Source of the DNA: Paenibacillus massiliensis subsp. panacisoli DSM 21345
GTDB lineage: Bacteria > Bacillota > Bacilli > Paenibacillales > Paenibacillaceae
Reading direction: 5' to 3'
Assembly (NCBI RefSeq): GCF_000426545.1
Contig: NZ_AUFO01000001.1
Coordinates: 558,001 to 622,000, forward strand
DNA: 64,000 nt
Part shown: in pieces, positions 1 through 64,000 of the stretch
Layout of the letters: every line of letters begins with the position of its first letter
Numbering within the stretch: the stretch's first letter is position 1
Made by a program: the position numbers and the translations under genes
The notes under the pieces: model-generated
Seen by the model: only the letters and a program-made list of their open reading frames with translations
Databases searched by the model: none
What the model was told of the DNA's origin: nothing

Positions 1-218
1 TTAAAGGCTTCGTAGTAGGTGTTACCTTGATTCTGATCCTACTGATCACACACCGTTCGTATAATTCATCCTATATGTGGCCGTTCATTCCGTTCAATGC
101 GAAGGCTATGGCGGAAATTATACTTCGTAGGCCGATGCTGACCTCCAGAGATCGTCCTTCCTTCAACAAGACACGGGATAGCTCGCGGATGCCGCCTCGT
201 GAGCGTCGAAGAGAATAA
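1..218 (+). CDS. spoVAF: Spore germination protein, SpoVAF/GerA family (C-terminal fragment)
   Basis: This is the last ~71 residues of a gene whose start lies before the window; the reading frame begins at base 3 and stops at 218. It shows the end of a hydrophobic segment followed by YMWPFIPFN and a basic tail with RPSFNKTRD, the usual ending of GerAA/SpoVAF membrane proteins (an aromatic/proline turn, then a cytosolic basic tail). Its place directly upstream of lysA matches the end of the B. subtilis spoVA operon, where SpoVAF is an integral membrane protein of the spore inner membrane. The family is clear; SpoVAF rather than another GerA paralogue is inferred from the neighbour. Confidence 0.75.
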   Translation, partial: KGFVVGVTLILILLITHRSYNSSYMWPFIPFNAKAMAEIILRRPMLTSRDRPSFNKTRDSSRMPPRERRRE

Positions 219-336
219 GACGGCAAGTACAAACGATTTGCATAAAAATCCATACCCATTCATCGGATTTTTGCTATACTGGTGTAAATGTTTCGATGGA
301 ATGAGACAGGATTCCCAGAAAGTGAGGCTCCAGGGT

Positions 337-1659
337 ATGTTTTTACATGGTACAAGTCAAATTAATGCACAGGGACATTTGGAGATCGGGGGCTGCGATA
401 CGGTTCAGTTGAAGGAACAATTCGGCACCCCATTATATATTATGGACGAGCAATTGATTCGTCAGCGCTGCCGGGAGTTCGTGAGTGCATTCCGCGCTAC
501 AGGACTGTCCTTCCAGGTCGCATATGCGAGCAAGGCATTCTGTACGGTGGCCATGTGTGCACTGGTTGCCGAGGAAGGCATGTCGCTGGATGTCGTATCC
601 GACGGGGAATTGTTCACTGCATTGCAGGCGGGCTTCCCTGTTGAACGGATTCACTTTCATGGCAACAACAAGACTCCCGACGAGATCGAGATGGCGCTGG
701 AAGCCGGAATCGGCTGCTTTGTCGTAGACAATGAGACTGAGCTGCATCTGCTGCAGGCGATTGCAAGCGAGAAGAACGTACAGGCGAATATTTTGCTCCG
801 TGTAACTCCGGGAGTCGAGGCCCACACCCATGAGTACATTTCTACGGGACAGACGGATTCCAAGTTCGGATTCGACATCGGTAACGGGTCGGCTTACGAG
901 GCGGTTAAGCTTGCCTTGCAAAAAAGCCATCTGCGCCTGCTAGGTGTGCATTCCCACATCGGCTCGCAAATTTTCGAGGTAGACGGATTTATGGTTGCGG
1001 CAGAGCGTGTGGCTCATTTTACTCGTGAGGTGTACGAACAGCTGCATGCGGAGTTCAGGGTCATTAACCTGGGCGGAGGCTTCGGTATTCGTTATACAGA
1101 AGAGGATACGCCTCTGGCTGTTGCCAAATATGTGGAGGCCATTAGCCAAGCGGTCCACACTCATTTTTCGGGAATTGGCAAGCAGTTGCCCGAGATCTGG
1201 ATTGAGCCAGGTCGCAGTATTGTAGGGGATGCCGGGACTACCCTGTACACGATAGGAAGTGTCAAGGATATTCCGGACATCAGAAAATACGTGTCAGTAG
1301 ACGGCGGGATGACCGATAATCCAAGACCTGCGCTCTATCAGGCCAAGTATGAGGCTATGCTGGCCAATCGGGCCAATGATTCGGATGAAGAGACAGTGTC
1401 CATTGCCGGGAAATGCTGCGAGAGTGGTGACATGTTAATCTGGGATATGGAGTTGCCACAGGTACAATCTGGAGACCTGCTGGCTGTAGCGGCTACAGGA
1501 GCCTATAACTATTCGATGGCGAGCAATTACAACCGACTGCGCCGTCCGGCCGTTGTGTTCGTGAAGGATGGTCACGCAGAGCTGGTCGTACGCCGTGAGA
1601 CCTTTGAGGATATTGTGCGTAATGATCTGGTGCCGAAGAAGGCGCTATCGCAATGCTAG
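337..1659 (+). CDS. lysA: Diaminopimelate decarboxylase
   Basis: PLP enzyme that decarboxylates meso-diaminopimelate to L-lysine, the last step of lysine synthesis, in the cytosol. The 440-residue product has the fold-type III signatures: PLP lysine in YASKAF (Lys66), the glycine-rich loop GGGFGIRY, EPGRSIVG for phosphate binding and CCESGD, which supplies the active-site Cys across the dimer. I chose ATG 337 because homologues begin MFLHGT; an in-frame ATG at 301 and longer upstream extensions lack family support and overlap a region with no coding character. It lies downstream of spoVAF, probably as its own transcription unit. No lysine riboswitch is visible in the 118-base gap. Confidence 0.95.
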   Translation: MFLHGTSQINAQGHLEIGGCDTVQLKEQFGTPLYIMDEQLIRQRCREFVSAFRATGLSFQVAYASKAFCTVAMCALVAEEGMSLDVVSDGELFTALQAGFPVERIHFHGNNKTPDEIEMALEAGIGCFVVDNETELHLLQAIASEKNVQANILLRVTPGVEAHTHEYISTGQTDSKFGFDIGNGSAYEAVKLALQKSHLRLLGVHSHIGSQIFEVDGFMVAAERVAHFTREVYEQLHAEFRVINLGGGFGIRYTEEDTPLAVAKYVEAISQAVHTHFSGIGKQLPEIWIEPGRSIVGDAGTTLYTIGSVKDIPDIRKYVSVDGGMTDNPRPALYQAKYEAMLANRANDSDEETVSIAGKCCESGDMLIWDMELPQVQSGDLLAVAATGAYNYSMASNYNRLRRPAVVFVKDGHAELVVRRETFEDIVRNDLVPKKALSQC

Positions 1660-1756
1660 AGACTAACTGTGAGCAAAGATGATCACTTCGACAGACTGGA
1701 TGTGACGGATTCGACATACTCGATGATGTATAGATCGTAAAAAAGATGTGAAAATT

Positions 1757-1785
1757 TTGCTAACTGTGCGGTTTCATAGTACACT
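1757..1785 (+). promoter_or_regulatory. Candidate sigma-A promoter for ppiB
   Basis: TTGCTA and TACACT are separated by 17 bases, about 50 bases before the ppiB start. Good spacing with imperfect hexamers; inferred from sequence only. Confidence 0.5.
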
Positions 1786-1836
1786 AGTACTTGGACTTTT
1801 TATTGACGCTGAAGAGCGAAAGGAGAACGAACATAG

Positions 1837-2268
1837 ATGGCAAAACAAGCAAAAATCAAGCTGGAGAACGGCGGCGAAGTGCTGATCGATCTGTTTGACA
1901 ATGAAGCACCGAATACGGTAGCTAACTTTGAGAAGCTGGCGAATTCCGGGTTCTACAACGGATTGGTATTCCACCGTGTCATTCCTGGCTTCGTAGCCCA
2001 AGGCGGTTGCCCGAACGGTTCAGGAACAGGCGGCCCTGGTTACACTATTAACTGTGAAATCAACCCGAACAAACATGAGCGCGGCACGCTGGCCATGGCT
2101 CATGCTGGACGCAACACAGGTGGCAGCCAGTTCTACATCTGCTACCAGCCACAGCCTCACCTGGATGGTCAACATACCGTATTTGGTAAAGTGACCAAAG
2201 GTATGGAATTGGTTGATGCTTTCCAAGGCCGTGATCGCATGGAGACTGTAGAGGTTGTAGAGGTTTAA
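1837..2268 (+). CDS. ppiB: Peptidyl-prolyl cis-trans isomerase, cyclophilin type
   Basis: Cytosolic cyclophilin of 143 residues that catalyses cis-trans isomerisation of prolyl bonds. It has the active-site motif [13 protein letters not shown] near residue 45 (Arg47 is catalytic), GSQFYI, and the [12 protein letters not shown] strand. There is no signal peptide. The start is preceded by AAAGGAGAACG at good spacing. It appears monocistronic, with its own candidate promoter upstream and a strong terminator 30 bases downstream. Its position next to lysA and the riboflavin region is as in B. subtilis. Confidence 0.95.
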
Positions 2269-2297
2269 TTGAATACATGTGCGTTATGCACGTAGGG

Positions 2298-2336
2298 AAG
2301 TACAGGTCAGATTGGTTCTGATCTGTACTTTTTTTG
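2298..2336 (+). terminator. Intrinsic terminator after ppiB
   Basis: A 14-bp stem (arms 2298-2311 and 2317-2330, one G-T pair) with a short loop runs into a T-tract. Confidence 0.85.
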
Positions 2337-2504
2337 TTGCGCTCAATTGCCCGAGGTCTCGTGATTTCAATCACAAGTGACTCTCTCACCTAGGACTATA
2401 ATGTGCATATATTTAAAATTTAGTGTTTCTGAGAAATGAAAAATCAGCTGTACATGTGTGCATTACTTGCGGAGTACATAATTCAAACTAGGGGTGGGAG
2501 CGCT

Positions 2505-2969
2505 ATGAATAAAGCCAATACAGTACAAGAATATACATTTGCTGACCTGAAAAAAATCTCCCGAACCCGAATGGGCGATTCACTTCCAATCGAGCTGTAT
2601 CGGGCAATCCGCCTGATTGGCATGTATCAAGGGCTTCCTATGAAGGGCAAGGGTACCACGGTGACTATCGGTCGAAAAATAGGCGAAAGCCTCCCTGTCC
2701 AATCGGTGACAGAATTGCTGGATTTATTTCGCGAGCTGAAGATCGGAGACCCTCAGATTGTCGTAGAGGAAGAACATCGTATGGTCGTCGCAGTGAAGGA
2801 TTGCTTTTGCTCAGGCTTGCCCGAGATGGAAGAGAGCATGGTGTGTGACCTGGAGGGGGCGATCATGGAGGGTGCCTTGACCCAAATTTTGAAACGGAGA
2901 GTTCATGTTCGTGAAATTAAATGCAATGTTAACGGCGATGAGCATTGCGAATATGAGGTTCGTTACTAA
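2505..2969 (+). CDS. V4R-domain (4-vinyl reductase type) protein
   Basis: A 154-residue soluble protein. The C-terminal half looks like a V4R small-molecule-binding domain: a cluster VKDCFCSGLPEM near residue 105 and the ending CNVNGDEHCEYEVRY, where Cys and His residues are typical metal or ligand positions of this family. The N-terminal half (about residues 10-90) is predicted alpha/beta without a motif I recognise. ATG 2505 follows GGGGTGGGAG; the longer upstream frame has no ribosome site. The gene stands alone between two terminators. V4R domains usually sense hydrophobic ligands or help in tetrapyrrole or aromatic metabolism; the actual role is not deducible. Confidence 0.65.
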   Translation: MNKANTVQEYTFADLKKISRTRMGDSLPIELYRAIRLIGMYQGLPMKGKGTTVTIGRKIGESLPVQSVTELLDLFRELKIGDPQIVVEEEHRMVVAVKDCFCSGLPEMEESMVCDLEGAIMEGALTQILKRRVHVREIKCNVNGDEHCEYEVRY

Positions 2970-3013
2970 ATGACAATAAGAGACTTGGCTCATGTGAGTC
3001 CATCTCGAACCAG

Positions 3014-3054
3014 AAGACCTTGGTCCTGATAATGACAGGAGCAAGGTCTTTTTT
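3014..3054 (+). terminator. Intrinsic terminator after the V4R gene
   Basis: Arms AAGACCTTGGTCCTG and CAGGAGCAAGGTCTT pair with one mismatch, followed by TTTT. Confidence 0.8.
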
Positions 3055-3192
3055 ATGCGGCAAAATGAACATATTTTTCACGTGCACAATTAAACAATGG
3101 TGATGTAAATTCCGATATAGCGGTAGGGGCTACTTTAAATATAGCGATGCTCACTTGAAATGGGACAAACTGGAATTACGAGAGGTGCATTA

Positions 3193-3642
3193 ATGCTGAC
3201 GCTAAACAAGGCTGAGATTATTGATATTACAAGAAAGCAAATGGCGAAGGTCATGCGGCTATTTCCTATAGAGTTGAAATTTACAAACGATTTTGGACGA
3301 GAACGTCCGACAGCTGCACAGAAATTCAGTCTAACGAACCAACATTATTCGGCCAAGGTGATGGACTGTGTACTGGAGCATGAGGTTCGGCCTATTTTGA
3401 TGTGTGAAATTATCTATTTTCTGAAATGTGAGTACATGGACGGGACCGTAGACTTGCGGCTTGATTATGATTTGCGTGAGGGGATGGAGCAGGCTCCTTC
3501 GGCAATAGCTGTCATTACCTTTGATGATACTGCTGAGTTGGATATACAGGATCTTGAAATTCTGATTGACCTGGCCTTGCAGATGAATGACAAGCATTGG
3601 TTCAAAGAGCTAATGTACAAATACACGGAAATGCAGCGTTAA
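3193..3642 (+). CDS. Hypothetical protein with IDEAL-like C-terminus
   Basis: A 149-residue acidic soluble protein of unknown function. The last ~30 residues (LEILIDLALQMNDKHWFKEL, then YKYTEMQR) resemble the short IDEAL domain found at the C-terminus of several Firmicute proteins, where an Ile-Asp-x-Ala-Leu helix is followed by a DK..F..L helix. The upstream part has a mixed alpha/beta pattern with no catalytic motif. I prefer ATG 3193, preceded by GAGAGGTG, over the ATG at 3160. It is monocistronic, with a hairpin terminator after the stop. The IDEAL assignment is by eye and should be treated as a suggestion. Confidence 0.5.
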   Translation: MLTLNKAEIIDITRKQMAKVMRLFPIELKFTNDFGRERPTAAQKFSLTNQHYSAKVMDCVLEHEVRPILMCEIIYFLKCEYMDGTVDLRLDYDLREGMEQAPSAIAVITFDDTAELDIQDLEILIDLALQMNDKHWFKELMYKYTEMQR

Positions 3643-3660
3643 AGGACTGTCTGTATGGCG

Positions 3661-3693
3661 AAAGGTTACTTGTGATCAACGAGTAGCCTTTTT
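3661..3693 (+). terminator. Intrinsic terminator
   Basis: AAAGGTTACT pairs with AGTAGCCTTT (one G-T), followed by TT; a short stem with a brief T-run. Confidence 0.65.
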
Positions 3694-3875
3694 GCAGTGG
3701 GATGTGTAAAAAAGCTAACAAGCACGGGGTGGGTGTAGGAACACATTTATAAGACTGGCTTGCATTTTTTTCAGTCTAGTGTTAGTTTAGATATAATTTC
3801 TTGAACAATTCATTTTGTTCTGAGATGGCAGTTCAACAGAATTGTCGTAATTTGCTTGTACAACTACATGTAAGT

Positions 3876-4038
3876 TTCCTTCGGGGTTGGGTGAAATTCC
3901 CTACCGGCGGTGATGGCTCTTACGCTTACGAAGCGTGATTAGCCTTAGTCCGTGACCCGGATGCTGTCTGCAAGACAGCAGAAGGTGGACCTGGTGCAAT
4001 TCCGGGACCGACAGTATAGTCTGGATGGGAGAAGGAGA
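3876..4038 (+). ncRNA. FMN riboswitch (RFN element)
   Basis: The conserved RFN blocks are present in order: TTCGGGGTTGGGTGAAATTC, CCTACCGGCGGTGATGGC, a variable hairpin (TTACGCTTACGAAGCGTGA), TTAGTCCGTGACCCGG, a second variable hairpin (GCTGTCTGCAAGACAGC), then GGTGGACCTGGTGCAATTCC and GGGACCGACAGTATAGTCTG, closing with GGATGGGAGAAGGA. This aptamer binds FMN and shuts off riboflavin synthesis genes. The downstream gene is ribE, consistent with that role. Confidence 0.96.
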
Positions 4039-4257
4039 TCGGACACAGAATAGCTCTATGTACATCTGCTGTATAAGACAGTGGTTGTACGCAGGTATGT
4101 TTCTTACATACCTACAGATGCTATGCTGTGCTTCATTTCACAAAGTAGTCTACTCATTTTCGAATGAGCAGGGCTTATTTAGGCAACGCTATTCCTGCTG
4201 GGATGGTCTGTTGACCTATGGATAATGTGAATGATTGAAAATGATCTGATATCTCTC
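4039..4257 (+). other. Long linker between FMN aptamer and terminator
   Basis: About 220 bases with no supported gene. An open frame at 4025-4225 overlaps the aptamer and has no credible protein features. A perfect 8-bp hairpin (4093-4100 with 4106-4113, AGGTATGT/ACATACCT) is the only clear structure. The segment may contain the antiterminator, or may be residue of a lost gene such as ribD. Confidence 0.5.
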
Positions 4258-4290
4258 AAACCCCTGGCGGAGCATCCGTTAGGGGTTTTC
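4258..4290 (+). terminator. Leader terminator of the rib operon
   Basis: A 13-bp stem (4258-4270 with 4276-4288, two G-T pairs) around AGCAT ends in a short T-run just before ribE. It is the likely FMN-controlled attenuator. Confidence 0.75.
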
Positions 4291-4358
4291 TGTGTTTTAC
4301 GGTTCATTTGTACATAGTCCCGTGCACTCGGTACGGTGGCTGGAAAGGAGGGAGAGGC

Positions 4359-5021
4359 ATGTTTACTGGCTTGGTGGAGGAGGTCGGCACGGTGAATCGG
4401 ATCACCCGTAACGGAGAAGCCATGGTGCTGCACATCCAGGCTGCTCTCATTATGGATGATCTGAAGCTGGGTGACAGCGTGGCGGTGAATGGTGTATGTC
4501 TGACCGTCACACAGATTGCAGGCAGCAGCTTCGGGGCGGATGTCATGCCGCAGACGTTCCGCCATACAGGTCTGCGTTTGCTGGAGTCTGGCAGCCGTGT
4601 GAACCTGGAGCGGGCCATGCTGGCCGATGGACGCTTTGGCGGACATATTGTGCAAGGGCATGTAGATGCAACAGGGAAGATTATCCGGGTGTATAAGGAT
4701 CAGAATGCGGTGGTCTTCGAGCTCATGCCTGAGGATACAGCATTATTCAAATACTTGATTCCCAAGGGCTCTGTGACGATTGACGGGATTAGCTTGACGG
4801 TGGCCTACACGCAGCAGGATCTATTCGCTGTATCGATCATCCCGCATACACTGGCAGCTACAGCCCTGCAGGGTAAGCACAATGGTGACGTTGTGAATCT
4901 GGAGTGCGACATTCTAGGGAAATATGTAGAGCATCTGCTACATGCCAGATATGAGAGCGGACCGAAGCAGGAGAGCAGCCGCATCGACATGGAGTACCTG
5001 TCCAAGCATGGCTTTTGTTAA
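4359..5021 (+). CDS. ribE: Riboflavin synthase, alpha chain
   Basis: Converts two molecules of 6,7-dimethyl-8-ribityllumazine to riboflavin plus the pyrimidinedione. The 220-residue product starts with the family signature MFTGLVEEVGTV and has two lumazine-binding barrel repeats; GGHIVQGHVDATG near residue 95 and SIIPHTLAATAL near residue 155 are typical. ATG 4359 is preceded by AAAGGAGGGAG; the ORF extends further upstream but without family similarity. It is the first gene of ribE-ribBA-ribH under the FMN riboswitch. The usual first gene ribD is absent here. Confidence 0.95.
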   Translation: MFTGLVEEVGTVNRITRNGEAMVLHIQAALIMDDLKLGDSVAVNGVCLTVTQIAGSSFGADVMPQTFRHTGLRLLESGSRVNLERAMLADGRFGGHIVQGHVDATGKIIRVYKDQNAVVFELMPEDTALFKYLIPKGSVTIDGISLTVAYTQQDLFAVSIIPHTLAATALQGKHNGDVVNLECDILGKYVEHLLHARYESGPKQESSRIDMEYLSKHGFC

Positions 5022-5092
5022 AAAAGGGTCGGCCAGAGCAGTGAAAGTCAGGAGACTGACAACAGATAGAGTAATTTGAAGGAGGGATTATT

Positions 5093-6328
5093 GTGGATGA
5101 CACCATTCGATTGGATCGCATTGAGGATGCAATCGCTGATCTGCGCCAAGGCAAAATTGTCATTGTCGTGGATGACGAAGATCGTGAAAATGAGGGGGAT
5201 TTCATCGTTCTGGCTGATAAGGTAACGCCTGAAGCCATTAATTTCATGATTACAGAAGGTCGAGGTCTCGTCTGCGTAGCTATTTCACAGCAGCGTGCGG
5301 ATCAACTGCAGTTGAAGCCGATGGTCAGCCAGAATACGGATTTTCATGGGACCGCCTTTACCGTATCGGTAGATCATAAGCTTACTACGACTGGCATCTC
5401 CGCTGTCGAGCGGGCGATGACGGTAAGAGCCTTGGTCGATGAATCTACAGGAGCGGAGGATTTCCGCAAGCCTGGGCACATGTTCCCGTTGATTGCCAAG
5501 GATGGCGGCGTACTAAGAAGGGCCGGACATACGGAGGCTGCTGTTGATCTGGCACGGCTTAGCGGCGGAGCAGAGGCAGGGGTCATTTGCGAGGTCATCA
5601 AGGAAGATGGCACGATGGCAAGACTACCGGATCTGGCTGAGCTGGCTACGAAGCATGGATTGAAGCTAATCACCATCAAGGACCTCATCAGCTACAGAAT
5701 CAGCAGAGAGCAGTTGGTTCAGCGGGAGGTATCTGTGAAGATGCCAACCGAGTTCGGTGAATTTCAGGCGGTAGCCTATACGAATGAGCTTGATTCCAAG
5801 GAGCATCTGGCACTGGTTAAAGGGACGATCGATCCAAGCAAGCCTGTGCTGGTGCGAGTTCACTCTGAATGCCTGACAGGAGATGTCTTCCATTCCTTAA
5901 GATGTGATTGTGGGCCGCAGTTCGCTGCCGCTCTACAACAGATTCAAGCAGAGGGTGCAGGTGTGCTGCTGTATATGCGTCAGGAGGGCCGTGGCATTGG
6001 CTTGATTAATAAGCTAAAAGCCTATAAACTTCAAGAAGAAGGACTGGATACAGTTGACGCCAATCTGAAGCTGGGCTTCTCGGCTGATCTACGCGATTAT
6101 GGCATCGGTGCACAGATGCTTCGGGATTTGGGGGTGCGGCAGATTCGTCTCATGACGAACAATCCCCGCAAGATAAAAGGACTGGAAGGCTATGGCTTGC
6201 AAGTTGTAGAGCGTGTTCCGATCCAAATTCCGGAGAATGAGAACAATACGGGCTATCTTCATACCAAGCAGGCCAAGCTTGGGCACCTGTTGACTTTTGA
6301 CGCATTAGAGCAGAACGAGCAAATCTAA
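5093..6328 (+). CDS. ribBA: Bifunctional DHBP synthase / GTP cyclohydrolase II
   Basis: A 411-residue two-domain enzyme. The N-terminal RibB domain (about 1-205) makes 3,4-dihydroxy-2-butanone 4-phosphate; it shows [10 protein letters not shown] and the [16 protein letters not shown] region. The C-terminal RibA domain (about 207-400) opens GTP; it has the zinc ligands in [15 protein letters not shown] and the catalytic RQEGRGIGL. Translation starts at GTG 5093 with AAGGAGGG eight bases upstream. Second gene of the rib operon; length and domain order match Firmicute RibBA. Confidence 0.97.
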
Positions 6329-6359
6329 AATCACTATGAAAAAGAGAGGCTGATGAAGC

Positions 6360-6827
6360 GTGGCACATTATTTTGAAGGTCATCTTGTATCTAAAGGTTT
6401 AAAATATGGTATTGTAGTAGGAAGGTTCAATGAATTCATCACCAGCAAGCTTCTGAGTGGGGCACTTGATGCGCTTAACCGTCACGGTGTGATGGATGAA
6501 GAGGTTGACGTGGCGTGGGTGCCAGGTGCATTCGAGATTCCATTGATTGCACAGAAGATGGCTGAGAGTGGAAAGTATGATGCAGTCATCACCTTGGGAA
6601 CGGTCATTCGTGGTTCTACAACACATTATGATTATGTATGTAATGAAGTGGCTAAGGGCGTATCTGCCATCAACCTGAAGACAGGGGTGCCTGTTATCTT
6701 CGGTCTAGTCACTACAGAGAATATAGAGCAGGCTGTCGAACGTGCAGGAACCAAGGCTGGTAATAAAGGCTGGGATTCGGCTGTCGCAGCTATTGAAATG
6801 GCAAATCTGAGCAAGCAGCTACAATAG
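6360..6827 (+). CDS. ribH: 6,7-dimethyl-8-ribityllumazine synthase
   Basis: Condenses the RibA-pathway pyrimidine with DHBP to lumazine, the substrate of RibE, in an icosahedral capsid. The 155-residue product has the substrate loop GRFNEFIT, the WVPGAFEIP segment, [16 protein letters not shown] and the phosphate/active His region. It starts at GTG 6360 after AGAGAGGCTGATG. Last gene of the operon; no strong T-rich terminator follows, so some read-through to scpA is possible. Confidence 0.96.
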
Positions 6828-7031
6828 AAGCTTGCTGGCTTGCTAAGGTAGTATGGAATAGCTTGCCGGGACATTGTACTGTCTACTGAATAAGCTCCTG
6901 CAATCAGGAGACTTGTCAGCCATCGGTGCAACTCACGGCGAGCGTCTTTATGAGCCTGTTGGGAATCCACAAGTGACATTACTGTAGATGAGCACAGGCC
7001 GGAAGTAGTAATTTGGCGGGAGGAAGCACTT

Positions 7032-7829
7032 TTGACAGTGGTAACATATAAACTAGAGACGTTCGAGGGTCCGCTTGATCTGCTGCTGCATTTAATTGAT
7101 AAAGCCGAGATTGATATACAGGACATACCCATCAGTGAAATAACCGACCAGTATATGGCTTATCTGAACAGCATGCAGGAGCTGGAGCTCGAGATCACGA
7201 GCGAATTTCTGGTAATGGCGGCCACGCTCTTGTCCATCAAGAGCAAGCTGCTTCTTCCGAAGCCTCCGGTTCTCGACTTTGAGGAGGATTACTTCTTATA
7301 TGAAGAGGACGATGAAGATCCACGAGCAGAGCTGATACGTAGACTGATCGAATATCGTAAGTATAAAGGAATCGCGCAGCATCTGAATGAACGCGAATGG
7401 GAGCGCAGCCTCATGTTCAGCAAGGAGCCGGAGGATCTCAGCTCATACATGCCTTCTGTTCCGGCTAACCCTGTGCAAGGTCTGCATGTCTCAGACCTGA
7501 TCGCAGCTTTTCAACGGGCTCTACGTAAGTCTGAACGGCGTTCTGTCGTCACACGTATTCATCGCGACGAGATTTCTGTGAAAGACCGTATTCAGCAGGT
7601 GCTGGGAGTGCTGCAGGGAGCTGGGCGGGGAGGCAAGGTGCTCTTCTCCAAGCTGATGCATGAGGATATGCAGCGCCATGAGATCGTCGTGACCTTTCTG
7701 GCGATTCTGGAGCTGATGAAAATGAAGCAAATTGTATGTTTCCAGGAACATGTGTTTGAGGATATTGTTATGGAGTGGAGAGGGGAATTACTGGGCGATG
7801 GAATACCCGAAGCTGAAATCGATTATTGA
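7032..7829 (+). CDS. scpA: Segregation and condensation protein A
   Basis: Kleisin subunit of the SMC-ScpAB condensin-like complex used in chromosome segregation. The 265-residue protein begins with the hallmark YKLETFEGPLDLLLHLI and has ITSEFLVMAATLLSIKSKLL near residue 60, with a winged-helix C-terminus that binds the SMC head. The TTG at 7032 is chosen as start because GGCGGGAGGA lies about eight bases before it; GTG 7038 is the alternative. It overlaps scpB by 32 bases, so the two are translationally coupled. Confidence 0.95.
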   Translation: MTVVTYKLETFEGPLDLLLHLIDKAEIDIQDIPISEITDQYMAYLNSMQELELEITSEFLVMAATLLSIKSKLLLPKPPVLDFEEDYFLYEEDDEDPRAELIRRLIEYRKYKGIAQHLNEREWERSLMFSKEPEDLSSYMPSVPANPVQGLHVSDLIAAFQRALRKSERRSVVTRIHRDEISVKDRIQQVLGVLQGAGRGGKVLFSKLMHEDMQRHEIVVTFLAILELMKMKQIVCFQEHVFEDIVMEWRGELLGDGIPEAEIDY

Positions 7830-8409
7830 GGGACTGCTTTTTCTGGCAGGGGAAGAAGGGCTTGCCGTGAAGCAGATCGCCGAGATTGTGGAGCAGCGTC
7901 CAGAGCTGGTCAAGGATTGTCTGGAGGATATGAGGAACGATATGCAGCAGTCCGGCAGGGGGATTCAATTGATTACACTTGCTGGACGATATCAGCTGGC
8001 GACTTTACCTGAGCATGCACCATTCTTCGAGAAGCTAGCGTATTCTCCCGCTCGTGTGTCACTATCACAGGCTGCGCTGGAGACGCTGGCGATTGTGGCC
8101 TATCGGCAGCCGATTACACGTGTAGAAATTGAAGAGATTCGTGGAGTCAAGTCAGAACGAGCCATACATACATTGGTGAACAAAGAGCTTATAGAAGAGA
8201 CTGGACGAGCTGATGCGATCGGAAGACCCATTCTCTATGGAACCACCAAAGCCTTTATGGAATATTTTGGACTGGCAAGCCTCTCGGATCTTCCGCAGCC
8301 AGAGTTGTTCGAGGATACAGATCAGCTGGAGGAAGAGACGCAGCTGCTATTCGAGAAGCTGGGAGATCAGTTGACCTTCGAAGAGGTCGAGCCTGATACA
8401 GAAGTATAG
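7798..8409 (+). CDS. scpB: Segregation and condensation protein B
   Basis: Partner of ScpA; a tandem winged-helix protein that dimerises and bridges the kleisin. 203 residues from ATG 7798, beginning MEYPKLKSIIEGLLFLAGEEG; SQAALETLAIVAYRQPITR and IEEIRGVKSERAIHTL mark the second winged helix, and GRPILYGTTKAFMEYFGL is a family motif. The start lies inside the scpA end, preceded by AGAGGGGAA. The last ~30 residues are strongly acidic. Confidence 0.95.
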   Translation: MEYPKLKSIIEGLLFLAGEEGLAVKQIAEIVEQRPELVKDCLEDMRNDMQQSGRGIQLITLAGRYQLATLPEHAPFFEKLAYSPARVSLSQAALETLAIVAYRQPITRVEIEEIRGVKSERAIHTLVNKELIEETGRADAIGRPILYGTTKAFMEYFGLASLSDLPQPELFEDTDQLEEETQLLFEKLGDQLTFEEVEPDTEV

Positions 8410-8420
8410 CTACTAAGAGC

Positions 8421-8459
8421 AGGGCTCTCAAGCTGAACAAGCTGGGACGCCCTCTTTTT
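8421..8459 (+). terminator. Probable terminator after scpB
   Basis: AGGGC/GCCCT outer stem and AGCT inner stem with internal mismatches, followed by CTTTTT. Confidence 0.55.
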
Positions 8460-8550
8460 GCGTCTGAATCTTTTCCTTTCATTGGGTTCATACTACACTT
8501 ATACAACCTTGCCTGAGGTAAGAAATGGACGGGAGAGGAGGGAGTTATTC

Positions 8551-9273
8551 GTGTGGTTCTGGTGGTGGATCATCGGTGCAGCGGTAGTGTTGCTAAGTTT
8601 GCTAATAGCAGTGCTATACTCACGCATACATATTGATGTAGAATTCGTCAAGCATGATCAGGATGATCGGCTACATATTAAAATTAGAGCACTGTATGGT
8701 GTAATCCGATTCCGTTATGATGTCCCCTCTGTACTAATGCTGGGCTTAAAGAAGGGCTTATTGTTCCGAGTTGACCGCAACGGCAATCTACACATGCATG
8801 AATCTACGATCAGCAAGAAATCCATCGATAAGGATGAGATTAAGCAATGGTATGACCAATATAAAGAATTGCTTATAGGTACACAATCGCTGGGACGCTG
8901 GGCTATGTCCATGATAGCCCATTTTCACGTGAATAAGCTGGACTGGTCCACTAATATCGGGCTGGCGGATTGCGCGCATACAGCTACCTCGACAGGCGTG
9001 CTTTGGGCGATTAAATCCGCGTTGGTCGGCTGGCTAAGTACGTTATTGCAATTTCACCACGCTCCGTCCCTCTTTGTTGTACCTCTATGGAAGGGGGGCT
9101 ATCGACTGAGTATGAGATTTCATATGCAATTGCATGTGTCTAGTGGCTCTCTGCTGAAAGCGATACTCCTGCTGCTGTGGCGAATATCCCGTACACCGGG
9201 AGGGCTCAGAGTATGGAGAAAAGTGATGTCTGCGGGGAAAGAAAGAAGAAAGCGCCCTGAGCCGACAATATGA
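8551..9273 (+). CDS. ytfI: DUF2953 membrane-anchored protein (YtfI-like)
   Basis: A 240-residue protein with one N-terminal transmembrane helix (residues ~5-25, WWWIIGAAVVLLSLLIAV), followed by an IHIDVEFVKHDQDDRLHIKI strand and a mostly alpha region with GLADCAHTATSTGVLWAIKS, which is typical of DUF2953 proteins. Function is unknown; B. subtilis YtfI is encoded next to the spore protein GerW/YtfJ, as here. GTG 8551 is preceded by AGGAGGGAG; the ORF extends upstream without features. Family call is good; any role in sporulation is inferred only from the neighbour. Confidence 0.75.
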   Translation: MWFWWWIIGAAVVLLSLLIAVLYSRIHIDVEFVKHDQDDRLHIKIRALYGVIRFRYDVPSVLMLGLKKGLLFRVDRNGNLHMHESTISKKSIDKDEIKQWYDQYKELLIGTQSLGRWAMSMIAHFHVNKLDWSTNIGLADCAHTATSTGVLWAIKSALVGWLSTLLQFHHAPSLFVVPLWKGGYRLSMRFHMQLHVSSGSLLKAILLLLWRISRTPGGLRVWRKVMSAGKERRKRPEPTI

Positions 9274-9479
9274 AGGTCGAATCAGACCCAGGTTTTCATG
9301 TCCAAGGATTATGTAGCCAATGGCACGTAAGCATCCAACAAACATTCCCATGCTGATACGAAGAAATGATATATATTTCTCTTGTGGAAACTTACCTATA
9401 TGGATATTCAGCCTTCCTCTGAAGCATAATACGAGCAAGTACATCGTATTAAGGATTGTATATTGAGGAGGAATATTGA

Positions 9480-9992
9480 ATGTCAGAGCATCCTATTCAA
9501 GGTCTAATGCAGACTGCAATGGAAAATATCAAGGGTATGGTTGATGTTAACACGATCGTCGGGGAGCCAGTTGAGACGAAAGACGGTACCGTCATATTAC
9601 CGATTAGTAAAGTCGGCTTCGGTTTTGCGGCGGGTGGTAGTGATTTTAATGTAAATGGCGAGGATGAGGAGTATGGCTCGCATTCTCATTCACATCATGA
9701 ATCCGGAAGCGGACTCAAACAAGGTCATCCGTTCGGCGGAGGTAGCGGCGGTGGCGTCTCCATCCACCCGATTGCTTTTCTGGTCGTAGGTCACCATGGT
9801 GCGCAGATTGTCCCACTGGATAACCAGACGCATCTGTTCGAAAAAATTATTGATGCAACGCCCATCCTGGTGGATAAAATTCAGTCCATGTTCCGAAATA
9901 ACGGATATGCAGCAGGCGATCAATCTGAGTTGATCCCTCAGGTTCCCGTAACGGACACTACAACTCATCATCAGGGACCAACCTATCTGTAA
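9480..9992 (+). CDS. ytfJ: Spore germination/GerW family protein YtfJ
   Basis: A 170-residue GerW-family protein. Characteristic features are the N-terminal helix around MQTAMENIKGMVDVNTIVGE, TVILPISKVGFGFAAGGSDF, a glycine-rich middle, and a C-terminal hydrophobic strand PIAFLVVGHHGAQIVPL. A His/Ser-rich stretch (SHSHSHHESGSG) sits in the variable loop. In B. subtilis YtfJ is a sporulation protein needed for normal germination. A strong GAGGAGG site precedes the ATG. It forms a pair with the upstream DUF2953 gene, as in many spore formers, 206 bases apart here. Confidence 0.88.
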   Translation: MSEHPIQGLMQTAMENIKGMVDVNTIVGEPVETKDGTVILPISKVGFGFAAGGSDFNVNGEDEEYGSHSHSHHESGSGLKQGHPFGGGSGGGVSIHPIAFLVVGHHGAQIVPLDNQTHLFEKIIDATPILVDKIQSMFRNNGYAAGDQSELIPQVPVTDTTTHHQGPTYL

Positions 9993-10008
9993 TGCATTCG
10001 TATACAAT

Positions 10009-10063
10009 CCTTTTCGCTCATAACATGTGCCTTGTGGCCGATGTGAGCGGAGAGGGTTTTTTT
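10009..10063 (+). terminator. Intrinsic terminator after ytfJ
   Basis: A 12-bp stem (10009-10020 with 10044-10055, G-T pairs allowed) and a run of seven T. The 23-base loop is larger than usual. Confidence 0.75.
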
Positions 10064-10121
10064 ATTAGATATAAGAATTTATACGTTTTTAGCCGCAAAA
10101 CTCATAACATACTCGATACAA

Positions 10122-10143
10122 CTTGTACATAAGATGGTACAAG
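10122..10143. repeat. Inverted repeat upstream of dacB
   Basis: CTTGTAC and GTACAAG, perfect 7-bp arms separated by 8 bases, lie about 30 bases before the start of the carboxypeptidase gene. This could be a hairpin in the 5' UTR or a binding site. Confidence 0.4.
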
Positions 10144-10170
10144 ATATGAGTTGAGGGAAGGAGTTCCCGT

Positions 10171-11391
10171 ATGACAGGAAAGATGAGGAGTGCCCCGATG
10201 ATAAAGAAGAAATGGATTCATACCATTGTGATGCTATGTAGTCTGATGCTGGTCATGTCATCGGTTCAGCCTGCATGGGCTGAAAAGAGTCGCCCGGCAG
10301 ACGATACCCCGCCACCATTGTCGACGCATGCTCAAGCTGCTGCCCTGATCGATGTGACCTCTGGTCGGATCATTTATGCCAAGGAAGGGGACAAGGAGCT
10401 ACGGATTGCCAGCCTTACAAAGATTATGACAGCAATCGTAGCCATTGAGCAGGGGAATCTGAACGATGACGTGACGGTCAGCTCCCGGGCTTTTGCCAAA
10501 GAAGGCTCCTCTCTATTCCTGCGTCTGGGAGAGAAGATGACACTGGAGCATATGCTATACGGGCTAATGCTTCGCTCCGGGAATGATGCCGCGACAGCGA
10601 TTGCAGAGCATGTGGGTGGATCGGAAGAGGGCTTCGTATTTATGATGAATGAAAAGGCTGCGGAGCTGGGGCTTCATCACACACAATTCCAGAATCCACA
10701 TGGTCTTGATGCAGAAGGACACTATTCTACCGCCAATGATTTGGCCAAGCTGACCGCCTACGCATTACATAATCCTACCTTCCGCAAAATCGTAGGCACA
10801 CGTGACAAGAAAGCGCCGAACCCCAATGATCCTTGGGATTATACTTGGCTGAACAAGAATAAAATGCTCCGATTGTATGAAGGTGCAGATGGGGTGAAGA
10901 CGGGATATACGAAAAAGGCATTCCGATGCCTGGTTAGCTCAGCTACGCGAGATGGCAGGCAGCTTGCAGCGGTGACCCTCAACGATGGAGACGATTGGAA
11001 TGATCATGCTAACATGCTGGATTACGGCTTCAAGTATTATCCACTAGAGGAGATTACCCGCAAGAATACGCCGCTTCAAGGCTATAACTTCGTGACAGGT
11101 TCATCCTTCACTTATCCGCTGGCTGATGGCGAGAAAGAGAAGCTGGTAACCAAGCTGGTGCTAAATAAGCCAGCCGCAGAGTCGCAGAGAACAGCCGACT
11201 TTGGACTGCGTGGTCGAGTTGAGCTTGTACTGGATGGTAACGTGATTGGGCAGGTGCCTGTATATGAGCAAGGTAGCTTTATTCCAGACACGAAGAGCAA
11301 TGGCACGGTTACTTCCTTCATGTCAACCACCCGTAATCTGACCTGGTTAGATACATGGCGGGATGTCATAAGAAACATATTCAGAAACTGA
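10171..11391 (+). CDS. dacB: D-alanyl-D-alanine carboxypeptidase (DacB/DacF type)
   Basis: A secreted penicillin-binding protein of 406 residues that trims the terminal D-Ala of peptidoglycan stem peptides. It has an N-terminal signal peptide ending near PAWA-EK, the SxxK nucleophile in SLTKIM, the SGND motif and KTGYT, followed by the beta-rich C-terminal PBP5 domain and a terminal helix likely to bind the membrane. Directly followed by spmA-spmB, the arrangement of sporulation-specific dacB in B. subtilis, so a role in spore cortex cross-linking is inferred. ATG 10171 follows GAGGGAAGGAG. Confidence 0.88.
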   Translation: MTGKMRSAPMIKKKWIHTIVMLCSLMLVMSSVQPAWAEKSRPADDTPPPLSTHAQAAALIDVTSGRIIYAKEGDKELRIASLTKIMTAIVAIEQGNLNDDVTVSSRAFAKEGSSLFLRLGEKMTLEHMLYGLMLRSGNDAATAIAEHVGGSEEGFVFMMNEKAAELGLHHTQFQNPHGLDAEGHYSTANDLAKLTAYALHNPTFRKIVGTRDKKAPNPNDPWDYTWLNKNKMLRLYEGADGVKTGYTKKAFRCLVSSATRDGRQLAAVTLNDGDDWNDHANMLDYGFKYYPLEEITRKNTPLQGYNFVTGSSFTYPLADGEKEKLVTKLVLNKPAAESQRTADFGLRGRVELVLDGNVIGQVPVYEQGSFIPDTKSNGTVTSFMSTTRNLTWLDTWRDVIRNIFRN

Positions 11392-11431
11392 TATGTCGCC
11401 GGGAGGCATTAAGTAAAAGGGGGGTGCAGAC

Positions 11432-12058
11432 ATGATCAACTTGATCTGGCTGGCATTGATCCTGATTGGAATTGGGTTCGCAGCAGTACAGGGGAACATA
11501 GAGGCCGTAACGAAGGCTGCTTTTGACGGTGCAGCTTCAGCGGTTACAGTATGCTTTGGATTAATAAGTGTCATGGTATTCTGGCTGGGAATGATGAGGA
11601 TGGCAGAGGATGCGGGTTTGATGGGCAAGCTATCCAGGCTGTTGGCCCCTGTCGTTCGCTTTCTCTTCCCTGACGTTCCGAAGAATCATCCAGCCATGGG
11701 CTACATTCTATCGAATATGAGTGCGAATCTCCTAGGCTTGGGAAATGCAGCCACGCCTATGGGGATCAAGGCTATGCAGGAGCTGCAGGAGCTGAATCCA
11801 GACAAACAGACAGCCTCTCCAGCCATGTGTACGTTGTTGGCCTTGAACACAGCAAGCATTACACTAATTCCGACCACGATGATTGCTATACGTCTTAATT
11901 ATCAATCTGCCAATCCTGCTGAGATCGTCGGAACGACGCTCGTTGCTACGGCGGTCGCTACGGTAGCTGCTATTGCGGCGGACCGCTGGTACCGCAAGCG
12001 CATGACGCGACGTCCGCCACCAGAACGCACTGCTGCCCATAGAGCTACGAAAGGATGA
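11432..12058 (+). CDS. spmA: Spore maturation protein A
   Basis: Integral membrane protein of 208 residues with a nucleoside-recognition (Gate) domain. Hydrophobic helices start at residue 1; the motif GYILSNMSANLLGLGNAATPMGIKA is read near residues 90-115. With SpmB it is needed for full dehydration of the spore core in B. subtilis. AAAAGGGGGGTG precedes the start. It lies 40 bases after dacB and 7 bases before spmB, so the three are likely one operon. Confidence 0.93.
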   Translation: MINLIWLALILIGIGFAAVQGNIEAVTKAAFDGAASAVTVCFGLISVMVFWLGMMRMAEDAGLMGKLSRLLAPVVRFLFPDVPKNHPAMGYILSNMSANLLGLGNAATPMGIKAMQELQELNPDKQTASPAMCTLLALNTASITLIPTTMIAIRLNYQSANPAEIVGTTLVATAVATVAAIAADRWYRKRMTRRPPPERTAAHRATKG

Positions 12059-12065
12059 TACCGTC

Positions 12066-12596
12066 ATGCTGCAGGTGATCACCCTCATATCCACCTGGGC
12101 CATCCCATGTATTCTGGCCTTTATTCCTCTATATGCCTATGTCAGAAAAGTTCCGGTATACGAGTCCTTTGTTGAAGGTGCCAAGGATGGCTTTTCTACG
12201 GCAATCGGCATTATCCCCCATCTGGTAGGCATGATGGTAGCGATCAGCATCTTCAGGGCATCGGGTGCTCTTGATTATATGCTGAGCTGGTTCGCTCCGC
12301 TTTTTCGACTATGGGACGTTCCGCCGGAGGTGCTACCGCTGGGCTTGCTCCGTCCATTGACAGGAACAGGCTCGCTTGCCTTTACAACAGACCTGATACG
12401 CACCTATGGGCCTGATTCCATGATTGGTCGCATTGCTGCGACAATTCAGGGAAGCACGGATACGACACTATATGTGCTAACGGTATATTTTGGAGCCGTA
12501 GGCATTCGTAATGGGCGATATGCCCTGAAGGTAGGCCTCTTCTCGGACGCGGTTGGCTTCATCGCTGCTATCGTTATTTGTTTGTTGGTTTTTTAG
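12066..12596 (+). CDS. spmB: Spore maturation protein B
   Basis: A 176-residue multispanning Gate-domain protein, partner of SpmA. It has FVEGAKDGFSTAIGIIPHLV, PLGLLRPLTGTGSLAFTTDL and QGSTDTTLYVLTVYFGAVGI, all strongly conserved in SpmB. It acts in the developing spore membrane. Its start codon lies 7 bases after the spmA stop, with AAAGGATG overlapping the spmA end. Confidence 0.93.
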   Translation: MLQVITLISTWAIPCILAFIPLYAYVRKVPVYESFVEGAKDGFSTAIGIIPHLVGMMVAISIFRASGALDYMLSWFAPLFRLWDVPPEVLPLGLLRPLTGTGSLAFTTDLIRTYGPDSMIGRIAATIQGSTDTTLYVLTVYFGAVGIRNGRYALKVGLFSDAVGFIAAIVICLLVF

Positions 12597-12650
12597 CTTG
12601 TGATTTCCCGCTTTGCTGGGTATCATTAGCATGAGGTGAAAATAACGATA

Positions 12651-13385
12651 ATGGAACGTTTACAGAAAATTCTGGCACAGGCAGGGGTTGCCTCCAGACG
12701 CAAATGTGAGGAACTGATTCTGGCCGGACAAGTTGAGGTCAACGGGGTTGTTGTCCAGGAGCTCGGCACCAAGGCTGATCCCGATCAGGATATGATTACG
12801 GTAAGTGGCAAGCCAATTAAGCAAGAGAAGAAGATTTATCTAATGATGAATAAGCCTAAGGGTGTAATTACAAGTGCATCGGACCCTGAAGGTCGCAAGA
12901 TCGTCTCTGATTATCTGAAGGGCGTCAAGGAACGCGTGTATCCAGTTGGGAGACTGGACTACGATACCGAAGGGCTGTTACTGCTAACCAACGATGGCGA
13001 GTTCGCCAATCTGCTGACACACCCACGTCATCACGTACCCAAGACGTATCTAGCTACCGTTAAAGGGGTACCGCATGGTACCGAGCTGGACAAGCTCCGT
13101 GCTGGCATTGTACTGGAGGACGGTATCACAGCTCCTGCTGAGGTGGAATATCGAGATGTTGACCCTGACGGGAAGGAAGCAGTCATCGTGATTACGATCT
13201 ACGAAGGACGGAACCGTCAGGTTCGCCGTATGTTCGAAGCGATCGGTCATCCGGTGCTTCGACTCAAGCGTATTGCTTTTGGAGATTTGCTGCTGCAAAA
13301 CCTGAAGCGTGGCCTGACTCGGCCACTCACGAAGGATGAGATTAACCGTCTGATCCAGCTTGCCAAATCCAAAAAAGCGAAATAG
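12651..13385 (+). CDS. rluB: 23S rRNA pseudouridine synthase, RluB/RsuA family
   Basis: A 244-residue enzyme: S4 RNA-binding domain at the N-terminus (about 1-60, MERLQKILAQAGVASRRKCE) followed by the RsuA-type catalytic domain with the Asp in GRLDYDTEGLLLLTNDG and GRNRQVRRMFEAIGHPV. It converts a specific uridine to pseudouridine; 23S helix 89 (RluB) is inferred from its usual synteny between spmB and res genes. ATG 12651 is chosen because GAGGTGAAA precedes it; the upstream in-frame GTG 12636 lies in that ribosome site. Confidence 0.92.
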   Translation: MERLQKILAQAGVASRRKCEELILAGQVEVNGVVVQELGTKADPDQDMITVSGKPIKQEKKIYLMMNKPKGVITSASDPEGRKIVSDYLKGVKERVYPVGRLDYDTEGLLLLTNDGEFANLLTHPRHHVPKTYLATVKGVPHGTELDKLRAGIVLEDGITAPAEVEYRDVDPDGKEAVIVITIYEGRNRQVRRMFEAIGHPVLRLKRIAFGDLLLQNLKRGLTRPLTKDEINRLIQLAKSKKAK

Positions 13386-13410
13386 AAATAAGCAGTAAGG
13401 AAGCCAAAAT

Positions 13411-13432
13411 GCGGGCAGCTTCGGCTGCTTGC
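13411..13432 (+). other. UUCG-tetraloop hairpin
   Basis: A 9-bp stem (two G-T pairs) closed by TTCG lies just after rluB and before the terminator. It is an unusually stable RNA hairpin with no T-tract, perhaps a 3' end stabiliser. Confidence 0.5.
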
Positions 13433-13442
13433 GATCATTCCA

Positions 13443-13476
13443 AGCAGAGGTGAGTTGCTTCCCCTCTGTTTTTTTG
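13443..13476 (+). terminator. Intrinsic terminator after rluB
   Basis: CAGAGG/CCTCTG stem with additional inner pairs, then eight T. Confidence 0.8.
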
Positions 13477-13487
13477 TGGGTCGGGAT

Positions 13488-13515
13488 TTGACCAAAGCCG
13501 GGAAAATAGTAAAAT
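13488..13515 (+). promoter_or_regulatory. Candidate sigma-A promoter for resDE
   Basis: TTGACC and TAAAAT with a 16-base spacer, about 135 bases upstream of resD and after the rluB terminator. Confidence 0.55.
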
Positions 13516-13652
13516 AGAGAAAGTGGCTTGATTACCAAAATATAAAACATTTCATGAAATTCATGATGGCGCTTACGGATTTTGCTTTCAGGACAAGGTA
13601 ATGGGGGCCAAGCGCGTAAGGGCTGCAAAGCGCATAAAGGGGTTGTTTCTAG

Positions 13653-14369
13653 ATGTCGGATCAAGGTAACCGCATCCTGATCGTTGATGATGAGGAGCGT
13701 ATCAGAAGGCTGCTGAAGATGTATTTGGAGAAGGAAGGATACATCATTGAGGAAGCCGAGGATGGAGAGACGGCTTTACGCAAAGCCACTTCGAATGATT
13801 ACAGCATTATTCTACTGGATCTTATGCTGCCTGGCATGGATGGCATTGAGGTATGTACGCGTCTGCGGCAGGTCAAAGCTACGCCTGTGCTGATGCTTAC
13901 AGCCAAGGGTGAGGAGATGAATCGGGTACAGGGCTTTGAAGTGGGAGCGGATGATTATGTCGTGAAACCGTTCAGTCCACGTGAAGTTATATTCAGGGTA
14001 AAGGCCATATTACGTCGTTCCTCCGAGACGGCATTCTTAACCAAGGAAGCGACCCCGAGCAACAGCATCGTATTCCCGAATCTGGTCATTGAGAACGATG
14101 CCCATCGGGTCACGGCAGGAGGAATTGAGATTAGCTTGACGCCGAAGGAGTATGAGCTTCTGCACTACCTGGCGATCTCTCCGGACAAGGTCTTCTCGCG
14201 CGAGGAGTTGCTAAAGGATGTGTGGAATTATGAATTCTTCGGTGATTTACGTACAGTAGATACCCATGTGAAGCGTCTGAGGGAGAAGCTGAATAAAGTA
14301 TCACCGGAGGCGGCCAGCATGATTACAACCGTATGGGGAGTCGGTTACAAATTGGAGGTTCCCAAGTAA
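13653..14369 (+). CDS. resD: OmpR-family response regulator ResD
   Basis: A 238-residue DNA-binding response regulator. The receiver domain has the acidic pocket in VDDEE, phospho-acceptor Asp56 in LLDLMLPGMDG and Lys in VVKPFSP; the C-terminal winged helix contains LTPKEYELLHYLA and VDTHVKRLREKL. In Bacillus ResD controls aerobic/anaerobic respiration genes. It is followed after one base by the resE sensor gene. resABC, usually upstream, are absent here, so the ResD name rests on similarity and the rluB neighbour. Confidence 0.85.
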   Translation: MSDQGNRILIVDDEERIRRLLKMYLEKEGYIIEEAEDGETALRKATSNDYSIILLDLMLPGMDGIEVCTRLRQVKATPVLMLTAKGEEMNRVQGFEVGADDYVVKPFSPREVIFRVKAILRRSSETAFLTKEATPSNSIVFPNLVIENDAHRVTAGGIEISLTPKEYELLHYLAISPDKVFSREELLKDVWNYEFFGDLRTVDTHVKRLREKLNKVSPEAASMITTVWGVGYKLEVPK

Positions 14370-14370
14370 C

Positions 14371-15798
14371 GTGAATTTCTGGCGATCCCTCGTAGGGAAA
14401 CTATGGCTGACGATTATTTTCTTGGTTGGGTGTGTGCTTATCTTTCTTGGTTTGTTTTTGATGCCATATATTGATACTAACTTCGCTGTGAATGAATCGG
14501 CCGAGATCAAGCGACTGTTCACTTACACCTGTATCGTCGGCTTTTTGCTTACGACATTTTTTGCTCTGTTTCTGTTCACGAAGATAACGCAGCCGATGCA
14601 GCAGCTCATTCAGGCGACGAATTCGATTCGAGAGGGCAATTACGAGACAAGACTTTCTTTAGAGAATAGCGATGAGATCGGAGTGCTCTCCCATACGTTC
14701 AATCATATGGCCGAAGAGCTGGAATCCACGATTCGCAGCCTGAATCAAGAGAAGAATCAGCTCTCCAGCATTCTGCGCAGCATGACGGATGCGGTGCTAA
14801 CCTTTGATCGTGAGGGACAGATCGTCCTGACGAACCCGCCAGGGCAGGATTTGCTAGATGGCTGGCGTGAGCTGCATTGGGAGCAGCAGGAGGCAGAGGA
14901 GGAGAGTGAGAGCTTCTCAGCCTTGCCTGAACCGCTTCGTCCATTATTCCATAGTGTGCTGAAGCATGGGGAGGACGCATCCGCTAATGTTCACGTGAAG
15001 CAAAATGTATGGTCTGTGCAGATGGCGCCGTTGTACACGGATAACAGCATCCGGGGTGTCGTCGCTGTACTGCGTGATGTGAGCGAGGAGGCCAGACTGG
15101 AGAAGATGCGTGCGGATTTCGTGGCGAATGTATCGCATGAGATTCGAACGCCGCTGTCAATGATGCAGGGCTACAGTGAGGCCTTGCTTGATGGCATGGC
15201 TTCCTCCCCGGAGGAGAGCGAGGAGCTTGTACAGGTCATTCACGATGAATCGCTGCGAATGGGCAGATTGGTAAAGGATTTGCTGGACCTCACTCGCATG
15301 GATGCTGGGCATATGGACCTGCATCTGGAGCAAGTGGACGTACATGAGCTTATTCAGCGGGTGCAGCGCAAGTTCCTGGTACGAGCCAAGGAGAGGGAGG
15401 TAGAACTCGTCTATGAAGCAGCAGATCGCCCATTAGTGCTCTCTGCTGCTGACGAGGATCGTCTGGAGCAGGTATTGACGAATCTACTGGACAACGCCTT
15501 CCGGCATACACCAGCTGGAAGGGGAATCGTCATTCATGCCGACGAGACAGAGACAGATCGACGCTCGGCTGTAAGAATCCGAGTGAAGGACGAAGGAGTT
15601 GGCATTCCACCGGAGGATCTCCCTTATATTTTTGATCGCTTCTATAAGGCAGACAAGGCAAGGGTAAGAGGAGAGGATGGAGGCACTGGTCTTGGCCTGG
15701 CGATTGTCAGGACTATCGTTGAAGCCCATCATGGTAAAATAACAGCCGAGAGTGGTATTGGTCAGGGCTCTGTATTTACAATGATCCTTCCTACTTGA
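14371..15798 (+). CDS. resE: Sensor histidine kinase ResE (short extracytoplasmic loop)
   Basis: A 475-residue membrane kinase: TM1 (about 10-32), only ~20 residues outside, TM2 (about 50-70), HAMP (70-122), a PAS domain (about 130-250), H-box NVSHEIRTPLSMMQGYSEAL, N-box LTNLLDNAFRHTP, G1 DEGVGIP and G2 GGTGLGLAIV. It phosphorylates ResD. It starts at GTG 14371, one base after resD. B. subtilis ResE has a large extracytoplasmic domain between the TM helices; here it is essentially missing, so signal input probably comes through the membrane or the PAS domain. Confidence 0.85.
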   Translation: MNFWRSLVGKLWLTIIFLVGCVLIFLGLFLMPYIDTNFAVNESAEIKRLFTYTCIVGFLLTTFFALFLFTKITQPMQQLIQATNSIREGNYETRLSLENSDEIGVLSHTFNHMAEELESTIRSLNQEKNQLSSILRSMTDAVLTFDREGQIVLTNPPGQDLLDGWRELHWEQQEAEEESESFSALPEPLRPLFHSVLKHGEDASANVHVKQNVWSVQMAPLYTDNSIRGVVAVLRDVSEEARLEKMRADFVANVSHEIRTPLSMMQGYSEALLDGMASSPEESEELVQVIHDESLRMGRLVKDLLDLTRMDAGHMDLHLEQVDVHELIQRVQRKFLVRAKEREVELVYEAADRPLVLSAADEDRLEQVLTNLLDNAFRHTPAGRGIVIHADETETDRRSAVRIRVKDEGVGIPPEDLPYIFDRFYKADKARVRGEDGGTGLGLAIVRTIVEAHHGKITAESGIGQGSVFTMILPT

Positions 15799-15920
15799 AG
15801 AATGGTGTAGGCAACAGAACGTTTTTTGTTGAAAGCTGAGAGATAATATTGTTCATCGTGGAACAAAAGCAAACAAGCATGACACGTTCTTTGTAGAGCC
15901 GCTAATGATATTACAAAAAT

Positions 15921-15966
15921 AAGCCTGCCGAGCAAGGATTTATCCTCGTTCGGCAGGCTTTTCTTT
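15921..15966. terminator. Bidirectional terminator between resE and serA
   Basis: AAGCCTGCCGA and TCGGCAGGCTT, an 11-bp perfect stem with T-rich flank on the + side and A-rich flank on the other, between convergent genes. Confidence 0.85.
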
Positions 15967-16039
15967 CGTGTAGGTTTCTATTCATTTCTGTACAGCTTGA
16001 TGATGTCTTATACTGCTGTCTTTCAGAAATGATAGGCTT

Positions 16040-17632
16040 CTATTCCAGTACGATTTCCTGAGCCATGTTCAGGTCTTCCAGTGTGGTCAGCTGTACCAGT
16101 ACGTCCTTCGGAACAGCCTTGTCAACCGTCAGAATCATGATAGCTTCTCCGCCGATTACTTTACGACCTACTTGCATGGCGGCGATGTTCACTTCATTTT
16201 GCCCCAGAAGGGTACCAACACGACCGATAATCCCTGGTTTATCGTTGTGGGAGATCAGAATTTGGTGCTTCTCTGGTGATACATCCACCGGGAATTGATC
16301 CAGACGGACGATGCGCTCTCCATAGCCGTTCAAGCGTGTTCCTGCGACCTTGTGCTCCTCACCGTTCTGGCTCTTGAGCGTTACGGTAATCAGGTTCGTG
16401 AAGCCTTTGGTCGTTGTGGATTTCGATACCACATAATTCACATCTCTCGATTTAGCCAGGTGCATGGAATTCACGATATTAACATCATTGCCGAGGTGGC
16501 GGCGCAGCACGCCCTTAATAATATAGCGCGTCAGTGGCTGTGTATCACTCTCGGATAGTTCACCGGCATAGTCCACTTGAATCTCACTGACGGGCCCATT
16601 AATAATTTGAGCTGCCATACTACCAAGCTTCTCTCCAAGCGTGAAATAAGGCTGCAGCTTGCTCATGACACTAGGTGCAACTGGCGGCATGTTGACGGCG
16701 TTCTTGAACGGCTCATCGCGCAGGATGTGAAGCACCTGCTCCGATACGTCAATGGCTACATTTTCTTGAGCTTCCACGGTGGATGCTCCCAGGTGAGGCG
16801 TAACGATAATGTTTGGATGCCCCAAGAAAGGATGATCCGGTGCTGGTGGCTCAGATTCGAAGACGTCAAATGCAGCTCCAGCCACAATGCCTTCGTCAAT
16901 AGCCTCTACAAGTGCCATTTCGTCAACTACACCACCACGAGCACAGTTGATAATGCGCATGCCTTTTTTCATAACCTCGAATTGCGGACGGGAGATCATG
17001 TGGCGCGTCTCTGGCGTAAGTGGTGTATGCACCGTCATGAAGTCAGCATGCTTGACGATTTCATCCACACTTGCTAGCTTCACTCCAAGTTTTTCGGCAC
17101 GCTCTTCTGTCAGGAATGGATCATAGCCGAGAATGTTCATGCCAAAGGCTTTGGCCCGTTTGGCGACTTCACTTCCGATTCGTCCCATGCCGAGTACACC
17201 CAACGTTTTGTTGCGGAGCTCAACGCCGAGGAAGCTCTTGCGGTCCCAAGTTCCGTTGACTGTCTTGGCGTATGCTTGCGGGATATGACGGGCAAGAGCC
17301 ATCATCATAGCGAACGCATGCTCACATGTTGTAATGGTATTGCCGTCTGGTGCATTGATGACGATAATCCCGCGCTGTGTAGCGGCATCAAGATCAATGT
17401 TGTCTACGCCCACGCCAGCGCGTCCAATGACCTTCAAATTGGTACCGGCGGCCATGATGCGCTCCGTTACACGTGTCTGGCTTCTCACAAGCAGGGCATC
17501 GTAGTTGCCAATAATCGCAACCAGCTCATCCTCGCTGAGTCCTGTGTTTTTGTCGACGGTGACGTCACTTGCGTCCATGAGCTGTTGAATTCCAAGATCG
17601 CTGATGGGGTCGGAAACTAATACTTTGTACAT
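16040..17632 (-). CDS. serA: D-3-phosphoglycerate dehydrogenase
   Basis: Oxidises 3-phosphoglycerate to 3-phosphohydroxypyruvate, the first step of serine synthesis. A 530-residue long-form enzyme: substrate/NAD domains with GVLGMGRIGSEVA, catalytic NCARGGVVDE and TPHLGAST, an intervening ASB domain, and a C-terminal ACT domain (NDKPGIIGRVGTLLGQ, then NEVNIAAMQVGR) for likely serine feedback. AGAGGAGGATTCAC precedes the start. It is monocistronic on the minus strand behind a T-box leader. Confidence 0.96.
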   Translation of the reverse strand: MYKVLVSDPISDLGIQQLMDASDVTVDKNTGLSEDELVAIIGNYDALLVRSQTRVTERIMAAGTNLKVIGRAGVGVDNIDLDAATQRGIIVINAPDGNTITTCEHAFAMMMALARHIPQAYAKTVNGTWDRKSFLGVELRNKTLGVLGMGRIGSEVAKRAKAFGMNILGYDPFLTEERAEKLGVKLASVDEIVKHADFMTVHTPLTPETRHMISRPQFEVMKKGMRIINCARGGVVDEMALVEAIDEGIVAGAAFDVFESEPPAPDHPFLGHPNIIVTPHLGASTVEAQENVAIDVSEQVLHILRDEPFKNAVNMPPVAPSVMSKLQPYFTLGEKLGSMAAQIINGPVSEIQVDYAGELSESDTQPLTRYIIKGVLRRHLGNDVNIVNSMHLAKSRDVNYVVSKSTTTKGFTNLITVTLKSQNGEEHKVAGTRLNGYGERIVRLDQFPVDVSPEKHQILISHNDKPGIIGRVGTLLGQNEVNIAAMQVGRKVIGGEAIMILTVDKAVPKDVLVQLTTLEDLNMAQEIVLE

Positions 17633-17774
17633 GTGAATCCTCCTCTTAATTGATCCTACTTGTGAACTATGTCAGTCAACCACACTTCAGCAGCACCGCA
17701 TTACCGTACCAAAGGCACATGGTAAAGCACGCCGCGCTGAGCTCCGAGGAGATGCGCAGGTTCGGAGTTTGCAC
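17633..17774 (-). other. Untranslated segment between T-box terminator and serA
   Basis: 142 bases with only the serA ribosome-binding site recognised. Together with the T-box (17775-18045) and a featureless 18046-18205, this explains the gene-free stretch 17633-18205. Confidence 0.5.
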
Positions 17775-17823
17775 AAAAAAGCCCCCGATCCGCATACTAT
17801 CTCCATAGTAAGGGACGAGAGCT
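17775..17823 (-). terminator. T-box terminator
   Basis: On the minus strand an imperfect long hairpin starting at AGCTCTCGTCCC and ending GATCGGGGGC is followed by TTTTTT. It is the alternative fold to the T-box antiterminator. Confidence 0.8.
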
Positions 17824-18045
17824 GTCGTGGTACCACCCTAATTCGCAATTATTTCGCAATAACTGCCTCAACGGTCAATTGACCTGAAAGATAACGGATT
17901 TCAACCGATTGCGCCTACTGGATATACAAAATCCACATTCGGGGCAATAACTCAGGAGCGCTAAAGACCATACTGATTGCCGTCGGCTTTCACCAAATAC
18001 CGACTCTCTGAGGGACAATGTCAGTGTCTTCTCTCCATCGATGTC
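17775..18045 (-). ncRNA. T-box riboswitch upstream of serA
   Basis: On the minus strand the T-box core AGGGTGGTACCACGAC (17840-17825) is preceded by a Stem I with AGAGAGTCGGTATTTGGTG and GAAAGCCGAC, and followed by a terminator. Uncharged tRNA binding would favour the antiterminator and serA transcription. A candidate specifier codon AGC (17962-17960), in CTTTAGCGCTCC, would read serine, fitting the gene; the specifier is assigned by eye. Confidence 0.92.
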
Positions 18046-18205
18046 TGTCATATACTCTTAATTTTTTCATAATGTATCATGCCTGACATGGAGATGTCAA
18101 TAGGGCATGAGGAGTTTAAATCTAGTGAGTCTACAGGGGGCTAAATGTGCTAATATAAGGAGTCTGGTGCCTTGAATCAAGCGGTAAAATTGGCTATGAT
18201 GCTTA

Positions 18206-18826
18206 ATGAATAACTTAGCAGAGGACTACGTGTACAATATGAAAAAGAAATGGAAGCTGAATTTCAGGCAGCCTGAAATTCATGAGTTGAATGAGCGAAT
18301 GCTGCTCATCAATCTGTATTTGACCCAGTTCCTGACCTTGTTGATTGGAACAGTGTGGGTACTATTGCAGGGACGCAATCTACTCGTTCTTTTTGACCTG
18401 CCTGGCGATCTGCGGTTTCTCTGGTGGGGGCTAGGCTTTGCTGCAGTCATGCTGGTAGTGGATCTCCTAATCTCTAATGTGGTGCCAGAGGATGCTATGG
18501 ATGATGGCGGTATTAATCGGATGTTGTTCCGCAATCGTCCTGTATGGCATATTGTCTGTATTGCTGCCATCGTGTCGATTTGTGAAGAGCTTCTGTTTCG
18601 TGGAGCGATACAACATGCCTTTGGTCCTTACTGGACGAGCATTATTTTTGCGCTGATCCACATTCGGTATTTGCGGCACTGGATCCCTACTGGCTGGGTA
18701 TTCTTGAGCAGCTACGGTCTTGGGTACATATACATTCAAGCAGATACATTATGGGCCCCAATCTTGTGTCATTTTGTGATTGACCTGATCTCTGGGCTGG
18801 TACTGCGTTTTCGGAGGGAGACATGA
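18206..18826 (+). CDS. CPBP-family intramembrane metalloprotease
   Basis: A 206-residue membrane protein with the CPBP/ABI glutamate-protease signature SICEELLFRGAIQ near residue 127, a second motif FALIHIRYL about 25 residues later and a third near WAPILCHFVIDL; the His in the second and third motifs and the EE are expected catalytic or metal residues. Four or more hydrophobic segments are visible. Substrate unknown. ATG 18206 is used; ATG 18239 is possible. The stop overlaps the next start (ATGA), so the two genes are coupled. Confidence 0.85.
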   Translation: MNNLAEDYVYNMKKKWKLNFRQPEIHELNERMLLINLYLTQFLTLLIGTVWVLLQGRNLLVLFDLPGDLRFLWWGLGFAAVMLVVDLLISNVVPEDAMDDGGINRMLFRNRPVWHIVCIAAIVSICEELLFRGAIQHAFGPYWTSIIFALIHIRYLRHWIPTGWVFLSSYGLGYIYIQADTLWAPILCHFVIDLISGLVLRFRRET

Positions 18827-19290
18827 ATCAGGAGTTGAGCAGAGTAGAGCGGAACAAAATACAGCGTAGTCAGCGCTTCGATCGGTTCAAGCAGTTATGG
18901 GGCAAGCCGCGTCCGCGACATCTGGCAGCACGGCAAAGACTGCCTTTACAAGAAGCTGCGGGTGAAGCTGCATTGCAGCCTTTGACCTTGCATGAAGCGC
19001 CTGTTGTAGGCGTATCGCTCAAAGACTCGTCTGTGCTAGATATACATAATAAACAACCGATGACTCGCATGGAGCGTTCACGGACTGATGAACAGGAGGG
19101 AAGCGAGGAATTGCCGGATGCCTACCCTTCGCGTGCGGAGCTATTCCCTTCCAGAAGGCTTCGCGTTAGCAAATGGTTTCTTAATTTCCTGAGCACACTG
19201 TTCATGCTAATCACAGCAGTGCTGGTATGGTGGGGAATCCAAGGAGCACCTCCCGTAAAAACCTTGCTGCCAGAGATGTTCGGGGAATAG
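18823..19290 (+). CDS. Hypothetical tail-anchored protein
   Basis: A 155-residue protein with a basic, low-complexity N-terminal region (RVERNKIQRSQRFDRFKQLW) and a single hydrophobic segment near the C-terminus (FLNFLSTLFMLITAVLVWWG, about residues 122-141), ending PEMFGE. It has no signal peptide, so it is probably held in the membrane by its tail with the bulk inside the cell. The start overlaps the stop of the CPBP protease gene, suggesting a shared job, but I recognise no family. Confidence 0.7.
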   Translation: MNQELSRVERNKIQRSQRFDRFKQLWGKPRPRHLAARQRLPLQEAAGEAALQPLTLHEAPVVGVSLKDSSVLDIHNKQPMTRMERSRTDEQEGSEELPDAYPSRAELFPSRRLRVSKWFLNFLSTLFMLITAVLVWWGIQGAPPVKTLLPEMFGE

Positions 19291-19314
19291 ACGCTGTATA
19301 TAATTTTTTCAATC

Positions 19315-19372
19315 AAACAAGCCCTGTCCTTGGGTAAGGAGCCAAAAGCACCTTCAAGGGCAGGGCTTGTTT
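19315..19372. terminator. Bidirectional terminator
   Basis: AAACAAGCCCTG pairs with CAGGGCTTGTTT, extended inward by CCTTG/CAAGG. Located between convergent genes, so it may serve both. Confidence 0.75.
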
Positions 19373-19442
19373 AGTTTTGTTTGTTAGCGCGTTTTGTTCG
19401 CCCCCGTAGAGGCTGATTGCTCATAAAACGAACTTAACATTA

Positions 19443-20372
19443 TCAGTTCTCCAGCTTAATGCTGCGAGGGTCCACGAAGCTATATCCCTTTTCCTCCAAC
19501 TGGGTCAACAGCGTGTCTAATGCTTCTGCTGTCCATGGAAGCTCATGCATAAGGATGTTGCTGCCTGCGTGAAGCTGCTCCATGACATTTTTAATTAATG
19601 TCTCAGGATTGTTGGAGTTGCTCGCTTTCATGGTCCAGTCCAGTGAACCGTTAGACCAGGTCATATAGAGTAGACCGTTCTCCTTGGCAACCTTACGACC
19701 CACATCCCCGCCTGCACCATGCGGGGGGCGGAAGAACACAGGGGTTACACCTGTTGTATCCTGTACCAGCTTCTGTACATCCTCAATCTGTTGTTTGACT
19801 TTGGTCTCGGACTCATTTTTGAGCACAATATGATCATAGCTGTGGTTGCCAATAATTTGTCCGCGCTCATGAATCAGCTTCAGCAGCTCCGGGTTCTCCT
19901 TGACGCGGTAGCCGTTCACGAAGAAGATGGCTTTAGCCTGGTGCTTGTCTAAGGTATCCAGCATCTTGGTGATCATATCTCGATCCTTCGGTCCATCATC
20001 GAACGTGAGCAGCACCACCTTGCGCTCGGTCCCTTCATCGATTGGCACAATGTCATAATTGTTGTTCATCCGGTAGATAACTGGAATGGACGCGTTACCC
20101 TCTGCAGTACCATCATTAGCTGAACTGATCTCCGAGCTTGTGGCATCCGTGGAAGCTGCAGGAGTACTGTCATTACCTGCATTCGCAGCAGGTTCCGTTC
20201 CCTGTGACGTATCACCCTCTGTGTCCACCTTAGTCTGTTGAGACTTTTGTTCTTGCGATGATGTGGAATCCCCGGAGGCTGTGTCTGCTGGCGAACTCGT
20301 AGGCTTTGTCTGGCTGCAGGCGCTTAACAGAAGCACGGCAGTCAGCAGCAGGACCGTCAGTCTGATTCGCAT
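19443..20372 (-). CDS. Polysaccharide deacetylase lipoprotein (NodB domain)
   Basis: A 309-residue lipoprotein with a signal peptide and lipobox LLSAC (Cys19), then ~80 residues of Ser/Thr/Asp-rich linker, then a NodB domain (about 115-300). Motifs: LLTFDDGPKD (catalytic and metal Asp), GNHSYDHIVL (metal His), FFRPPHGAGG, and a late LMHELPWTAEALDTLL. It likely removes acetyl groups from peptidoglycan or a related glycan at the outer face of the membrane. Sole minus-strand gene besides serA. Substrate not deducible. Confidence 0.88.
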   Translation of the reverse strand: MRIRLTVLLLTAVLLLSACSQTKPTSSPADTASGDSTSSQEQKSQQTKVDTEGDTSQGTEPAANAGNDSTPAASTDATSSEISSANDGTAEGNASIPVIYRMNNNYDIVPIDEGTERKVVLLTFDDGPKDRDMITKMLDTLDKHQAKAIFFVNGYRVKENPELLKLIHERGQIIGNHSYDHIVLKNESETKVKQQIEDVQKLVQDTTGVTPVFFRPPHGAGGDVGRKVAKENGLLYMTWSNGSLDWTMKASNSNNPETLIKNVMEQLHAGSNILMHELPWTAEALDTLLTQLEEKGYSFVDPRSIKLEN

Positions 20373-20477
20373 GATGTCACTCTCGCTTTCCTGAAATTAT
20401 CTGTGTCTGTACCGCATGAGTTCATGCCCTAATGTCAACACTAACGTCGATCTTATCACAAAAAGGAGGAGCAAATT

Positions 20478-20867
20478 GTGAAGACATCGTCATTTTTTAT
20501 GGGCGTGGTTCTTGGTGCTGTGGCCAGCTCCGTAGTCCAGCGTCGCAATATGCGTAATTTGAACCACATGATGCATAAGGCCAGAACGAAGCTGATGGAT
20601 GCAGCTCTGCCAGGAATGGCGGGACTGGATAACCTGAATCTGGGGAAGGACAAGAGCCATTCCCGAGACAAAAATCAGCATGAGCATACTGTCGCCCATG
20701 AGCATGAGAGACATGAGACCCATACCAGCCACAGCAAGACGAGCCAGCCCTTGGACAAAGAGACCAATCTGAGATTGATCAAAGAATTTATACGTTCCAC
20801 TCCGGATGTCAAAAAGGAAGTTGAGATGATTCTCAAAGAGACGAACACCGCCATACCGGGGATCTAA
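20478..20867 (+). CDS. Hypothetical protein with His-rich linker
   Basis: A 129-residue protein: N-terminal hydrophobic stretch (SSFFMGVVLGAVASSVVQRR, a likely membrane anchor), a His/Glu-rich middle (about residues 60-90, many HEH and HET units), and a C-terminal helix LIKEFIRSTPDVKKEVEMIL. The anchor resembles YtxH-like small membrane proteins. GTG 20478 is preceded by AGGAGGAG. The His-rich part could bind metal, but that is a guess. Stands alone between divergent deacetylase and mecA. Confidence 0.65.
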   Translation: MKTSSFFMGVVLGAVASSVVQRRNMRNLNHMMHKARTKLMDAALPGMAGLDNLNLGKDKSHSRDKNQHEHTVAHEHERHETHTSHSKTSQPLDKETNLRLIKEFIRSTPDVKKEVEMILKETNTAIPGI

Positions 20868-20884
20868 CATCAAGAAGGCTGTAT

Positions 20885-20930
20885 AGAATCATTTCGCGGC
20901 TTTTCTCGCCGGGTAAATGATTCTTTTTTT
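20885..20930 (+). terminator. Intrinsic terminator
   Basis: AGAATCATTT pairs with AAATGATTCT; an inner CGCGG/CCGGG-like part and a run of seven T follow. Confidence 0.85.
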
Positions 20931-21057
20931 GTCGTTTTTATTGCGTGCATTTAAGGGTATAAAATGATAACATAGCTACATAGAACCATTTTTATCACAG
21001 GTATCTTTGTTGCATCATAATCTGTTTATAATACTCGGTTGCAGAGGAGGATCCAGT

Positions 21058-21672
21058 ATGAAAATAGAAAGATTAGGTCAGGACAAGATACGGATTTTCC
21101 TTACATTTGATGACCTTAGCGAACGAGGCATCCAGAAGGAGGATATGTGGCAGGAAATGCCTAAAGTTCATGAGCTGTTCACCGAAATGATGGACCAGGC
21201 TTATAGTGAACTGGGCTTTGATGCTACGGGTCCTCTGGCGGTTGAAGTGTTCGCGCTCCCGGCCCAGGGCATGGTTGTTATTGTTACCCGAGGGAAATAT
21301 GATCACTCTCAATACGGCTCGGGTCAGGATGACGATCTGCCTGAAGAAATTTATGAAATGGAAGTAACGCTGGAGCAAAGCGATTCCATTATTTATGCAT
21401 TTAATGACTTCGAGGTCTTAATTGAGGCGGCACATATGCTGGCGGGCAATGTTACCGAAGCTGGCAAGCTGTATCATTATAAAGGAAAATGGATTCTATA
21501 TCTTGAACCAGAGCAAGTAGAGGAAGCCAAGCATGGTGCGCTTATTGCTGTGTTGGCCGAATTCGGTGAGGGCTCATCCCTCACACCAGCAGTACTGGAG
21601 GAATACGGCAAGCTTGTAATGCCCGAGAATGCTGTAAGCATGATCTGTGAGCATTTTGATAGTCGCAGTTGA
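21058..21672 (+). CDS. mecA: Adaptor protein MecA
   Basis: A 204-residue adaptor that delivers substrates (such as ComK in B. subtilis) to the ClpC-ClpP protease. The N-terminal substrate-binding domain begins MKIERLGQDKIRIFLTFDDL; a short acidic linker precedes the C-terminal ClpC-binding domain (about 110-204, with FNDFEVLIEAAHML). ATG 21058 follows AGAGGAGGATCC; the ORF extends upstream without similarity. A mecA gene is expected in a Paenibacillus-like Firmicute. Confidence 0.92.
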   Translation: MKIERLGQDKIRIFLTFDDLSERGIQKEDMWQEMPKVHELFTEMMDQAYSELGFDATGPLAVEVFALPAQGMVVIVTRGKYDHSQYGSGQDDDLPEEIYEMEVTLEQSDSIIYAFNDFEVLIEAAHMLAGNVTEAGKLYHYKGKWILYLEPEQVEEAKHGALIAVLAEFGEGSSLTPAVLEEYGKLVMPENAVSMICEHFDSRS

Positions 21673-21828
21673 TTGCCAGGCTAATGAGTTCGCACGAGTT
21701 GGTGGTGGAACGAAGCCTTGCACATCTGCTTTACCGTAGACCTGAGTAGGCCGGTTCTGATTTCAGAATCGGCCAATTTTTACGATGTGACATTAGATAT
21801 AGATTTCATTTTGCGGGGGGATGATTCG

Positions 21829-22524
21829 GTGCTTGTGTTCTCTTTATTAGCCGTAGCCACAGCGCCGGGAATCGCCTTGCTTACGTATGTTTACTTAAAG
21901 GACAAGTACGACTCAGAGCCTCTGCATATGGTGATTAAAGTTTTTTTGCTGGGATTTCTGATCGTGCTGCCAATTATGATTATTCAGCGTGGGCTTTCAA
22001 TTTGGCTCGGCACTCATCCATTCTGGGATTCCTTTGCAGTATCCGCTGGAGTGGAGGAGGTCGTTAAATGGTTCGTGCTGGTCCACTTGATCTACAATCA
22101 TACAGAATTCGATGAGCCCTATGATGGAATCGTATATGCGGCGGCCATCTCACTCGGGTTCGCGACAGCGGAGAATCTGCTCTACGTATGGGCAGGGCAG
22201 CCTTCCGTGGGAACGCTGCTATTGCGATCGCTGTTGCCTGTATCTGGTCATGCGATGTTCGGAGTCATGATGGGTTATTATATGGGGTTGGCCAAATTTT
22301 GCGAGACCAAAAGGACTCGTTCATATCTCACGGTCGCACTGCTGTTGCCTTGGTTCTGGCACGGGGTCTACGATATTATTTTGGATACCGTTGTGAACAA
22401 CTGGATATGGTTCATCATTCCATTGATGGCTTTCCTGTGGTACCGTGGCATGGGGAAAATCAAACGAGCGAACAGCAGATCACCTCACCGTTTCGTGAAG
22501 CGGGATGAAGAGGTTAATATGTGA
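21829..22524 (+). CDS. prsW: PrsW-family intramembrane glutamic protease
   Basis: A 231-residue polytopic protease. The sequence starts in a hydrophobic segment with PGIALLTYVYLKDKYDSEPL and carries the expected catalytic motifs GVEEVVKWFVL, GFATAENLLYV and PVSGHAMFGVMMGYYMG. In B. subtilis PrsW makes the first cut of anti-sigma factor RsiW. GTG 21829 is preceded by a G-rich site; GTG 21835 is possible. It lies upstream of ypeB as in B. subtilis, but sleB is not between them. An ECF sigma/anti-sigma pair occurs at 60.4 kb; a link is speculative. Confidence 0.88.
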   Translation: MLVFSLLAVATAPGIALLTYVYLKDKYDSEPLHMVIKVFLLGFLIVLPIMIIQRGLSIWLGTHPFWDSFAVSAGVEEVVKWFVLVHLIYNHTEFDEPYDGIVYAAAISLGFATAENLLYVWAGQPSVGTLLLRSLLPVSGHAMFGVMMGYYMGLAKFCETKRTRSYLTVALLLPWFWHGVYDIILDTVVNNWIWFIIPLMAFLWYRGMGKIKRANSRSPHRFVKRDEEVNM

Positions 22525-22585
22525 CAAAAATGGACACACTTAGCAGAAGAGGGTCATCATTCTGCTAATGGAGGTGTCTTTTTTT

Positions 22586-22735
22586 GTGCGTGTAAAGGTG
22601 AAAATCTACTGTCCCTGCTGTGGCGAAAAATTTGTGCTCAGAGGGCACAAGGAGCCAGACCGGATCGAGACAGGCTTCAAGCGTTGCCTGTGCGATAATG
22701 TGGATGATTTTATCATTGAAGAAGAATCTGTATAA
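22586..22735 (+). CDS. Small Cys-rich (zinc-ribbon-like) protein
   Basis: A 49-residue frame starting at GTG 22586, nine bases after GGAGGTG, between prsW and ypeB. It contains Cys9, Cys11, Cys12 and Cys34, Cys36 in YCPCCGEKF and KRCLCDN, a pattern suited to binding one zinc, and an acidic C-terminus (DDFIIEEESV). An in-frame ATG at 22568 would add six residues but its ribosome site is poor. The Cys pattern and good ribosome site make it a likely real gene; function unknown. Confidence 0.6.
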   Translation: MRVKVKIYCPCCGEKFVLRGHKEPDRIETGFKRCLCDNVDDFIIEEESV

Positions 22736-22805
22736 CCAAGATGCATAACCTTCCTTTTAACTTGTCACACTATGGTTAGTGTACCTGATGAAAGGAGAGC
22801 GAATC

Positions 22806-24170
22806 ATGTATAAGCGTCTGAGTGCGGTAATGTTCCCCATCATGACTGTATTACTGATTGGTACAGCCGTGTGGGGTTATCAGGAGAACAAGGAAAAGAA
22901 CTCTATCTTGCTGAAGGCAGAGAATCAGTACCAGCGAGCCTTCCATGATCTGTCTTACCATATGGACCAGCTCCATACGGAGCTCGGGAATACGCTTGCT
23001 GTCAATTCGGCTTCACATGGCATGCACCGCAAGAGTCTTCTCAATGTATGGCGTCTGACCAGTGAGGCGCAAAATGAGGTCAATCAGCTTCCACTCACAC
23101 TGTTGCCCTTCAATCATGCAGAGGAGCTGTTGTCGCGGATGTCCAATTTCGCCTATCAAACCTCGATCCGTGACCTGAGCAAGGAGCCATTGGATGAGCG
23201 AGAAATGAAGAATCTCAAATCGCTGTATGAGAATTCGAAACAAATCTCCAAGGATATGCAGCAGGTGCGGGAGAAGGTGCTCTCCAATCACTTGCGCTGG
23301 ATGGATGTCGAAACTGCCATGGCCACAGAGAACAAATCAGCTGACAATACAATTATTGATGGATTCAAGACTGTGGACAAAAAGGTGCAGGAGTATCCAG
23401 AGCTTGATTGGGGACCTTCCATCTCCAGCATGTATGAAAAGCGCTCTGTGAAGAAGTTGAATGCACTGCCGATCACTGCGCAGCAGGTGAAGGAGAAGTC
23501 TGCCAGATTCGCGGATGTGAAGCCGGAGTCTGTGAAGGTGACAGAGAACGGAAAGAATACGGAATGGCCGTCCTATACGGCCAAGATTGATCTGGGTAAA
23601 GGGAATGCGAAGTCGATGGATTTCACTCGCAATGGCGGGTTGCTGATTTCTTACACGTACACCCGTGAAGTGGGGCAGAAGAAAGCGGGGCGTGAAGAGG
23701 CGATTGAAGCCGGGAAGCAGTTCCTGAGAAATAAGGAATATGGCGAGATGAGCCCTGTCGCATACGATGAGTACGATAATCTTGCTAATATCACCTTCGT
23801 TCCTGTCAAGGATAACGTATTCCTTTATCCGGAGAAGGTAACCGTCCGCACAGCGCTTGATAATGGAGAGGTAGTAGGTGTACAGGCTGCCGATTATGTA
23901 TACGAGCACAGCGACAAGCGTATCATTCCTAAGGCTAAGCTGACGATCGAGCAAGCACGTAAAAGGTTGAATCCGGAATTCAAGGAATCTTATCACCGGA
24001 TGTCTCTGATCAAAAATGAAATGTCCAAGCAAGTGCTGACACATGAATTTGGCGGTCGAATTAATGGATCGGTGTATCGCATTTACCTGAATGCAGATAC
24101 TGGGCTTGAGGAGAGTATTGAGGTAGTGAAGGATTCTGATGAGCCGCATCAGCGTACAGATGGTATTTAG
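22806..24170 (+). CDS. ypeB: Germination protein YpeB
   Basis: A 454-residue spore protein: N-terminal membrane anchor (about 5-25), an alpha-helical region with NQYQRAFHDLSYHMDQLHTE, and C-terminal PepSY repeats (about 260-440). In Bacillus it stabilises the cortex-lytic enzyme SleB in dormant spores, and sleB lies directly upstream. Here sleB is not adjacent. ATG 22806 follows AAAGGAGAGCG. Length is close to B. subtilis YpeB (~450). Confidence 0.92.
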   Translation: MYKRLSAVMFPIMTVLLIGTAVWGYQENKEKNSILLKAENQYQRAFHDLSYHMDQLHTELGNTLAVNSASHGMHRKSLLNVWRLTSEAQNEVNQLPLTLLPFNHAEELLSRMSNFAYQTSIRDLSKEPLDEREMKNLKSLYENSKQISKDMQQVREKVLSNHLRWMDVETAMATENKSADNTIIDGFKTVDKKVQEYPELDWGPSISSMYEKRSVKKLNALPITAQQVKEKSARFADVKPESVKVTENGKNTEWPSYTAKIDLGKGNAKSMDFTRNGGLLISYTYTREVGQKKAGREEAIEAGKQFLRNKEYGEMSPVAYDEYDNLANITFVPVKDNVFLYPEKVTVRTALDNGEVVGVQAADYVYEHSDKRIIPKAKLTIEQARKRLNPEFKESYHRMSLIKNEMSKQVLTHEFGGRINGSVYRIYLNADTGLEESIEVVKDSDEPHQRTDGI

Positions 24171-24225
24171 GATTGGGTAATAGCTGTACATGCCGTTGCG
24201 AAGGTGTGTAATATTGAATGTGCTT

Positions 24226-24268
24226 AAGGGACTGAACGGATGAATATTCCTGTTCGGCCCTTTTTTTT
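24226..24268 (+). terminator. Intrinsic terminator after ypeB
   Basis: AAGGG/CCCTT outer and GAAC/GTTC inner stems with small internal loops, then eight T. Confidence 0.75.
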
Positions 24269-24312
24269 GATAATAGAATTTATAACTTTTCAGCGGAGGT
24301 GAACAATTTGAT

Positions 24313-24382
24313 TATCGCAAGAAAAACTTCAACTATACGCGGTCTGTTTTCTGTGAAAGTACGTCGATAGTCGTTTTTCTTA
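24313..24382. repeat. Hairpin repeat element, copy A
   Basis: A ~70-base element, about 80% identical by hand alignment to 39846-39916. Both begin TATCGCAAGAAAAACTTC, share GCGGTCTGT and GTACG in the middle and end GTTTTTCTTA. The ends AAGAAAAAC and GTTTTTCTT form a 9-bp outer stem. Copy A lies between ypeB and the pentapeptide gene. It may be a structured RNA or a small mobile palindrome. Together with the ypeB terminator it is the main content of the gene-free 24171-24475. Confidence 0.7.
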
Positions 24383-24475
24383 TTGAAGCTAAGCTCCACG
24401 AAAAGGCAATCTGCTCTATAATAAGCTGGAGCCTGAGAGGGTGAAACAAAAAGTAGGGAGAGAGAGGGAAGATTT

Positions 24476-25015
24476 GTGATCACCGTGTATAGTTTGGCTA
24501 ATGATCCCCTGGTACTTGACCTGGATCATTTCATTTGCGCTGAACTTGAAGCGCTTAACTTTCATCGTGCATTATTAAATGGACTGAATTTCATGAAAGC
24601 GCGTTTTCGGCATGTTGATCTGCGGTCTGCCGAGATGGCTGCTACGAATCTAAGTAATACGAGATTGGATCATTGCTCCTTGATTCTTTGTGTATTGCAA
24701 AATGCGAATCTAACCGCTGCGCATCTGAGCGGTGTTCGACTTAATTATGCCAATCTGCAAAACGCTAATTTAGAGCAAATTCGAATGGTGGACTCATTTG
24801 CGATGAATGCAAATTTTCAAAATGCCAATCTTGCCAATGCGAATCTAGGTCATACGGATGTCAGTAGGGCGGTGTTCAGGAATGCCAACCTGCAAGGAGT
24901 CAACCTGAGCGAAGCAGTGCTCGAAGAGGCCGAATTCGAAGGTGCTCTGTACAACACTGCTACAATATGGCCAGACGGATTCGATCCGAGTTCCAGAGGA
25001 GCCATCCAATTGTGA
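24476..25015 (+). CDS. Pentapeptide repeat protein
   Basis: A 179-residue protein of tandem A(N/D)LxX repeats from about residue 25 to 165, with runs such as ANLQNANLEQI and FQNANLANANLGHTDV; these form a right-handed quadrilateral beta-helix. No signal peptide or enzyme domain. The GTG start has GAGAGAGGGAA upstream. Members include Qnr/MfpA-like gyrase-protecting proteins, but most are uncharacterised, and nothing here decides the role. Confidence 0.85.
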   Translation: MITVYSLANDPLVLDLDHFICAELEALNFHRALLNGLNFMKARFRHVDLRSAEMAATNLSNTRLDHCSLILCVLQNANLTAAHLSGVRLNYANLQNANLEQIRMVDSFAMNANFQNANLANANLGHTDVSRAVFRNANLQGVNLSEAVLEEAEFEGALYNTATIWPDGFDPSSRGAIQL

Positions 25016-25206
25016 GAAGACTGTTCGGGTAACTTCGATGGATTGTGTCCCATTGATAAAATAGGCTCAATCATATTCATTAGATAGCTCATGGCTATGT
25101 CACACTTCTTTAAAATTATAGTTATTTTATAATTCCTAGCGGGTGCGTGCGTGCTATAATCGGGTATAGCGGCACATGCTGCCATCATTTTCAGGACGGT
25201 GAGATC

Positions 25207-25857
25207 GTGTATCCGAAACACAACGAGACATTATATATTCAAATAGCCTCTGCTGACGAGCGTGAACGCGACGAGGAGTACAAGGCAAGAATTCACGACA
25301 TTACGGATGAAGGCATTCTCATCGATGTGCCCATGAATGTACACAACGGTAGACTTCGAAAGCTTCATTTTGGTGATGAGCTGTCTGTGAAATACATTCA
25401 GGAGGATGGCAAAACACACTATTTTATTACCCATGTGCTCGGATTCGAGCAGGATAATCTGCGTCTGGTAAGACTACATAAGCCTCTTCCTGATGAAATA
25501 TCCTCGGTACAGCGTCGTAGCTATTTGCGTGTTCAGTCCAACCTTGAGCTGGCGGTTCAGAATGAGTTCGGTGATCGCTTCGTTGCTCAAACGATGGATG
25601 TTGGAGGCGGGGGTGTATCGTTTGATACGGGACGAAAGGATCTGAGCGCTGGACAGCAGCTTACCTGCTGGTTGCTGCTTCCTTATCAGAATGGTACACG
25701 TGAGCACGCGGACTTCAAGGCAGAGATTGTCAGGACGGTCGCTTTAGAGAATGGTAGACAGCAGATTATGCTTGCCTATAAAGCAATTACAGATATGGAA
25801 CGGCAGAAGATAATCAAGTACTGCTTTGAGCACCAGCTAGTGTTCCGAGACAAGTAA
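25207..25857 (+). CDS. ypfA: PilZ-domain c-di-GMP receptor (YpfA/DgrA-like)
   Basis: A 216-residue two-domain protein: an N-terminal YcgR-like barrel (about 1-95) and a C-terminal PilZ domain. The c-di-GMP motif RxxxR is present as QRRSYLR (Arg103, Arg104, Arg108); the second motif, usually (D/N)xSxxG, reads DVGGGG (from Asp131), with Gly instead of Ser. In B. subtilis YpfA (DgrA) inhibits motility when bound to c-di-GMP. GTG 25207 was chosen over the upstream GTG 25147 because MYPKHNETLYIQI fits the family; its ribosome site (GGACGGTGAG) is weak. ypfB and cmk follow as in B. subtilis. Confidence 0.85.
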   Translation: MYPKHNETLYIQIASADERERDEEYKARIHDITDEGILIDVPMNVHNGRLRKLHFGDELSVKYIQEDGKTHYFITHVLGFEQDNLRLVRLHKPLPDEISSVQRRSYLRVQSNLELAVQNEFGDRFVAQTMDVGGGGVSFDTGRKDLSAGQQLTCWLLLPYQNGTREHADFKAEIVRTVALENGRQQIMLAYKAITDMERQKIIKYCFEHQLVFRDK

Positions 25858-25966
25858 TCGATATTCCATAGTAAATGGCCTATATTTGAAAATGAATGGG
25901 AATAAAATACATAGAGCTCTGGTACACTAACTCGCAGACATCAGAAGACCATGTGGAGGGACCTAC

Positions 25967-26188
25967 ATGACATCAAACGATCATAAGCGAGGCTCGTCCA
26001 AGGAGCGCACGAACATCCCCTTCATTTTCCTCGTCATTTGCTGCCTGCTCAGTGTTGGCCTGGTCTGGCAGGTGCTGCTGCATATTCCTTTTACCTACGG
26101 GCTTCTTGCCCCTTTGCGTGAGCTTGAAGGCATACCTGTAGATCAGCAATATCTGGAGCGTATGATGGAGAATGCTGAAAATCTATGA
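25967..26188 (+). CDS. ypfB: Small membrane protein YpfB-like
   Basis: A 73-residue protein with a basic N-terminus (residues 1-16), one transmembrane helix (about 18-38, PFIFLVICCLLSVGLVWQVL) and a short outside tail. It has the position and size of B. subtilis ypfB between ypfA and cmk. The ribosome site GGAGGGACC precedes the ATG. Function unknown. Confidence 0.65.
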   Translation: MTSNDHKRGSSKERTNIPFIFLVICCLLSVGLVWQVLLHIPFTYGLLAPLRELEGIPVDQQYLERMMENAENL

Positions 26189-26299
26189 ATTTTATAAGAC
26201 TTGTGTTTTTGCATGCGCAAGCGATCTGTGGTATAATTTTCACGTCGCAGGCAATGCCTGCTTTTTTCTTGAGGATCAGCTTTGAGGAGGAGTGCCCCG

Positions 26300-26998
26300 T
26301 TGGTAAGCCAAATGACAGAACTAAACGGGAAAATAAACATTGCAATAGACGGACCAGCAGGGGCTGGGAAGAGTTCCGTAGCCAAGAAAGTGGCTGAAAT
26401 ACTCTCCTATGTATATGTGGATACCGGAGCAATGTACAGGGCTGCAACCTGGTACATGCTGAAGCAGAATATTTCGGCTGAAGATGAATCCACTGTGCTT
26501 CAACGTGCACAGCAATTGGTTATTGAATTAATACCTGATCCTTCCGGTCAAAAGGTGCTGTGCAATGGAACAGATGTTACAGAGGCTATACGTTCCAGAG
26601 AAGTTACTGGTGTCGTATCCCAATACGCCCGAATAGCTGGCCTGCGCCAGCAGCTGACAGCAAGTCAGCGGAAGATGGCAGAGCGCAAGGGAGTTGTCAT
26701 GGATGGCAGGGATATTGGTACAACAGTGTTGCCTGATGCCGAACTGAAGGTATTTATGACAGCTAGTGTCAAGGAACGAGCTCTCCGCCGATTCAAGGAA
26801 ATGCGGGAGGCAGACATCACACTGGAGCAGCTGGAACGTGACATTGCTGTACGTGACAAGCTCGACGAGGAACGCGAGGTTTCGCCGCTGCGTCGCAGTG
26901 AGGATGCCGTTGAACTCGATACGACCGATATGGACTTCGATACGGTAGTCAATACGATTGTATCTTACTGCAAAACCGCGATAGGATGGGGAGATTAA
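26300..26998 (+). CDS. cmk: Cytidylate kinase
   Basis: Phosphorylates CMP/dCMP with ATP. The 232-residue enzyme has the P-loop AIDGPAGAGKSSVAKK near residue 14, YVDTGAMYRA for CMP binding, and the insert motif GRDIGTTVLPDA. TTG 26300 is preferred as start because GAGGAGGAG lies seven bases upstream; ATG 26312 is the alternative and would start MTELNGKINIAI. It is followed after 3 bases by plsC, a frequent Firmicute pairing. Confidence 0.93.
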   Translation: MVSQMTELNGKINIAIDGPAGAGKSSVAKKVAEILSYVYVDTGAMYRAATWYMLKQNISAEDESTVLQRAQQLVIELIPDPSGQKVLCNGTDVTEAIRSREVTGVVSQYARIAGLRQQLTASQRKMAERKGVVMDGRDIGTTVLPDAELKVFMTASVKERALRRFKEMREADITLEQLERDIAVRDKLDEEREVSPLRRSEDAVELDTTDMDFDTVVNTIVSYCKTAIGWGD

Positions 26999-27001
26999 TT
27001 C

Positions 27002-27589
27002 ATGATTTATACCATATGCAGCGGTATTTTACGACTGCTGTACCGTTTACTGTTCAGAATTGAGGCTGTAGGAGCCGAGAATGTGCCTGCACAGGGGGGC
27101 GTACTGTTATGCTCCAACCACATCAGTAATCTGGACCCGCCGACGGTAGGTATACTATTGAAGCGCAAAGTCCATTTCATGGCGAAGGCTGAGCTCTTCG
27201 AGGTTCCAGTACTAGGCCCACTGATTGATAAGCTGGGAGCTTTCCCGGTGAAGCGTGGTGGCGTCAGTAAGGAATCCATTAAGCTGGCCATTCAGATTTT
27301 GCGTGATGGCAATGTGGTGGGCATTTTTCCGGAGGGTTCTCGTAACTCTTCTGGGATTGTCAAAAAAGGAGCCGCAAGCTTCGCACTTCGTAGTGGGGCC
27401 GCAGCTGTACCTGTCGCCATAGTAGGTGAGTACAAATTGTTCCGTAAATTGAAAGTTATTTATGGGCAGCCCGTGGACCTTGAGAGCTTTAAGAGCTCGA
27501 CCGAGGGTGATCCACTGGAGCTGGCTACGGAAGCAATTATGTCACGCATTCGCACTATGAAGGAGACAGGACAACCAACCCGCGAGTAG
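27002..27589 (+). CDS. plsC: 1-acyl-sn-glycerol-3-phosphate acyltransferase
   Basis: Makes phosphatidic acid from lysophosphatidic acid and acyl donor at the membrane. A 195-residue PlsC-family protein with the catalytic HX4D in CSNHISNLDPP (residues ~38-48), the second motif AFPVKRGG and FPEGSRNSSG. One hydrophobic stretch at the N-terminus gives membrane attachment. Starts 3 bases after cmk with GGGGAG upstream, so it is co-transcribed. Confidence 0.92.
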   Translation: MIYTICSGILRLLYRLLFRIEAVGAENVPAQGGVLLCSNHISNLDPPTVGILLKRKVHFMAKAELFEVPVLGPLIDKLGAFPVKRGGVSKESIKLAIQILRDGNVVGIFPEGSRNSSGIVKKGAASFALRSGAAAVPVAIVGEYKLFRKLKVIYGQPVDLESFKSSTEGDPLELATEAIMSRIRTMKETGQPTRE

Positions 27590-27700
27590 CGGGTGCATGT
27601 TTTCTGTTTTCGCTGGAAGAATACTGATATATGAATGTTTTGAACTCTGCTACGAGCAGGTTTAAATAAATGGCTTTTTTGAATTGAGGAGGGTATTGAC

Positions 27701-28897
27701 ATGTCGGAAGAAACTAAAAATCAAGAAGTGTCAAATCAAGATGAACTGGACCAAATGGTATCATTGAAAAAAGGTGATACGGTAACAGGAACAATCGTAA
27801 AATTAGAAGATAACCAAGCGGTAGTAAGCATTGGATATAAATACGATGGTGTTATTGCACTCCGCGAGTTGTCTTCCGCACAGCCAGGTGAGGAAGCTCC
27901 ACAAGTAGGCCAAGAGATCGAAGCTAAGGTCGTAAGCATCGACGACAACAAGGAAAAGCTTGTATTGTCCAAACGTGCGATCGACAGCGAGAATGCTTGG
28001 GAAAAACTGCAAAGCTATTCCGATAACAATGAAGTGTTCGAAGTTGTTGTTACTGATGTTGTTAAAGGTGGCGTAGTAGCAGACGTAGGTGTACGTGGAT
28101 TTATTCCTGCTTCTATGGTAGAGCGTCATTTCGTAGAAGATTTCAGCGATTACAAAGGTCGCACTCTGCGTGTTAAAGTGAAGGAACTGGATCGTGAGAA
28201 CAACAAAGTGATCCTGTCCCAAAAGGACGTACTTGAAGCTGAGTACGAAGCTAACAAGCACAAAATCATGTCCGAGCTGCAAGAAGGTCAAGAAATCGTG
28301 GGTACGGTTCAACGCCTGACACAATTCGGTGCCTTCGTTGATGTAGGCGGAGTTGATGGTCTGGTGCATGTATCCGAGATCGCATGGACTCATGTTGACA
28401 AGCCTTCCGATGCAGTGTCCGAGGGTGACCAAGTGAAGGTTAAGGTTCTGAAGGTTGATCCTGAGAAGGGCAAAATCAGCCTGAGCATGAAAGCAGTTCA
28501 ACCAGGTCCTTGGGAAACGGCTGCTGAGAAATTCAACATCGGTGATGTAGTGACTGGCGTTGTAAAACGTCTGGTGAACTTCGGTGCCTTCGTTGAAATT
28601 GCTCCTGGTGTTGAAGGACTGGTGCATATCTCCCAGATCTCTCACAAGCACATCGGTACTCCTCATGAAGTACTGAAAGAAGGACAAGAAGTTCAAGTGA
28701 AGGTCCTTGACCTGAACACGGCTGAGAAGCGTGTAAGCTTGAGCATCAAGGAGACTGAAGAAGCTCCTGCACCTGCACCTAAGGCTGAGAAGACTCGTGC
28801 ACCAAGAGAACACAACAGCGGTGGTGTCTCCCATAACGAAAGCATGAGCGTGACCCTTGGCGAGCGCTTTGGCGACAAGCTCAGCAAATTCAAATAA
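27701..28897 (+). CDS. ypfD: S1-domain RNA-binding protein (RpsA-like, YpfD)
   Basis: A 398-residue protein with four S1 domains (about 20-90, 108-175, 193-262, 278-348), each carrying the G.V..I..FGAFVD(V/I) pattern in the last two; the third and fourth are nearly duplicated. The Pro/Ala-rich tail (APAPAPKAEKTRAP) and a conserved end (GERFGDKLSKFK) follow. Four domains, as in B. subtilis YpfD, versus six in E. coli S1. It is likely a translation or RNA-decay factor rather than a classical ribosomal protein. GAGGAGGG precedes the ATG. Confidence 0.9.
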   Translation: MSEETKNQEVSNQDELDQMVSLKKGDTVTGTIVKLEDNQAVVSIGYKYDGVIALRELSSAQPGEEAPQVGQEIEAKVVSIDDNKEKLVLSKRAIDSENAWEKLQSYSDNNEVFEVVVTDVVKGGVVADVGVRGFIPASMVERHFVEDFSDYKGRTLRVKVKELDRENNKVILSQKDVLEAEYEANKHKIMSELQEGQEIVGTVQRLTQFGAFVDVGGVDGLVHVSEIAWTHVDKPSDAVSEGDQVKVKVLKVDPEKGKISLSMKAVQPGPWETAAEKFNIGDVVTGVVKRLVNFGAFVEIAPGVEGLVHISQISHKHIGTPHEVLKEGQEVQVKVLDLNTAEKRVSLSIKETEEAPAPAPKAEKTRAPREHNSGGVSHNESMSVTLGERFGDKLSKFK

Positions 28898-28935
28898 GCA
28901 ATACCCATGAGGTTAGAATAGGCATTAGGTACACC

Positions 28936-28970
28936 ATCGGCGGACCCAGAGGGTTCGCCGATTGTTGTTA
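28936..28970 (+). terminator. Probable terminator after ypfD
   Basis: ATCGGCGGACCC and GGGTTCGCCGAT pair over 12 bp around AGA. The following TGTTGTT is a poor T-tract, so some read-through into der is likely. Confidence 0.6.
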
Positions 28971-28999
28971 CTTCCGATACTGACAGGAGGAGTTGAATT

Positions 29000-30322
29000 A
29001 TGGCAAGACCCGTTGTGGCGATCGTTGGTCGACCCAATGTAGGGAAATCGACTATTTTTAACAGAGTTATTGGAGATCGTCTGGCTATTGTAGAAGATAA
29101 GCCAGGTATTACCCGTGATCGGATCTATGGAATTGGGGAATGGAATGGCAAGCCGTTCAGCATTATTGACACTGGCGGCATTGAAATTGATGGTACAGAT
29201 GAGATCATGAAGTCCATACGGATGCAGGCTGAACTCGCAATCGAGGAAGCGGATGTCATTGTCTTTATGTGTGATGCCAAAAGCGGTGTTACACAGTCTG
29301 ACGAAGAGGTCGCTCAGATGCTGTACAAATCAGGCAAGCCAGTAATCGTCGCTGTGAACAAGGTGGATAACATTGGGCGGAGTGATCTGATTTATGAATT
29401 CTATGGCTTCGGCTTCGGTGATCCGATCGGCGTATCCGGTAGCCACGGTACAGGAATCGGTGATCTTCTGGATGCGATTACAGAGAAGCTGCCTGAGCTG
29501 GAGGATGATGGGTACGATGATGATGTTATACGTGTGGCCTTGATTGGCCGTCCGAATGTCGGCAAATCATCTCTGGTCAATGCCATTCTCGGTGAAGAGC
29601 GAGTCATCGTCAGCGATGTTGCTGGTACGACTAGAGATGCTATTGACACTCCGTTTGAGAAAGATGGTCAGCGGTACGTACTTATTGATACTGCAGGGAT
29701 GCGTAAGCGTGGTAAAGTGTATGAGACAACCGAGAAATACAGCGTTATGCGTGCCATGCGTGCTATTGAACGTGCAGATGTCGTACTCGTTGTCATTAAT
29801 GGTGAAGAAGGTATTATCGAACAGGACAAGCATATTGCCGGCTACGCTTATGAAGCAGGTAAGGCTTCACTGTTTGTCGTGAATAAGTGGGATGTCGTGG
29901 AGAAGGATGACAAAACCATGAAGGAGTTCGAGACCAAAATCCGCGATCACTTCCTGTTCATGACGTATGCACCAGTTGTGTTCCTGTCAGCGAAGACCAA
30001 GCAACGTCTGCACAAGCTGCTTCCTGTAGTACAGAATGTGGCTCAGCAGCACGCTATGCGTATACAGACGCATCTGCTGAACGATGTGGTATCCGATGCG
30101 GTTGCTATTACACCACCACCTACGGACAAGGGCCGTCGCTTACGCGTGAACTATGTGACGCAAGTGGCTGTGAAGCCGCCGACGATGGTTGTCTTCGTGA
30201 ATGATCCAGAGCTGATGCATTTCTCGTATGAACGCTACCTGGAAAATAAAATTCGCGCCGCCTTCAATTTTGAAGGGACTCCGATACGGATCTTTACCCG
30301 GCGCAAGTCTGACGAAAGTTAG
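29000..30322 (+). CDS. der: GTPase Der (EngA), ribosome assembly
   Basis: Essential double-GTPase for 50S subunit maturation. The 440-residue protein has two tandem G domains, each with GRPNVGKS (residues ~10 and ~183), DTGG and DTAG switch II motifs, NKVD and NKWD, and a C-terminal KH-like domain ending [18 protein letters not shown] is upstream. Followed by plsY and gpsA, a common Firmicute order. Confidence 0.97.
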
Positions 30323-30333
30323 GGGAGAACAAC

Positions 30334-30945
30334 TTGCTACTACAGACGGTTGCAATAGTAATCAGTTATTTGCTCGGCTCCATCAGCTTTAGTGTTCTAT
30401 TCGGCAGATTGCTGAAGGGAGTCGATATCAGACAGCATGGCAGCGGTAATGCTGGTGCGACAAATACACTTAGAGTGTTAGGTAAGGGACCTGCCATCAT
30501 GGTATTGGTGCTGGACGTACTTAAAGGCGTGCTTGCTGTCTGGATTGGTTATTGGCTGGGTGGAGACTCTGAATGGCTTCCTGCTCTCACAGGAATAGCA
30601 GCGATTATCGGGCATAATTGGCCGATCTACTTCAACTTTCGGGGAGGCAAAGGAATTGCCACTGCGATTGGGGTGCTGGCTTCGATTGCGCTCATTCCTG
30701 CTCTACTTGCTGGTGTCATTGCGATTCTCTCGATTGTAATTACCCGTTTTGTATCGCTAGGCTCTCTGATTTTTGTCATTCTGACTCCTTGGATGATGCT
30801 GGTGCTTGGCTACTCATGGCCCCTGTTCTGGTCTGGCGTGATCATCTGCTTGTTCGCCGTCTGGAGACATCGTACCAACATCGTGAAGCTGATGAAGGGT
30901 CAGGAGAACAAGCTTGGTTCCAAGGGAGGGAATCATCGTGTCTAA
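30334..30945 (+). CDS. plsY: Glycerol-3-phosphate acyltransferase PlsY
   Basis: Transfers an acyl group from acyl-phosphate to glycerol-3-phosphate to start phospholipid synthesis. A 203-residue integral membrane protein with the three cytosolic motifs: GSGNAGATNTLR (residues ~37-48), NWPIYFNFRGGKGIATAIGV (~90-110) and WRHRTNIVKLMKGQENKLG at the end. TTG 30334 follows GGGGAGAA. Overlaps gpsA by 8 bases, coupling two steps of lipid synthesis. Confidence 0.95.
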   Translation: MLLQTVAIVISYLLGSISFSVLFGRLLKGVDIRQHGSGNAGATNTLRVLGKGPAIMVLVLDVLKGVLAVWIGYWLGGDSEWLPALTGIAAIIGHNWPIYFNFRGGKGIATAIGVLASIALIPALLAGVIAILSIVITRFVSLGSLIFVILTPWMMLVLGYSWPLFWSGVIICLFAVWRHRTNIVKLMKGQENKLGSKGGNHRV

Positions 30946-31984
30946 GTCGGAAAAGGTTGCGGTATTGGTAGCAGGTAGTTGGGGAACTGCTTTGGCCGCG
31001 GTTCTGGCCGATAACGGATCTGAAGTTGTAATCTGGACCCGAAACGCGGAACAGGCTGAGGAGATCAACATGCTCCATACGAATAGCCGCTATCTTCCTT
31101 CCGCACAGCTGTCCCCAGCCATACGGGCGACGACTGAGATGGGGGAGGCGGTCAGTGGAGCAGAGGCTGTCCTCATCGTTGCTCCCTCCTCAGCCATGCG
31201 CCAGGTGTCACGAGAGCTTGCTCGCCATGTTGGGCAAGATACACTCATCGTTCATGCGACGAAGGGCTTTGAGACGGAGACACTCAAGCGCATGTCACAG
31301 GTCATCTCTGATGAGCTTGGTTGCGAGGAAGGACATGTCGTTGTGCTGTCTGGTCCCAGTCATGCTGAAGAGGTTGTTCGTAAATGCCCAACAACGGTTG
31401 TCGTTGCTTCCTCGGAGGATCAGGCTGCGCAACGGGCTCAGGATTTGTTCATGAACTCGTATTTCCGCGTCTATACCAATCGTGATCTCATTGGTGTGGA
31501 GCTGTCTGGTGCACTCAAGAACATCATTGCGCTAGGTGCAGGAATGTCGGACGGACTTGGCTTCGGGGATAATGCCAAAGCTGCGCTGCTGACACGAGGA
31601 CTCGCAGAGATTACCCGTGCTGGCGTGGAGATGGGTGCCAATCCGCTCACTTTTGCTGGTCTCGCAGGAATCGGTGATCTCGTCGTAACAGCAACCAGCC
31701 AGCACAGCCGTAATTGGAGAGCAGGCTCTATGCTGGGTAAGGGTATGCCGTTAGAGGAAGTACAACACACCATGGGCATGGTCATTGAGGGAATTCGTAC
31801 GACTCAGGCTGCCCATGCCATTGCAGCATCGCTTGGTGTTCAGATGCCGATTACGGATCAGTTATACAAAGTACTGTTCGAAGGACAGGATGTCCGTGAG
31901 GCTGTAGAGGCCTTGATGGGTCGAGATCCCAAGACCGAGATGGAACTTATGCCCTTGAAGACTTGGGAACAGTGGAATTCCTGA
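30938..31984 (+). CDS. gpsA: Glycerol-3-phosphate dehydrogenase [NAD(P)+]
   Basis: Reduces dihydroxyacetone phosphate to sn-glycerol-3-phosphate, the substrate of PlsY. A 348-residue protein with N-terminal Rossmann fold, SGPSHAEEV, catalytic Lys in ELSGALKNIIALGAGM, and NAKAALLTRGLAEI. The dinucleotide motif reads VAGSWGTA instead of the common GAGSWGTA (first Gly to Val). GTG 30938 is preceded by GGGAGGG; the ORF goes further upstream without support. Confidence 0.95.
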   Translation: MSKSEKVAVLVAGSWGTALAAVLADNGSEVVIWTRNAEQAEEINMLHTNSRYLPSAQLSPAIRATTEMGEAVSGAEAVLIVAPSSAMRQVSRELARHVGQDTLIVHATKGFETETLKRMSQVISDELGCEEGHVVVLSGPSHAEEVVRKCPTTVVVASSEDQAAQRAQDLFMNSYFRVYTNRDLIGVELSGALKNIIALGAGMSDGLGFGDNAKAALLTRGLAEITRAGVEMGANPLTFAGLAGIGDLVVTATSQHSRNWRAGSMLGKGMPLEEVQHTMGMVIEGIRTTQAAHAIAASLGVQMPITDQLYKVLFEGQDVREAVEALMGRDPKTEMELMPLKTWEQWNS

Positions 31985-32055
31985 TCACAGGGGCATTCAC
32001 CTTTTTCAGACTAAGCTCATACACTAATTTGAGCAATGTCGGAGGAGGGGAGACT

Positions 32056-32331
32056 GTGAGTAAGAACTTTCCAAAGGATACACTGAAGGCTATCAATCAG
32101 AAGAGTGGAAAAAGCATTTCCGAGAACGCCGTCAAAAAGCTGGCTAGCAAGGTGAATTCGGAGACGATGCAGAGTGAAGCTCAGTTACGTCAACTGATCA
32201 AGCAAGTTGCGGCTATGGCGAAAGTGCCTGTATCGGAAGGGACTATTCAGGATATCGTAAAGGCTGTCAAGAAAAGCGGTATGAATCCTTCCAATATGGA
32301 GGCCTTGATGAAAATGATGATGAAAAAATAA
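32056..32331 (+). CDS. spoVIF: Stage VI sporulation protein F
   Basis: A 91-residue helical protein beginning MSKNFPKDTLKAINQKSGKS with a repeated basic/hydrophobic helix pattern and ending MEALMKMMMKK, typical of SpoVIF/YjcC. In Bacillus it stabilises coat regulator GerR. The GTG start follows GGAGGGGAG; the longer frame upstream (from 31963) overlaps gpsA and has no homology character. Family assignment by sequence pattern. Confidence 0.75.
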   Translation: MSKNFPKDTLKAINQKSGKSISENAVKKLASKVNSETMQSEAQLRQLIKQVAAMAKVPVSEGTIQDIVKAVKKSGMNPSNMEALMKMMMKK

Positions 32332-32352
32332 TGTGCTGCCTGACTGCAAGGG

Positions 32353-32384
32353 GCCCGCGAACTTCTGAGGTTCGTGGGCTTTTG
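32353..32384 (+). terminator. Intrinsic terminator after spoVIF
   Basis: GCCCGCGAAC pairs with GTTCGTGGGC (one G-T), followed by TTTT. Confidence 0.7.
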
Positions 32385-32445
32385 TGAACCTCGCGCTCAG
32401 GCTGCCGTAACAATAGAACAATTGGTTAAGAAAGGTGGAGCGCAG

Positions 32446-33054
32446 ATGAAAAAGCTTGATCTGTCTGCGAGGCTGACCTCGATGCCACAGCTCCATGAAG
32501 CCATCCGGCAGCTGGCTGCCGCGTGGTCATCTTCGTCCTCTTGCTGGCTCCTGGGAGGAAGCTGTTCTTTACTTCTACAAGGCGTGGAGCTGGACAAGTC
32601 TCCGAATGATATTGATGTATATGCTGATCTTCGCGCAGCCAAGCAGCTGCACGGGCACGCACCTGGTCGGCGCCTGGACGAGCAACAGCTGAGCAGAAGC
32701 GAGGCTTATTTATCTCTGCTGAGTCACTATGAGCTGGAGGGCTTGACCTTGGAATTGGTCGGAGGTTTCGAGGTGTACGCGACAAATTCTCTGTATCGGG
32801 TAGAGATTGAACAGGTGCTTCAATCCGCTGCCCCCGGGATAACGATCAATAACTACTCCGTCCGTCTGATGCCCTTGGCCCACGAGCTCTTGTTCAATCT
32901 CCTGCGTGGCAGGGAGGATCGGTATCGGTCGATTGCCAAAACCATGAATACGCAACCGGACGAGCATAGAGACTTGCTGGAGCTCTTGCTAGCCCGGAAT
33001 GTATGGTCTGATGCACATGTAGATCAGCTCAGACGGTTGCTCAACTGGCTCTAA
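32446..33054 (+). CDS. Nucleotidyltransferase-fold protein
   Basis: A 202-residue soluble protein. WLLGGSCSLLLQG near residue 36 followed by PNDIDVYAD matches the GGS...DxD core of the nucleotidyltransferase superfamily, with Asp pair for metal binding. The rest is helical. The target (tRNA, protein, drug) is not deducible. ATG 32446 has AAAGGTGGAG upstream. Its closest neighbours are spoVIF and a ferredoxin gene, with no obvious functional link. Confidence 0.7.
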   Translation: MKKLDLSARLTSMPQLHEAIRQLAAAWSSSSSCWLLGGSCSLLLQGVELDKSPNDIDVYADLRAAKQLHGHAPGRRLDEQQLSRSEAYLSLLSHYELEGLTLELVGGFEVYATNSLYRVEIEQVLQSAAPGITINNYSVRLMPLAHELLFNLLRGREDRYRSIAKTMNTQPDEHRDLLELLLARNVWSDAHVDQLRRLLNWL

Positions 33055-33084
33055 TACAAGCTTTGCTGGGAGGTGCTTATCCTG

Positions 33085-33438
33085 ATGAGTCATGAGGTTT
33101 GCTTTATGCCATCTGGCAAGCGTATAGCGGTTCGCTCAGGCACAACTATTCTGGAAGCCGCGCGGAAGGCTGCTGTTCATATTTCTTCACGCTGCGATGC
33201 CAAGGCCTCCTGTCTGATGTGCAAGGTGACTATTGCTCCAGAGTGGGCTGAGGCTGCAGGCGTGCCGACCGAAGCAGAGAAGCGTAAGCTTGACTCACTG
33301 CTTCAGGAGGGACAACGTCTGTCTTGCCAGGCCAGAGCTTGGGGGCCGCTGGTAGTCACTATACCAGAGGACCCGTTAAAGGCTGCGGTGCGCAGACAAC
33401 TGGAGAAGCAGCAGGGGGACGATGACAGCCTGTGGTAA
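33085..33438 (+). CDS. 2Fe-2S ferredoxin-like protein
   Basis: A 117-residue plant-type ferredoxin fold. The four cluster Cys are Cys37, Cys43, Cys46 in RCDAKASCLMC and Cys81 in LSCQA. It is expected to carry electrons in the cytosol. ATG 33085 is preceded by GGGAGGTG. The partner enzyme is unknown; it lies just ahead of spoIVA with its own terminator between. Confidence 0.85.
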   Translation: MSHEVCFMPSGKRIAVRSGTTILEAARKAAVHISSRCDAKASCLMCKVTIAPEWAEAAGVPTEAEKRKLDSLLQEGQRLSCQARAWGPLVVTIPEDPLKAAVRRQLEKQQGDDDSLW

Positions 33439-33483
33439 AATGATTATTTAAAAGAATTGGCTTTTGGCTAAGTGGACCTGGAG

Positions 33484-33513
33484 ACGAATCCGTTATGGAT
33501 TCGTTTTTTTTTT
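33484..33513 (+). terminator. Intrinsic terminator
   Basis: ACGAATCC pairs with GGATTCGT around GTTAT, then a run of ten T. Confidence 0.9.
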
Positions 33514-33869
33514 GCTTAATTGTTACCTCAATGGACATGTTTATGTAAAACTCATACCGGTGCAGGTCTGTTCGGCGCTACACGTGCATATAATGACTGT
33601 GGCGGTTCAGCACAGGCTTGTGAAGAGGAGGAGTGATTTTGTGCCAGAGTTATCAGTCATATCTTCACTGCCTGATACATATGATGATACCAGTCCAATT
33701 GCATGTACGAGTGTAGGCCGCTATGACCGATTCTATCAGCCATGACGCTCGGCGGCGGACGACTTCCAGGCTTGCTCTGCCGCAGCTGGGTACCAAGTCT
33801 TCTGATCGAACACGAAGCGGATGCTCTTATAGCATTTTTCCTTCGGAGAATCTTGAGGAGGGGATTTCA

Positions 33870-35348
33870 TTGGAGAAAGTAGACATTTTTAAAGACATTG
33901 CCGAGCGCACCGGGGGAGATATCTATCTGGGAGTCGTCGGCGCCGTTCGTACAGGAAAATCAACATTTATCAAGCGCTTTATGGAAACGGTAGTCTTGCC
34001 GAATATTGCGAATGAAGCTGATCGGGTGCGCGCAGTGGATGAACTTCCGCAGAGTGCCGCTGGCAAGACAATCATGACAACAGAGCCTAAATTTGTACCC
34101 AACAATGCTGTACAGATACGTGTAGCAGAGGGCCTGGATGTAAACGTGCGATTGGTGGACTGTGTAGGGTATGCTGTGGAGGGTGCGAAGGGCTATGAGG
34201 ACGAGAACGGCCCGCGTATGATCTCTACACCATGGTTCGAGGAGCCGATTCCATTCCAGGAAGCGGCGGAGATCGGAACACGTAAGGTCATTCAGGAGCA
34301 CTCGACGCTTGGCGTCGTCGTAACGACGGACGGAACGATTGCCGAGATACCTCGCAGCTCTTATGTAGAATCCGAGGAGCGGGTCATTGAGGAGCTAAAG
34401 GAAGTTGGCAAGCCATTCGTGCTTGTTATTAACTCCACTCGTCCTAATAGCGAGGAGACCTTACAGCTGCGGAGTGAACTGGCAGCCAAGTACGATATTC
34501 CTGTCATGACACTCAGTGCAGCTACGATGACTGAGGATGATGTTACAGGCGTGCTTCGCGAGGTATTATATGAATTTCCTGTGCATGAGGTGAATGTCAA
34601 TCTTCCGAGCTGGGTGATGGTCCTGAGTGAGAATCACTGGCTCCGGAACAACTATGAGAACTCAGTGCGAGACACTGTGAAGGACATTCGGCGATTGCGT
34701 GATGTGGATCGAGTCGTAGGGCATTTCATGGAATATGACTTCATTGACCGTGCCGGATTAAGCGGGATGAACATGGGGCAAGGCGTCGCTGAGATTGACC
34801 TGTATGCTCCAGACGAACTGTATGACCAGATTCTCATCGAGGTTGTTGGTGTGGAGATTCGTGGAAAAGACCACTTGCTGCAGCTTATGCAGGATTTCTC
34901 TCATGCCAAGCGCGAATATGACCGATTCGCGGAAGCATTGGAGATGGTGAAGACTACAGGCTATGGTATAGCGGCACCTTCACTATCTGAGATGGCTCTG
35001 GATGATCCGCAGTTGATCCGACAAGGGTCACGTTTTGGGGTGAGACTGAAGGCAACAGCGCCTTCCATCCATATGATCCGGGTGGATGTTGAATCTGAAT
35101 TCGCTCCGATTATCGGTACCGAGAAGCAGAGCGAGGAACTGATGCGTTATCTGATGCAGGACTTTGAGAATGACCCGATCAAAATCTGGGAATCGGATAT
35201 CTTCGGTCGTTCGCTCCATTCCATTGTTCGTGAAGGAATTCAGGGTAAGATTGCCATGATGCCGGACAATGCCAGATACAAATTGCAAGAGACGCTGGGA
35301 CGCATTATTAATGAGGGCTCTGGCGGTCTGATTGCTATTATTCTTTAA
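33870..35348 (+). CDS. spoIVA: Stage IV sporulation protein A (spore coat ATPase)
   Basis: A cytoskeleton-like ATPase that polymerises on the forespore surface as the base layer of the coat. The 492-residue length equals that of B. subtilis SpoIVA. Walker A GAVRTGKST (residues 24-32), an Asp in VDCVGYAVEGAKGYE, and a conserved C-terminus ending GSGGLIAIIL are seen. The TTG start at 33870 is chosen because MEKVDIFKDIAERTGGDIYL matches the family and AGGAGGGGA precedes it; the ORF opens at 33723 without such support. Confidence 0.96.
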   Translation: MEKVDIFKDIAERTGGDIYLGVVGAVRTGKSTFIKRFMETVVLPNIANEADRVRAVDELPQSAAGKTIMTTEPKFVPNNAVQIRVAEGLDVNVRLVDCVGYAVEGAKGYEDENGPRMISTPWFEEPIPFQEAAEIGTRKVIQEHSTLGVVVTTDGTIAEIPRSSYVESEERVIEELKEVGKPFVLVINSTRPNSEETLQLRSELAAKYDIPVMTLSAATMTEDDVTGVLREVLYEFPVHEVNVNLPSWVMVLSENHWLRNNYENSVRDTVKDIRRLRDVDRVVGHFMEYDFIDRAGLSGMNMGQGVAEIDLYAPDELYDQILIEVVGVEIRGKDHLLQLMQDFSHAKREYDRFAEALEMVKTTGYGIAAPSLSEMALDDPQLIRQGSRFGVRLKATAPSIHMIRVDVESEFAPIIGTEKQSEELMRYLMQDFENDPIKIWESDIFGRSLHSIVREGIQGKIAMMPDNARYKLQETLGRIINEGSGGLIAIIL

Positions 35349-35398
35349 GCAGATGCTGCGCAAGATCGTCTGATTTGCAACAGAAAATAGAGACAACG

Positions 35399-35445
35399 AT
35401 AAGGTGCCTTCAAGCCCATGGCGGAGGTGCCTTATTTGTGTTTGT
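35399..35445 (+). terminator. Intrinsic terminator after spoIVA
   Basis: ATAAGGTGCCTTC pairs with GGAGGTGCCTTAT (G-T pairs allowed), followed by a T-rich stretch. Confidence 0.75.
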
Positions 35446-35506
35446 TAGACTTTTTTAAGCTAAATCATGAGTAGCTGGAATTTTAAAAATAAACTTTTAA
35501 AACCTA

Positions 35507-35535
35507 TTTACATTGTCGGATTAAAGCGATATATT
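35507..35535 (+). promoter_or_regulatory. Candidate sigma-A promoter of the sugar ABC operon
   Basis: TTTACA and TATATT separated by 17 bases in an AT-rich region, 77 bases before the binding-protein gene. Confidence 0.6.
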
Positions 35536-35612
35536 ATTTAATAATTCATAAACATGAATGAATATGTAATCACCTACAGGCTAGGACAAGCAGGACGAGG
35601 GGGAACAGAACG

Positions 35613-36695
35613 ATGTTGAAGACAAAGAGAAAAGTATGGGGATTATCCTTGATGCTGGCGCTGGTAGTTATACTGAGTGCATGTGGTCAGAGCGCACAGA
35701 CGGCCGGGGGCGGGGATAGCTCTAACACAGCAGGCTCCTCCGAACCTGGAGATCTGAGAGGCAAACGAATTGCGTTAATTATGGAATTTAATACAGGTAC
35801 CTTCTCACAGCAATACGTGCAGGGGGTAGAAGAAGAGGTTAAGAAATTCGGAGGTACGCTTACTAAGTTCGTAGCAGATAATGACAAAGCGAAGATGGCT
35901 TCGCTGCTGGATAGTGCTATTACACAGCAATTTGATGCCATTCTGACAGATCATGGAGATGCGTTGCTGGAGCCAGGTCTGAAGAAAGCGGTAGAGCGTG
36001 GGATTCCGGTAATCGTGTTCGATGCAGCGGTGAACGTGCCAGGAGCCGTCGTCTTATCACAGGATGATCAGAAGATGGCAGAGCTGACATTGGAACAGAT
36101 GAAGAAGGATATTGGCGGCAAAGGGAACATTGTCAAAGTATGGGTAGCAGGCTTTGCACCAATGGAGCGTCGACAGCTGTCCTATGCGAAGTTCCTGGAG
36201 GAGAATCCAGACATTAAAGAGATTGCGACCTTTGGTTCCGCACAAAACCCGGCATTGGACACACAGGCCAAAATGGAAGCTGTCCTGAAGCAATATCCGA
36301 AAGGCGAAATTACAGCCGTATGGGCTGCTTGGGATGAGTTCGCCAAAGGGGCTGCACGTGCGATTCAACAGGCTGGACGCGATGAGATCAAGATCTATGG
36401 CATTGATATGAGCGACGAGGATCTGCAAATGATCCAGGATCCTAGCAATCCTTGGGTAGCTTCAGCGGCTGTAGATCCTACAGATATTGGACGAGTTCAG
36501 GTACGATACGCATATCAAAAGCTCCATGGAGACAATCCAGAGGAGAAGGTCGTGCTGGAGCCCGTGTATGTGCATCGTGATGCCCTTCCTGACCAGCAAA
36601 TCTCCACCAGTGAACTCTCTCAATATGTAGAGGGATGGGGGCAAAGTGAGCAAGGCAAGAAGGATTGGATGAGCGAATATGAGTCTGCGCAATAA
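35613..36695 (+). CDS. Sugar ABC transporter substrate-binding lipoprotein
   Basis: A 360-residue RbsB/LacI-type periplasmic-binding protein anchored by a lipobox (VVILSACGQ). After a Ser/Gly-rich linker come typical segments GKRIALIMEFNTGTFSQQYV, LDSAITQQFDAILTD and GIPVIVFDAAVN. The ligand is probably a pentose or other monosaccharide, but cannot be read. First gene of a three-gene importer; GAGGGGGAAC precedes the ATG. Confidence 0.88.
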   Translation: MLKTKRKVWGLSLMLALVVILSACGQSAQTAGGGDSSNTAGSSEPGDLRGKRIALIMEFNTGTFSQQYVQGVEEEVKKFGGTLTKFVADNDKAKMASLLDSAITQQFDAILTDHGDALLEPGLKKAVERGIPVIVFDAAVNVPGAVVLSQDDQKMAELTLEQMKKDIGGKGNIVKVWVAGFAPMERRQLSYAKFLEENPDIKEIATFGSAQNPALDTQAKMEAVLKQYPKGEITAVWAAWDEFAKGAARAIQQAGRDEIKIYGIDMSDEDLQMIQDPSNPWVASAAVDPTDIGRVQVRYAYQKLHGDNPEEKVVLEPVYVHRDALPDQQISTSELSQYVEGWGQSEQGKKDWMSEYESAQ

Positions 36696-36851
36696 GTCGT
36701 ACTAGTGACCAGAGTTGGGGCGCCATGCGGGAGCATTTTATAGCTAGTTTAGAAGGCTTTCGTAGGCACGAGATAGGACAGAAAGTTCGGGCAGGCGCGC
36801 TACGGCGCGTCTGTTCTTGTATGTAAGGCTAAAGTCAGGAGGGTGGTCCCC

Positions 36852-38363
36852 TTGGGTAATTCGATGTACGAGCTCACGATGAAAGAAATTTCTAAAGAGT
36901 TCTCGGGCGTTCCGGCACTACAGGGAGTGGATTTCTCCGTACGTGGTGGAGAGATACATGCACTGCTCGGTGCCAATGGTGCAGGTAAAAGCACGCTTAT
37001 GAAGGTATTATCAGGAGCATATACCGCTGATAGCGGGACAATTGCTGCGAATGAACAAATATTGAGCATTCGTGATCCACTTGAGGCCAAGCAAGCGGGG
37101 ATTCATTGTGTGTATCAGGAGGTTGATTCGGTCCTGGTGCCTCAGCTCACAGTAGCTGAAAATATCATGCTCGATGAACTTTCCGCGCGTGGCAGCGGGC
37201 TGTGGTTCGGTGGCAGGGGGATGAGACAGCAAGCTGAGCAGGCACTGCAGCGGCTTGGAATTCAGTTGGACCTTCAGCAGAAGGCAGCGGATCTGGCGCT
37301 AGCAGAGAAACAGATGGTGCTGATCGCGCGCATCCTAACCCATGACGCTAAGGTTATTATTTTTGATGAGCCTACGGCGCCATTAAGTCAGAGCGAGACT
37401 GTGCGATTGTTCCAGATTATGCATCAGCTCAAGCAGGAAGGGGTAGCTTGTATTCTCATTACACACCGCCTTCCTGAGGTTATAGAGCACAGCGACCGCG
37501 TCACGGTCATGCGAGATGGGCAGCAGGTATGGACAGGCTTTACCCAAGATACAGATACAGCGGGCATTGTGCAGCACATGCTTGGCAAAACCTTTGAGGA
37601 GGAGTTCCCAAAGTCGGATACTGCTATAGGTAGTGTAGTTCTTGAGACGCAGGGGCTCAAGCAAGGGGTCAAGGTCCGTGGAGTCGATCTAAAGGTGCGG
37701 GCGGGGGAGGTACTTGCGGTAGTCGGTCTTGTAGGAGCTGGGAAAACCGAGCTGTCCCGACTGCTGTCTGGTGCGGACCTACCAGATGAAGGAGTTATTA
37801 TGCTGTCTGGTCAGAGGGTGCGGATGAAGCAGCCTGCTGATGCGATCGAGCAAGGGATTGTATCTGTTCCAGAGGAGCGGCGCAAGCAGGGAATTCTGAT
37901 CGATGAATCTGTTGAGCGTAATCTTAGTCTGCCGATGCTGAAGCAGCTTAGTTCGTTCGGATGGGTGAATCGCGTGAAGGAGCGTATTCATGGGCAGCAG
38001 CTTGTCGCTTCCCTTGGAATCAAGACCTCATCTATACAGCAGGAGGTCAAATATTTGAGTGGTGGCAATCAGCAAAAGGTAGCCATCGGCAAGTGGCTTA
38101 ATACGGGAGCAAGTGTGTTCGTATTTGATGAGCCGACCAAGGGCGTCGATATTGGAGCAAAAAGCGACATTTTCAAGCTGATTGGTGAGCTGGCTGCTGC
38201 TGGCAAGGCGGTCATTTATCTGACTTGTGAATTTGCAGAAGGCCTCGGAATCGGGGATCGAATTGCCGTGATGTACGATGGCGCCATTGTGAAGGAATTT
38301 GCCAGAGGTGAGACGGATCAGGAACGGCTGCTGCTGTATGCCAGCGGCAGTAGGGAGGAGTAA
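36852..38363 (+). CDS. Sugar ABC transporter ATP-binding protein (RbsA-like)
   Basis: A 503-residue double-ABC ATPase for carbohydrate uptake. The first domain has Walker A GANGAGKST, Walker B IIFDEPTAPLS; the second has GLVGAGKTELSRLL, signature YLSGGNQQKVAIGKW and Walker B VFDEPTKGVDIG. TTG 36852 is taken as start because AGGAGGGTGG is nine bases upstream; GTG 36843 and ATG 36864 are alternatives. Operon partner of the binding protein and permease. Confidence 0.92.
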   Translation: MGNSMYELTMKEISKEFSGVPALQGVDFSVRGGEIHALLGANGAGKSTLMKVLSGAYTADSGTIAANEQILSIRDPLEAKQAGIHCVYQEVDSVLVPQLTVAENIMLDELSARGSGLWFGGRGMRQQAEQALQRLGIQLDLQQKAADLALAEKQMVLIARILTHDAKVIIFDEPTAPLSQSETVRLFQIMHQLKQEGVACILITHRLPEVIEHSDRVTVMRDGQQVWTGFTQDTDTAGIVQHMLGKTFEEEFPKSDTAIGSVVLETQGLKQGVKVRGVDLKVRAGEVLAVVGLVGAGKTELSRLLSGADLPDEGVIMLSGQRVRMKQPADAIEQGIVSVPEERRKQGILIDESVERNLSLPMLKQLSSFGWVNRVKERIHGQQLVASLGIKTSSIQQEVKYLSGGNQQKVAIGKWLNTGASVFVFDEPTKGVDIGAKSDIFKLIGELAAAGKAVIYLTCEFAEGLGIGDRIAVMYDGAIVKEFARGETDQERLLLYASGSREE

Positions 38364-38366
38364 GGC

Positions 38367-39353
38367 ATGAAGGACACATGGTTAAACGCATCTTTTAGAT
38401 ACGGGGCTGTTATTGTTATTGCTGCCGTATTCATTTATTTTTCGATCACACTACCGTACTTTTTCACATATGACAATTTGACAGATATTCTAAGCTCCAT
38501 TGCGATTGTAACCTTCGTGGCCATTGGGGTTACCCTTTCCCAGATCGTGGATGGCTTTGATCTGTCTGTGGGCTCGACGGTATCTCTGACGACGGTAGCG
38601 GCTGCTACGCTTATGATCTGGTATGAGCAGCCCGTATATATCGTCATTATTGTCTCCCTAGCTATTGGTGCTATCGTAGGGCTAATGAACGCTCTACTCA
38701 TCGTCAAGCTGCGCATTCCCGATCTGCTGGCGACCCTTGCGGTCATGTATATTATCAGTGGTCTGCACAAGACGTACGCACAGGGCTATACCATCTACAA
38801 TAACATGCAATTTCCGGATGGCAGTAAGGCTCCAGGCTCCATGTCTCCAGGGTTTCTGTTACTGGGACAGGGCAAGCTGCTGGGGATTCCGATCTCCGTC
38901 CTATTGCTCATCATTGCTGTACTGTTCGTTCATATCTTCCTGACCTATACGAAGTATGGACGCCAGATGTATGTGACTGGCGGTAACAGAGAAGCTGCAA
39001 GATTGTCGGGGATCAAGGTCAACCGTGTGCGTACACTGGCTTATGTGGCTTCGGGTATATTTGCTGCGATCGGCGGGATTTTGTATGCATCGCGTGTCGG
39101 CTCAGGTCAGATTGATGCTGGTGCTCCTCTGCTGATGGAGGCTGTCGCGGCTGTATTCGTAGGTTTTTCTGTATGGGGGGCGGGGAAGGCCAATGTTATC
39201 GGTACCTTCTTTGGCTCTGTGCTCATTGGCGTGCTGGTGAATGGCTTGACCATGATGAATGTACAGTATTTTGCGCATGACATTATCAAAGGAACGGTGC
39301 TCGTGCTGGCGCTTGCAGTCACTTTTTATGTTTTGAATCGCCGTCGTACTTGA
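38367..39353 (+). CDS. Sugar ABC transporter permease (RbsC-like)
   Basis: A 328-residue membrane permease with about 8-10 hydrophobic helices and the RbsC-family motifs VDGFDLSVGS (residues ~58-67), REAARLSGIKVNRV (the ATPase-coupling loop) and GAGKANVIGTFFGSVLIGVL. It starts 3 bases after the ATPase gene, completing the importer. The substrate is unknown. Confidence 0.92.
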   Translation: MKDTWLNASFRYGAVIVIAAVFIYFSITLPYFFTYDNLTDILSSIAIVTFVAIGVTLSQIVDGFDLSVGSTVSLTTVAAATLMIWYEQPVYIVIIVSLAIGAIVGLMNALLIVKLRIPDLLATLAVMYIISGLHKTYAQGYTIYNNMQFPDGSKAPGSMSPGFLLLGQGKLLGIPISVLLLIIAVLFVHIFLTYTKYGRQMYVTGGNREAARLSGIKVNRVRTLAYVASGIFAAIGGILYASRVGSGQIDAGAPLLMEAVAAVFVGFSVWGAGKANVIGTFFGSVLIGVLVNGLTMMNVQYFAHDIIKGTVLVLALAVTFYVLNRRRT

Positions 39354-39459
39354 AATTGTTGATCTTCTGTATTACTATAAACCTTGTTCCGGCCTAAGTA
39401 TGTTGTTCTATCAGCGATTTTGGGCATTGCTAACTAAAAATAAGCGGTTATACGTATAT

Positions 39460-39488
39460 TTGACGGCAAAACGGAAAGAGTTGATACT
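39460..39488 (+). promoter_or_regulatory. Candidate sigma-A promoter for hbs
   Basis: TTGACG and GATACT with a 17-base spacer, 85 bases upstream of the HU gene. No strong terminator is visible between the ABC permease and this site. Confidence 0.55.
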
Positions 39489-39572
39489 ACTTCGTTAGCA
39501 GCGATCTAAAGGACGGATGTTCTGCGGATCGTCATTTCCAGCAATACACATTGGATTCAGGAGGTGAATAAC

Positions 39573-39845
39573 GTGAACAAGACAGACTTGATCAATCAAG
39601 TTGCTGAGAAAACTGAGCTGTCCAAGAAGGATGTAACCAAAGCAGTGGATGCACTGTTTGATACGATTTCTGAGGCTCTGCAATCCGGTGACAAGGTACA
39701 ATTGGTGGGTTTTGGTAACTTCGAGGTTCGTGAGCGTTCCGCCCGTAAAGGTCGTAACCCGCAAACAGGAGAAGAGATCGAAATTCCAGCTAGCAAAATC
39801 CCAGCATTCAAGCCGGGTAAAGCACTCAAGGACGGAATTAAATAG
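39573..39845 (+). CDS. hbs: DNA-binding protein HU
   Basis: Histone-like 90-residue nucleoid protein. [40 protein letters not shown] and [17 protein letters not shown] are the typical HU strands and DNA-binding arm. The GTG start follows AGGAGGTG at good spacing; an ORF start nine bases upstream lies in the ribosome site. Directly followed by repeat element B. In B. subtilis folE and mtrB come next; here folE is missing. Confidence 0.97.
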
Positions 39846-39916
39846 TATCGCAAGAAAAACTTCTGCTTAAGGGCGGTCTGTCTACTATGATAGTACGACA
39901 ATAGATGTTTTTCTTA
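39846..39916. repeat. Hairpin repeat element, copy B
   Basis: Second copy of the element at 24313-24382. It starts at the base after the hbs stop codon, so it would be in the hbs transcript's 3' end. The 9-bp outer stem AAGAAAAAC/GTTTTTCTT is kept; inside, TACTATGATAGTA is itself palindromic. Read on the + strand the end is not followed by a T-tract; a separate terminator lies at 39940. Confidence 0.7.
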
Positions 39917-39939
39917 CATATTTCCGATACGCAGAGAGA

Positions 39940-39967
39940 GGCTGTGAATAAAAATTCACAGCCTTTT
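39940..39967 (+). terminator. Intrinsic terminator after hbs
   Basis: GGCTGTGAAT and ATTCACAGCC, a 10-bp perfect stem with 4-base loop, then TTTT. Confidence 0.85.
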
Positions 39968-40066
39968 CATTTGAGTTGAATGAGCAGCGAAGAAGGGCTG
40001 CCGATAGTTGACAAAGCCTATGGGCCTATCCCATCATATAGATATTGAGAACGGGAGGAATCGGCA

Positions 40067-40297
40067 ATGGAGAACACTACGCCCAACAACAATGAATATG
40101 TCGTCATCAAGGCGAAAAGCAACGGCTGTCAGGTCTTCGGCTTGACACGGGGTCAGGATACAAGGCTACATCATTCCGAGAAGCTGGATAAGGGTGAAAT
40201 TCTGATCGTCCAGTTCACCGAGCATACCTCGGCGATTAAGATTCGCGGTAAGGCTGTCGTGCTGACTAAGCACGGTGAAGTAGATACTGAGGATTAA
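40067..40297 (+). CDS. mtrB: Trp RNA-binding attenuation protein (TRAP)
   Basis: A 76-residue protein forming an 11-mer ring that, with bound tryptophan, wraps RNA carrying repeated GAG/UAG triplets and so terminates trp transcription. [30 protein letters not shown] and [17 protein letters not shown] match the family; the RNA-contacting Lys/Arg (Lys42, Lys58, Arg60 by position) are present. GGGAGGAATC precedes the ATG. A matching target array occurs at 50.34-50.63 kb, upstream of trpE. Confidence 0.96.
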
Positions 40298-40322
40298 AAA
40301 GCAGGCATAGCCTGCTTTTTTC
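40296..40322 (+). terminator. Intrinsic terminator after mtrB
   Basis: AAAAAGCAGGC and GCCTGCTTTTT around ATA; a near-perfect hairpin with T-tail. Confidence 0.9.
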
Positions 40323-40440
40323 TTATGTACAATGAAGTATGGACGAATTATCGGGCGGAGTTCTGCAGCCAAGATTATAGATTCAAGATCCATTCGATAA
40401 TAGAACATATAGCCAATTGTACAGACAGGAGAGAGGTCCC

Positions 40441-40986
40441 ATGAAACCCTGGATCACGCTTGCGGGCTCCCTGCTTATCACTGCCGCAGCTGCGGTGCTG
40501 CTCCCCAGCCTCTATCAGCTTGAGACGGGTAGCAGCCTGAACCAGTCGGCAGAGGAGGTACTACTTCCCCAGCCGCGGATTGAGCTTAATGACAACAACC
40601 TGGTAGACCAAATGAATGTGCTCCCTCTGGATGTGCCGATCATGCGAGTGTCTTGGGACGAGGAGGTGCTGACGCTTGATCTTAAATTAGAAGCCCAGGA
40701 GATGGGACCCGAGGCTGTATATCGGAGTATGGCTGAGGCAGCGGCCTTTTGCTTCTATGGTACGACCAATGTCAGGCAGTTGCTGCTGCGCGTTGTGGCC
40801 GAGGATGCCTGGACTGGAGGACGCCATCTGCTGCTGGCGGCAGACATACGCCGAAATGAATGGCCGCAGCAGTCTCTTACAGAGCTCCGTGGCTGGAACA
40901 GAGCCGAACTGAGTGAGGAGCTCAAGCGGAGCTTCAGGGTGACAGATACCTTACTGTGGCGTAGCAGCTTTTCATCGTATGACTAG
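40441..40986 (+). CDS. Hypothetical membrane-anchored protein
   Basis: A 181-residue protein with an N-terminal hydrophobic segment (about 4-24, WITLAGSLLITAAAAVLLPS) and an outside domain of mixed alpha/beta pattern, with VSWDEEVLTLDLKLEA and TNVRQLLLRVVAEDAW. It may be a sporulation or envelope protein, but I do not recognise the family. CAGGAGAGAGG precedes the ATG at 41-base spacing from the mtrB region. Sits between mtrB and hepS; the latter has its own promoter. Confidence 0.6.
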   Translation: MKPWITLAGSLLITAAAAVLLPSLYQLETGSSLNQSAEEVLLPQPRIELNDNNLVDQMNVLPLDVPIMRVSWDEEVLTLDLKLEAQEMGPEAVYRSMAEAAAFCFYGTTNVRQLLLRVVAEDAWTGGRHLLLAADIRRNEWPQQSLTELRGWNRAELSEELKRSFRVTDTLLWRSSFSSYD

Positions 40987-41044
40987 GATGCAGGACTCCA
41001 AGCAGAACTGAACGAAAAAAGAGCGAGTTATAAAGGTTCTTAAG

Positions 41045-41073
41045 TCGCACTGAAAGTGTAGATGTGATATAAT
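41045..41073 (+). promoter_or_regulatory. Candidate promoter of the hepS operon
   Basis: TGATATAAT is an extended -10 element; the -35 (TCGCAC, 17-base spacer) is weak. Confidence 0.5.
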
Positions 41074-41127
41074 AGACAGTATTGCGATATCTTAATTGAC
41101 AGTAAAGTTTAGGCTCGGAGGCTAAGG

Positions 41128-41988
41128 ATGAAACCGTACTGCATACCCCAGATGGCTACGAAATACGTGGAATACGATATGATACAGCAACATACGGATA
41201 TGCCTGATTTTCCAGACAGCCGTGCCAGGCTGTTGTTTCTGTTTTTACAGAAGAATCCTGGTCTGAATGACGGATATGAGGAGCTCTATCCCCTCGTCAC
41301 TTCGCTGGTACAGATGGGTCTGGATACCCACGACATGATAGATGCTTCAGGGACACTCGGGATGCGTGAGATGCGCTCCAGGCAGCTGAAGGTGCTTGCG
41401 GGGGACTATTTCAGCAGCCGCTTCTATCAGCTGTTGTCTCATGCAGGACAAATAGAGACGATATCCAGCCTCAGCCGTGCGGTCTGTCAGGTGAATGAGG
41501 ATAAGATGGTGCTGTATGCCAAGATGGGACAAGACAACTTGACAGCACAAGAGTACCTGGGAGCGAGCGTTCAGTTGAAGAAGACCTTGTTCGAGTCATT
41601 CGGGAGCAGGGTTGCAGTCGCTGACCAGGAGTCGTGGGCAGGGCTGCTTGAGTCCTTTGCTGTATGTGAGACAATTGGACAGGAGCTGACAACACTCTCG
41701 AAGCAGATGCTTACGAAGTGCAGCTATGCCTATTGGCTGTTCCGGAACTCCGGAGCGCCGGAGGACAGGGGATTGCTAGCTGATGGTCAGCTAGATGGGG
41801 CGTCTTGGGACAGGCTCATAGTGAAGTATAAAGTGAGAGAAGGTCTTCTCGGCAAGCTGGATGCAGCCTTGGAGCAGATCGAACGCTGGAGTGGGGTACA
41901 ATCCGATATCCGTTCCGACATTGTGCGGATGATCGATCCGTTCTTGTCTCTCGTACATTATCATCGCCAGGTTGCAAGGGAAGGTTAG
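41128..41988 (+). CDS. hepS: Heptaprenyl diphosphate synthase component I
   Basis: Small subunit of the two-part prenyl transferase that makes the menaquinone side chain together with HepT. The 286-residue helical protein shows the HepS patterns LVQMGLDTHDMIDASGT and MRSRQLKVLAGDYFSSRFYQ near residues 55-95. CGGAGGCTAAGG precedes the start. Stop and the next GTG abut. Family call rests on these motifs and on the menG/hepT neighbours. Confidence 0.85.
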   Translation: MKPYCIPQMATKYVEYDMIQQHTDMPDFPDSRARLLFLFLQKNPGLNDGYEELYPLVTSLVQMGLDTHDMIDASGTLGMREMRSRQLKVLAGDYFSSRFYQLLSHAGQIETISSLSRAVCQVNEDKMVLYAKMGQDNLTAQEYLGASVQLKKTLFESFGSRVAVADQESWAGLLESFAVCETIGQELTTLSKQMLTKCSYAYWLFRNSGAPEDRGLLADGQLDGASWDRLIVKYKVREGLLGKLDAALEQIERWSGVQSDIRSDIVRMIDPFLSLVHYHRQVAREG

Positions 41989-42726
41989 GTGAATACAGTG
42001 GGTTCAAGTCAGACCAAGCCGAAAGAACAATTTGTTCATGAGGTCTTCGAGAGTATTGCGGGTAAGTACGATATTATGAATGATGTCCTGAGTTTTCGCC
42101 GACACAAGGCTTGGCGCAAATTCACGATGAAGAAAATGGAGGTCAGGCCAGGGGACACGGCTCTAGACCTGTGCTGCGGCACCTGTGACTGGACATTGTC
42201 ACTGGCGTATGCAAGTGAAACAGGGCACATCCATGGACTGGACTTCAGCCACAATATGTTGGATGTAGGCAGACGAAAGATTAAGGAAGCATCGCGTGAA
42301 CAGCAGATTACGCTTGTGCAGGGGAACGCCATGGAGCTTCCTTTTGCAGATAATTCCTTTGACCATATCACGATTGGGTTCGGGCTGCGTAATGTACCTG
42401 ATCTTCATCAGGTGCTTCGTGAGATGCATCGGGTAGTCAAGCCCGGTGGACAAGTGGTATGTCTGGAGCTGTCCAAGCCGACTTGGCAGCCATTCAAGGG
42501 ACTGTATTATTTTTATTTCCAGAAGGTATTACCTCGTTTGGCCAAATGGTTCGCGAAAAGATACGAGCAGTACAAGTGGCTTCCTGATTCTTTGGCACTG
42601 TTCCCCGGAAGGGAAGAGCTTGCCGGCATCTTCCGCGAGATCGGATTGAAAGAGGTCAAAGCCTATCCGTTAACTGGAGGAATTGCGGCACTGCATATCG
42701 GAATTAAGGAGAGTCAGCATGTTTAA
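41989..42726 (+). CDS. menG: Demethylmenaquinone methyltransferase
   Basis: SAM-dependent enzyme for the last step of menaquinone synthesis. A 245-residue UbiE/MenG protein: IAGKYDIMNDVLSFRRHKAW, SAM motif LDLCCGTCDWTL, NAMELPFADNSFDHITIGFG and the C-terminal GGIAALHIGIK. GTG 41989 begins one base after the hepS stop; GTG 41998 is the alternative. Overlaps the next gene by 8 bases. Confidence 0.95.
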   Translation: MNTVGSSQTKPKEQFVHEVFESIAGKYDIMNDVLSFRRHKAWRKFTMKKMEVRPGDTALDLCCGTCDWTLSLAYASETGHIHGLDFSHNMLDVGRRKIKEASREQQITLVQGNAMELPFADNSFDHITIGFGLRNVPDLHQVLREMHRVVKPGGQVVCLELSKPTWQPFKGLYYFYFQKVLPRLAKWFAKRYEQYKWLPDSLALFPGREELAGIFREIGLKEVKAYPLTGGIAALHIGIKESQHV

Positions 42727-43591
42727 AAAAGTCAAAATTTTCTCTGAAATGATCAAGATCGAGCATACAGTATTTGCTTTGCCTTTTGCATTTATGGGAG
42801 CGATTCTGGGCTCCTTCGTAGTAAGCAACCAACTGCCTACCTGGGCGCAGATCGGCTGGATCTTACTCGCAATGTTCGGTGCTCGAAGCGCAGCGTTCGG
42901 CTTCAATCGGATGATTGATCGCTTTATTGATGCCAAGAATCCGCGTACGGCTGGTAGAGCGATTCCAGCAGGACTCTTGAAGTCCTCCGAGGTCCTGATC
43001 TTTACACTGATCTGCCTTGCTTTGTTGCTATGGGCATCGTACCAGTTGAGCCCACTGGCCTTCAAGCTGTTCCCTATTGCGCTGTTCATGCTGGTATTCT
43101 ACTCCTACACGAAGCGCTTTACCTGGCTCTGTCACGTCGTACTGGGTCTGACCATTGGACTGGCGCCGCTTGGCGGCTGGGTTGCTGTAACCGGGCAGGT
43201 TGATTGGGCTGCATTTGTTTTTTATCTGACCATTGCTTGCTGGACGGCAGGCTTTGATATCATATACGCTTGTCAGGATATTGAGTTCGATCAGCGTGAA
43301 GGTGTGTATTCGATACCTGCACGATTTGGTGTTGCTCGTTCGCTTCATATTGCTCGGGCATTTCATATCGTAACGGCGATTGGCTTTGTGGTGCTGTTCT
43401 TCGCAGCCAATCTGAGCTGGTGGTATCTGGCGGGCATGATTCTATCTTACATTATCCTGTTCTACGAGCATTACATTGTGACACCTAAAGACTTGAGCAG
43501 ACTGCAGACGGCGTTCTTCACTATGAATGGTGCGCTGAGTATTGTTGTGTTTGTCTTTACCTTCCTGGATTTAGTGGTGCGACAATTATGA
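42719..43591 (+). CDS. UbiA-family prenyltransferase
   Basis: A 290-residue membrane enzyme that attaches a polyprenyl chain to an aromatic acid. Its Asp-rich motifs are NRMIDRFIDAKNPRT (near residue 62) and DIIYACQDIEFDQREG (near residue 178). About eight transmembrane helices. In futalosine-pathway organisms the equivalent enzyme (MqnP) prenylates a 1,4-dihydroxy-6-naphthoate-type precursor. This role is supported by the adjacent mqnA, ubiX and hepT. AAGGAGAGTCAGC precedes ATG 42719. Confidence 0.9.
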   Translation: MFKKVKIFSEMIKIEHTVFALPFAFMGAILGSFVVSNQLPTWAQIGWILLAMFGARSAAFGFNRMIDRFIDAKNPRTAGRAIPAGLLKSSEVLIFTLICLALLLWASYQLSPLAFKLFPIALFMLVFYSYTKRFTWLCHVVLGLTIGLAPLGGWVAVTGQVDWAAFVFYLTIACWTAGFDIIYACQDIEFDQREGVYSIPARFGVARSLHIARAFHIVTAIGFVVLFFAANLSWWYLAGMILSYIILFYEHYIVTPKDLSRLQTAFFTMNGALSIVVFVFTFLDLVVRQL

Positions 43592-44214
43592 TGGCTGCAG
43601 CAGCATACAAGAGAATCGTTGTGGGTATTACAGGTGCAAGCGGGAGTATTTATGGCGTCAGACTAATCGAGACGCTGCTTGATGCTGGCATCGAGGTGCA
43701 CCTGGTGGTCTCTAATGCCGGCTGGCGCGTATTGAAGGAAGAACTTGGCTGGAATGTGACTGACCGGGAAGGAACACTGAACGACATGTTCGGAGACCGT
43801 CCCGGTTCTCTTATATATCATCCGGTAACGGATATTGGTGCTTCGGTAGCTAGTGGCTCCTTCCTGGTGGATGCGATGATTGTCATGCCTTGCTCCATGG
43901 GCACGTTGTCTGCGGTTGCTCACGGGACCTCAGATAACCTGATGGCCAGGGCGGCTGACGTTATGATCAAGGAGGGGAGACCGCTTGTGCTGGTACCTCG
44001 CGAAACTCCGCTTCATGCGATACACCTGGAGAATATGCTGAAGCTGGCACAGCTTGGCGTTAAGATCATTCCGGCCATGCCGGCTTTTTATTTTCAACCA
44101 CGTAGCATAGAAGATCTTGTCCACTTCCTTGTCGGAAAGGTGCTGGACAGTCTTCGCATAGAGCATAAGCTGTATACGAGATGGGGTGAGCCAGATGACC
44201 AAGGACAATCATGA
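43588..44214 (+). CDS. ubiX: Flavin prenyltransferase, UbiX family
   Basis: Makes the prenylated FMN cofactor for UbiD-type decarboxylases. A 208-residue flavoprotein with GITGASGSIYGVRLIETL at the N-terminus, MPCSMGTLSAVAHGTSDNL and VPRETPLHAIHLENMLKL. ATG 43588 overlaps the preceding stop. In this operon the cofactor would serve the decarboxylation in the futalosine menaquinone route, but no ubiD is in the window. Confidence 0.93.
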   Translation: MMAAAAYKRIVVGITGASGSIYGVRLIETLLDAGIEVHLVVSNAGWRVLKEELGWNVTDREGTLNDMFGDRPGSLIYHPVTDIGASVASGSFLVDAMIVMPCSMGTLSAVAHGTSDNLMARAADVMIKEGRPLVLVPRETPLHAIHLENMLKLAQLGVKIIPAMPAFYFQPRSIEDLVHFLVGKVLDSLRIEHKLYTRWGEPDDQGQS

Positions 44215-45061
44215 ACCTCTGTTCATCGGTAAAATTCAATATACGAATGCATGGCCAGTGTTCCATCATTTTCATCCAGAGCAACTTCGGACATCGGCTG
44301 AGCTAGTAACGAAGGTTCCGGCAGTGCTGAACCGCAGAATTACAGAGGGTCTACTTGATATGAGCGCTATGTCTTCTTTTGCTTACGCATCTGCGGCGGA
44401 GCATCTGTTGATTCTTCCACAATTATCAGTCAGCGTGGACGGAGCGGTGAAATCCATTTTGCTCTTCTCACGCAAGCCGCTGGAGGAGATCCGCAACGGA
44501 AGGATAGCACTGACGAATACATCAGCAACCTCGATTAATTTGTTGAAGATCCTCATGAGCAGGTATTTGGGTGGGAAGCCGGAATATTTTGACTGTGAGC
44601 CAGATTTGGATACAATGATGAGACAGGCTGATGCGGCATTGTTAATCGGAGATCATGCGATTCGTGCTTCCTGGGCCAACGAGGACTATGTCGTGACTGA
44701 CCTTGGCGCTCTATGGAAGGAGTGGACGGGACACAGCATGACCTTTGCTGTATGGGCTGTCCGACGGGAAGTCGCCGAGCATAGACCTGAGGCTGTCGCG
44801 GAGATCGTGGAGGCCTTTCATGCCAGCAAGCGTCAAAGTCTGGAAAATCTGACTCCGGTCATAGAGCAGGCCATGAAGGACATTGGCGGAACAGAAACAT
44901 ACTGGAAGCAATATTTCACCAATCTATGTTATGATTTTGGCAAGAGGGAACAAAGTGGACTTGAGCTGTATCTACGTTATGCACATGAGATGGGTCTGCT
45001 TGCGCAAGAGATTAACCTGGAATTATGGAATGACAATATGCTGATACGGGTGAAAGAATGA
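44195..45061 (+). CDS. mqnA: Chorismate dehydratase MqnA
   Basis: First enzyme of the futalosine menaquinone pathway, making 3-enolpyruvyl benzoate from chorismate. A 288-residue protein with a periplasmic-binding-like fold; FIGKIQYTNAWPVFHHF at the N-terminus, LLDMSAMSSFAYA, LTNTSATSINLLK and ADAALLIGDHAI are family features. I choose ATG 44195, as GGGGTGAG precedes it; GTG 44186 overlaps that site. The other steps (mqnB-D) lie elsewhere. Confidence 0.92.
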   Translation: MTKDNHEPLFIGKIQYTNAWPVFHHFHPEQLRTSAELVTKVPAVLNRRITEGLLDMSAMSSFAYASAAEHLLILPQLSVSVDGAVKSILLFSRKPLEEIRNGRIALTNTSATSINLLKILMSRYLGGKPEYFDCEPDLDTMMRQADAALLIGDHAIRASWANEDYVVTDLGALWKEWTGHSMTFAVWAVRREVAEHRPEAVAEIVEAFHASKRQSLENLTPVIEQAMKDIGGTETYWKQYFTNLCYDFGKREQSGLELYLRYAHEMGLLAQEINLELWNDNMLIRVKE

Positions 45062-46032
45062 AACGATTGGAATTGTTCGGTTTATTAAAAAAAGATATGG
45101 GCTACATCGAGGATGAGCTCTACCGTAGCATTGATACGCATGAGCCGTTGATTGGGGCGACTTCCATGCATCTGCTCAAGGCAGGCGGCAAGCGGCTTCG
45201 TCCTGTGTTCGTACTGCTGGGGGGCAAATTTGGCACGTATGATCTGGAAAGGCTGAAGCGTGTGGCGGTGCCACTGGAGCTGATTCATTCAGCCTCACTT
45301 GTTCATGATGATGTCATTGATGATGCCGAGACCCGGCGTGGGCAGCTAACGGTGAAGGCCAAATGGGACAATCGGATAGCGATGTATACTGGCGACTACA
45401 TATATGCACGGGCACTGGCTATGGTGGCGGAGCTACCTAACCCGGATATTCACCGCGTGCTCTCCAAGGCTTTGGTGCAGATGTCCATCGGCGAGATGGA
45501 ACAAATTCGAGATTTCTTCAATACAGAGCAGAGCGTGCGAAACTATCTGCTGCGCATTCGCCGCAAAACTGCGCTACTAATCGCGGTAAGCTGTCAGCTT
45601 GGTGCTATGGCTGCGGATGCCTCCCCGGCGGTGGGTTCATTGCTGTATAGCTATGGGTACAATGTGGGCATGGCATTCCAGATTCAGGATGACATTCTCG
45701 ATCTGTGTGGAACAGAAAAACAGATTGGTAAGCCGCCTGGTAGTGATATGAGACAAGGCAATATTACATTGCCGGTGATCTATGCGCTGCAGCAGCCGGA
45801 GCTTAATAGGCTGCTCAGAGATGAGATTGAATTGATTCGAGCTCATGAGGACGGTTACAGCACTCAGAAGGCGATTGAGTTGATCAAGGCAAGCGGAGGA
45901 TTGGCTAAAGCGGAGCAGCTGGCTGACCGATATATAGAGAAAGCCTTGAGTTCCCTGGATCTTTTACCGGATCAGAAGGTCAAGAAGACACTGCGAGACA
46001 TTGCCCATTTCGTGACCAGACGTACGTATTGA
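45058..46032 (+). CDS. hepT: Heptaprenyl diphosphate synthase component II
   Basis: Catalytic subunit for chain elongation, partner of HepS. A 324-residue trans-prenyltransferase with FARM motif LVHDDVIDDAETRRG (near residue 82) and SARM FQIQDDILDLCGT (near residue 207). ATGA overlap with mqnA. Last gene of the operon; no strong terminator is seen before ndk. Confidence 0.95.
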   Translation: MKRLELFGLLKKDMGYIEDELYRSIDTHEPLIGATSMHLLKAGGKRLRPVFVLLGGKFGTYDLERLKRVAVPLELIHSASLVHDDVIDDAETRRGQLTVKAKWDNRIAMYTGDYIYARALAMVAELPNPDIHRVLSKALVQMSIGEMEQIRDFFNTEQSVRNYLLRIRRKTALLIAVSCQLGAMAADASPAVGSLLYSYGYNVGMAFQIQDDILDLCGTEKQIGKPPGSDMRQGNITLPVIYALQQPELNRLLRDEIELIRAHEDGYSTQKAIELIKASGGLAKAEQLADRYIEKALSSLDLLPDQKVKKTLRDIAHFVTRRTY

Positions 46033-46134
46033 CAGATGAATGGGAAGCATGAATTCATGTTTATCGTAACTTCTTAAACAGATGACAAAGTACTTTAAAC
46101 GTTTACATGGTTTCTGTTAGAATACAATGGAAGT

Positions 46135-46180
46135 TGAATCAATTTCGTAATGACTATGAATAAGTTATGAAATTGATTCA
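46135..46180. repeat. Inverted repeat upstream of ndk
   Basis: TGAATCAATTTC (46135-46146) and GAAATTGATTCA (46169-46180), perfect 12-bp arms with 22 bases between, 44 bases before the ndk start. There is no T-tract. Could be an operator or a 5' UTR hairpin. Confidence 0.65.
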
Positions 46181-46223
46181 GTCGATAACATACTGAAATC
46201 GTATTCGGATGGAGAGTGAGCCT

Positions 46224-46667
46224 ATGGATCGCACGTTTCTAATGGTTAAGCCAGATGGAGTTCAACGGGGGTTAATCGGCAGAATTATCAGCCGCCTGGA
46301 GGACAAAGGCTTCAAGCTGGTTGCTGGAAAGTTTGTTCAGGTTACTAGAGAACAGGCGGAGCGGCATTATGCAGAGCATGTCGGCAAGCCTTTTTTTGAG
46401 AAGCTCGTTAGCTTTATCACTTCCGGCCCTGTCTTTGCGATGGTGTGGGAGGGAGATGATATCGTCACGCTGTCCCGTATGCTAATCGGGAAGACGAGTG
46501 TAACTGAAGCACTGCCAGGGACGATTCGCGGAGATTTTGCCGCCCATACGCCCTTCAACCTGATTCATGGCTCGGACTCTCCGCAGAGTGCCGAGCGCGA
46601 AATTGCGAATTTTTTTGCTTCAACAGAATTGGTACAGTATGAGAAAAGCGTGGCGACCTGGATCTAG
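46224..46667 (+). CDS. ndk: Nucleoside diphosphate kinase
   Basis: Balances NTP pools by gamma-phosphate transfer. A 147-residue enzyme with [13 protein letters not shown], the active-site His in [17 protein letters not shown], and [15 protein letters not shown] 46224 is preferred over 46209 because GGAGAGTG lies just before it and the family starts near [12 protein letters not shown]. It is followed by cheR as in B. subtilis. Confidence 0.96.
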
Positions 46668-46695
46668 GAGAATATACATGTAAGGGATGGGTATC

Positions 46696-47496
46696 ATGAG
46701 TCAGCTAGAACAAAGTCAGCCTGATCCTGACTACGCAGCGTTCATTCGCAACGTTAAGACAAGCACGGGTATTGATCTTGCACAGTATAAGGAAGCCCAG
46801 ATGAAGCGGCGTCTAACGACACTCCGCAATAAGAACGGCTACACGACATTTGTCTCCTTCTATGAGGCAATGATGAAGGAAAAGCCGCTTTTCTATGAGT
46901 TTTTGGATCGGATGACCATCAACGTGTCTGAATTCTGGAGAAATCCGAATCGCTGGGAAGTGCTGCGGGATGTTGTATTGCCGGAGCTACTTGCCGGAAA
47001 ACGTCGCTTGAAGCTGTGGAGTGCAGCTTGCTCGACAGGAGAAGAGCCTTACAGCCTAGCTATGGTTCTGGATGGAAAAGGTCTGCTTGCGGAATCTACG
47101 ATTCATGCCACAGACATTGATGACGGCGCACTCGGGAAGGCGAAGGAAGGCAAGTATTTGGAGAGGTCACTCAAGGATGTACCTAAGGAAGTGGCTAGCA
47201 AATACTTCAAGCCTGATGGCATGGTGTATCGAATTGATGAGAAGCTCAAGAAGGCTGTGCAGTTCAAGAAGCAGAACTTGCTGCTGGATACCTTTGAGGA
47301 TGGGTATGATCTAATCATTTGTCGCAATGTCATGATTTATTTTACAGAAGAGGCCAAGCATCTGCTGTATCAGAAATTCGCTAAGAGTCTTCGGCCAGGA
47401 GGCGTATTGTTCGTAGGCAGCACGGAGCAGATATTCTCGCCAGGACAGTACAACCTGGAGGCTACGGAGACATTCTTCTATCGGAAAAAGGCCTAG
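46696..47496 (+). CDS. cheR: Chemotaxis protein methyltransferase CheR
   Basis: Methylates glutamates of chemoreceptors using SAM. A 266-residue protein with N-terminal helical domain (about 1-75) and SAM domain with LKLWSAACSTGEEPYSLAMV, ATDIDDGALGKAKEG, LIICRNVMIYFTEEAK. ATG 46696 follows AAGGGATGGG. No chemotaxis neighbour; the ndk-cheR-aroC order is the B. subtilis arrangement. Confidence 0.95.
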   Translation: MSQLEQSQPDPDYAAFIRNVKTSTGIDLAQYKEAQMKRRLTTLRNKNGYTTFVSFYEAMMKEKPLFYEFLDRMTINVSEFWRNPNRWEVLRDVVLPELLAGKRRLKLWSAACSTGEEPYSLAMVLDGKGLLAESTIHATDIDDGALGKAKEGKYLERSLKDVPKEVASKYFKPDGMVYRIDEKLKKAVQFKKQNLLLDTFEDGYDLIICRNVMIYFTEEAKHLLYQKFAKSLRPGGVLFVGSTEQIFSPGQYNLEATETFFYRKKA

Positions 47497-47511
47497 CATC
47501 AAGGTTTGGGG

Positions 47512-47555
47512 AAACACACGCATGACTCTTTAGGAGAGCCGGCGTGTGTTTTTTC
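47512..47555 (+). terminator. Intrinsic terminator after cheR
   Basis: AAACACACGC pairs with GCGTGTGTTT, loop ~20 bases with a few inner pairs, then TTTT. Confidence 0.75.
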
Positions 47556-47571
47556 ACAGGCACGGCATTTC

Positions 47572-47600
47572 TTGTCAAAGCACATTGGCTGTACTATAAT
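47572..47600 (+). promoter_or_regulatory. Promoter of the aromatic supra-operon
   Basis: TTGTCA, 17 bases, TATAAT; 56 bases before aroC. Strong sigma-A match. Confidence 0.75.
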
Positions 47601-47656
47601 GAGTTAACGGATTTTAGCGATGCACAGTTTAACAGTTTAAAGGGGGAACGCGCAAT

Positions 47657-48826
47657 ATGAGTCTACGCTACTTAACGGCAGGGGAAACACACGGACCCCA
47701 ACTGACAGCGATTGTAGAGGGATTGCCTAGTAATTTGAAACTGAATTTTGAGGAAATTAATTTTCAACTGCAGCGCAGACAGAAGGGGTACGGACGTGGT
47801 CGGCGCATGCAGATCGAGACAGATACGGCTACCTTTGCTGGTGGAGTGCGTCACGGGTATACGACGGGTGCACCTGTAGCCATCATTGTGGAGAATAAGG
47901 ATTGGAAGCATTGGCAGAAAATCATGAACATTGAGCCGATTGAGGGCAGTGACGAAGAGAAGCGTCGCGTGCATCGTCCTCGTCCTGGACACGCTGATCT
48001 GAATGGTGGTATGAAATACAACCTGAAGGACCTGCGAAATGTACTGGAGCGCTCCAGTGCTCGTGAGACGGCCATTCGCGTAGCATGTGGTTCATTGGCA
48101 CGGCAGCTGCTGGCTGAGTTCGGCATCAAAGTGGCTGGTCAAGTCATTCGAATCGGTGAGATTGAAGCACCGTACCGTGACATGCCAATTGATGAGTTGA
48201 TTGAGGTGACGGAAGCTTCCTCGGTGCGTGTAACGGACCCTGAGACTGAGAAAAAGATGGAAGCGTACATTGATCAGATCAAGCAGGAAGGCGACACGGT
48301 CGGTGGCATCGTAGAATGCATCGTAGAGGGTGTTCCGATTGGACTCGGCAGCCACGTGCAATATGACCGCAAGCTGGACGCTCGGATTGCGCAGGCGGTT
48401 ATGTCTATCAATGCCTTCAAGGGTGTTGAGATCGGTATCGGCTTCGAAGCAGGAACCATCCGTGGTTCCCAGGTGCATGATGAGATTCTGCACACAGAGG
48501 ACAAAGGCTACCATCGCAGAACGAATCGTCTGGGTGGATTCGAGGGCGGCATGACGAACGGAATGCCTGTCGTTGTGCGCGGGGTTATGAAGCCAATTCC
48601 TACTCTGTATAAGCCGCTGCAAAGCGTGGATATTGATACAAAAGAGGCCTTCACGGCTCAGGTAGAACGTTCTGATGCTTGTGCTGTACCTGCTGCAAGT
48701 GTCGTCATGGAGCATGTGGTTGCCTGGGAGATTGCCAAGGCCCTGCTCGAAAAATTTGGCGGAGATTCCATTGAAGAGATGCATGCCAATATGAAAGCAT
48801 ATCAGGCACAGCTGGATAGCTACTAA
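47657..48826 (+). CDS. aroC: Chorismate synthase
   Basis: Makes chorismate from EPSP with reduced FMN. A 389-residue enzyme with [43 protein letters not shown]-like [25 protein letters not shown] and [15 protein letters not shown]. The first gene of aroC-aroB-aroH, and the product feeds the Trp, Phe/Tyr and menaquinone genes in this window. In B. subtilis this gene is called aroF. Strong AAGGGGGAACG site precedes the ATG. Confidence 0.97.
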
Positions 48827-48827
48827 G

Positions 48828-49925
48828 ATGCAGACCATTACAGTTCAATTGGATCAAGAACGCACGTATCCTATCTATATCGGTAGGGGGCTACTACCAG
48901 AGGCCGGCACTTATTTCCGCCAACATGGTATATCGAGCAAGAGCCCGCTACTCATTGTAGCTGATGATAATACTGCTCCGAGATATTTGAAGATACTGGA
49001 GAACAGCCTGCGGGAGCAGGGCTACATGACAGTTGCCTCGATCGTGAAGGCTGGAGAGACATCCAAGTCATTGACGGTATATGAGCAAGTCATCACTACT
49101 GCACTGGAGGCTGGACTGAATCGGAGCTCTGCTGTCATTGCACTGGGCGGCGGAGTAGTAGGCGATCTGGCGGGCTTTGTGGCTGCGAGCTTCATGCGTG
49201 GCATCAAGTTCATCCAGGTACCGACGACCATTCTCGCGCACGATAGCAGTGTAGGGGGCAAGGTAGGCATTAACCATCCTTTGGCCAAAAATATGATTGG
49301 CGCTTTCCATCAGCCCGAGCTTGTATTGTATGACGTGGACACCTTGCTGACATTGCCTCCACGTGAGGTGTCAGCGGGACTCTCAGAGATGCTGAAGCAC
49401 GGTCTGATCTGGGATGAAGCCTTCGCATACTGGTGTCTTGAGCATGCCGAAGAGCTATTGGCACTGCAGCCCGATGCGCTTGAATATGGCTTGGGCCAAG
49501 GCTGTGCAGTCAAGGCAGCGGTTGTCTCTCAGGATGAGCGAGAAGAGGGACTGCGTGCCATTCTGAATTTGGGACATACGATCGGTCATGCCATTGAAGC
49601 AATTGCTGGCTACGGAGAATTTTTGCACGGAGAGGCCATTTCAATCGGGATGGTAGGTTCAGCTCTGCTCGGCGTACGTCTGGGAGCTGACCCGTCCCTC
49701 GCTGTGGAGACACGGAGCATGCTGAAGGCACTGAAGCTGCCCACTGTACTGCCCAAGCATCTGGATACAGAGCAGCTGCTGGCCGCCATGATGCATGACA
49801 AGAAGTTCAAAGAGGGAGTAGTCACTTTCGTAGTGCCACGGGCGATAGGTCGTGTGGATATTGTGAAGGATATTTCCATAGAGATGGTCAGAGAGGTCAT
49901 CGAGCAGCTTAGAGAGGAGGAGTAA
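48828..49925 (+). CDS. aroB: 3-dehydroquinate synthase
   Basis: Converts DAHP to 3-dehydroquinate, NAD- and metal-dependent. A 365-residue protein with ALGGGVVGDLAGFVAA, QVPTTILAHDSSVGGKVGIN, and metal His in LNLGHTIGHAIE and GEAISIGMV. Starts one base after aroC. Length usual for the family. Confidence 0.96.
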   Translation: MQTITVQLDQERTYPIYIGRGLLPEAGTYFRQHGISSKSPLLIVADDNTAPRYLKILENSLREQGYMTVASIVKAGETSKSLTVYEQVITTALEAGLNRSSAVIALGGGVVGDLAGFVAASFMRGIKFIQVPTTILAHDSSVGGKVGINHPLAKNMIGAFHQPELVLYDVDTLLTLPPREVSAGLSEMLKHGLIWDEAFAYWCLEHAEELLALQPDALEYGLGQGCAVKAAVVSQDEREEGLRAILNLGHTIGHAIEAIAGYGEFLHGEAISIGMVGSALLGVRLGADPSLAVETRSMLKALKLPTVLPKHLDTEQLLAAMMHDKKFKEGVVTFVVPRAIGRVDIVKDISIEMVREVIEQLREEE

Positions 49926-49927
49926 GC

Positions 49928-50308
49928 GTGTATAATCGAGGAATTCGGGGAGCAACGACCGTAAGCTCGAACAATGCGGACGAGATTCTCGAAGCGACCG
50001 CAGAGCTATTGAATGATATTGTATCCCGGAATCAGATTCAGCCGGAGCAGATCTGCCATGTGTGGATCACTATGACACAGGATCTGGATGCCGCTTTTCC
50101 CGCCAAGGCCATTCGGGAGCTGGAGGGCTGGGAGCTCGTCCCGCTGATGTGCGCTGTTGAGATACCAGTGCAAGGAAGTCTAGAGCGTTGTATCCGCTTT
50201 ATGGTTCAGATCAATACGAACAAGACGCAGCGTGAGATCAACCATGTGTATTTACGCGGCGCGAAGGTCCTGCGACCAGACTTGTCGTCCTCCAAGAGCA
50301 GCTCATGA
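49928..50308 (+). CDS. aroH: Chorismate mutase, AroH type
   Basis: Rearranges chorismate to prephenate. A 126-residue AroH-class trimer subunit: NRGIRGATTVSSNNADEIL at the N-terminus, catalytic Glu/Arg in PLMCAVEIPVQGSLERCIR and VQINT. GAGGAGGAGTAAGC overlaps the aroB end. The trp leader follows directly, so read-through from the aro promoter must pass the trp attenuator. Confidence 0.95.
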   Translation: MYNRGIRGATTVSSNNADEILEATAELLNDIVSRNQIQPEQICHVWITMTQDLDAAFPAKAIRELEGWELVPLMCAVEIPVQGSLERCIRFMVQINTNKTQREINHVYLRGAKVLRPDLSSSKSSS

Positions 50309-50317
50309 ATTTGGGAG

Positions 50318-50347
50318 TTGCCAAGGAGTGTCATTTTACGCTATAGT
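50318..50347 (+). promoter_or_regulatory. Candidate trp promoter
   Basis: TTGCCA, 18 bases, TATAGT, overlapping the first triplet; would start a leader of about 665 bases. Confidence 0.5.
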
Positions 50348-50500
50348 GTACCTATAGTTCAGATGAGTTCAGCACGAGATGAGTATGTAATGCAAGCTAG
50401 GCAGGATTGTTAGGTTATTAGATAAGTAGATGAGTGCTAGCGCGGAAGCGCCTAGTATAGATGAGTGAAAGTTAGAGTGCCCAAGTGAAGCTGGTTATAG
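50344..50500 (+). promoter_or_regulatory. Upstream NAG cluster (possible TRAP sites)
   Basis: About 16 GAG/TAG triplets (for example at 50365, 50376, 50381, 50398, 50411, 50419, 50427, 50432, 50438, 50453, 50458, 50463, 50473) with uneven spacing of 2-20 bases. TRAP prefers 2-3 base spacers, so affinity may be lower than in the core cluster. Confidence 0.55.
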
Positions 50501-50569
50501 TGATATGATGAACTATTGGTCAGATCACGACAGTCTAATTTGGCTAAGAATAATTCCATATATTGTGGA

Positions 50570-50630
50570 TAGCTAAGTTGAGTGAAGTAGAGTCAGTTGA
50601 GTCGAGATGAGAAGAGTTGAGATAAGCTAG
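50570..50630 (+). promoter_or_regulatory. Core TRAP-binding site
   Basis: Triplets TAG 50570, GAG 50580, TAG 50588, CAG 50594, then five GAG at exact 5-base steps (50599, 50604, 50609, 50614, 50619), AAG 50624 and TAG 50628: eleven triplets in all. The 2-base spacers match the known TRAP preference. Wrapping of the TRAP 11-mer here in the presence of tryptophan would alter leader folding. Confidence 0.85.
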
Positions 50631-50740
50631 GTCCATATTTTTCGCAAAAGTCTGTCTACGAGATTAATACAGCAGTATCCTGTTGTGTGTTTGAACGGGA
50701 TCGGTGTAAGACGAATAGACTTGCGAAGGGTTCTAAAGGC

Positions 50741-50854
50741 ATGAGTTCACCGAGGATTATAGAGTACTACGTGTTCAGCGAAGCTGGGCCATTCTATAGT
50801 CTCTGGAGCTATATAGCCTCGAGCAGTCTTGCTTCATTAGAATGGCGTCGATAG
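50741..50854 (+). CDS. Possible trp leader peptide
   Basis: A 37-residue frame inside the trp leader with two Trp codons (50804, 50843) and Tyr-Tyr. GAAGGG lies about ten bases before the ATG. The second Trp codon lies in the 3' arm of the 50788/50838 hairpin, so a stalled ribosome could disrupt it. Trp content could be chance; TRAP control is the expected mechanism. Speculative. Confidence 0.25.
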   Translation: MSSPRIIEYYVFSEAGPFYSLWSYIASSSLASLEWRR

Positions 50855-50922
50855 ATGTTACTCTAATGTCAAGTATCGGACTACCCAAAATATGGCGGCA
50901 ATCGACATCCATTAACGACAAC

Positions 50923-50952
50923 AGTCTCTACCTTACGGTAGGGACTTTTTTA
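50923..50952 (+). terminator. trp leader attenuator terminator
   Basis: AGTCTCTACC and GGTAGGGACT pair over 10 bp around TTAC, followed by TTTTTT. CTCTAC in its 5' arm can alternatively pair with GTAGAG at 50587-50592 in the core TRAP site, a plausible antiterminator. Confidence 0.9.
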
Positions 50953-51019
50953 TTTGCCCAGATATTATCCATCACAAGTCGCAGTGCAAATATTTGAATT
51001 GAAGGAAGGAAGCGATCAA

Positions 51020-52567
51020 ATGCTGACCCCTAATGTAGAGCTTGTAATTTCGATGGCCGGTCAATACAATCTGATCCCGGTACATAAAAAGGTGCTGGCT
51101 GACATGGAGACACCCATTCGGATTTTCCGCCGTTATGCGGAGCAGGAGCATGCTTTTCTGCTGGAAAGTGTGGAGGGTGGGGCGCAATGGGCTCGCTATT
51201 CCTTCATTGGCAAAGACCCTTTTCTGATGATCTCCGGCAAAAAAGGACGGCTCGTCATCAACAGCAACGGGAAGGAGCAAGAGGTGCACGGCAAGCCGAT
51301 TGAGGCGCTCAAGACGCTGCTGCGGAAATACCGCAGCCCCAAGCTGGATGAGATGCCGCCGTTCACTGGAGGGGCGATCGGATTCTTCGGTTATGATCTC
51401 CTGCAATATTATGAGAAGCTACCCGCTCATGCGGTGGATGACCTCAATATGGATGATATTCGCTTCATGTTCTGTGATCAAATCATTGTATTTGACCATG
51501 TCAAGCAGCAGATGCTGCTGGTAGGCAATGTACATGTCCCAGAAGGTGCAACGGATGATGATATTCGCCGGGCGTATGCCGCTGTAGAGCGGAAGCTGGA
51601 AGCGACGGCCATGCAGCTGCGGCAGCCTGTGAAGGAGGACCCGTTCAGTGCAGCTACAGTACCTGGTGATGTAGAGCTGGGAACGATCCACTCCAATGTG
51701 ACGAAGGAGCAATTTATAGGGAATGTGGAGCGGGCCAAGGAATACATTCGCGCTGGGGACATCTTCCAGGTGGTATTGTCCCAACGCTTCCATATTGATA
51801 CCGAGGTATCGCCGTTGCATGTCTACCGCGTACTGAGGACAATGAATCCTTCTCCGTATATGTACTACTTGAAAATGGGCGAGGAAATCATCGTCGGTAC
51901 ATCTCCAGAGGCGTTGGTCAAGGTCGATCATGGCCGCGTAGAGACGAGACCCATTGCAGGCACGAGACCACGCGGGAGCACAGAGGCAGAGGATCAGGCT
52001 TTGGCAGAGGAGCTGCTGAAGGACGAGAAGGAACGGGCAGAGCATCTGATGCTGGTGGACCTTGGGCGGAATGATCTGGGCAGAGTGTCTGAATTCGGCA
52101 CGGTCACCTGTGACACATTCATGGAGATTGAGCGGTACTCACACGTTATGCATATTGTCTCCAACGTATCGGGACAGCTTGCCAAGGACAAGGATTTCTT
52201 TGATGCTTTCCTGTCCTGCCTGCCAGCTGGAACCGTCTCGGGCGCTCCGAAGCTGAGAGCGATGGAGATTATCGGGGAGCTTGAGCGTGAGTCCAGAGGA
52301 GCCTATGCTGGAGCGATCGGCTATCTGGGCTTCACGGGAAATATGGATACTTGTATTACGATCCGGACAATTGTATTCCGCAAGGGCAGAGCCTACGTAC
52401 AGGCTGGAGCGGGGATTGTATGGGACTCTGTGGCAGAGAGTGAATACATGGAGACCATCAATAAGGCCAAGGCGATGCTGAAGGCGATTCGAACGGCTGA
52501 AGAAATGTTCCCACAGCCTGCTAAATTGGGAGATGTGCTGAATCAGGATTACTTGTTCGCTCCTTGA
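51020..52567 (+). CDS. trpE: Anthranilate synthase component I
   Basis: Makes anthranilate from chorismate and ammonia. A 515-residue chorismate-binding enzyme with TETPIRIFRR-like METPIRIFRRYAE, FLLESVEGG, SPYMYYLKMGEEIIVGTSPE, ETRPIAGTRPRG, and LVDLGRNDLGRV. ATG 51020 follows GAAGGAAGGAAGCG. First gene of trpEDCFBA. The glutaminase partner trpG is not here; in B. subtilis it is in the folate operon. Confidence 0.97.
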   Translation: MLTPNVELVISMAGQYNLIPVHKKVLADMETPIRIFRRYAEQEHAFLLESVEGGAQWARYSFIGKDPFLMISGKKGRLVINSNGKEQEVHGKPIEALKTLLRKYRSPKLDEMPPFTGGAIGFFGYDLLQYYEKLPAHAVDDLNMDDIRFMFCDQIIVFDHVKQQMLLVGNVHVPEGATDDDIRRAYAAVERKLEATAMQLRQPVKEDPFSAATVPGDVELGTIHSNVTKEQFIGNVERAKEYIRAGDIFQVVLSQRFHIDTEVSPLHVYRVLRTMNPSPYMYYLKMGEEIIVGTSPEALVKVDHGRVETRPIAGTRPRGSTEAEDQALAEELLKDEKERAEHLMLVDLGRNDLGRVSEFGTVTCDTFMEIERYSHVMHIVSNVSGQLAKDKDFFDAFLSCLPAGTVSGAPKLRAMEIIGELERESRGAYAGAIGYLGFTGNMDTCITIRTIVFRKGRAYVQAGAGIVWDSVAESEYMETINKAKAMLKAIRTAEEMFPQPAKLGDVLNQDYLFAP

Positions 52568-52676
52568 TTTGATTCAGATGACATGCATGCAATAAGCATA
52601 TAAGACAAAGGTGTCGCTGGCAGACACTGCATTATTCATAAGAAGGATTACAAATTGAGAAGAGGAGGAGTAGGCA

Positions 52677-53717
52677 ATGAACATGGAGCACTTGATGCAG
52701 AACGGACTGAACCACATACTGGAAGGCAAGGACTTGAGCCAGTTCGAAGCGCGGAGCATGATGGAGCACATTATGAATGGAAAGGCCACGTCCGCTCAGA
52801 TTGGCGGCTTGCTGACAGCACTGCGCATGAAGGGGGAGACGGTCGAGGAGATTACGGGCTTCGCAGAAGCGATGCGTGGGCATGCACAAGGCGTACAGGT
52901 AGAGCAGCGTCAGCTCCTTGACACTTGTGGTACTGGGGGATCTGGTATTCATAAATTCAATATTTCTACTGTATCTGCTATTATCGCATCAGCAGCCTCT
53001 GTGAGAGTCGCCAAGCATGGTAATCGTTCGGCTAGTGGTAGAGCTGGCAGCGCAGATGTACTTGAAGCTCTAGGTGTGAATATTCATCTGAACGGGGAGC
53101 AGGCGAAGGAGTGCTTGGAGCATGTCGGTATATGCTTCCTGTTCGCTCAGCTGTATCACCCTTCTATGAAGTATGCAGCAGCTCCAAGACGTGAGCTTGG
53201 GGTCAGAACAGTATTCAATATGCTTGGTCCGCTTACGAATCCGGCAGGAGCTGATCGTCAGCTACTTGGTATCTATGATCGGAGCAAGACGGATGTTGTG
53301 GCAGCCGTGCTTCAGCGACTAGGTTCTAAACGGGCTTTGGTTGTATGCAGTCATGAAGGACTGGATGAGATTAGCATTTCAGCCCCGACGACGGTGTCGG
53401 AGCTCAGGAATGGAGATATACTGACATACGATATAGATCCCGGGCAATTGGGGCTTAGCACATATCCTCTGGAGCAGGTATTGGGTGGGGATACAGCTAC
53501 TAATGCACATATCATCCACCGTGTCCTGAACGGAGAGCAGGGACCGTATCGTGATGTAGTGTTGGCCAATGCAGGTGCCTGCATCTATGTCGCAGGTCTG
53601 GCCGATTCTTTGCAGGAAGGTGTAGCCACCGCTGCACAGGTCATTGATACAGGCAAAGCAAAGGAAAAACTACAGCAGTTAATTATGGCAACAGGAGGAT
53701 ATGAGCATGTATCTTGA
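52677..53717 (+). CDS. trpD: Anthranilate phosphoribosyltransferase
   Basis: Adds phosphoribosyl to anthranilate. A 346-residue enzyme with DTCGTGGSGIHKFNIST (PRPP site, near residue 80), KHGNRSASGRAGSADVLEAL and GPLTNPAGADRQLLG. GAGGAGGAGTAGGC precedes the ATG. Its end overlaps trpC by 11 bases. Confidence 0.97.
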   Translation: MNMEHLMQNGLNHILEGKDLSQFEARSMMEHIMNGKATSAQIGGLLTALRMKGETVEEITGFAEAMRGHAQGVQVEQRQLLDTCGTGGSGIHKFNISTVSAIIASAASVRVAKHGNRSASGRAGSADVLEALGVNIHLNGEQAKECLEHVGICFLFAQLYHPSMKYAAAPRRELGVRTVFNMLGPLTNPAGADRQLLGIYDRSKTDVVAAVLQRLGSKRALVVCSHEGLDEISISAPTTVSELRNGDILTYDIDPGQLGLSTYPLEQVLGGDTATNAHIIHRVLNGEQGPYRDVVLANAGACIYVAGLADSLQEGVATAAQVIDTGKAKEKLQQLIMATGGYEHVS

Positions 53718-54504
53718 TCAAATCGTCGTCACCAAGCACAAAGAAGTTGCGAGACTTAAGGAAAGCTTTTCTATCGCAGAGGCAGAAAGAGTGATTAGAG
53801 AGTTACCTGCTACCAAGGGCTTCGAGGCTGCGCTCTCACAAAATCGCACACGGCCTATGGGCCTAATCGCAGAGGTCAAGAAGGCCTCACCCTCCAAGGG
53901 CTTGATTCGCCCTGATTTTCATCCGTTGGACATTGCTCGTGCCTATGAAGAGGCTGGTGCAGATTGCATCTCGGTGCTTACGGATGTGGAATATTTCCAA
54001 GGGGGACCCGAGGTACTGCGCTCTATTCGAAATGCCGTCAGCATTCCGTTGCTGCGGAAAGATTTTATTATTGATGAGCTGCAAATCTATGAAGCACGAG
54101 TGCTGGGTGCAGATGCAATTCTGTTGATCGCGGCCATTCTGGAACCAGAGCAGATCGCCAGCTACCATCGCACAGCTCGTGAACTAGGTATGGATGTACT
54201 CGTGGAGGTTCATGATCGTCAAGAACTGGAAACGGTATTAGAGGTGGATGGAGCAACCCTCATCGGGGTGAACAACCGGGATCTGCGTACATTCGAGACC
54301 AGACTGGAGACGACGGAGCAATTAGCTGCCTTGGTACCGGATGATGTAACACTAATTAGTGAAAGTGGCATAGCTGGGCCGCAGGATGTAGAGTTTCTTA
54401 GAGGAACAGGAGCACAGGGGATACTGGTAGGGGAATATTTCATGCGTCAGCAGGATATCGGACGTGCTGTGCTCGAATTAATGGAAGGTAAGCTACAGCA
54501 ATAG
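53707..54504 (+). CDS. trpC: Indole-3-glycerol phosphate synthase
   Basis: Closes the indole ring from CdRP. A 265-residue TIM barrel with IAEVKKASPSKGLI (catalytic Lys), CISVLTDVEYFQGG, LLRKDFIIDELQIYEAR, GVNNRDLRTF and SESGIAGPQDV. I use ATG 53707, eight bases after AGGAGG; ATG 53701 is too close to that site. Confidence 0.96.
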   Translation: MYLDQIVVTKHKEVARLKESFSIAEAERVIRELPATKGFEAALSQNRTRPMGLIAEVKKASPSKGLIRPDFHPLDIARAYEEAGADCISVLTDVEYFQGGPEVLRSIRNAVSIPLLRKDFIIDELQIYEARVLGADAILLIAAILEPEQIASYHRTARELGMDVLVEVHDRQELETVLEVDGATLIGVNNRDLRTFETRLETTEQLAALVPDDVTLISESGIAGPQDVEFLRGTGAQGILVGEYFMRQQDIGRAVLELMEGKLQQ

Positions 54505-54644
54505 GAAAGTGGCGACAACAGCTACAGAATGAAAGCAGAACAGAAGCAACACAGAAGCAGCGCAGTAATGCTAATGATAACAGCAATGCAACGCTAATAG
54601 TATTGGGGATCATGCTTTATGAGCTTGGGGAAAGGAGCAACAGC
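54505..54644 (+). other. Intergenic region trpC-trpF
   Basis: 140 bases in the middle of an otherwise tight operon, A/G/C-rich with repeated ACAGAAGC-like words and no hairpin terminator or promoter that I can support. Confidence 0.4.
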
Positions 54645-55325
54645 ATGGAAAGGACGGTCGTAAAAATTTGTGGACTTCAAAGCGTTGAAGTGCTAAAATC
54701 TATGGTACATTTACCAGTGGATTATATCGGATTCGTATTTGCGCCAAGCAAGCGTCGGGTCACAGCACAGCAGGCGGCCGAGCTGATCCCTATTCTAAGG
54801 GAATGGCAGACGGAAGCTGCGCCGCAAAGTGTCGGCGTATTTGTTAATCCCGAGCTACAAGAGCTGAGGGAACTGCTTCACACAGCCCCGCTGGATATTA
54901 TTCAGCTACATGGGCAGGAGAGTCCTGAATTTTGCCGTGCAGTTAAGGAACAATTGGGCCTAAGGGTGATCAAAGCACTTCCTATTACGGATGGTACAGA
55001 AGCATCTGTACATAACCAGTTGGATGACTATATCGGGACTATAGATGCTCTACTGCTAGATACACATGACCCCGTATATGGGGGAGGATCGGGTCGAACC
55101 TTTGCATGGGACAGAATTCCTGCTTATCAAGACTGGGCACAGCAGCATGGAATTACACTGCTCGTCGCTGGAGGCCTGCATTCAGAGAATGTCACAGAAC
55201 TCATAGCGCTATATGCTCCTGACGGACTGGACGTATCCAGTGGCGTAGAGACAGATGGGATGAAGGATATACAGAAAATTACAAGTTTTGTGGAGAGGGT
55301 GAAGCGGCTTGACACAATATCCTGA
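54645..55325 (+). CDS. trpF: Phosphoribosylanthranilate isomerase
   Basis: Amadori rearrangement of PRA to CdRP. A 226-residue TIM barrel with VVKICGLQ (catalytic Cys), [45 protein letters not shown] and [15 protein letters not shown] 54645 follows AAAGGAGCAAC. Overlaps trpB by 17 bases. Confidence 0.95.
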
Positions 55326-56505
55326 TATGAACGGACGCTTTGGGGTGTTCGGGGGCAGATTTGTGCCTGAGACCCTGATGAATGCTTTGCTTGAGCTAGA
55401 GGAGTCTTACCGGAAGTATGCAGATGATCCAGCATTTAATGCGGAGCTGAATGATCTGCTGCAGAATTATTCGGGACGGGAGACGCCACTGTACTATGCG
55501 AAGCGACTCAGTGAGCATCTCGGACAAGCCAAGATCTACCTGAAGCGTGAAGACCTGAACCATACAGGTGCGCATAAGATCAATAATGCACTGGGACAAG
55601 GACTGCTGGCACAGCGAATGGGCAAGACCAAGGTTATTGCTGAGACTGGTGCAGGGCAGCATGGTGTAGCTACAGCGACTGTGGCTGCATTGCTTGGGCT
55701 GGAATGCAAAGTCTTCATGGGCGAGGAGGATACCGTTCGCCAGCAGCTGAACGTATTTCGCATGCGTCTGCTTGGTGCAGAGGTCGTTACTGTCACTTCA
55801 GGGACACGGACCCTCAAGGATGCCGGTAATGAAGCGCTACGTTACTGGGTTAGCCATGTGCATGATACCTTTTACATTCTGGGCTCTGCGGTTGGACCGC
55901 ATCCGTATCCGATGATGGTTCGTAACTTCCAGCGAGTCATCGGCGATGAGACGCGCCGTCAGATTCTGGAGGCAGAGGGCCGACTGCCGAATGTCGTGGT
56001 AGCCGCTGTCGGAGGGGGTAGCAATGCGATCGGCATGTTCTATCCTTTTCTGGAGGATGAGACTGTGAAGCTGGTCGGAGTAGAGGCAGCAGGTAAAGGT
56101 GTAGATACAGAGTATCATGCGGCTACGATGACAAAAGGGACACACGGCGTGTTCCAGGGCTCCATGAGCTATTTGCTGCAAGACCAATACGGGCAAGTGC
56201 AGCCTGCACATTCGATCTCGGCGGGCCTGGACTATCCGGGGGTAGGTCCAGAACATTCCTATCTGAAGGATATTGAACGAGCGGAATACGTACCGATTAC
56301 CGATGATGAGGCTATCGAGGCCCTGCAGCTCATGTGCCGCTTGGAGGGAATCCTGCCGGCGCTTGAATCCTCGCATGCAATCGCCCAGGTCATCAAACTG
56401 GCGCCTCAACTGAGCAGTGATGATGTTGTAGTCATTTGCCTGTCTGGACGCGGTGATAAAGACGTAGAATCGATCATTAAGTATACAGGGGGTGAGCCGT
56501 CATGA
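55309..56505 (+). CDS. trpB: Tryptophan synthase beta chain
   Basis: PLP enzyme joining indole and serine. A 398-residue protein with [19 protein letters not shown] Lys in [27 protein letters not shown] and [14 protein letters not shown] 55309 is used, with GAGGGTGAAG upstream; ATG 55327 is possible but lacks a site. Next gene overlaps by four bases. Confidence 0.97.
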
Positions 56506-57308
56506 ATCGAATGGATGAAGTCTTCACGCGTCTGCGCGGTGAAGGGAGAACAGCGCTAATTCCTTTCCTGACGGTGGGAGACCCGGATCTGAATACGACC
56601 TTGGATATCATTCACGAGCTGGAGGAGGCCGGGGCAGATATTCTGGAGCTGGGAGTTCCCTATTCGGACCCTCTTGCTGATGGTCCGGTCATCCAGCGTG
56701 CCTCCGAGCGGGCCTTACAGAGCCAAATTACGATTCACTCGTGTCTGGAGGTTGCCAAGCAAGCGAGAGAAGCCGGGTCACAGCTACCCTTCATTCTCTT
56801 CACCTACTATAATCCTATTCTACAGATGGGATTGGAGACCTTTTTTGCAACGATTCGGACGCATGATATCAGTGGTCTGATCATTCCCGACCTCCCCATT
56901 GAGGAGGCGGAAGTCATGGGTAAGATGGCGGAAGAGGCCGATGTCCATCTCGTGCCGCTGGTAGCCCCGACATCCGATCAGCGAATTGAGAAGATCGTGA
57001 AGAATGCACGCGGATTTATTTATTGTGTATCCTCGCTTGGCGTAACGGGTGAGCGGTCCTCCTTCCATAATGAAGTGGATAGCTTCATCGCCAAAGTCAA
57101 GAGCTTCACTGATATTCCAGTTGCTGTCGGCTTCGGGATCTCTACACGGGAGCAAGTGCAGCACTTCTCGCAGATGTGCGATGGCGTCGTGGTGGGCAGT
57201 GCCATCGTGCGGCAGATTGAAGAGACTATTCCTCTGCTTCGCGAGTCTGGTAGCAGACAGGATGGACTATTGCAAATTCGTCAGTTTGTGGCACAATTGA
57301 GAGTATAA
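56502..57308 (+). CDS. trpA: Tryptophan synthase alpha chain
   Basis: Splits indole-3-glycerol phosphate and channels indole to TrpB. A 268-residue TIM barrel with catalytic Glu in [39 protein letters not shown] and [11 protein letters not shown]. The ATGA overlap with trpB fits equimolar synthesis. Last trp gene. Confidence 0.97.
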
Positions 57309-57315
57309 TTTTTTG

Positions 57316-57347
57316 CATTGCGCGTACGTGCTCACGTACGCGCAATG
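57316..57347. repeat. Perfect inverted repeat between trpA and hisC
   Basis: CATTGCGCGTACGTG and CACGTACGCGCAATG, perfect 15-bp arms around CT. There is no T-tract on either strand. Position suggests an mRNA-processing or stability hairpin separating trp from hisC-tyrA, or a protein site. Confidence 0.75.
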
Positions 57348-57372
57348 ATGCATCTAGAAGGGGGAAACTGGC

Positions 57373-58464
57373 ATGCAGCCAAAACAGCGTATTGTCGGTC
57401 TTCCGGTCTATAAGCCGGGCAAGCCGATTGAAGAAGTAAAGAAGGAGCTGGGTCTGAGCGAGGTCATCAAGCTGGCCTCCAATGAGAATCCATATGGAAG
57501 CTCCCCTCTAGTAGCCCAAGCGATTCAAAATGAGCTATCACAGCTGTTCTTGTATCCGGACGGGAGTGCTGTTGAGCTGACAGCACAGCTGGCTCAGCAT
57601 GTTGGTGTTCAGTCTGATCAGATTATCTTCGGGTGTGGCTCGGATGAAGTGATTGCTCTGATTGCGCGTGCTTTCTTGCAGCCAGGCGACGAGACGATCA
57701 TGGCAGATTCGACATTCTCCGTTTATAAGAGCAATGCTGATATCGAAGGAGCCACAACCATTGAGGTTCCATTGGAAAATGGGACTCATGATCTGAGTGC
57801 GATGCTGTCTCGTGTGAACGAACGGACCAAAATCATTTGGGTGTGCAATCCGAATAATCCTACAGGAACTATTGTTACCGAGGATGAGCTCACTGCTTTC
57901 CTGGATCGTATTCCACAGCATGTAATGGTCGTACTGGACGAAGCCTACTTCGAGTATGTAACCGATGCTTCATATCCCAATAGCATTCAATTGCTATCCC
58001 GATACGATAATCTTGTCATTCTTCGTACGTTCTCCAAGATCTATGGACTTGCTGCTCTGCGTGTAGGTTATGGAATTGGACGTGCAGCCGTGATCAAGCT
58101 GATCAATCAGGTGCGGGAGCCGTTCAACACGTCTCGCCTGGGACAAGCTGCAGCACGAGCAGCGCTTCAGGATCAGGCCTTTGTTGATCACTGCCGTCAG
58201 AAGAATGCTGACGGAATTATTTATTTGCAGGAGCAATTCTCGCGTCTTGGGCTTGCGACCTTCCCCGCTAATGGGAACTTTGTCTTGGTGGATGTTGGAC
58301 GTCCTTCATCCGAGGTCTTTGACGCTTTGCTGCGCAAAGGAATCATTATCCGTGCAGGCTTTAAGAAACATCCAACATTCATTCGCGTAACGGTAGGGAC
58401 TCCAGAGCAGAACGCAGCCTTTATTCATGCGCTTGAAGAGGTACTGAGAGCAGTTAAAGCGTAA
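57373..58464 (+). CDS. hisC: Histidinol-phosphate/aromatic aminotransferase
   Basis: A 363-residue class I/II PLP aminotransferase with ASNENPYGSS, VWVCNPNNPTGT, DEAYFEY and PLP Lys in FSKIYGLAALRVGYGI. In Bacillus HisC acts both in histidine and in Phe/Tyr synthesis, which explains its place in the aromatic operon. GAAGGGGGAA precedes the ATG; tyrA follows 22 bases later. Confidence 0.95.
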   Translation: MQPKQRIVGLPVYKPGKPIEEVKKELGLSEVIKLASNENPYGSSPLVAQAIQNELSQLFLYPDGSAVELTAQLAQHVGVQSDQIIFGCGSDEVIALIARAFLQPGDETIMADSTFSVYKSNADIEGATTIEVPLENGTHDLSAMLSRVNERTKIIWVCNPNNPTGTIVTEDELTAFLDRIPQHVMVVLDEAYFEYVTDASYPNSIQLLSRYDNLVILRTFSKIYGLAALRVGYGIGRAAVIKLINQVREPFNTSRLGQAAARAALQDQAFVDHCRQKNADGIIYLQEQFSRLGLATFPANGNFVLVDVGRPSSEVFDALLRKGIIIRAGFKKHPTFIRVTVGTPEQNAAFIHALEEVLRAVKA

Positions 58465-58486
58465 ATAACTGATAGGACAGATTCTG

Positions 58487-59575
58487 ATGAAAATAGCTAT
58501 AGTTGGAGTGGGGCTGATTGGCGGTTCACTTGGTCTTTGCTTTAAGGGGAAACCGGGAATCACCGTCGTCGGCCACGCTCATATGCCAGAACTCATGGAC
58601 CCCATGATTACACGAGGCGTCGTGGATACGGCTACTCTTTCGTTGGAGGAAGCAACCGAGGATGCCGATTTTATTTTTCTATGCGTGCCAGTAAGTCTGC
58701 TGGAGCATTATTTGCTCAAGCTGGCAGAGCTTCCTCTCAAGCAGGGCTGTATTATTACGGATGTCGGTAGTACTAAATCCTCGATTACCCGCCTGGCGTC
58801 TGAGACGAACCTTCAAGGAGCTTATTTTATCGGCGGGCATCCAATGGCAGGCTCGGAGCGTTCAGGGGTAACAGCAGCTTCTTCTGTGCTGTTCGAGAAT
58901 GCTTATTATGTGCTGTGTCCTGACGCGAAGGTGCCTGAGCAAGCCGTGAACGCTTTGAAGGAGCTGCTGGGCCACACGAAAGCGCAGGTTGTGACAGTAG
59001 AGCCTATCATGCATGATGATATTGTAGGTGCAATAAGTCATTTACCGCATATTATCGCAGCTTCACTCGTGAATCAGGTGCGGGCTTATGATGAGGAAAA
59101 TCCACTCTACAGTACACTGGCTGCTGGAGGCTTCAGGGATATTACGCGGATTGCCTCCAGTGATCCTATCGTCTGGCGGGACATCCTGCTTAGCAATAGG
59201 CAGGTACTACTGCGGTTACTGCGAGATTGGAATAGCCAGATCGAACGTTTTACCGAGCTGCTGGAATGCCAGGATGGTTCTGGGGTTGAGCAGGAGTTTG
59301 CGACAGCCGGAGCATTCCGTAGTGAATTGCCTGAGCGCCGTAAGGGAATGATCACGTCAACGTTCGATTTGTATATTGATGTACCGGATACACCTGGTAT
59401 CATCGGTCAGATTGCGACATTGCTGGGCGACCATCGTATCAATCTGAGCAACATGCAGATTATTGAGAGTAGGGAGGATGTGCCTGGCATCCTGCGTCTG
59501 TCCTTCCGACAGGAGGAAGCATGGAACCGGGCAAGGGAGCTCTTGCAGTCCCAAGGCCATCATGTTGTTATTTAG
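58487..59575 (+). CDS. tyrA: Prephenate dehydrogenase with ACT domain
   Basis: Makes 4-hydroxyphenylpyruvate for tyrosine. A 362-residue protein: NAD fold with IVGVGLIGGSLGL, DVGSTKSSI, GGHPMAGSERSG and HDDIVGAISHLPHII, and a C-terminal ACT domain (about 290-362, VPDTPGIIGQIATLLGDHRI) for tyrosine feedback. Only a weak site (AGGACAG) precedes the ATG. In B. subtilis aroE follows; here the operon seems to end. Confidence 0.95.
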   Translation: MKIAIVGVGLIGGSLGLCFKGKPGITVVGHAHMPELMDPMITRGVVDTATLSLEEATEDADFIFLCVPVSLLEHYLLKLAELPLKQGCIITDVGSTKSSITRLASETNLQGAYFIGGHPMAGSERSGVTAASSVLFENAYYVLCPDAKVPEQAVNALKELLGHTKAQVVTVEPIMHDDIVGAISHLPHIIAASLVNQVRAYDEENPLYSTLAAGGFRDITRIASSDPIVWRDILLSNRQVLLRLLRDWNSQIERFTELLECQDGSGVEQEFATAGAFRSELPERRKGMITSTFDLYIDVPDTPGIIGQIATLLGDHRINLSNMQIIESREDVPGILRLSFRQEEAWNRARELLQSQGHHVVI

Positions 59576-59586
59576 CTAGACATCTC

Positions 59587-59656
59587 GGGTTCATGCGGGG
59601 GTGGATGGAGGGCAGGCGGCTCGTCCATTCATTGCCTATATGGGACCCGATTTTCA
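59587..59656 (+). terminator. Possible weak terminator after tyrA
   Basis: CGGGTTCAT near 59587 can pair with ATGGGACCCG near 59640, followed by ATTTT; long loop. Confidence 0.35.
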
Positions 59657-59691
59657 ATATTAAGGAAAAAGAAAACGCTTAAAAAAGAGTG

Positions 59692-59720
59692 TTGACAAAA
59701 TGAAAACGGATACATATAAT
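59692..59720 (+). promoter_or_regulatory. Consensus sigma-A promoter
   Basis: TTGACA, exactly 17 bases, TATAAT. A perfect match to consensus, not followed by a protein gene but by a terminator about 90 bases later. Confidence 0.85.
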
Positions 59721-59726
59721 AAAAGT

Positions 59727-59819
59727 ACAGTATGGTTTCTCTCCACTCCTATCCTTTAACTAAACTACTTGAGACATAGTAGTAACCACTTAGGCCTTGG
59801 CCTAGGTGGTCTTTTTTTT
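59727..59819 (+). ncRNA. Candidate small regulatory RNA
   Basis: About 93 nt from the inferred start to the end of the T-tract. The 5' part is pyrimidine-rich and probably unpaired (TTTCTCTCCACTCCTATCC), then a small hairpin (ACTACT 59764-59769 with AGTAGT 59778-59783), then a terminator hairpin. C/U-rich single-stranded stretches in Firmicute sRNAs pair with ribosome-binding sites; here CUCC could do so. The only open frame (15 codons at 59732) has no ribosome site. Confidence 0.7.
59785..59819 (+). terminator. Terminator of the candidate sRNA
   Basis: ACCACTTAGGCC and GGCCTAGGTGGT (12 bp, one G-T) with a TT loop, then CTTTTTTTT. Confidence 0.92.
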
Positions 59820-60275
59820 GTTCTAAGGAGTCTTAAAAAAGATTTATAAAAATCCGATATTCATACTAAGGAATTCACAGGCTTGAGAAAGCATATGGTA
59901 TATTTCGAGGTAGAATCTCGAAATATATTCTAGGCTGAAGATCTCTTCTAAGGCCACGCTTAGGTCATTCCCCAAATCTATACTAAAGGTCTGTGTTAAA
60001 TTACATGATAAAAGTCTTGAGCAAAAGACCTTTGGGATGAGGCACAGTAAGGGTTTGGAAATGTTTCTGATTGTTCACATTATTTTTTCATGATTTTCGG
60101 GCTTGTTTGGAGCTTTTGACCACTGGTTTTTTGTGATACAATGAACTAGGCATTTTTGGAACCTGGTTGTTTTTTTTATTTTTATTTATATTTAGTGTGT
60201 TTCGACGGACGGATGCTCTTTTTTTGTTGATGATGTTGTTTTGTTTGTTTTCAGAAAAATATGCGGCTTGACCGC
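59820..60275 (+). other. AT-rich intergenic region before the ECF sigma gene
   Basis: No supported gene. It has a perfect 11-bp inverted repeat (TATATTTCGAG 59899-59909 with CTCGAAATATA 59917-59927), a promoter-like TTGACC/TACAAT pair (60116-60142, 15-base spacer) and a hairpin with eight T (60144-60177). T-rich runs are frequent from 60160 to 60260. Confidence 0.5.
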
Positions 60276-60298
60276 AACTTTTAATAACCTGTTCGGTA
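60274..60298 (+). promoter_or_regulatory. Candidate ECF-type promoter of the sigma gene
   Basis: GCAACTTTT and CGGTA with 15 bases between AAC and CGG resemble ECF sigma promoters (AAC -35 core, CG -10). Suggests autoregulation. Confidence 0.45.
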
Positions 60299-60358
60299 AT
60301 ACATATATAGAGTCGAACGGGGAACAGGCATGTTAGGGGCGAGGAGGCTCTCACTCGG

Positions 60359-60955
60359 ATGATGACAGATTCCCAGTTGATTCAGGAAATTAAGCAAGGC
60401 AATGTGGAAATGTATTCAGAACTCATGCGCAGGTATCAGCGTAAAATTCTGGCTTTTGTATATCATATGTTAAAAAGCTCCAACCTGGAGATGATGGCAG
60501 AGGACTTGTGCTCAGAGACCTTTTACAAGGCTTATAAGAGCCTCGGGACCTTCCGTGAAGTGGATGCATCGTTCTCAACCTGGCTGTACACAATTGCACG
60601 GAATACGGTGCTCAGCGAACTGCGTAAGCAGCGGAGCGGAAGTGTACCGTTAGAGGAAAGTGGTTATGTGCCGGTTGCACCTACGGATCTGATACCAGAG
60701 CAGGCGATCTTGCGTACAGAGCAGGTCGAGATGGTACGGGAAGCGATCAAGAATCTGCCTGAGAAGCAACGCTCCGCTTTGATTCTCAGAGAATATGATC
60801 AACTGGACTACCAGGAGATTGCAAAGATTCTCGGACAGACGGTAAGTGCTGTAAAATCTCTTTTATTCAGGGCGCGTTCAAGTGTTAAGAACCAATTGGA
60901 GCCTTATTTGTTTGAACCCGTATTTGAGGAAAGGGAAGGACTGAAGAGCCGATGA
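60359..60955 (+). CDS. ECF-family RNA polymerase sigma factor
   Basis: A 198-residue sigma factor with region 2 (about 10-85, YQRKILAFVYHMLK, AEDLCSETFYKAYKSL, FSTWLYTIARN) and region 4 (about 125-180, LPEKQRSALILREYDQLDYQ, EIAKILGQTVSAVKSLLFRA). It would direct transcription of stress or envelope genes. GAGGAGG precedes ATG 60359 (ATG 60362 also possible). Four-base overlap with an anti-sigma gene shows the regulator pair. Which ECF group is not decided. Confidence 0.93.
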   Translation: MMTDSQLIQEIKQGNVEMYSELMRRYQRKILAFVYHMLKSSNLEMMAEDLCSETFYKAYKSLGTFREVDASFSTWLYTIARNTVLSELRKQRSGSVPLEESGYVPVAPTDLIPEQAILRTEQVEMVREAIKNLPEKQRSALILREYDQLDYQEIAKILGQTVSAVKSLLFRARSSVKNQLEPYLFEPVFEEREGLKSR

Positions 60956-61554
60956 AATGCAGGGAGGCTAAGGAATTGTTCGGCAAGCTAGATCATTTGT
61001 CCGAGCAAGACCCGCGCCGCAAGATGGCTGAGGACCATCAGGCGGATTGTGAGCACTGTTCGGCAGATCAAGATTTGGGCCAAGTGAAAAGCTTGGCTGT
61101 TCAAGAGTTCGTAGATGAAGTAACTGAAGAGCAAGCAGAGCAAGTAAATCGCAGAGTCATGGAGCGGATCTACGCAGAATCTCCATGGCTAGTTCCTGGC
61201 GAAAATCGGCGTTCCAGAATCAGTCCTGCACTTCGCAGGCATGTATCGCTCTGGATTGCAGGATTTCTCGCCCTATTTTTATGCAGTTTTTTGGTGCTGA
61301 ACCTTAGCGGACGCAACGTCCGACCGACAGAGACAACCCTGCAACCATCAGGCCTGATGCCTACCGGTGTGGCTGGATCAGATTCGGCTTCATCAAGCTT
61401 TATTGTGCATGTTCCCGAAGGCCATATTGGCATTATGGAACCGATTGTAGGGAATCTGATTCCTACGTATCCGCAGTATTGGATGGTGCTGTCTGTACTC
61501 GCGGTGGCTCTGGCTCTGGTGTCCATCAGTTGGGTGCACCGAGTGAGGCGCTAG
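60952..61554 (+). CDS. Zinc-dependent anti-sigma factor (ZAS/zf-HC2)
   Basis: A 200-residue membrane anti-sigma. Cys3 and His29-x3-Cys33-x2-Cys36 (DHQADCEHC) form the ZAS zinc site that holds the sigma factor. Two transmembrane helices: about 97-117 (VSLWIAGFLALFLCSFLVLN) and 178-195 (VLSVLAVALALVSISWV), with a ~55-residue outside loop. Such proteins are often released by PrsW/RasP proteolysis; prsW is at 21.8 kb. The link is inferred. Confidence 0.87.
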   Translation: MKCREAKELFGKLDHLSEQDPRRKMAEDHQADCEHCSADQDLGQVKSLAVQEFVDEVTEEQAEQVNRRVMERIYAESPWLVPGENRRSRISPALRRHVSLWIAGFLALFLCSFLVLNLSGRNVRPTETTLQPSGLMPTGVAGSDSASSSFIVHVPEGHIGIMEPIVGNLIPTYPQYWMVLSVLAVALALVSISWVHRVRR

Positions 61555-61641
61555 GTGAACAAAGAACAAGAGATCAAATGCCAAGTATGCAGTGAGCTCG
61601 CAATATAGAAGCTGGACTAATCGAACTACGGAGGAACTACA

Positions 61642-62217
61642 ATGCTGCTAGGTTTGATCAGACACGGTCTTACAGACTGGAATGCAATGGGTAAGATTCA
61701 GGGGCAAAGTGACATTGCACTTAATGACGAGGGCAGAAGACAGGCCCGCTTGCTAGGAGAAAGGCTACTCCAGGAGCCTTTTGAATGGCACGCTATTGTT
61801 ACAAGTCACTTGTCCAGAGCAAGAGAGACTGGAGAAATTTTGGGCGAAATACTGAAAATTCCGGTTCTGGAGCCGGACCAACGACTACAAGAGCGGGCTT
61901 ATGGCGAGGTTGAGGGCTTGACTCAGGAGGAGCGGGAAGCTCGTTGGGGCAAGGAATGGCATTTGCTCAATCTTGGCCAGGAATCGGAGTCAGCTCTGAT
62001 TGAGCGTGGAATGCAGTTTTTGCAGGATGTATGGGATAAACATCAGGACAAAAATTTGCTTATAGTATCGCATGGTGCTTTGCTTGCCCAGTTGTATTCC
62101 AGACTGTACCCCGAGCATGTGAGCGAACGAATTGGGAATCTATCTCTTACGATTATCAAAAGAGAGGATCTGGAATGGGTGAAGGTGCTGTTCAACAGCA
62201 CGGATCATTTGCTTTAG
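61642..62217 (+). CDS. Histidine phosphatase family protein
   Basis: A 191-residue phosphoglycerate-mutase-like enzyme. LIRHGLTDWNAMGKIQGQSD has the catalytic RHG at residues 7-9; VTSHLSRARETGEIL, ERAYGEVEGLT and LIVSHGALLAQL complete the site. Substrate unknown; family members act on phosphosugars or cobalamin intermediates. ACGGAGGAAC precedes the ATG. Ends in a terminator 30 bases later. Confidence 0.9.
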   Translation: MLLGLIRHGLTDWNAMGKIQGQSDIALNDEGRRQARLLGERLLQEPFEWHAIVTSHLSRARETGEILGEILKIPVLEPDQRLQERAYGEVEGLTQEEREARWGKEWHLLNLGQESESALIERGMQFLQDVWDKHQDKNLLIVSHGALLAQLYSRLYPEHVSERIGNLSLTIIKREDLEWVKVLFNSTDHLL

Positions 62218-62247
62218 GCATAGCATCTGCTATAGGAAGAAATATTC

Positions 62248-62289
62248 AAAGGTTTTCTTACAGCCTCGGCTGAAGGAAGCCTTTTTTTC
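62248..62289 (+). terminator. Intrinsic terminator after the phosphatase gene
   Basis: AAAGG/CCTTT outer with TTCTT/AAGGAA and CAGCC/GGCTG inner stems (two mismatches), then seven T. Confidence 0.8.
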
Positions 62290-62349
62290 TTTTTACTCTA
62301 TTTTACGTTTAAGAGAGCATAAATTCGTCAAAGATGTGCATAGACAGCA

Positions 62350-63498
62350 TTGCTTCTAAGGCTAGAATCCATTCTCCAGCGACAGGACGAAGATAAGGCG
62401 GTGGAACCCTTGAACCTTGCAGATATGCTCACCTTTGCGGATATTGGACAACTGAACAGAATTGCCGATCATTATGCTTGTGAATGCAAGCCTAACTCCA
62501 AGCACGAATTGATTCAGGGAATTCTTAGCAAGCTGGGAGGAAGGGATTTCTTCGAGCAACAGGTGCAGGAACTGCATGTAGCAGACCGCAGATTTTTGAA
62601 CAGTCTCCTTTTTGACGAAAGACCCTACCTGAGCATGGAGGAGCTGCTGGCTACAGCCCGTCAAGCTATTGGAGACGCGGAAGAGAGCGCCGAGCAGACG
62701 CCCCGAACGGTCGTATCCCGTTTGCGCAACTCGGGCTGGCTATTCAACGGTTCGACGCACAACACGCGTTACCTGTATCAGATGCCGGAGGATCTGAAGA
62801 AGCGACTTCGCCATACGATCAGCAAAAGCATGCGAGCGGCAGTGACAAGCCTGCCCCCCCCACAGGCATATCGGGATGAAGGTCATCTGCTGGCTGAGGA
62901 TCTGAGACTCATGCTGCAATTTGTAGCTGGTCATGAGATTACCTTGAATGCAGAAGGTGTCATGTACAGAAGAAGCCAACAGCAGCTCATAGAGCATATG
63001 CATATTGCGGAGCAGCTTACAGCCAAGGGAGGCTGGCGGTTTGGATACGGGAGGTCGTTCAGGCATTACCCTGATCGTCTGGCATTGCTACTGGATTATG
63101 CACTGCACCGCAGATTGATTCAGGAACGGAACGGACTGCTGATCCTGACAGATGCAGGACGAGAGGCGCTGGATATACCGCTTGAGGACAGTATGATACA
63201 GTTGTTCAGATTTTGGTTAAGATTGTATAAAGGCGCTATCCCGAATCTGTTCTCACTGGTCTACTGGATTTGTACATGCACGGAGCAGTGGATATCCAGT
63301 CAAGAGCTGTTCGAGCAGGTACAGGGATATATCAAGCCCTTCTACTATGATACAGCAGAGGATATATTCACTAGACGTCTTCTCCGGATGATGATGCATC
63401 TGGGAATGCTCAGGTCAACGGATCAGGAGCAAGGTGCGATCCAGATGACAGCATGGGGTAAGGAAGCCGTTCGAAGCTATGGCATCGAGCTGTGTTGA
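62350..63498 (+). CDS. Conserved hypothetical protein
   Basis: A 382-residue soluble protein I cannot place. The N-terminus (LNLADMLTFADIGQLNRIAD, CKPNSKHELIQGILSKLGG) looks like a small helical SAP- or Rho-N-like module; later parts (LQFVAGHEITLNAEGVMYRR, YALHRRLIQERNGLLILTDA) resemble winged helices, so a DNA-binding role is possible. An in-frame stop lies at 62341, and TTG 62350 is the first candidate start, with no clear ribosome site; GTG 62401 is an alternative. Function not assigned. Confidence 0.6.
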   Translation: MLLRLESILQRQDEDKAVEPLNLADMLTFADIGQLNRIADHYACECKPNSKHELIQGILSKLGGRDFFEQQVQELHVADRRFLNSLLFDERPYLSMEELLATARQAIGDAEESAEQTPRTVVSRLRNSGWLFNGSTHNTRYLYQMPEDLKKRLRHTISKSMRAAVTSLPPPQAYRDEGHLLAEDLRLMLQFVAGHEITLNAEGVMYRRSQQQLIEHMHIAEQLTAKGGWRFGYGRSFRHYPDRLALLLDYALHRRLIQERNGLLILTDAGREALDIPLEDSMIQLFRFWLRLYKGAIPNLFSLVYWICTCTEQWISSQELFEQVQGYIKPFYYDTAEDIFTRRLLRMMMHLGMLRSTDQEQGAIQMTAWGKEAVRSYGIELC

Positions 63499-63552
63499 CA
63501 TTCCTGACGGTGGTTGCTAGAATCTCATCCAAATGTAGAAAGGGTGAGTTCT

Positions 63553-64000
63553 ATGAAGATTGCTTACAAGGACTATCTGCCTTCTGTTCATCCTACCGTG
63601 TATGTAGCCGAAGGGGCCAAGCTGGTAGGGGATGTCACCATCGCTGCACAATCCTCAGTATGGTTCAATGCGGTGCTTCGAGGAGATATGGCGCCAGTAA
63701 TCATTGGGGAGCGTTCCAATATTCAGGATAACGTCGTGGGTCATGTGAACACGAATCAGCCGCTGGTGCTGGCAGAGGATGTATCGGTAGGTCATTCTGC
63801 TATTATCCATGGCTGCACGATCGGCAAAGGTACATTAATTGGCATGGGGGCTATCGTACTTAACGGCGCAGAGATTGGTGAATATGCTTTAGTAGGGGCA
63901 GGCTCCATCATAACGGAGCGTAGCAAGATTCCTCCCTATACGCTGGCACTAGGCTCCCCGGCACGAGTAGTGCGCGAGCTGACAGAGGCGGATCTGGAGC
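63553..64000 (+). CDS. Gamma-class carbonic anhydrase-like protein (partial at window end)
   Basis: The first ~149 residues of a left-handed beta-helix (hexapeptide repeat) protein that runs off the window. It begins MKIAYKDYLPSVHPTVYVAE and contains VLRGDMAPVIIGERSNIQD, with the metal His in VVGHVN and VGHSAIIHGC. This set of three His is that of gamma-carbonic anhydrases (YrdA/PaaY family). AAAGGGTGAG precedes the ATG. Enzyme activity is not assured; many members are of unknown function. Confidence 0.85.
   Translation, partial: MKIAYKDYLPSVHPTVYVAEGAKLVGDVTIAAQSSVWFNAVLRGDMAPVIIGERSNIQDNVVGHVNTNQPLVLAEDVSVGHSAIIHGCTIGKGTLIGMGAIVLNGAEIGEYALVGAGSIITERSKIPPYTLALGSPARVVRELTEADLE

Follow-up and report, generated by a model that had tools for sequence, protein, structure and literature searches.

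The TRAP array of the Bacillus subtilis trp leader sits close before the attenuator. In the passages of PMC3913778 that describe this trpEDCFBA system, the MtrB ring binds an array of KAG triplets, bases of which are also used by an antiterminator, and a terminator precedes trpE; the leader is 203 nt long and the attenuator extends from +108 to +133. The same passages argue that TRAP acts directly on RNA polymerase in Bacillus, whose attenuator follows the ring at a short distance. In TRAP-bearing Bacilli outside the order of Paenibacillus (20 loci near the top of the list, with G197 passed over, drawn from the 37 of 42 genomes tried in which TrpE was matched) a KAG array is likewise followed by a terminator before trpE, and the gap between them is 3-49 nt in 18 of the 19 leaders in which a terminator was called; the exceptions are L182, where the gap is 117 nt, and L171, in which no terminator was called. 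We found no description of a Paenibacillus trp leader in the open-access literature.

Here we consider such a leader in a window of 64,000 nt, the whole stretch of DNA that was analysed, from a Paenibacillus close to P. massiliensis, its TrpE being 99% identical to that of P. massiliensis DSM 16942 (L002). Compared with B. subtilis, this leader has 292 nt between array and terminator, occupied by a predicted folded domain, and a predicted antiterminator that pairs most of the array. The joint best explanation of its organisation, to which we assign a probability of roughly 0.75, is that of a detached TRAP attenuator which also carries the remnant of a duplicated promoter and array. The features on which the argument turns are given below in window coordinates.

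40067..40297, + strand: mtrB, gene for the TRAP subunit of 76 aa (open reading frame; PF02081 at 5e-39, and at 5.7e-38 in the genome search)
49928..50308, + strand: aroH, type I chorismate mutase, upstream of the leader (PF07736)
50318..50347, + strand: trp promoter, TTGCCA-18-TATAGT (from the hexamers; predicted start near 50354)
50355..50383, + strand: probably what is left of a first TRAP array, TAG CAG GAG CAG GAG GAG (within the profile match 50312-50384, E 1.7e-5, promoter included)
50384..50500, + strand: further GAG/TAG triplets in a lineage-specific stretch, with a run of five NAG at 50453-50477
50540..50564, + strand: possible decayed second promoter copy, TTGGCT-13-TATATT (from alignment; the spacing in relatives is 17-18)
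50570..50630, + strand: predicted TRAP array, here called the core, 12-13 NAG (NAG chain; profile match 50552-50643, E 2.8e-9)
50587..50592, + strand: GUAGAG antiterminator strand, predicted from the fold to pair with the terminator 5' arm
50633..50895, + strand: self-folding spacer, closed in the predicted fold by 50633-50640 : 50888-50895 (CCAUAUUU : AAAUAUGG)
50896..50931, + strand: anti-array, predicted from the fold to pair with 50587-50631, its last 6 nt, CUCUAC, lying within the terminator 5' arm
50923..50952, + strand: intrinsic terminator, consisting of a hairpin (50923-50946; -14.5 kcal/mol by itself, -15.1 kcal/mol with one more flanking base) and a U tract
51020..52567, + strand: trpE, the first trp gene

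The gene order, in which some names are our reading of open reading frames, runs from mtrB through a heptaprenyl diphosphate synthase subunit, UbiA, a flavoprotein, menaquinone-biosynthesis genes and a polyprenyl synthetase to ndk, cheR, aroF, aroB and aroH, after which come the leader, trpE and the other trp genes; mtrB lies about 10 kb upstream of the core array in the same gene cluster. Within this order the genes for UbiA, the flavoprotein and menaquinone biosynthesis (PF02621), at 42683-45061, sit between two prenyl-diphosphate-synthase genes 3' of mtrB. Elsewhere in the window a T-box leader (17808-18050, - strand; Rfam, 97.8 bits) stands upstream of a serA-like gene (16040-17632, - strand), and a serine T-box has been published for P. 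polymyxa (PMC8002221). An FMN riboswitch (Rfam, 104.3 bits) occupies 3873-4040 on the + strand.

In an alignment of MtrB with B. subtilis numbering, which is anchored on the EKL motif, the RNA-contact residues E36, K37, D39, K56 and R58 are kept, and the one departure is at residue 32, which is Leu instead of Phe; among the 15 aligned proteins Phe occupies this position in 12 and Leu in three, that of the window, that of P. massiliensis (L155) and L156. The list of contact residues is that of Table 3 of PMC3184956, passages of which name Lys15 and Thr72 in the protein of Paenibacillus sp. and relate them to rings that are probably 12-mers. The protein encoded in the window carries Lys15, Asp71 and Thr72, which together with the array of 12-13 NAG it has in common with the 12-mer TRAP system of B. 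halodurans, and its ring is probably a 12-mer too; the 12-13 triplets of the array would be compatible with a ring of this size. Of 149 genomes of the order, 146 carry a TRAP gene. A search for anti-TRAP at E 0.001 found none in this genome, and within the genus eight of 75 genomes match, six of them over the cut-off.

The core consists of TAG AAG GAG AAG GAG CAG GAG GAG GAG GAG GAG AAG TAG, a chain of 13 NAG (nine GAG/TAG, three AAG and one CAG) in steps of about 5 nt, which answers to the array of about 11 (G/U)AG triplets at 2-3-nt spacing expected of a TRAP-regulated leader. Its chain score of 8.35 is the highest in the 64-kb window, where the best unrelated tile reaches 4.0, and exceeds the maximum of 7.30 obtained from 1000 shuffles of 50561-50640. 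An exact five-triplet KAGNN pattern has the core as its only match in the 6.3-Mb genome. When up to one mismatch was allowed in a genome search for other TRAP targets, 13 matches were returned, fewer than the 28 of the backward control. A second TRAP-like site at 18832-18854 was rejected, lying inside the start of a coding open reading frame and near background (E 0.074). A preliminary description of this DNA had pointed to five GAG at exact 5-nt steps and to a TRAP site some 290 nt from the terminator; the five are indeed found within the core chain, at 50599, 50604, 50609, 50614 and 50619, the distance from the core end to the terminator stem (50923-50946) is 292 nt, and both the best chain of the window and the nearby mtrB argue that TRAP would bind the core.

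Comparison with P. massiliensis provides a view of what is held constant, on the understanding that these are two close genomes and the numbers small. No base is changed in the promoter stretch 50301-50353 (0 of 53), in the core at 50570-50627 (0 of 58) or in the anti-array stretch 50895-50931 (0 of 37), and at 50630 a substitution has cost P. massiliensis the final TAG of its core. The stretch 50354-50480 has three substitutions in 127 nt, among them one by which the TAG at 50427 is CAG in P. massiliensis, and the spacer has eight changes in 267 nt and one indel. In the neighbouring genes, 55 of 1095 bases of aroB differ from P. massiliensis DSM 16942, and the changed four-fold sites number 18 of 246 in trpE, 31 of 189 in aroB and none of 59 in aroH.

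How common a distant array may be was assessed in the best 80 of 282 TrpE relatives (78 loci from Paenibacillus, with L068 from Bacillus sp. and L081 from Fontibacillus), which together with the window make 81 leaders. Each of the 81 yielded both a KAG chain and a terminator, and the gap from the array to the terminator arm ranges from 127 to 435 nt with a median of 185 nt; arrays are short, their best chain numbering 5-8 triplets, in L030, L038, L050, L053, L058, L060, L067 and L079. In 78 leaders the terminator arm has the CTCTAC form, and in three it is of another type. These three, L058, L067 and L079 (P. wulumuqiensis, P. dauci and P. nuruki), and also L152 from a related genus, have another terminator (GCCTTCATGCGT...ACGCGTGAAGGC) and an array that is looser. 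Leaders of the P. taichungensis/xylanexedens group (L015, L019, L021, L025 and L051) have about 200 nt extra between terminator and trpE, measuring 711-728 nt against about 525 nt in close relatives. Twenty other genera of the order, out of the 36 in which TrpE was matched (35 when that of the window is not counted), were represented by one leader apiece; here the gap is 47-428 nt, a range that includes unconvincing terminator calls in L137 (0.0 kcal/mol) and L141 (-1.2 kcal/mol), a weak one in L138 (-6.5 kcal/mol) and arrays of 4-6 triplets in L133, L134, L135, L141 and L148. An array that adjoins its terminator, as is usual outside the order but not defining for the family, is not what is found here, at 292 nt, and the gap in the other Bacilli is far shorter. 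Since the long gap is shared across the order, it would represent a common architecture, and the earlier impression that the remote core is an oddity of one leader gives way to a rule in the examined leaders; the detached TRAP attenuator looks general in the order of Paenibacillus.

In this leader the terminator lies, as required for attenuation, between the array and trpE. With one flanking base included, its -15.1 kcal/mol compares with a median of -12.8 kcal/mol (range -21.6 to -0.6) over the 81 leaders and with the -12.6 kcal/mol of the B. subtilis trp terminator, whereas the attenuator of B. halodurans is weak, at -8.4 kcal/mol, according to passages of PMC3913778, and that of the window, at about -15 kcal/mol, is both stronger and remote. 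The similarity in strength to B. subtilis means that distance, and not strength, would be the difference between the two systems.

What the array might do at such a distance is suggested by folding. From the array to just before the terminator 3' arm, the predicted structure is a long imperfect helix, 50587-50631 : 50896-50931, which leaves the first 17 nt of the array outside and pairs about three quarters of it, and by which array bases would form an antiterminator exclusive with the terminator. The proposed pairing of GTAGAG at 50587-50592 with CTCTAC in the terminator arm (50926-50931) reappears in this fold, as the outer end of the longer helix. L003, L004 and L027 have similar fold plans, as does the RNAalifold consensus of 14 polymyxa-group leaders (alignment A4, 14 of 21 polymyxa-group stretches), in which the majority of the antiterminator pairs are invariant. 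When folding runs from array to arm, 71 of the 81 leaders pair the terminator 5' arm with the array at a probability above 0.5, and the value here is 0.99; from the predicted start to 50936 it is 0.95 over 6 nt, and from the predicted start 0.65-0.66 over 10 nt. The value is not above 0.5 in the other ten, and is at most 0.11 in six of them (L076, L080, L045, L050, L058 and L030), where for L030 and L050 the array as delimited omits a GTAGAG just upstream. In the other genera, all 16 loci with a CTCT[AG]C terminator among the 20 fetched exceed 0.5.

The intervening spacer appears to contribute to this pairing. On shuffling it, the mean arm:array probability falls from 0.81 to 0.54, the real spacer giving the higher value in 70 of 81 leaders, and in this leader it falls from 0.99 to 0.17; several loci from the other genera keep a high value with shuffled spacers. 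The spacers are themselves more stable than shuffled ones, with a mean z of -1.83 over the 81 (below -1 in 64 and below -2 in 31) and an energy z of -3.06 in this leader. A further reading of this domain, as a sensor in its own right (a riboswitch, a T-box or a leader peptide) adding a second signal, could draw on this stability and on spacer lengths of up to 435 nt. Yet no T-box or other Rfam leader was matched in this leader, the best E of 4.2 being at chance level, nor does it contain an SD-led open reading frame of at least eight codons; a small SD-led frame with Trp-Trp occurs in one of the 81 spacers, that of L020, probably by chance. The spacers moreover vary widely among groups while the array and the terminator-proximal part persist, and we consider a sensor very improbable.

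GAG-rich arrays and their anti-arrays are complementary in kind, so that some pairing between them is automatic, and for this reason native partners were compared with swapped ones. In 45 non-redundant leaders of 78 (L058, L067 and L079, with their different terminator, being left out), the native pairs average -25.3 kcal/mol and the swapped pairs -22.4 kcal/mol, a difference equalled in none of 10000 permutations, and without the last 9 nt the values are -20.6 and -18.7 kcal/mol, again with 0 of 10000. Within group II (23 leaders) 5 (50-nt anti-array) and 106 of 10000 permutations did as well, outside group II (22 leaders) 0 (50-nt anti-array) and 2, and outside group II without the amylolyticus group (16 leaders) 10 and 11. 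The G+C contents of array and anti-array are uncorrelated (r 0.07). The anti-array of this leader reaches -26.6 kcal/mol with its own array against -16.5 kcal/mol (sd 3.4) with the 44 other arrays, and has a z of -2.57 against its own shuffled versions. Seen from the other side, this array pairs nearly equally with other anti-arrays (mean -23.7 kcal/mol), its own ranking 14th of 45; group I arrays pair with group II anti-arrays as well as with their own, and across the set native anti-arrays have only a modest advantage over shuffled ones (mean z -1.00, with 37 of 45 below 0). RNAalifold returned no pairs in the 28-leader alignment A3 (28 of the 32 leaders with the GAGTATAG motif, L031, L065, L076 and L080 being left out, of which L076 and L080 pair arm and array poorly), nor on its joined array and anti-array columns, and the pairwise swap tests were relied on instead.

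Taken with the predicted folds, these comparisons make it probable that the leader is a TRAP-controlled transcription attenuator of the detached kind. In the absence of tryptophan, the nascent array (50587-50631 of 50570-50630) would pair with the anti-array at 50896-50931 in an antiterminator helix spanning a spacer already folded on itself; this helix would hold the terminator 5' arm, and RNA polymerase would read on into trpE. With tryptophan, a TRAP ring, probably a 12-mer, would wrap the array, the anti-array would lose its partner and the terminator at 50923-50946 would form. With the whole terminator present and no TRAP, the terminator is favoured at equilibrium (0.98-1.0 when folded from the start, 0.83 from 50565), so that the switch would have to be kinetic, and we infer that readthrough depends on folding order, the antiterminator being complete before the 3' arm exists. 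Holding the core unpaired reduces arm:core pairing to zero by construction; as long as the 3' arm is missing, other partners are then predicted for the 5' arm (0.64-0.77). The equilibrium preference would also be in keeping with a TRAP that acted on RNA polymerase just 3' of the core, as has been proposed for B. subtilis, the distal hairpin being a separate terminator. In favour of such an action, B. subtilis TRAP, according to passages of PMC3913778, can terminate transcription without the attenuator if an A+U-rich stretch follows its site, and a short U run does lie 3' of the core here (CATATTTTTC). However, the A+T content of the first 30 nt behind the arrays is no more than moderate (16.6 of 30 on average, and 18 here), and a contact with polymerase has no need of a native fit between array and anti-array that beats the swapped one; we regard it as unlikely. 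The best reading, as the folding models suggest, is that TRAP sequesters the antiterminator strand, just as it does in Bacillus, only at long range.

The part of the leader upstream of the core poses a separate question. The promoter hexamers place the likely transcription start near 50354, and similar hexamers with 17-18 nt spacing occur in 73 of the 81 leaders, in 62 of which the array begins at most 15 nt from the -10 box. Roughly 16 GAG/TAG triplets had been reported at 50344-50500, and the count is 17, of which one (50344) falls inside the -10 box TATAGT and two (50473 and 50475) overlap. This density (17 KAG in 157 nt) ties for first among 3194 tiles on both strands, the other tile with 17, at 49801, being mostly within aroB. 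For its own dinucleotide content the count is not exceptional (17 against a shuffle mean of 18.4), and neither is the periodicity, which 16.5% of 1000 dinucleotide shuffles equal. Two runs are array-like: at 50355-50383 there are six NAG, including two CAG, with a chain score of 3.8, and at 50453-50477 a run of five NAG scores 3.45. The triplets outside them are irregular. The first run sits directly 3' of the promoter, where most relatives carry their array. The 284 nt upstream of the core have a match in two of 75 genomes of the genus, this one and P. massiliensis.

A profile of promoter and array elements built from 44 relatives matches this leader twice, at 50312-50384 and, through CCATAT, at 50552-50643, and the best of 200 shuffles gave an E of 0.019; the first match includes the true promoter, which contributes part of its score. 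The two matches use model ranges 4-78 and 27-109, which overlap at 27-78, and such an overlap points to duplication, plain insertion not being expected to produce it. The leader also contains direct repeats, one of 12 nt at offset 228 and AAGCTAGG at offset 230. When the two copies are aligned directly, promoter plus array is matched by one of 500 shuffles, a longer stretch by 71, the promoter stretches alone by 51 and the remaining parts by 59 and 89, the last being that beyond 50401; against relatives, the first copy is equalled by 5 to 57 of 300 shuffles in five comparisons. Outside promoter and array the two units are no longer alike. We think it rather probable that the upstream cluster is the remnant of a tandem duplication of promoter and array in the P. 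massiliensis lineage, in which the upstream copy would have kept a working promoter while its array decayed, and the downstream copy would have kept the array and lost the promoter; this is the most likely history that can be inferred, and the suggestion in the preliminary description of a decayed site is supported.

The same stretch might instead be an unrelated GAG/TAG-rich insertion between promoter and array, with no duplicate involved. Seven leaders (L047, L056, L066, L072, L074, L077 and L078) carry 49-137 nt between -10 box and array, so that such inserts may have arisen repeatedly, and the similarity beyond 50401 is not above that of shuffles. Against this stand the overlap of the two profile matches, the array-like triplets that begin directly behind an intact promoter, as in relatives, and the promoter-like remnant, though weak, that precedes the core; an insertion is possible but the less probable account. 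It had also been proposed that two TRAP rings could bind; with one per cluster, the upstream ring would tune the core through cooperative loading, TRAP capture or protection of the 5' end. The 17 KAG of a tile tied as densest in the window, and the six NAG at 5-6-nt steps right at the predicted 5' end with five more at 50453-50477, are what one would cite for it. The periodicity is nevertheless unremarkable for this composition, two of the six 5' triplets are CAG, the stretch is confined to two of 75 genomes, one of its TAG triplets (50427) is replaced by CAG in P. massiliensis, and with the upstream cluster held unpaired arm:core pairing is still 0.77-0.99, against 0.95 unconstrained. The analysis yielded no positive evidence for a second ring, which we consider quite unlikely. 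Still more doubtful is the combined proposal of an order-wide, long-range TRAP attenuation working purely by release of an anti-array as far as hundreds of nucleotides downstream, without touching polymerase, together with a split duplicate in the P. massiliensis lineage whose 5' partial site would still load a second ring at the transcript end.

With the detached attenuator and the duplicated remnant as the preferred reading, this is an established mechanism with a new arrangement of its parts. Sequence and folding assign it to TRAP attenuation through mtrB, the array, the predicted mutually exclusive structures and the terminator. So far as the open-access literature shows, both the detached form, with its anti-array and folded spacer, and the split duplicate would be new. 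Leaders in which the terminator is far from the ring would allow RNA refolding and action on polymerase to be told apart. If the reading is true, the order would provide an example, widespread among its members, of a protein-controlled antiterminator acting across a folded spacer of about 50-430 nt, and the lineage of P. massiliensis a possible case in which duplicated leader modules divide promoter and binding site between the copies.
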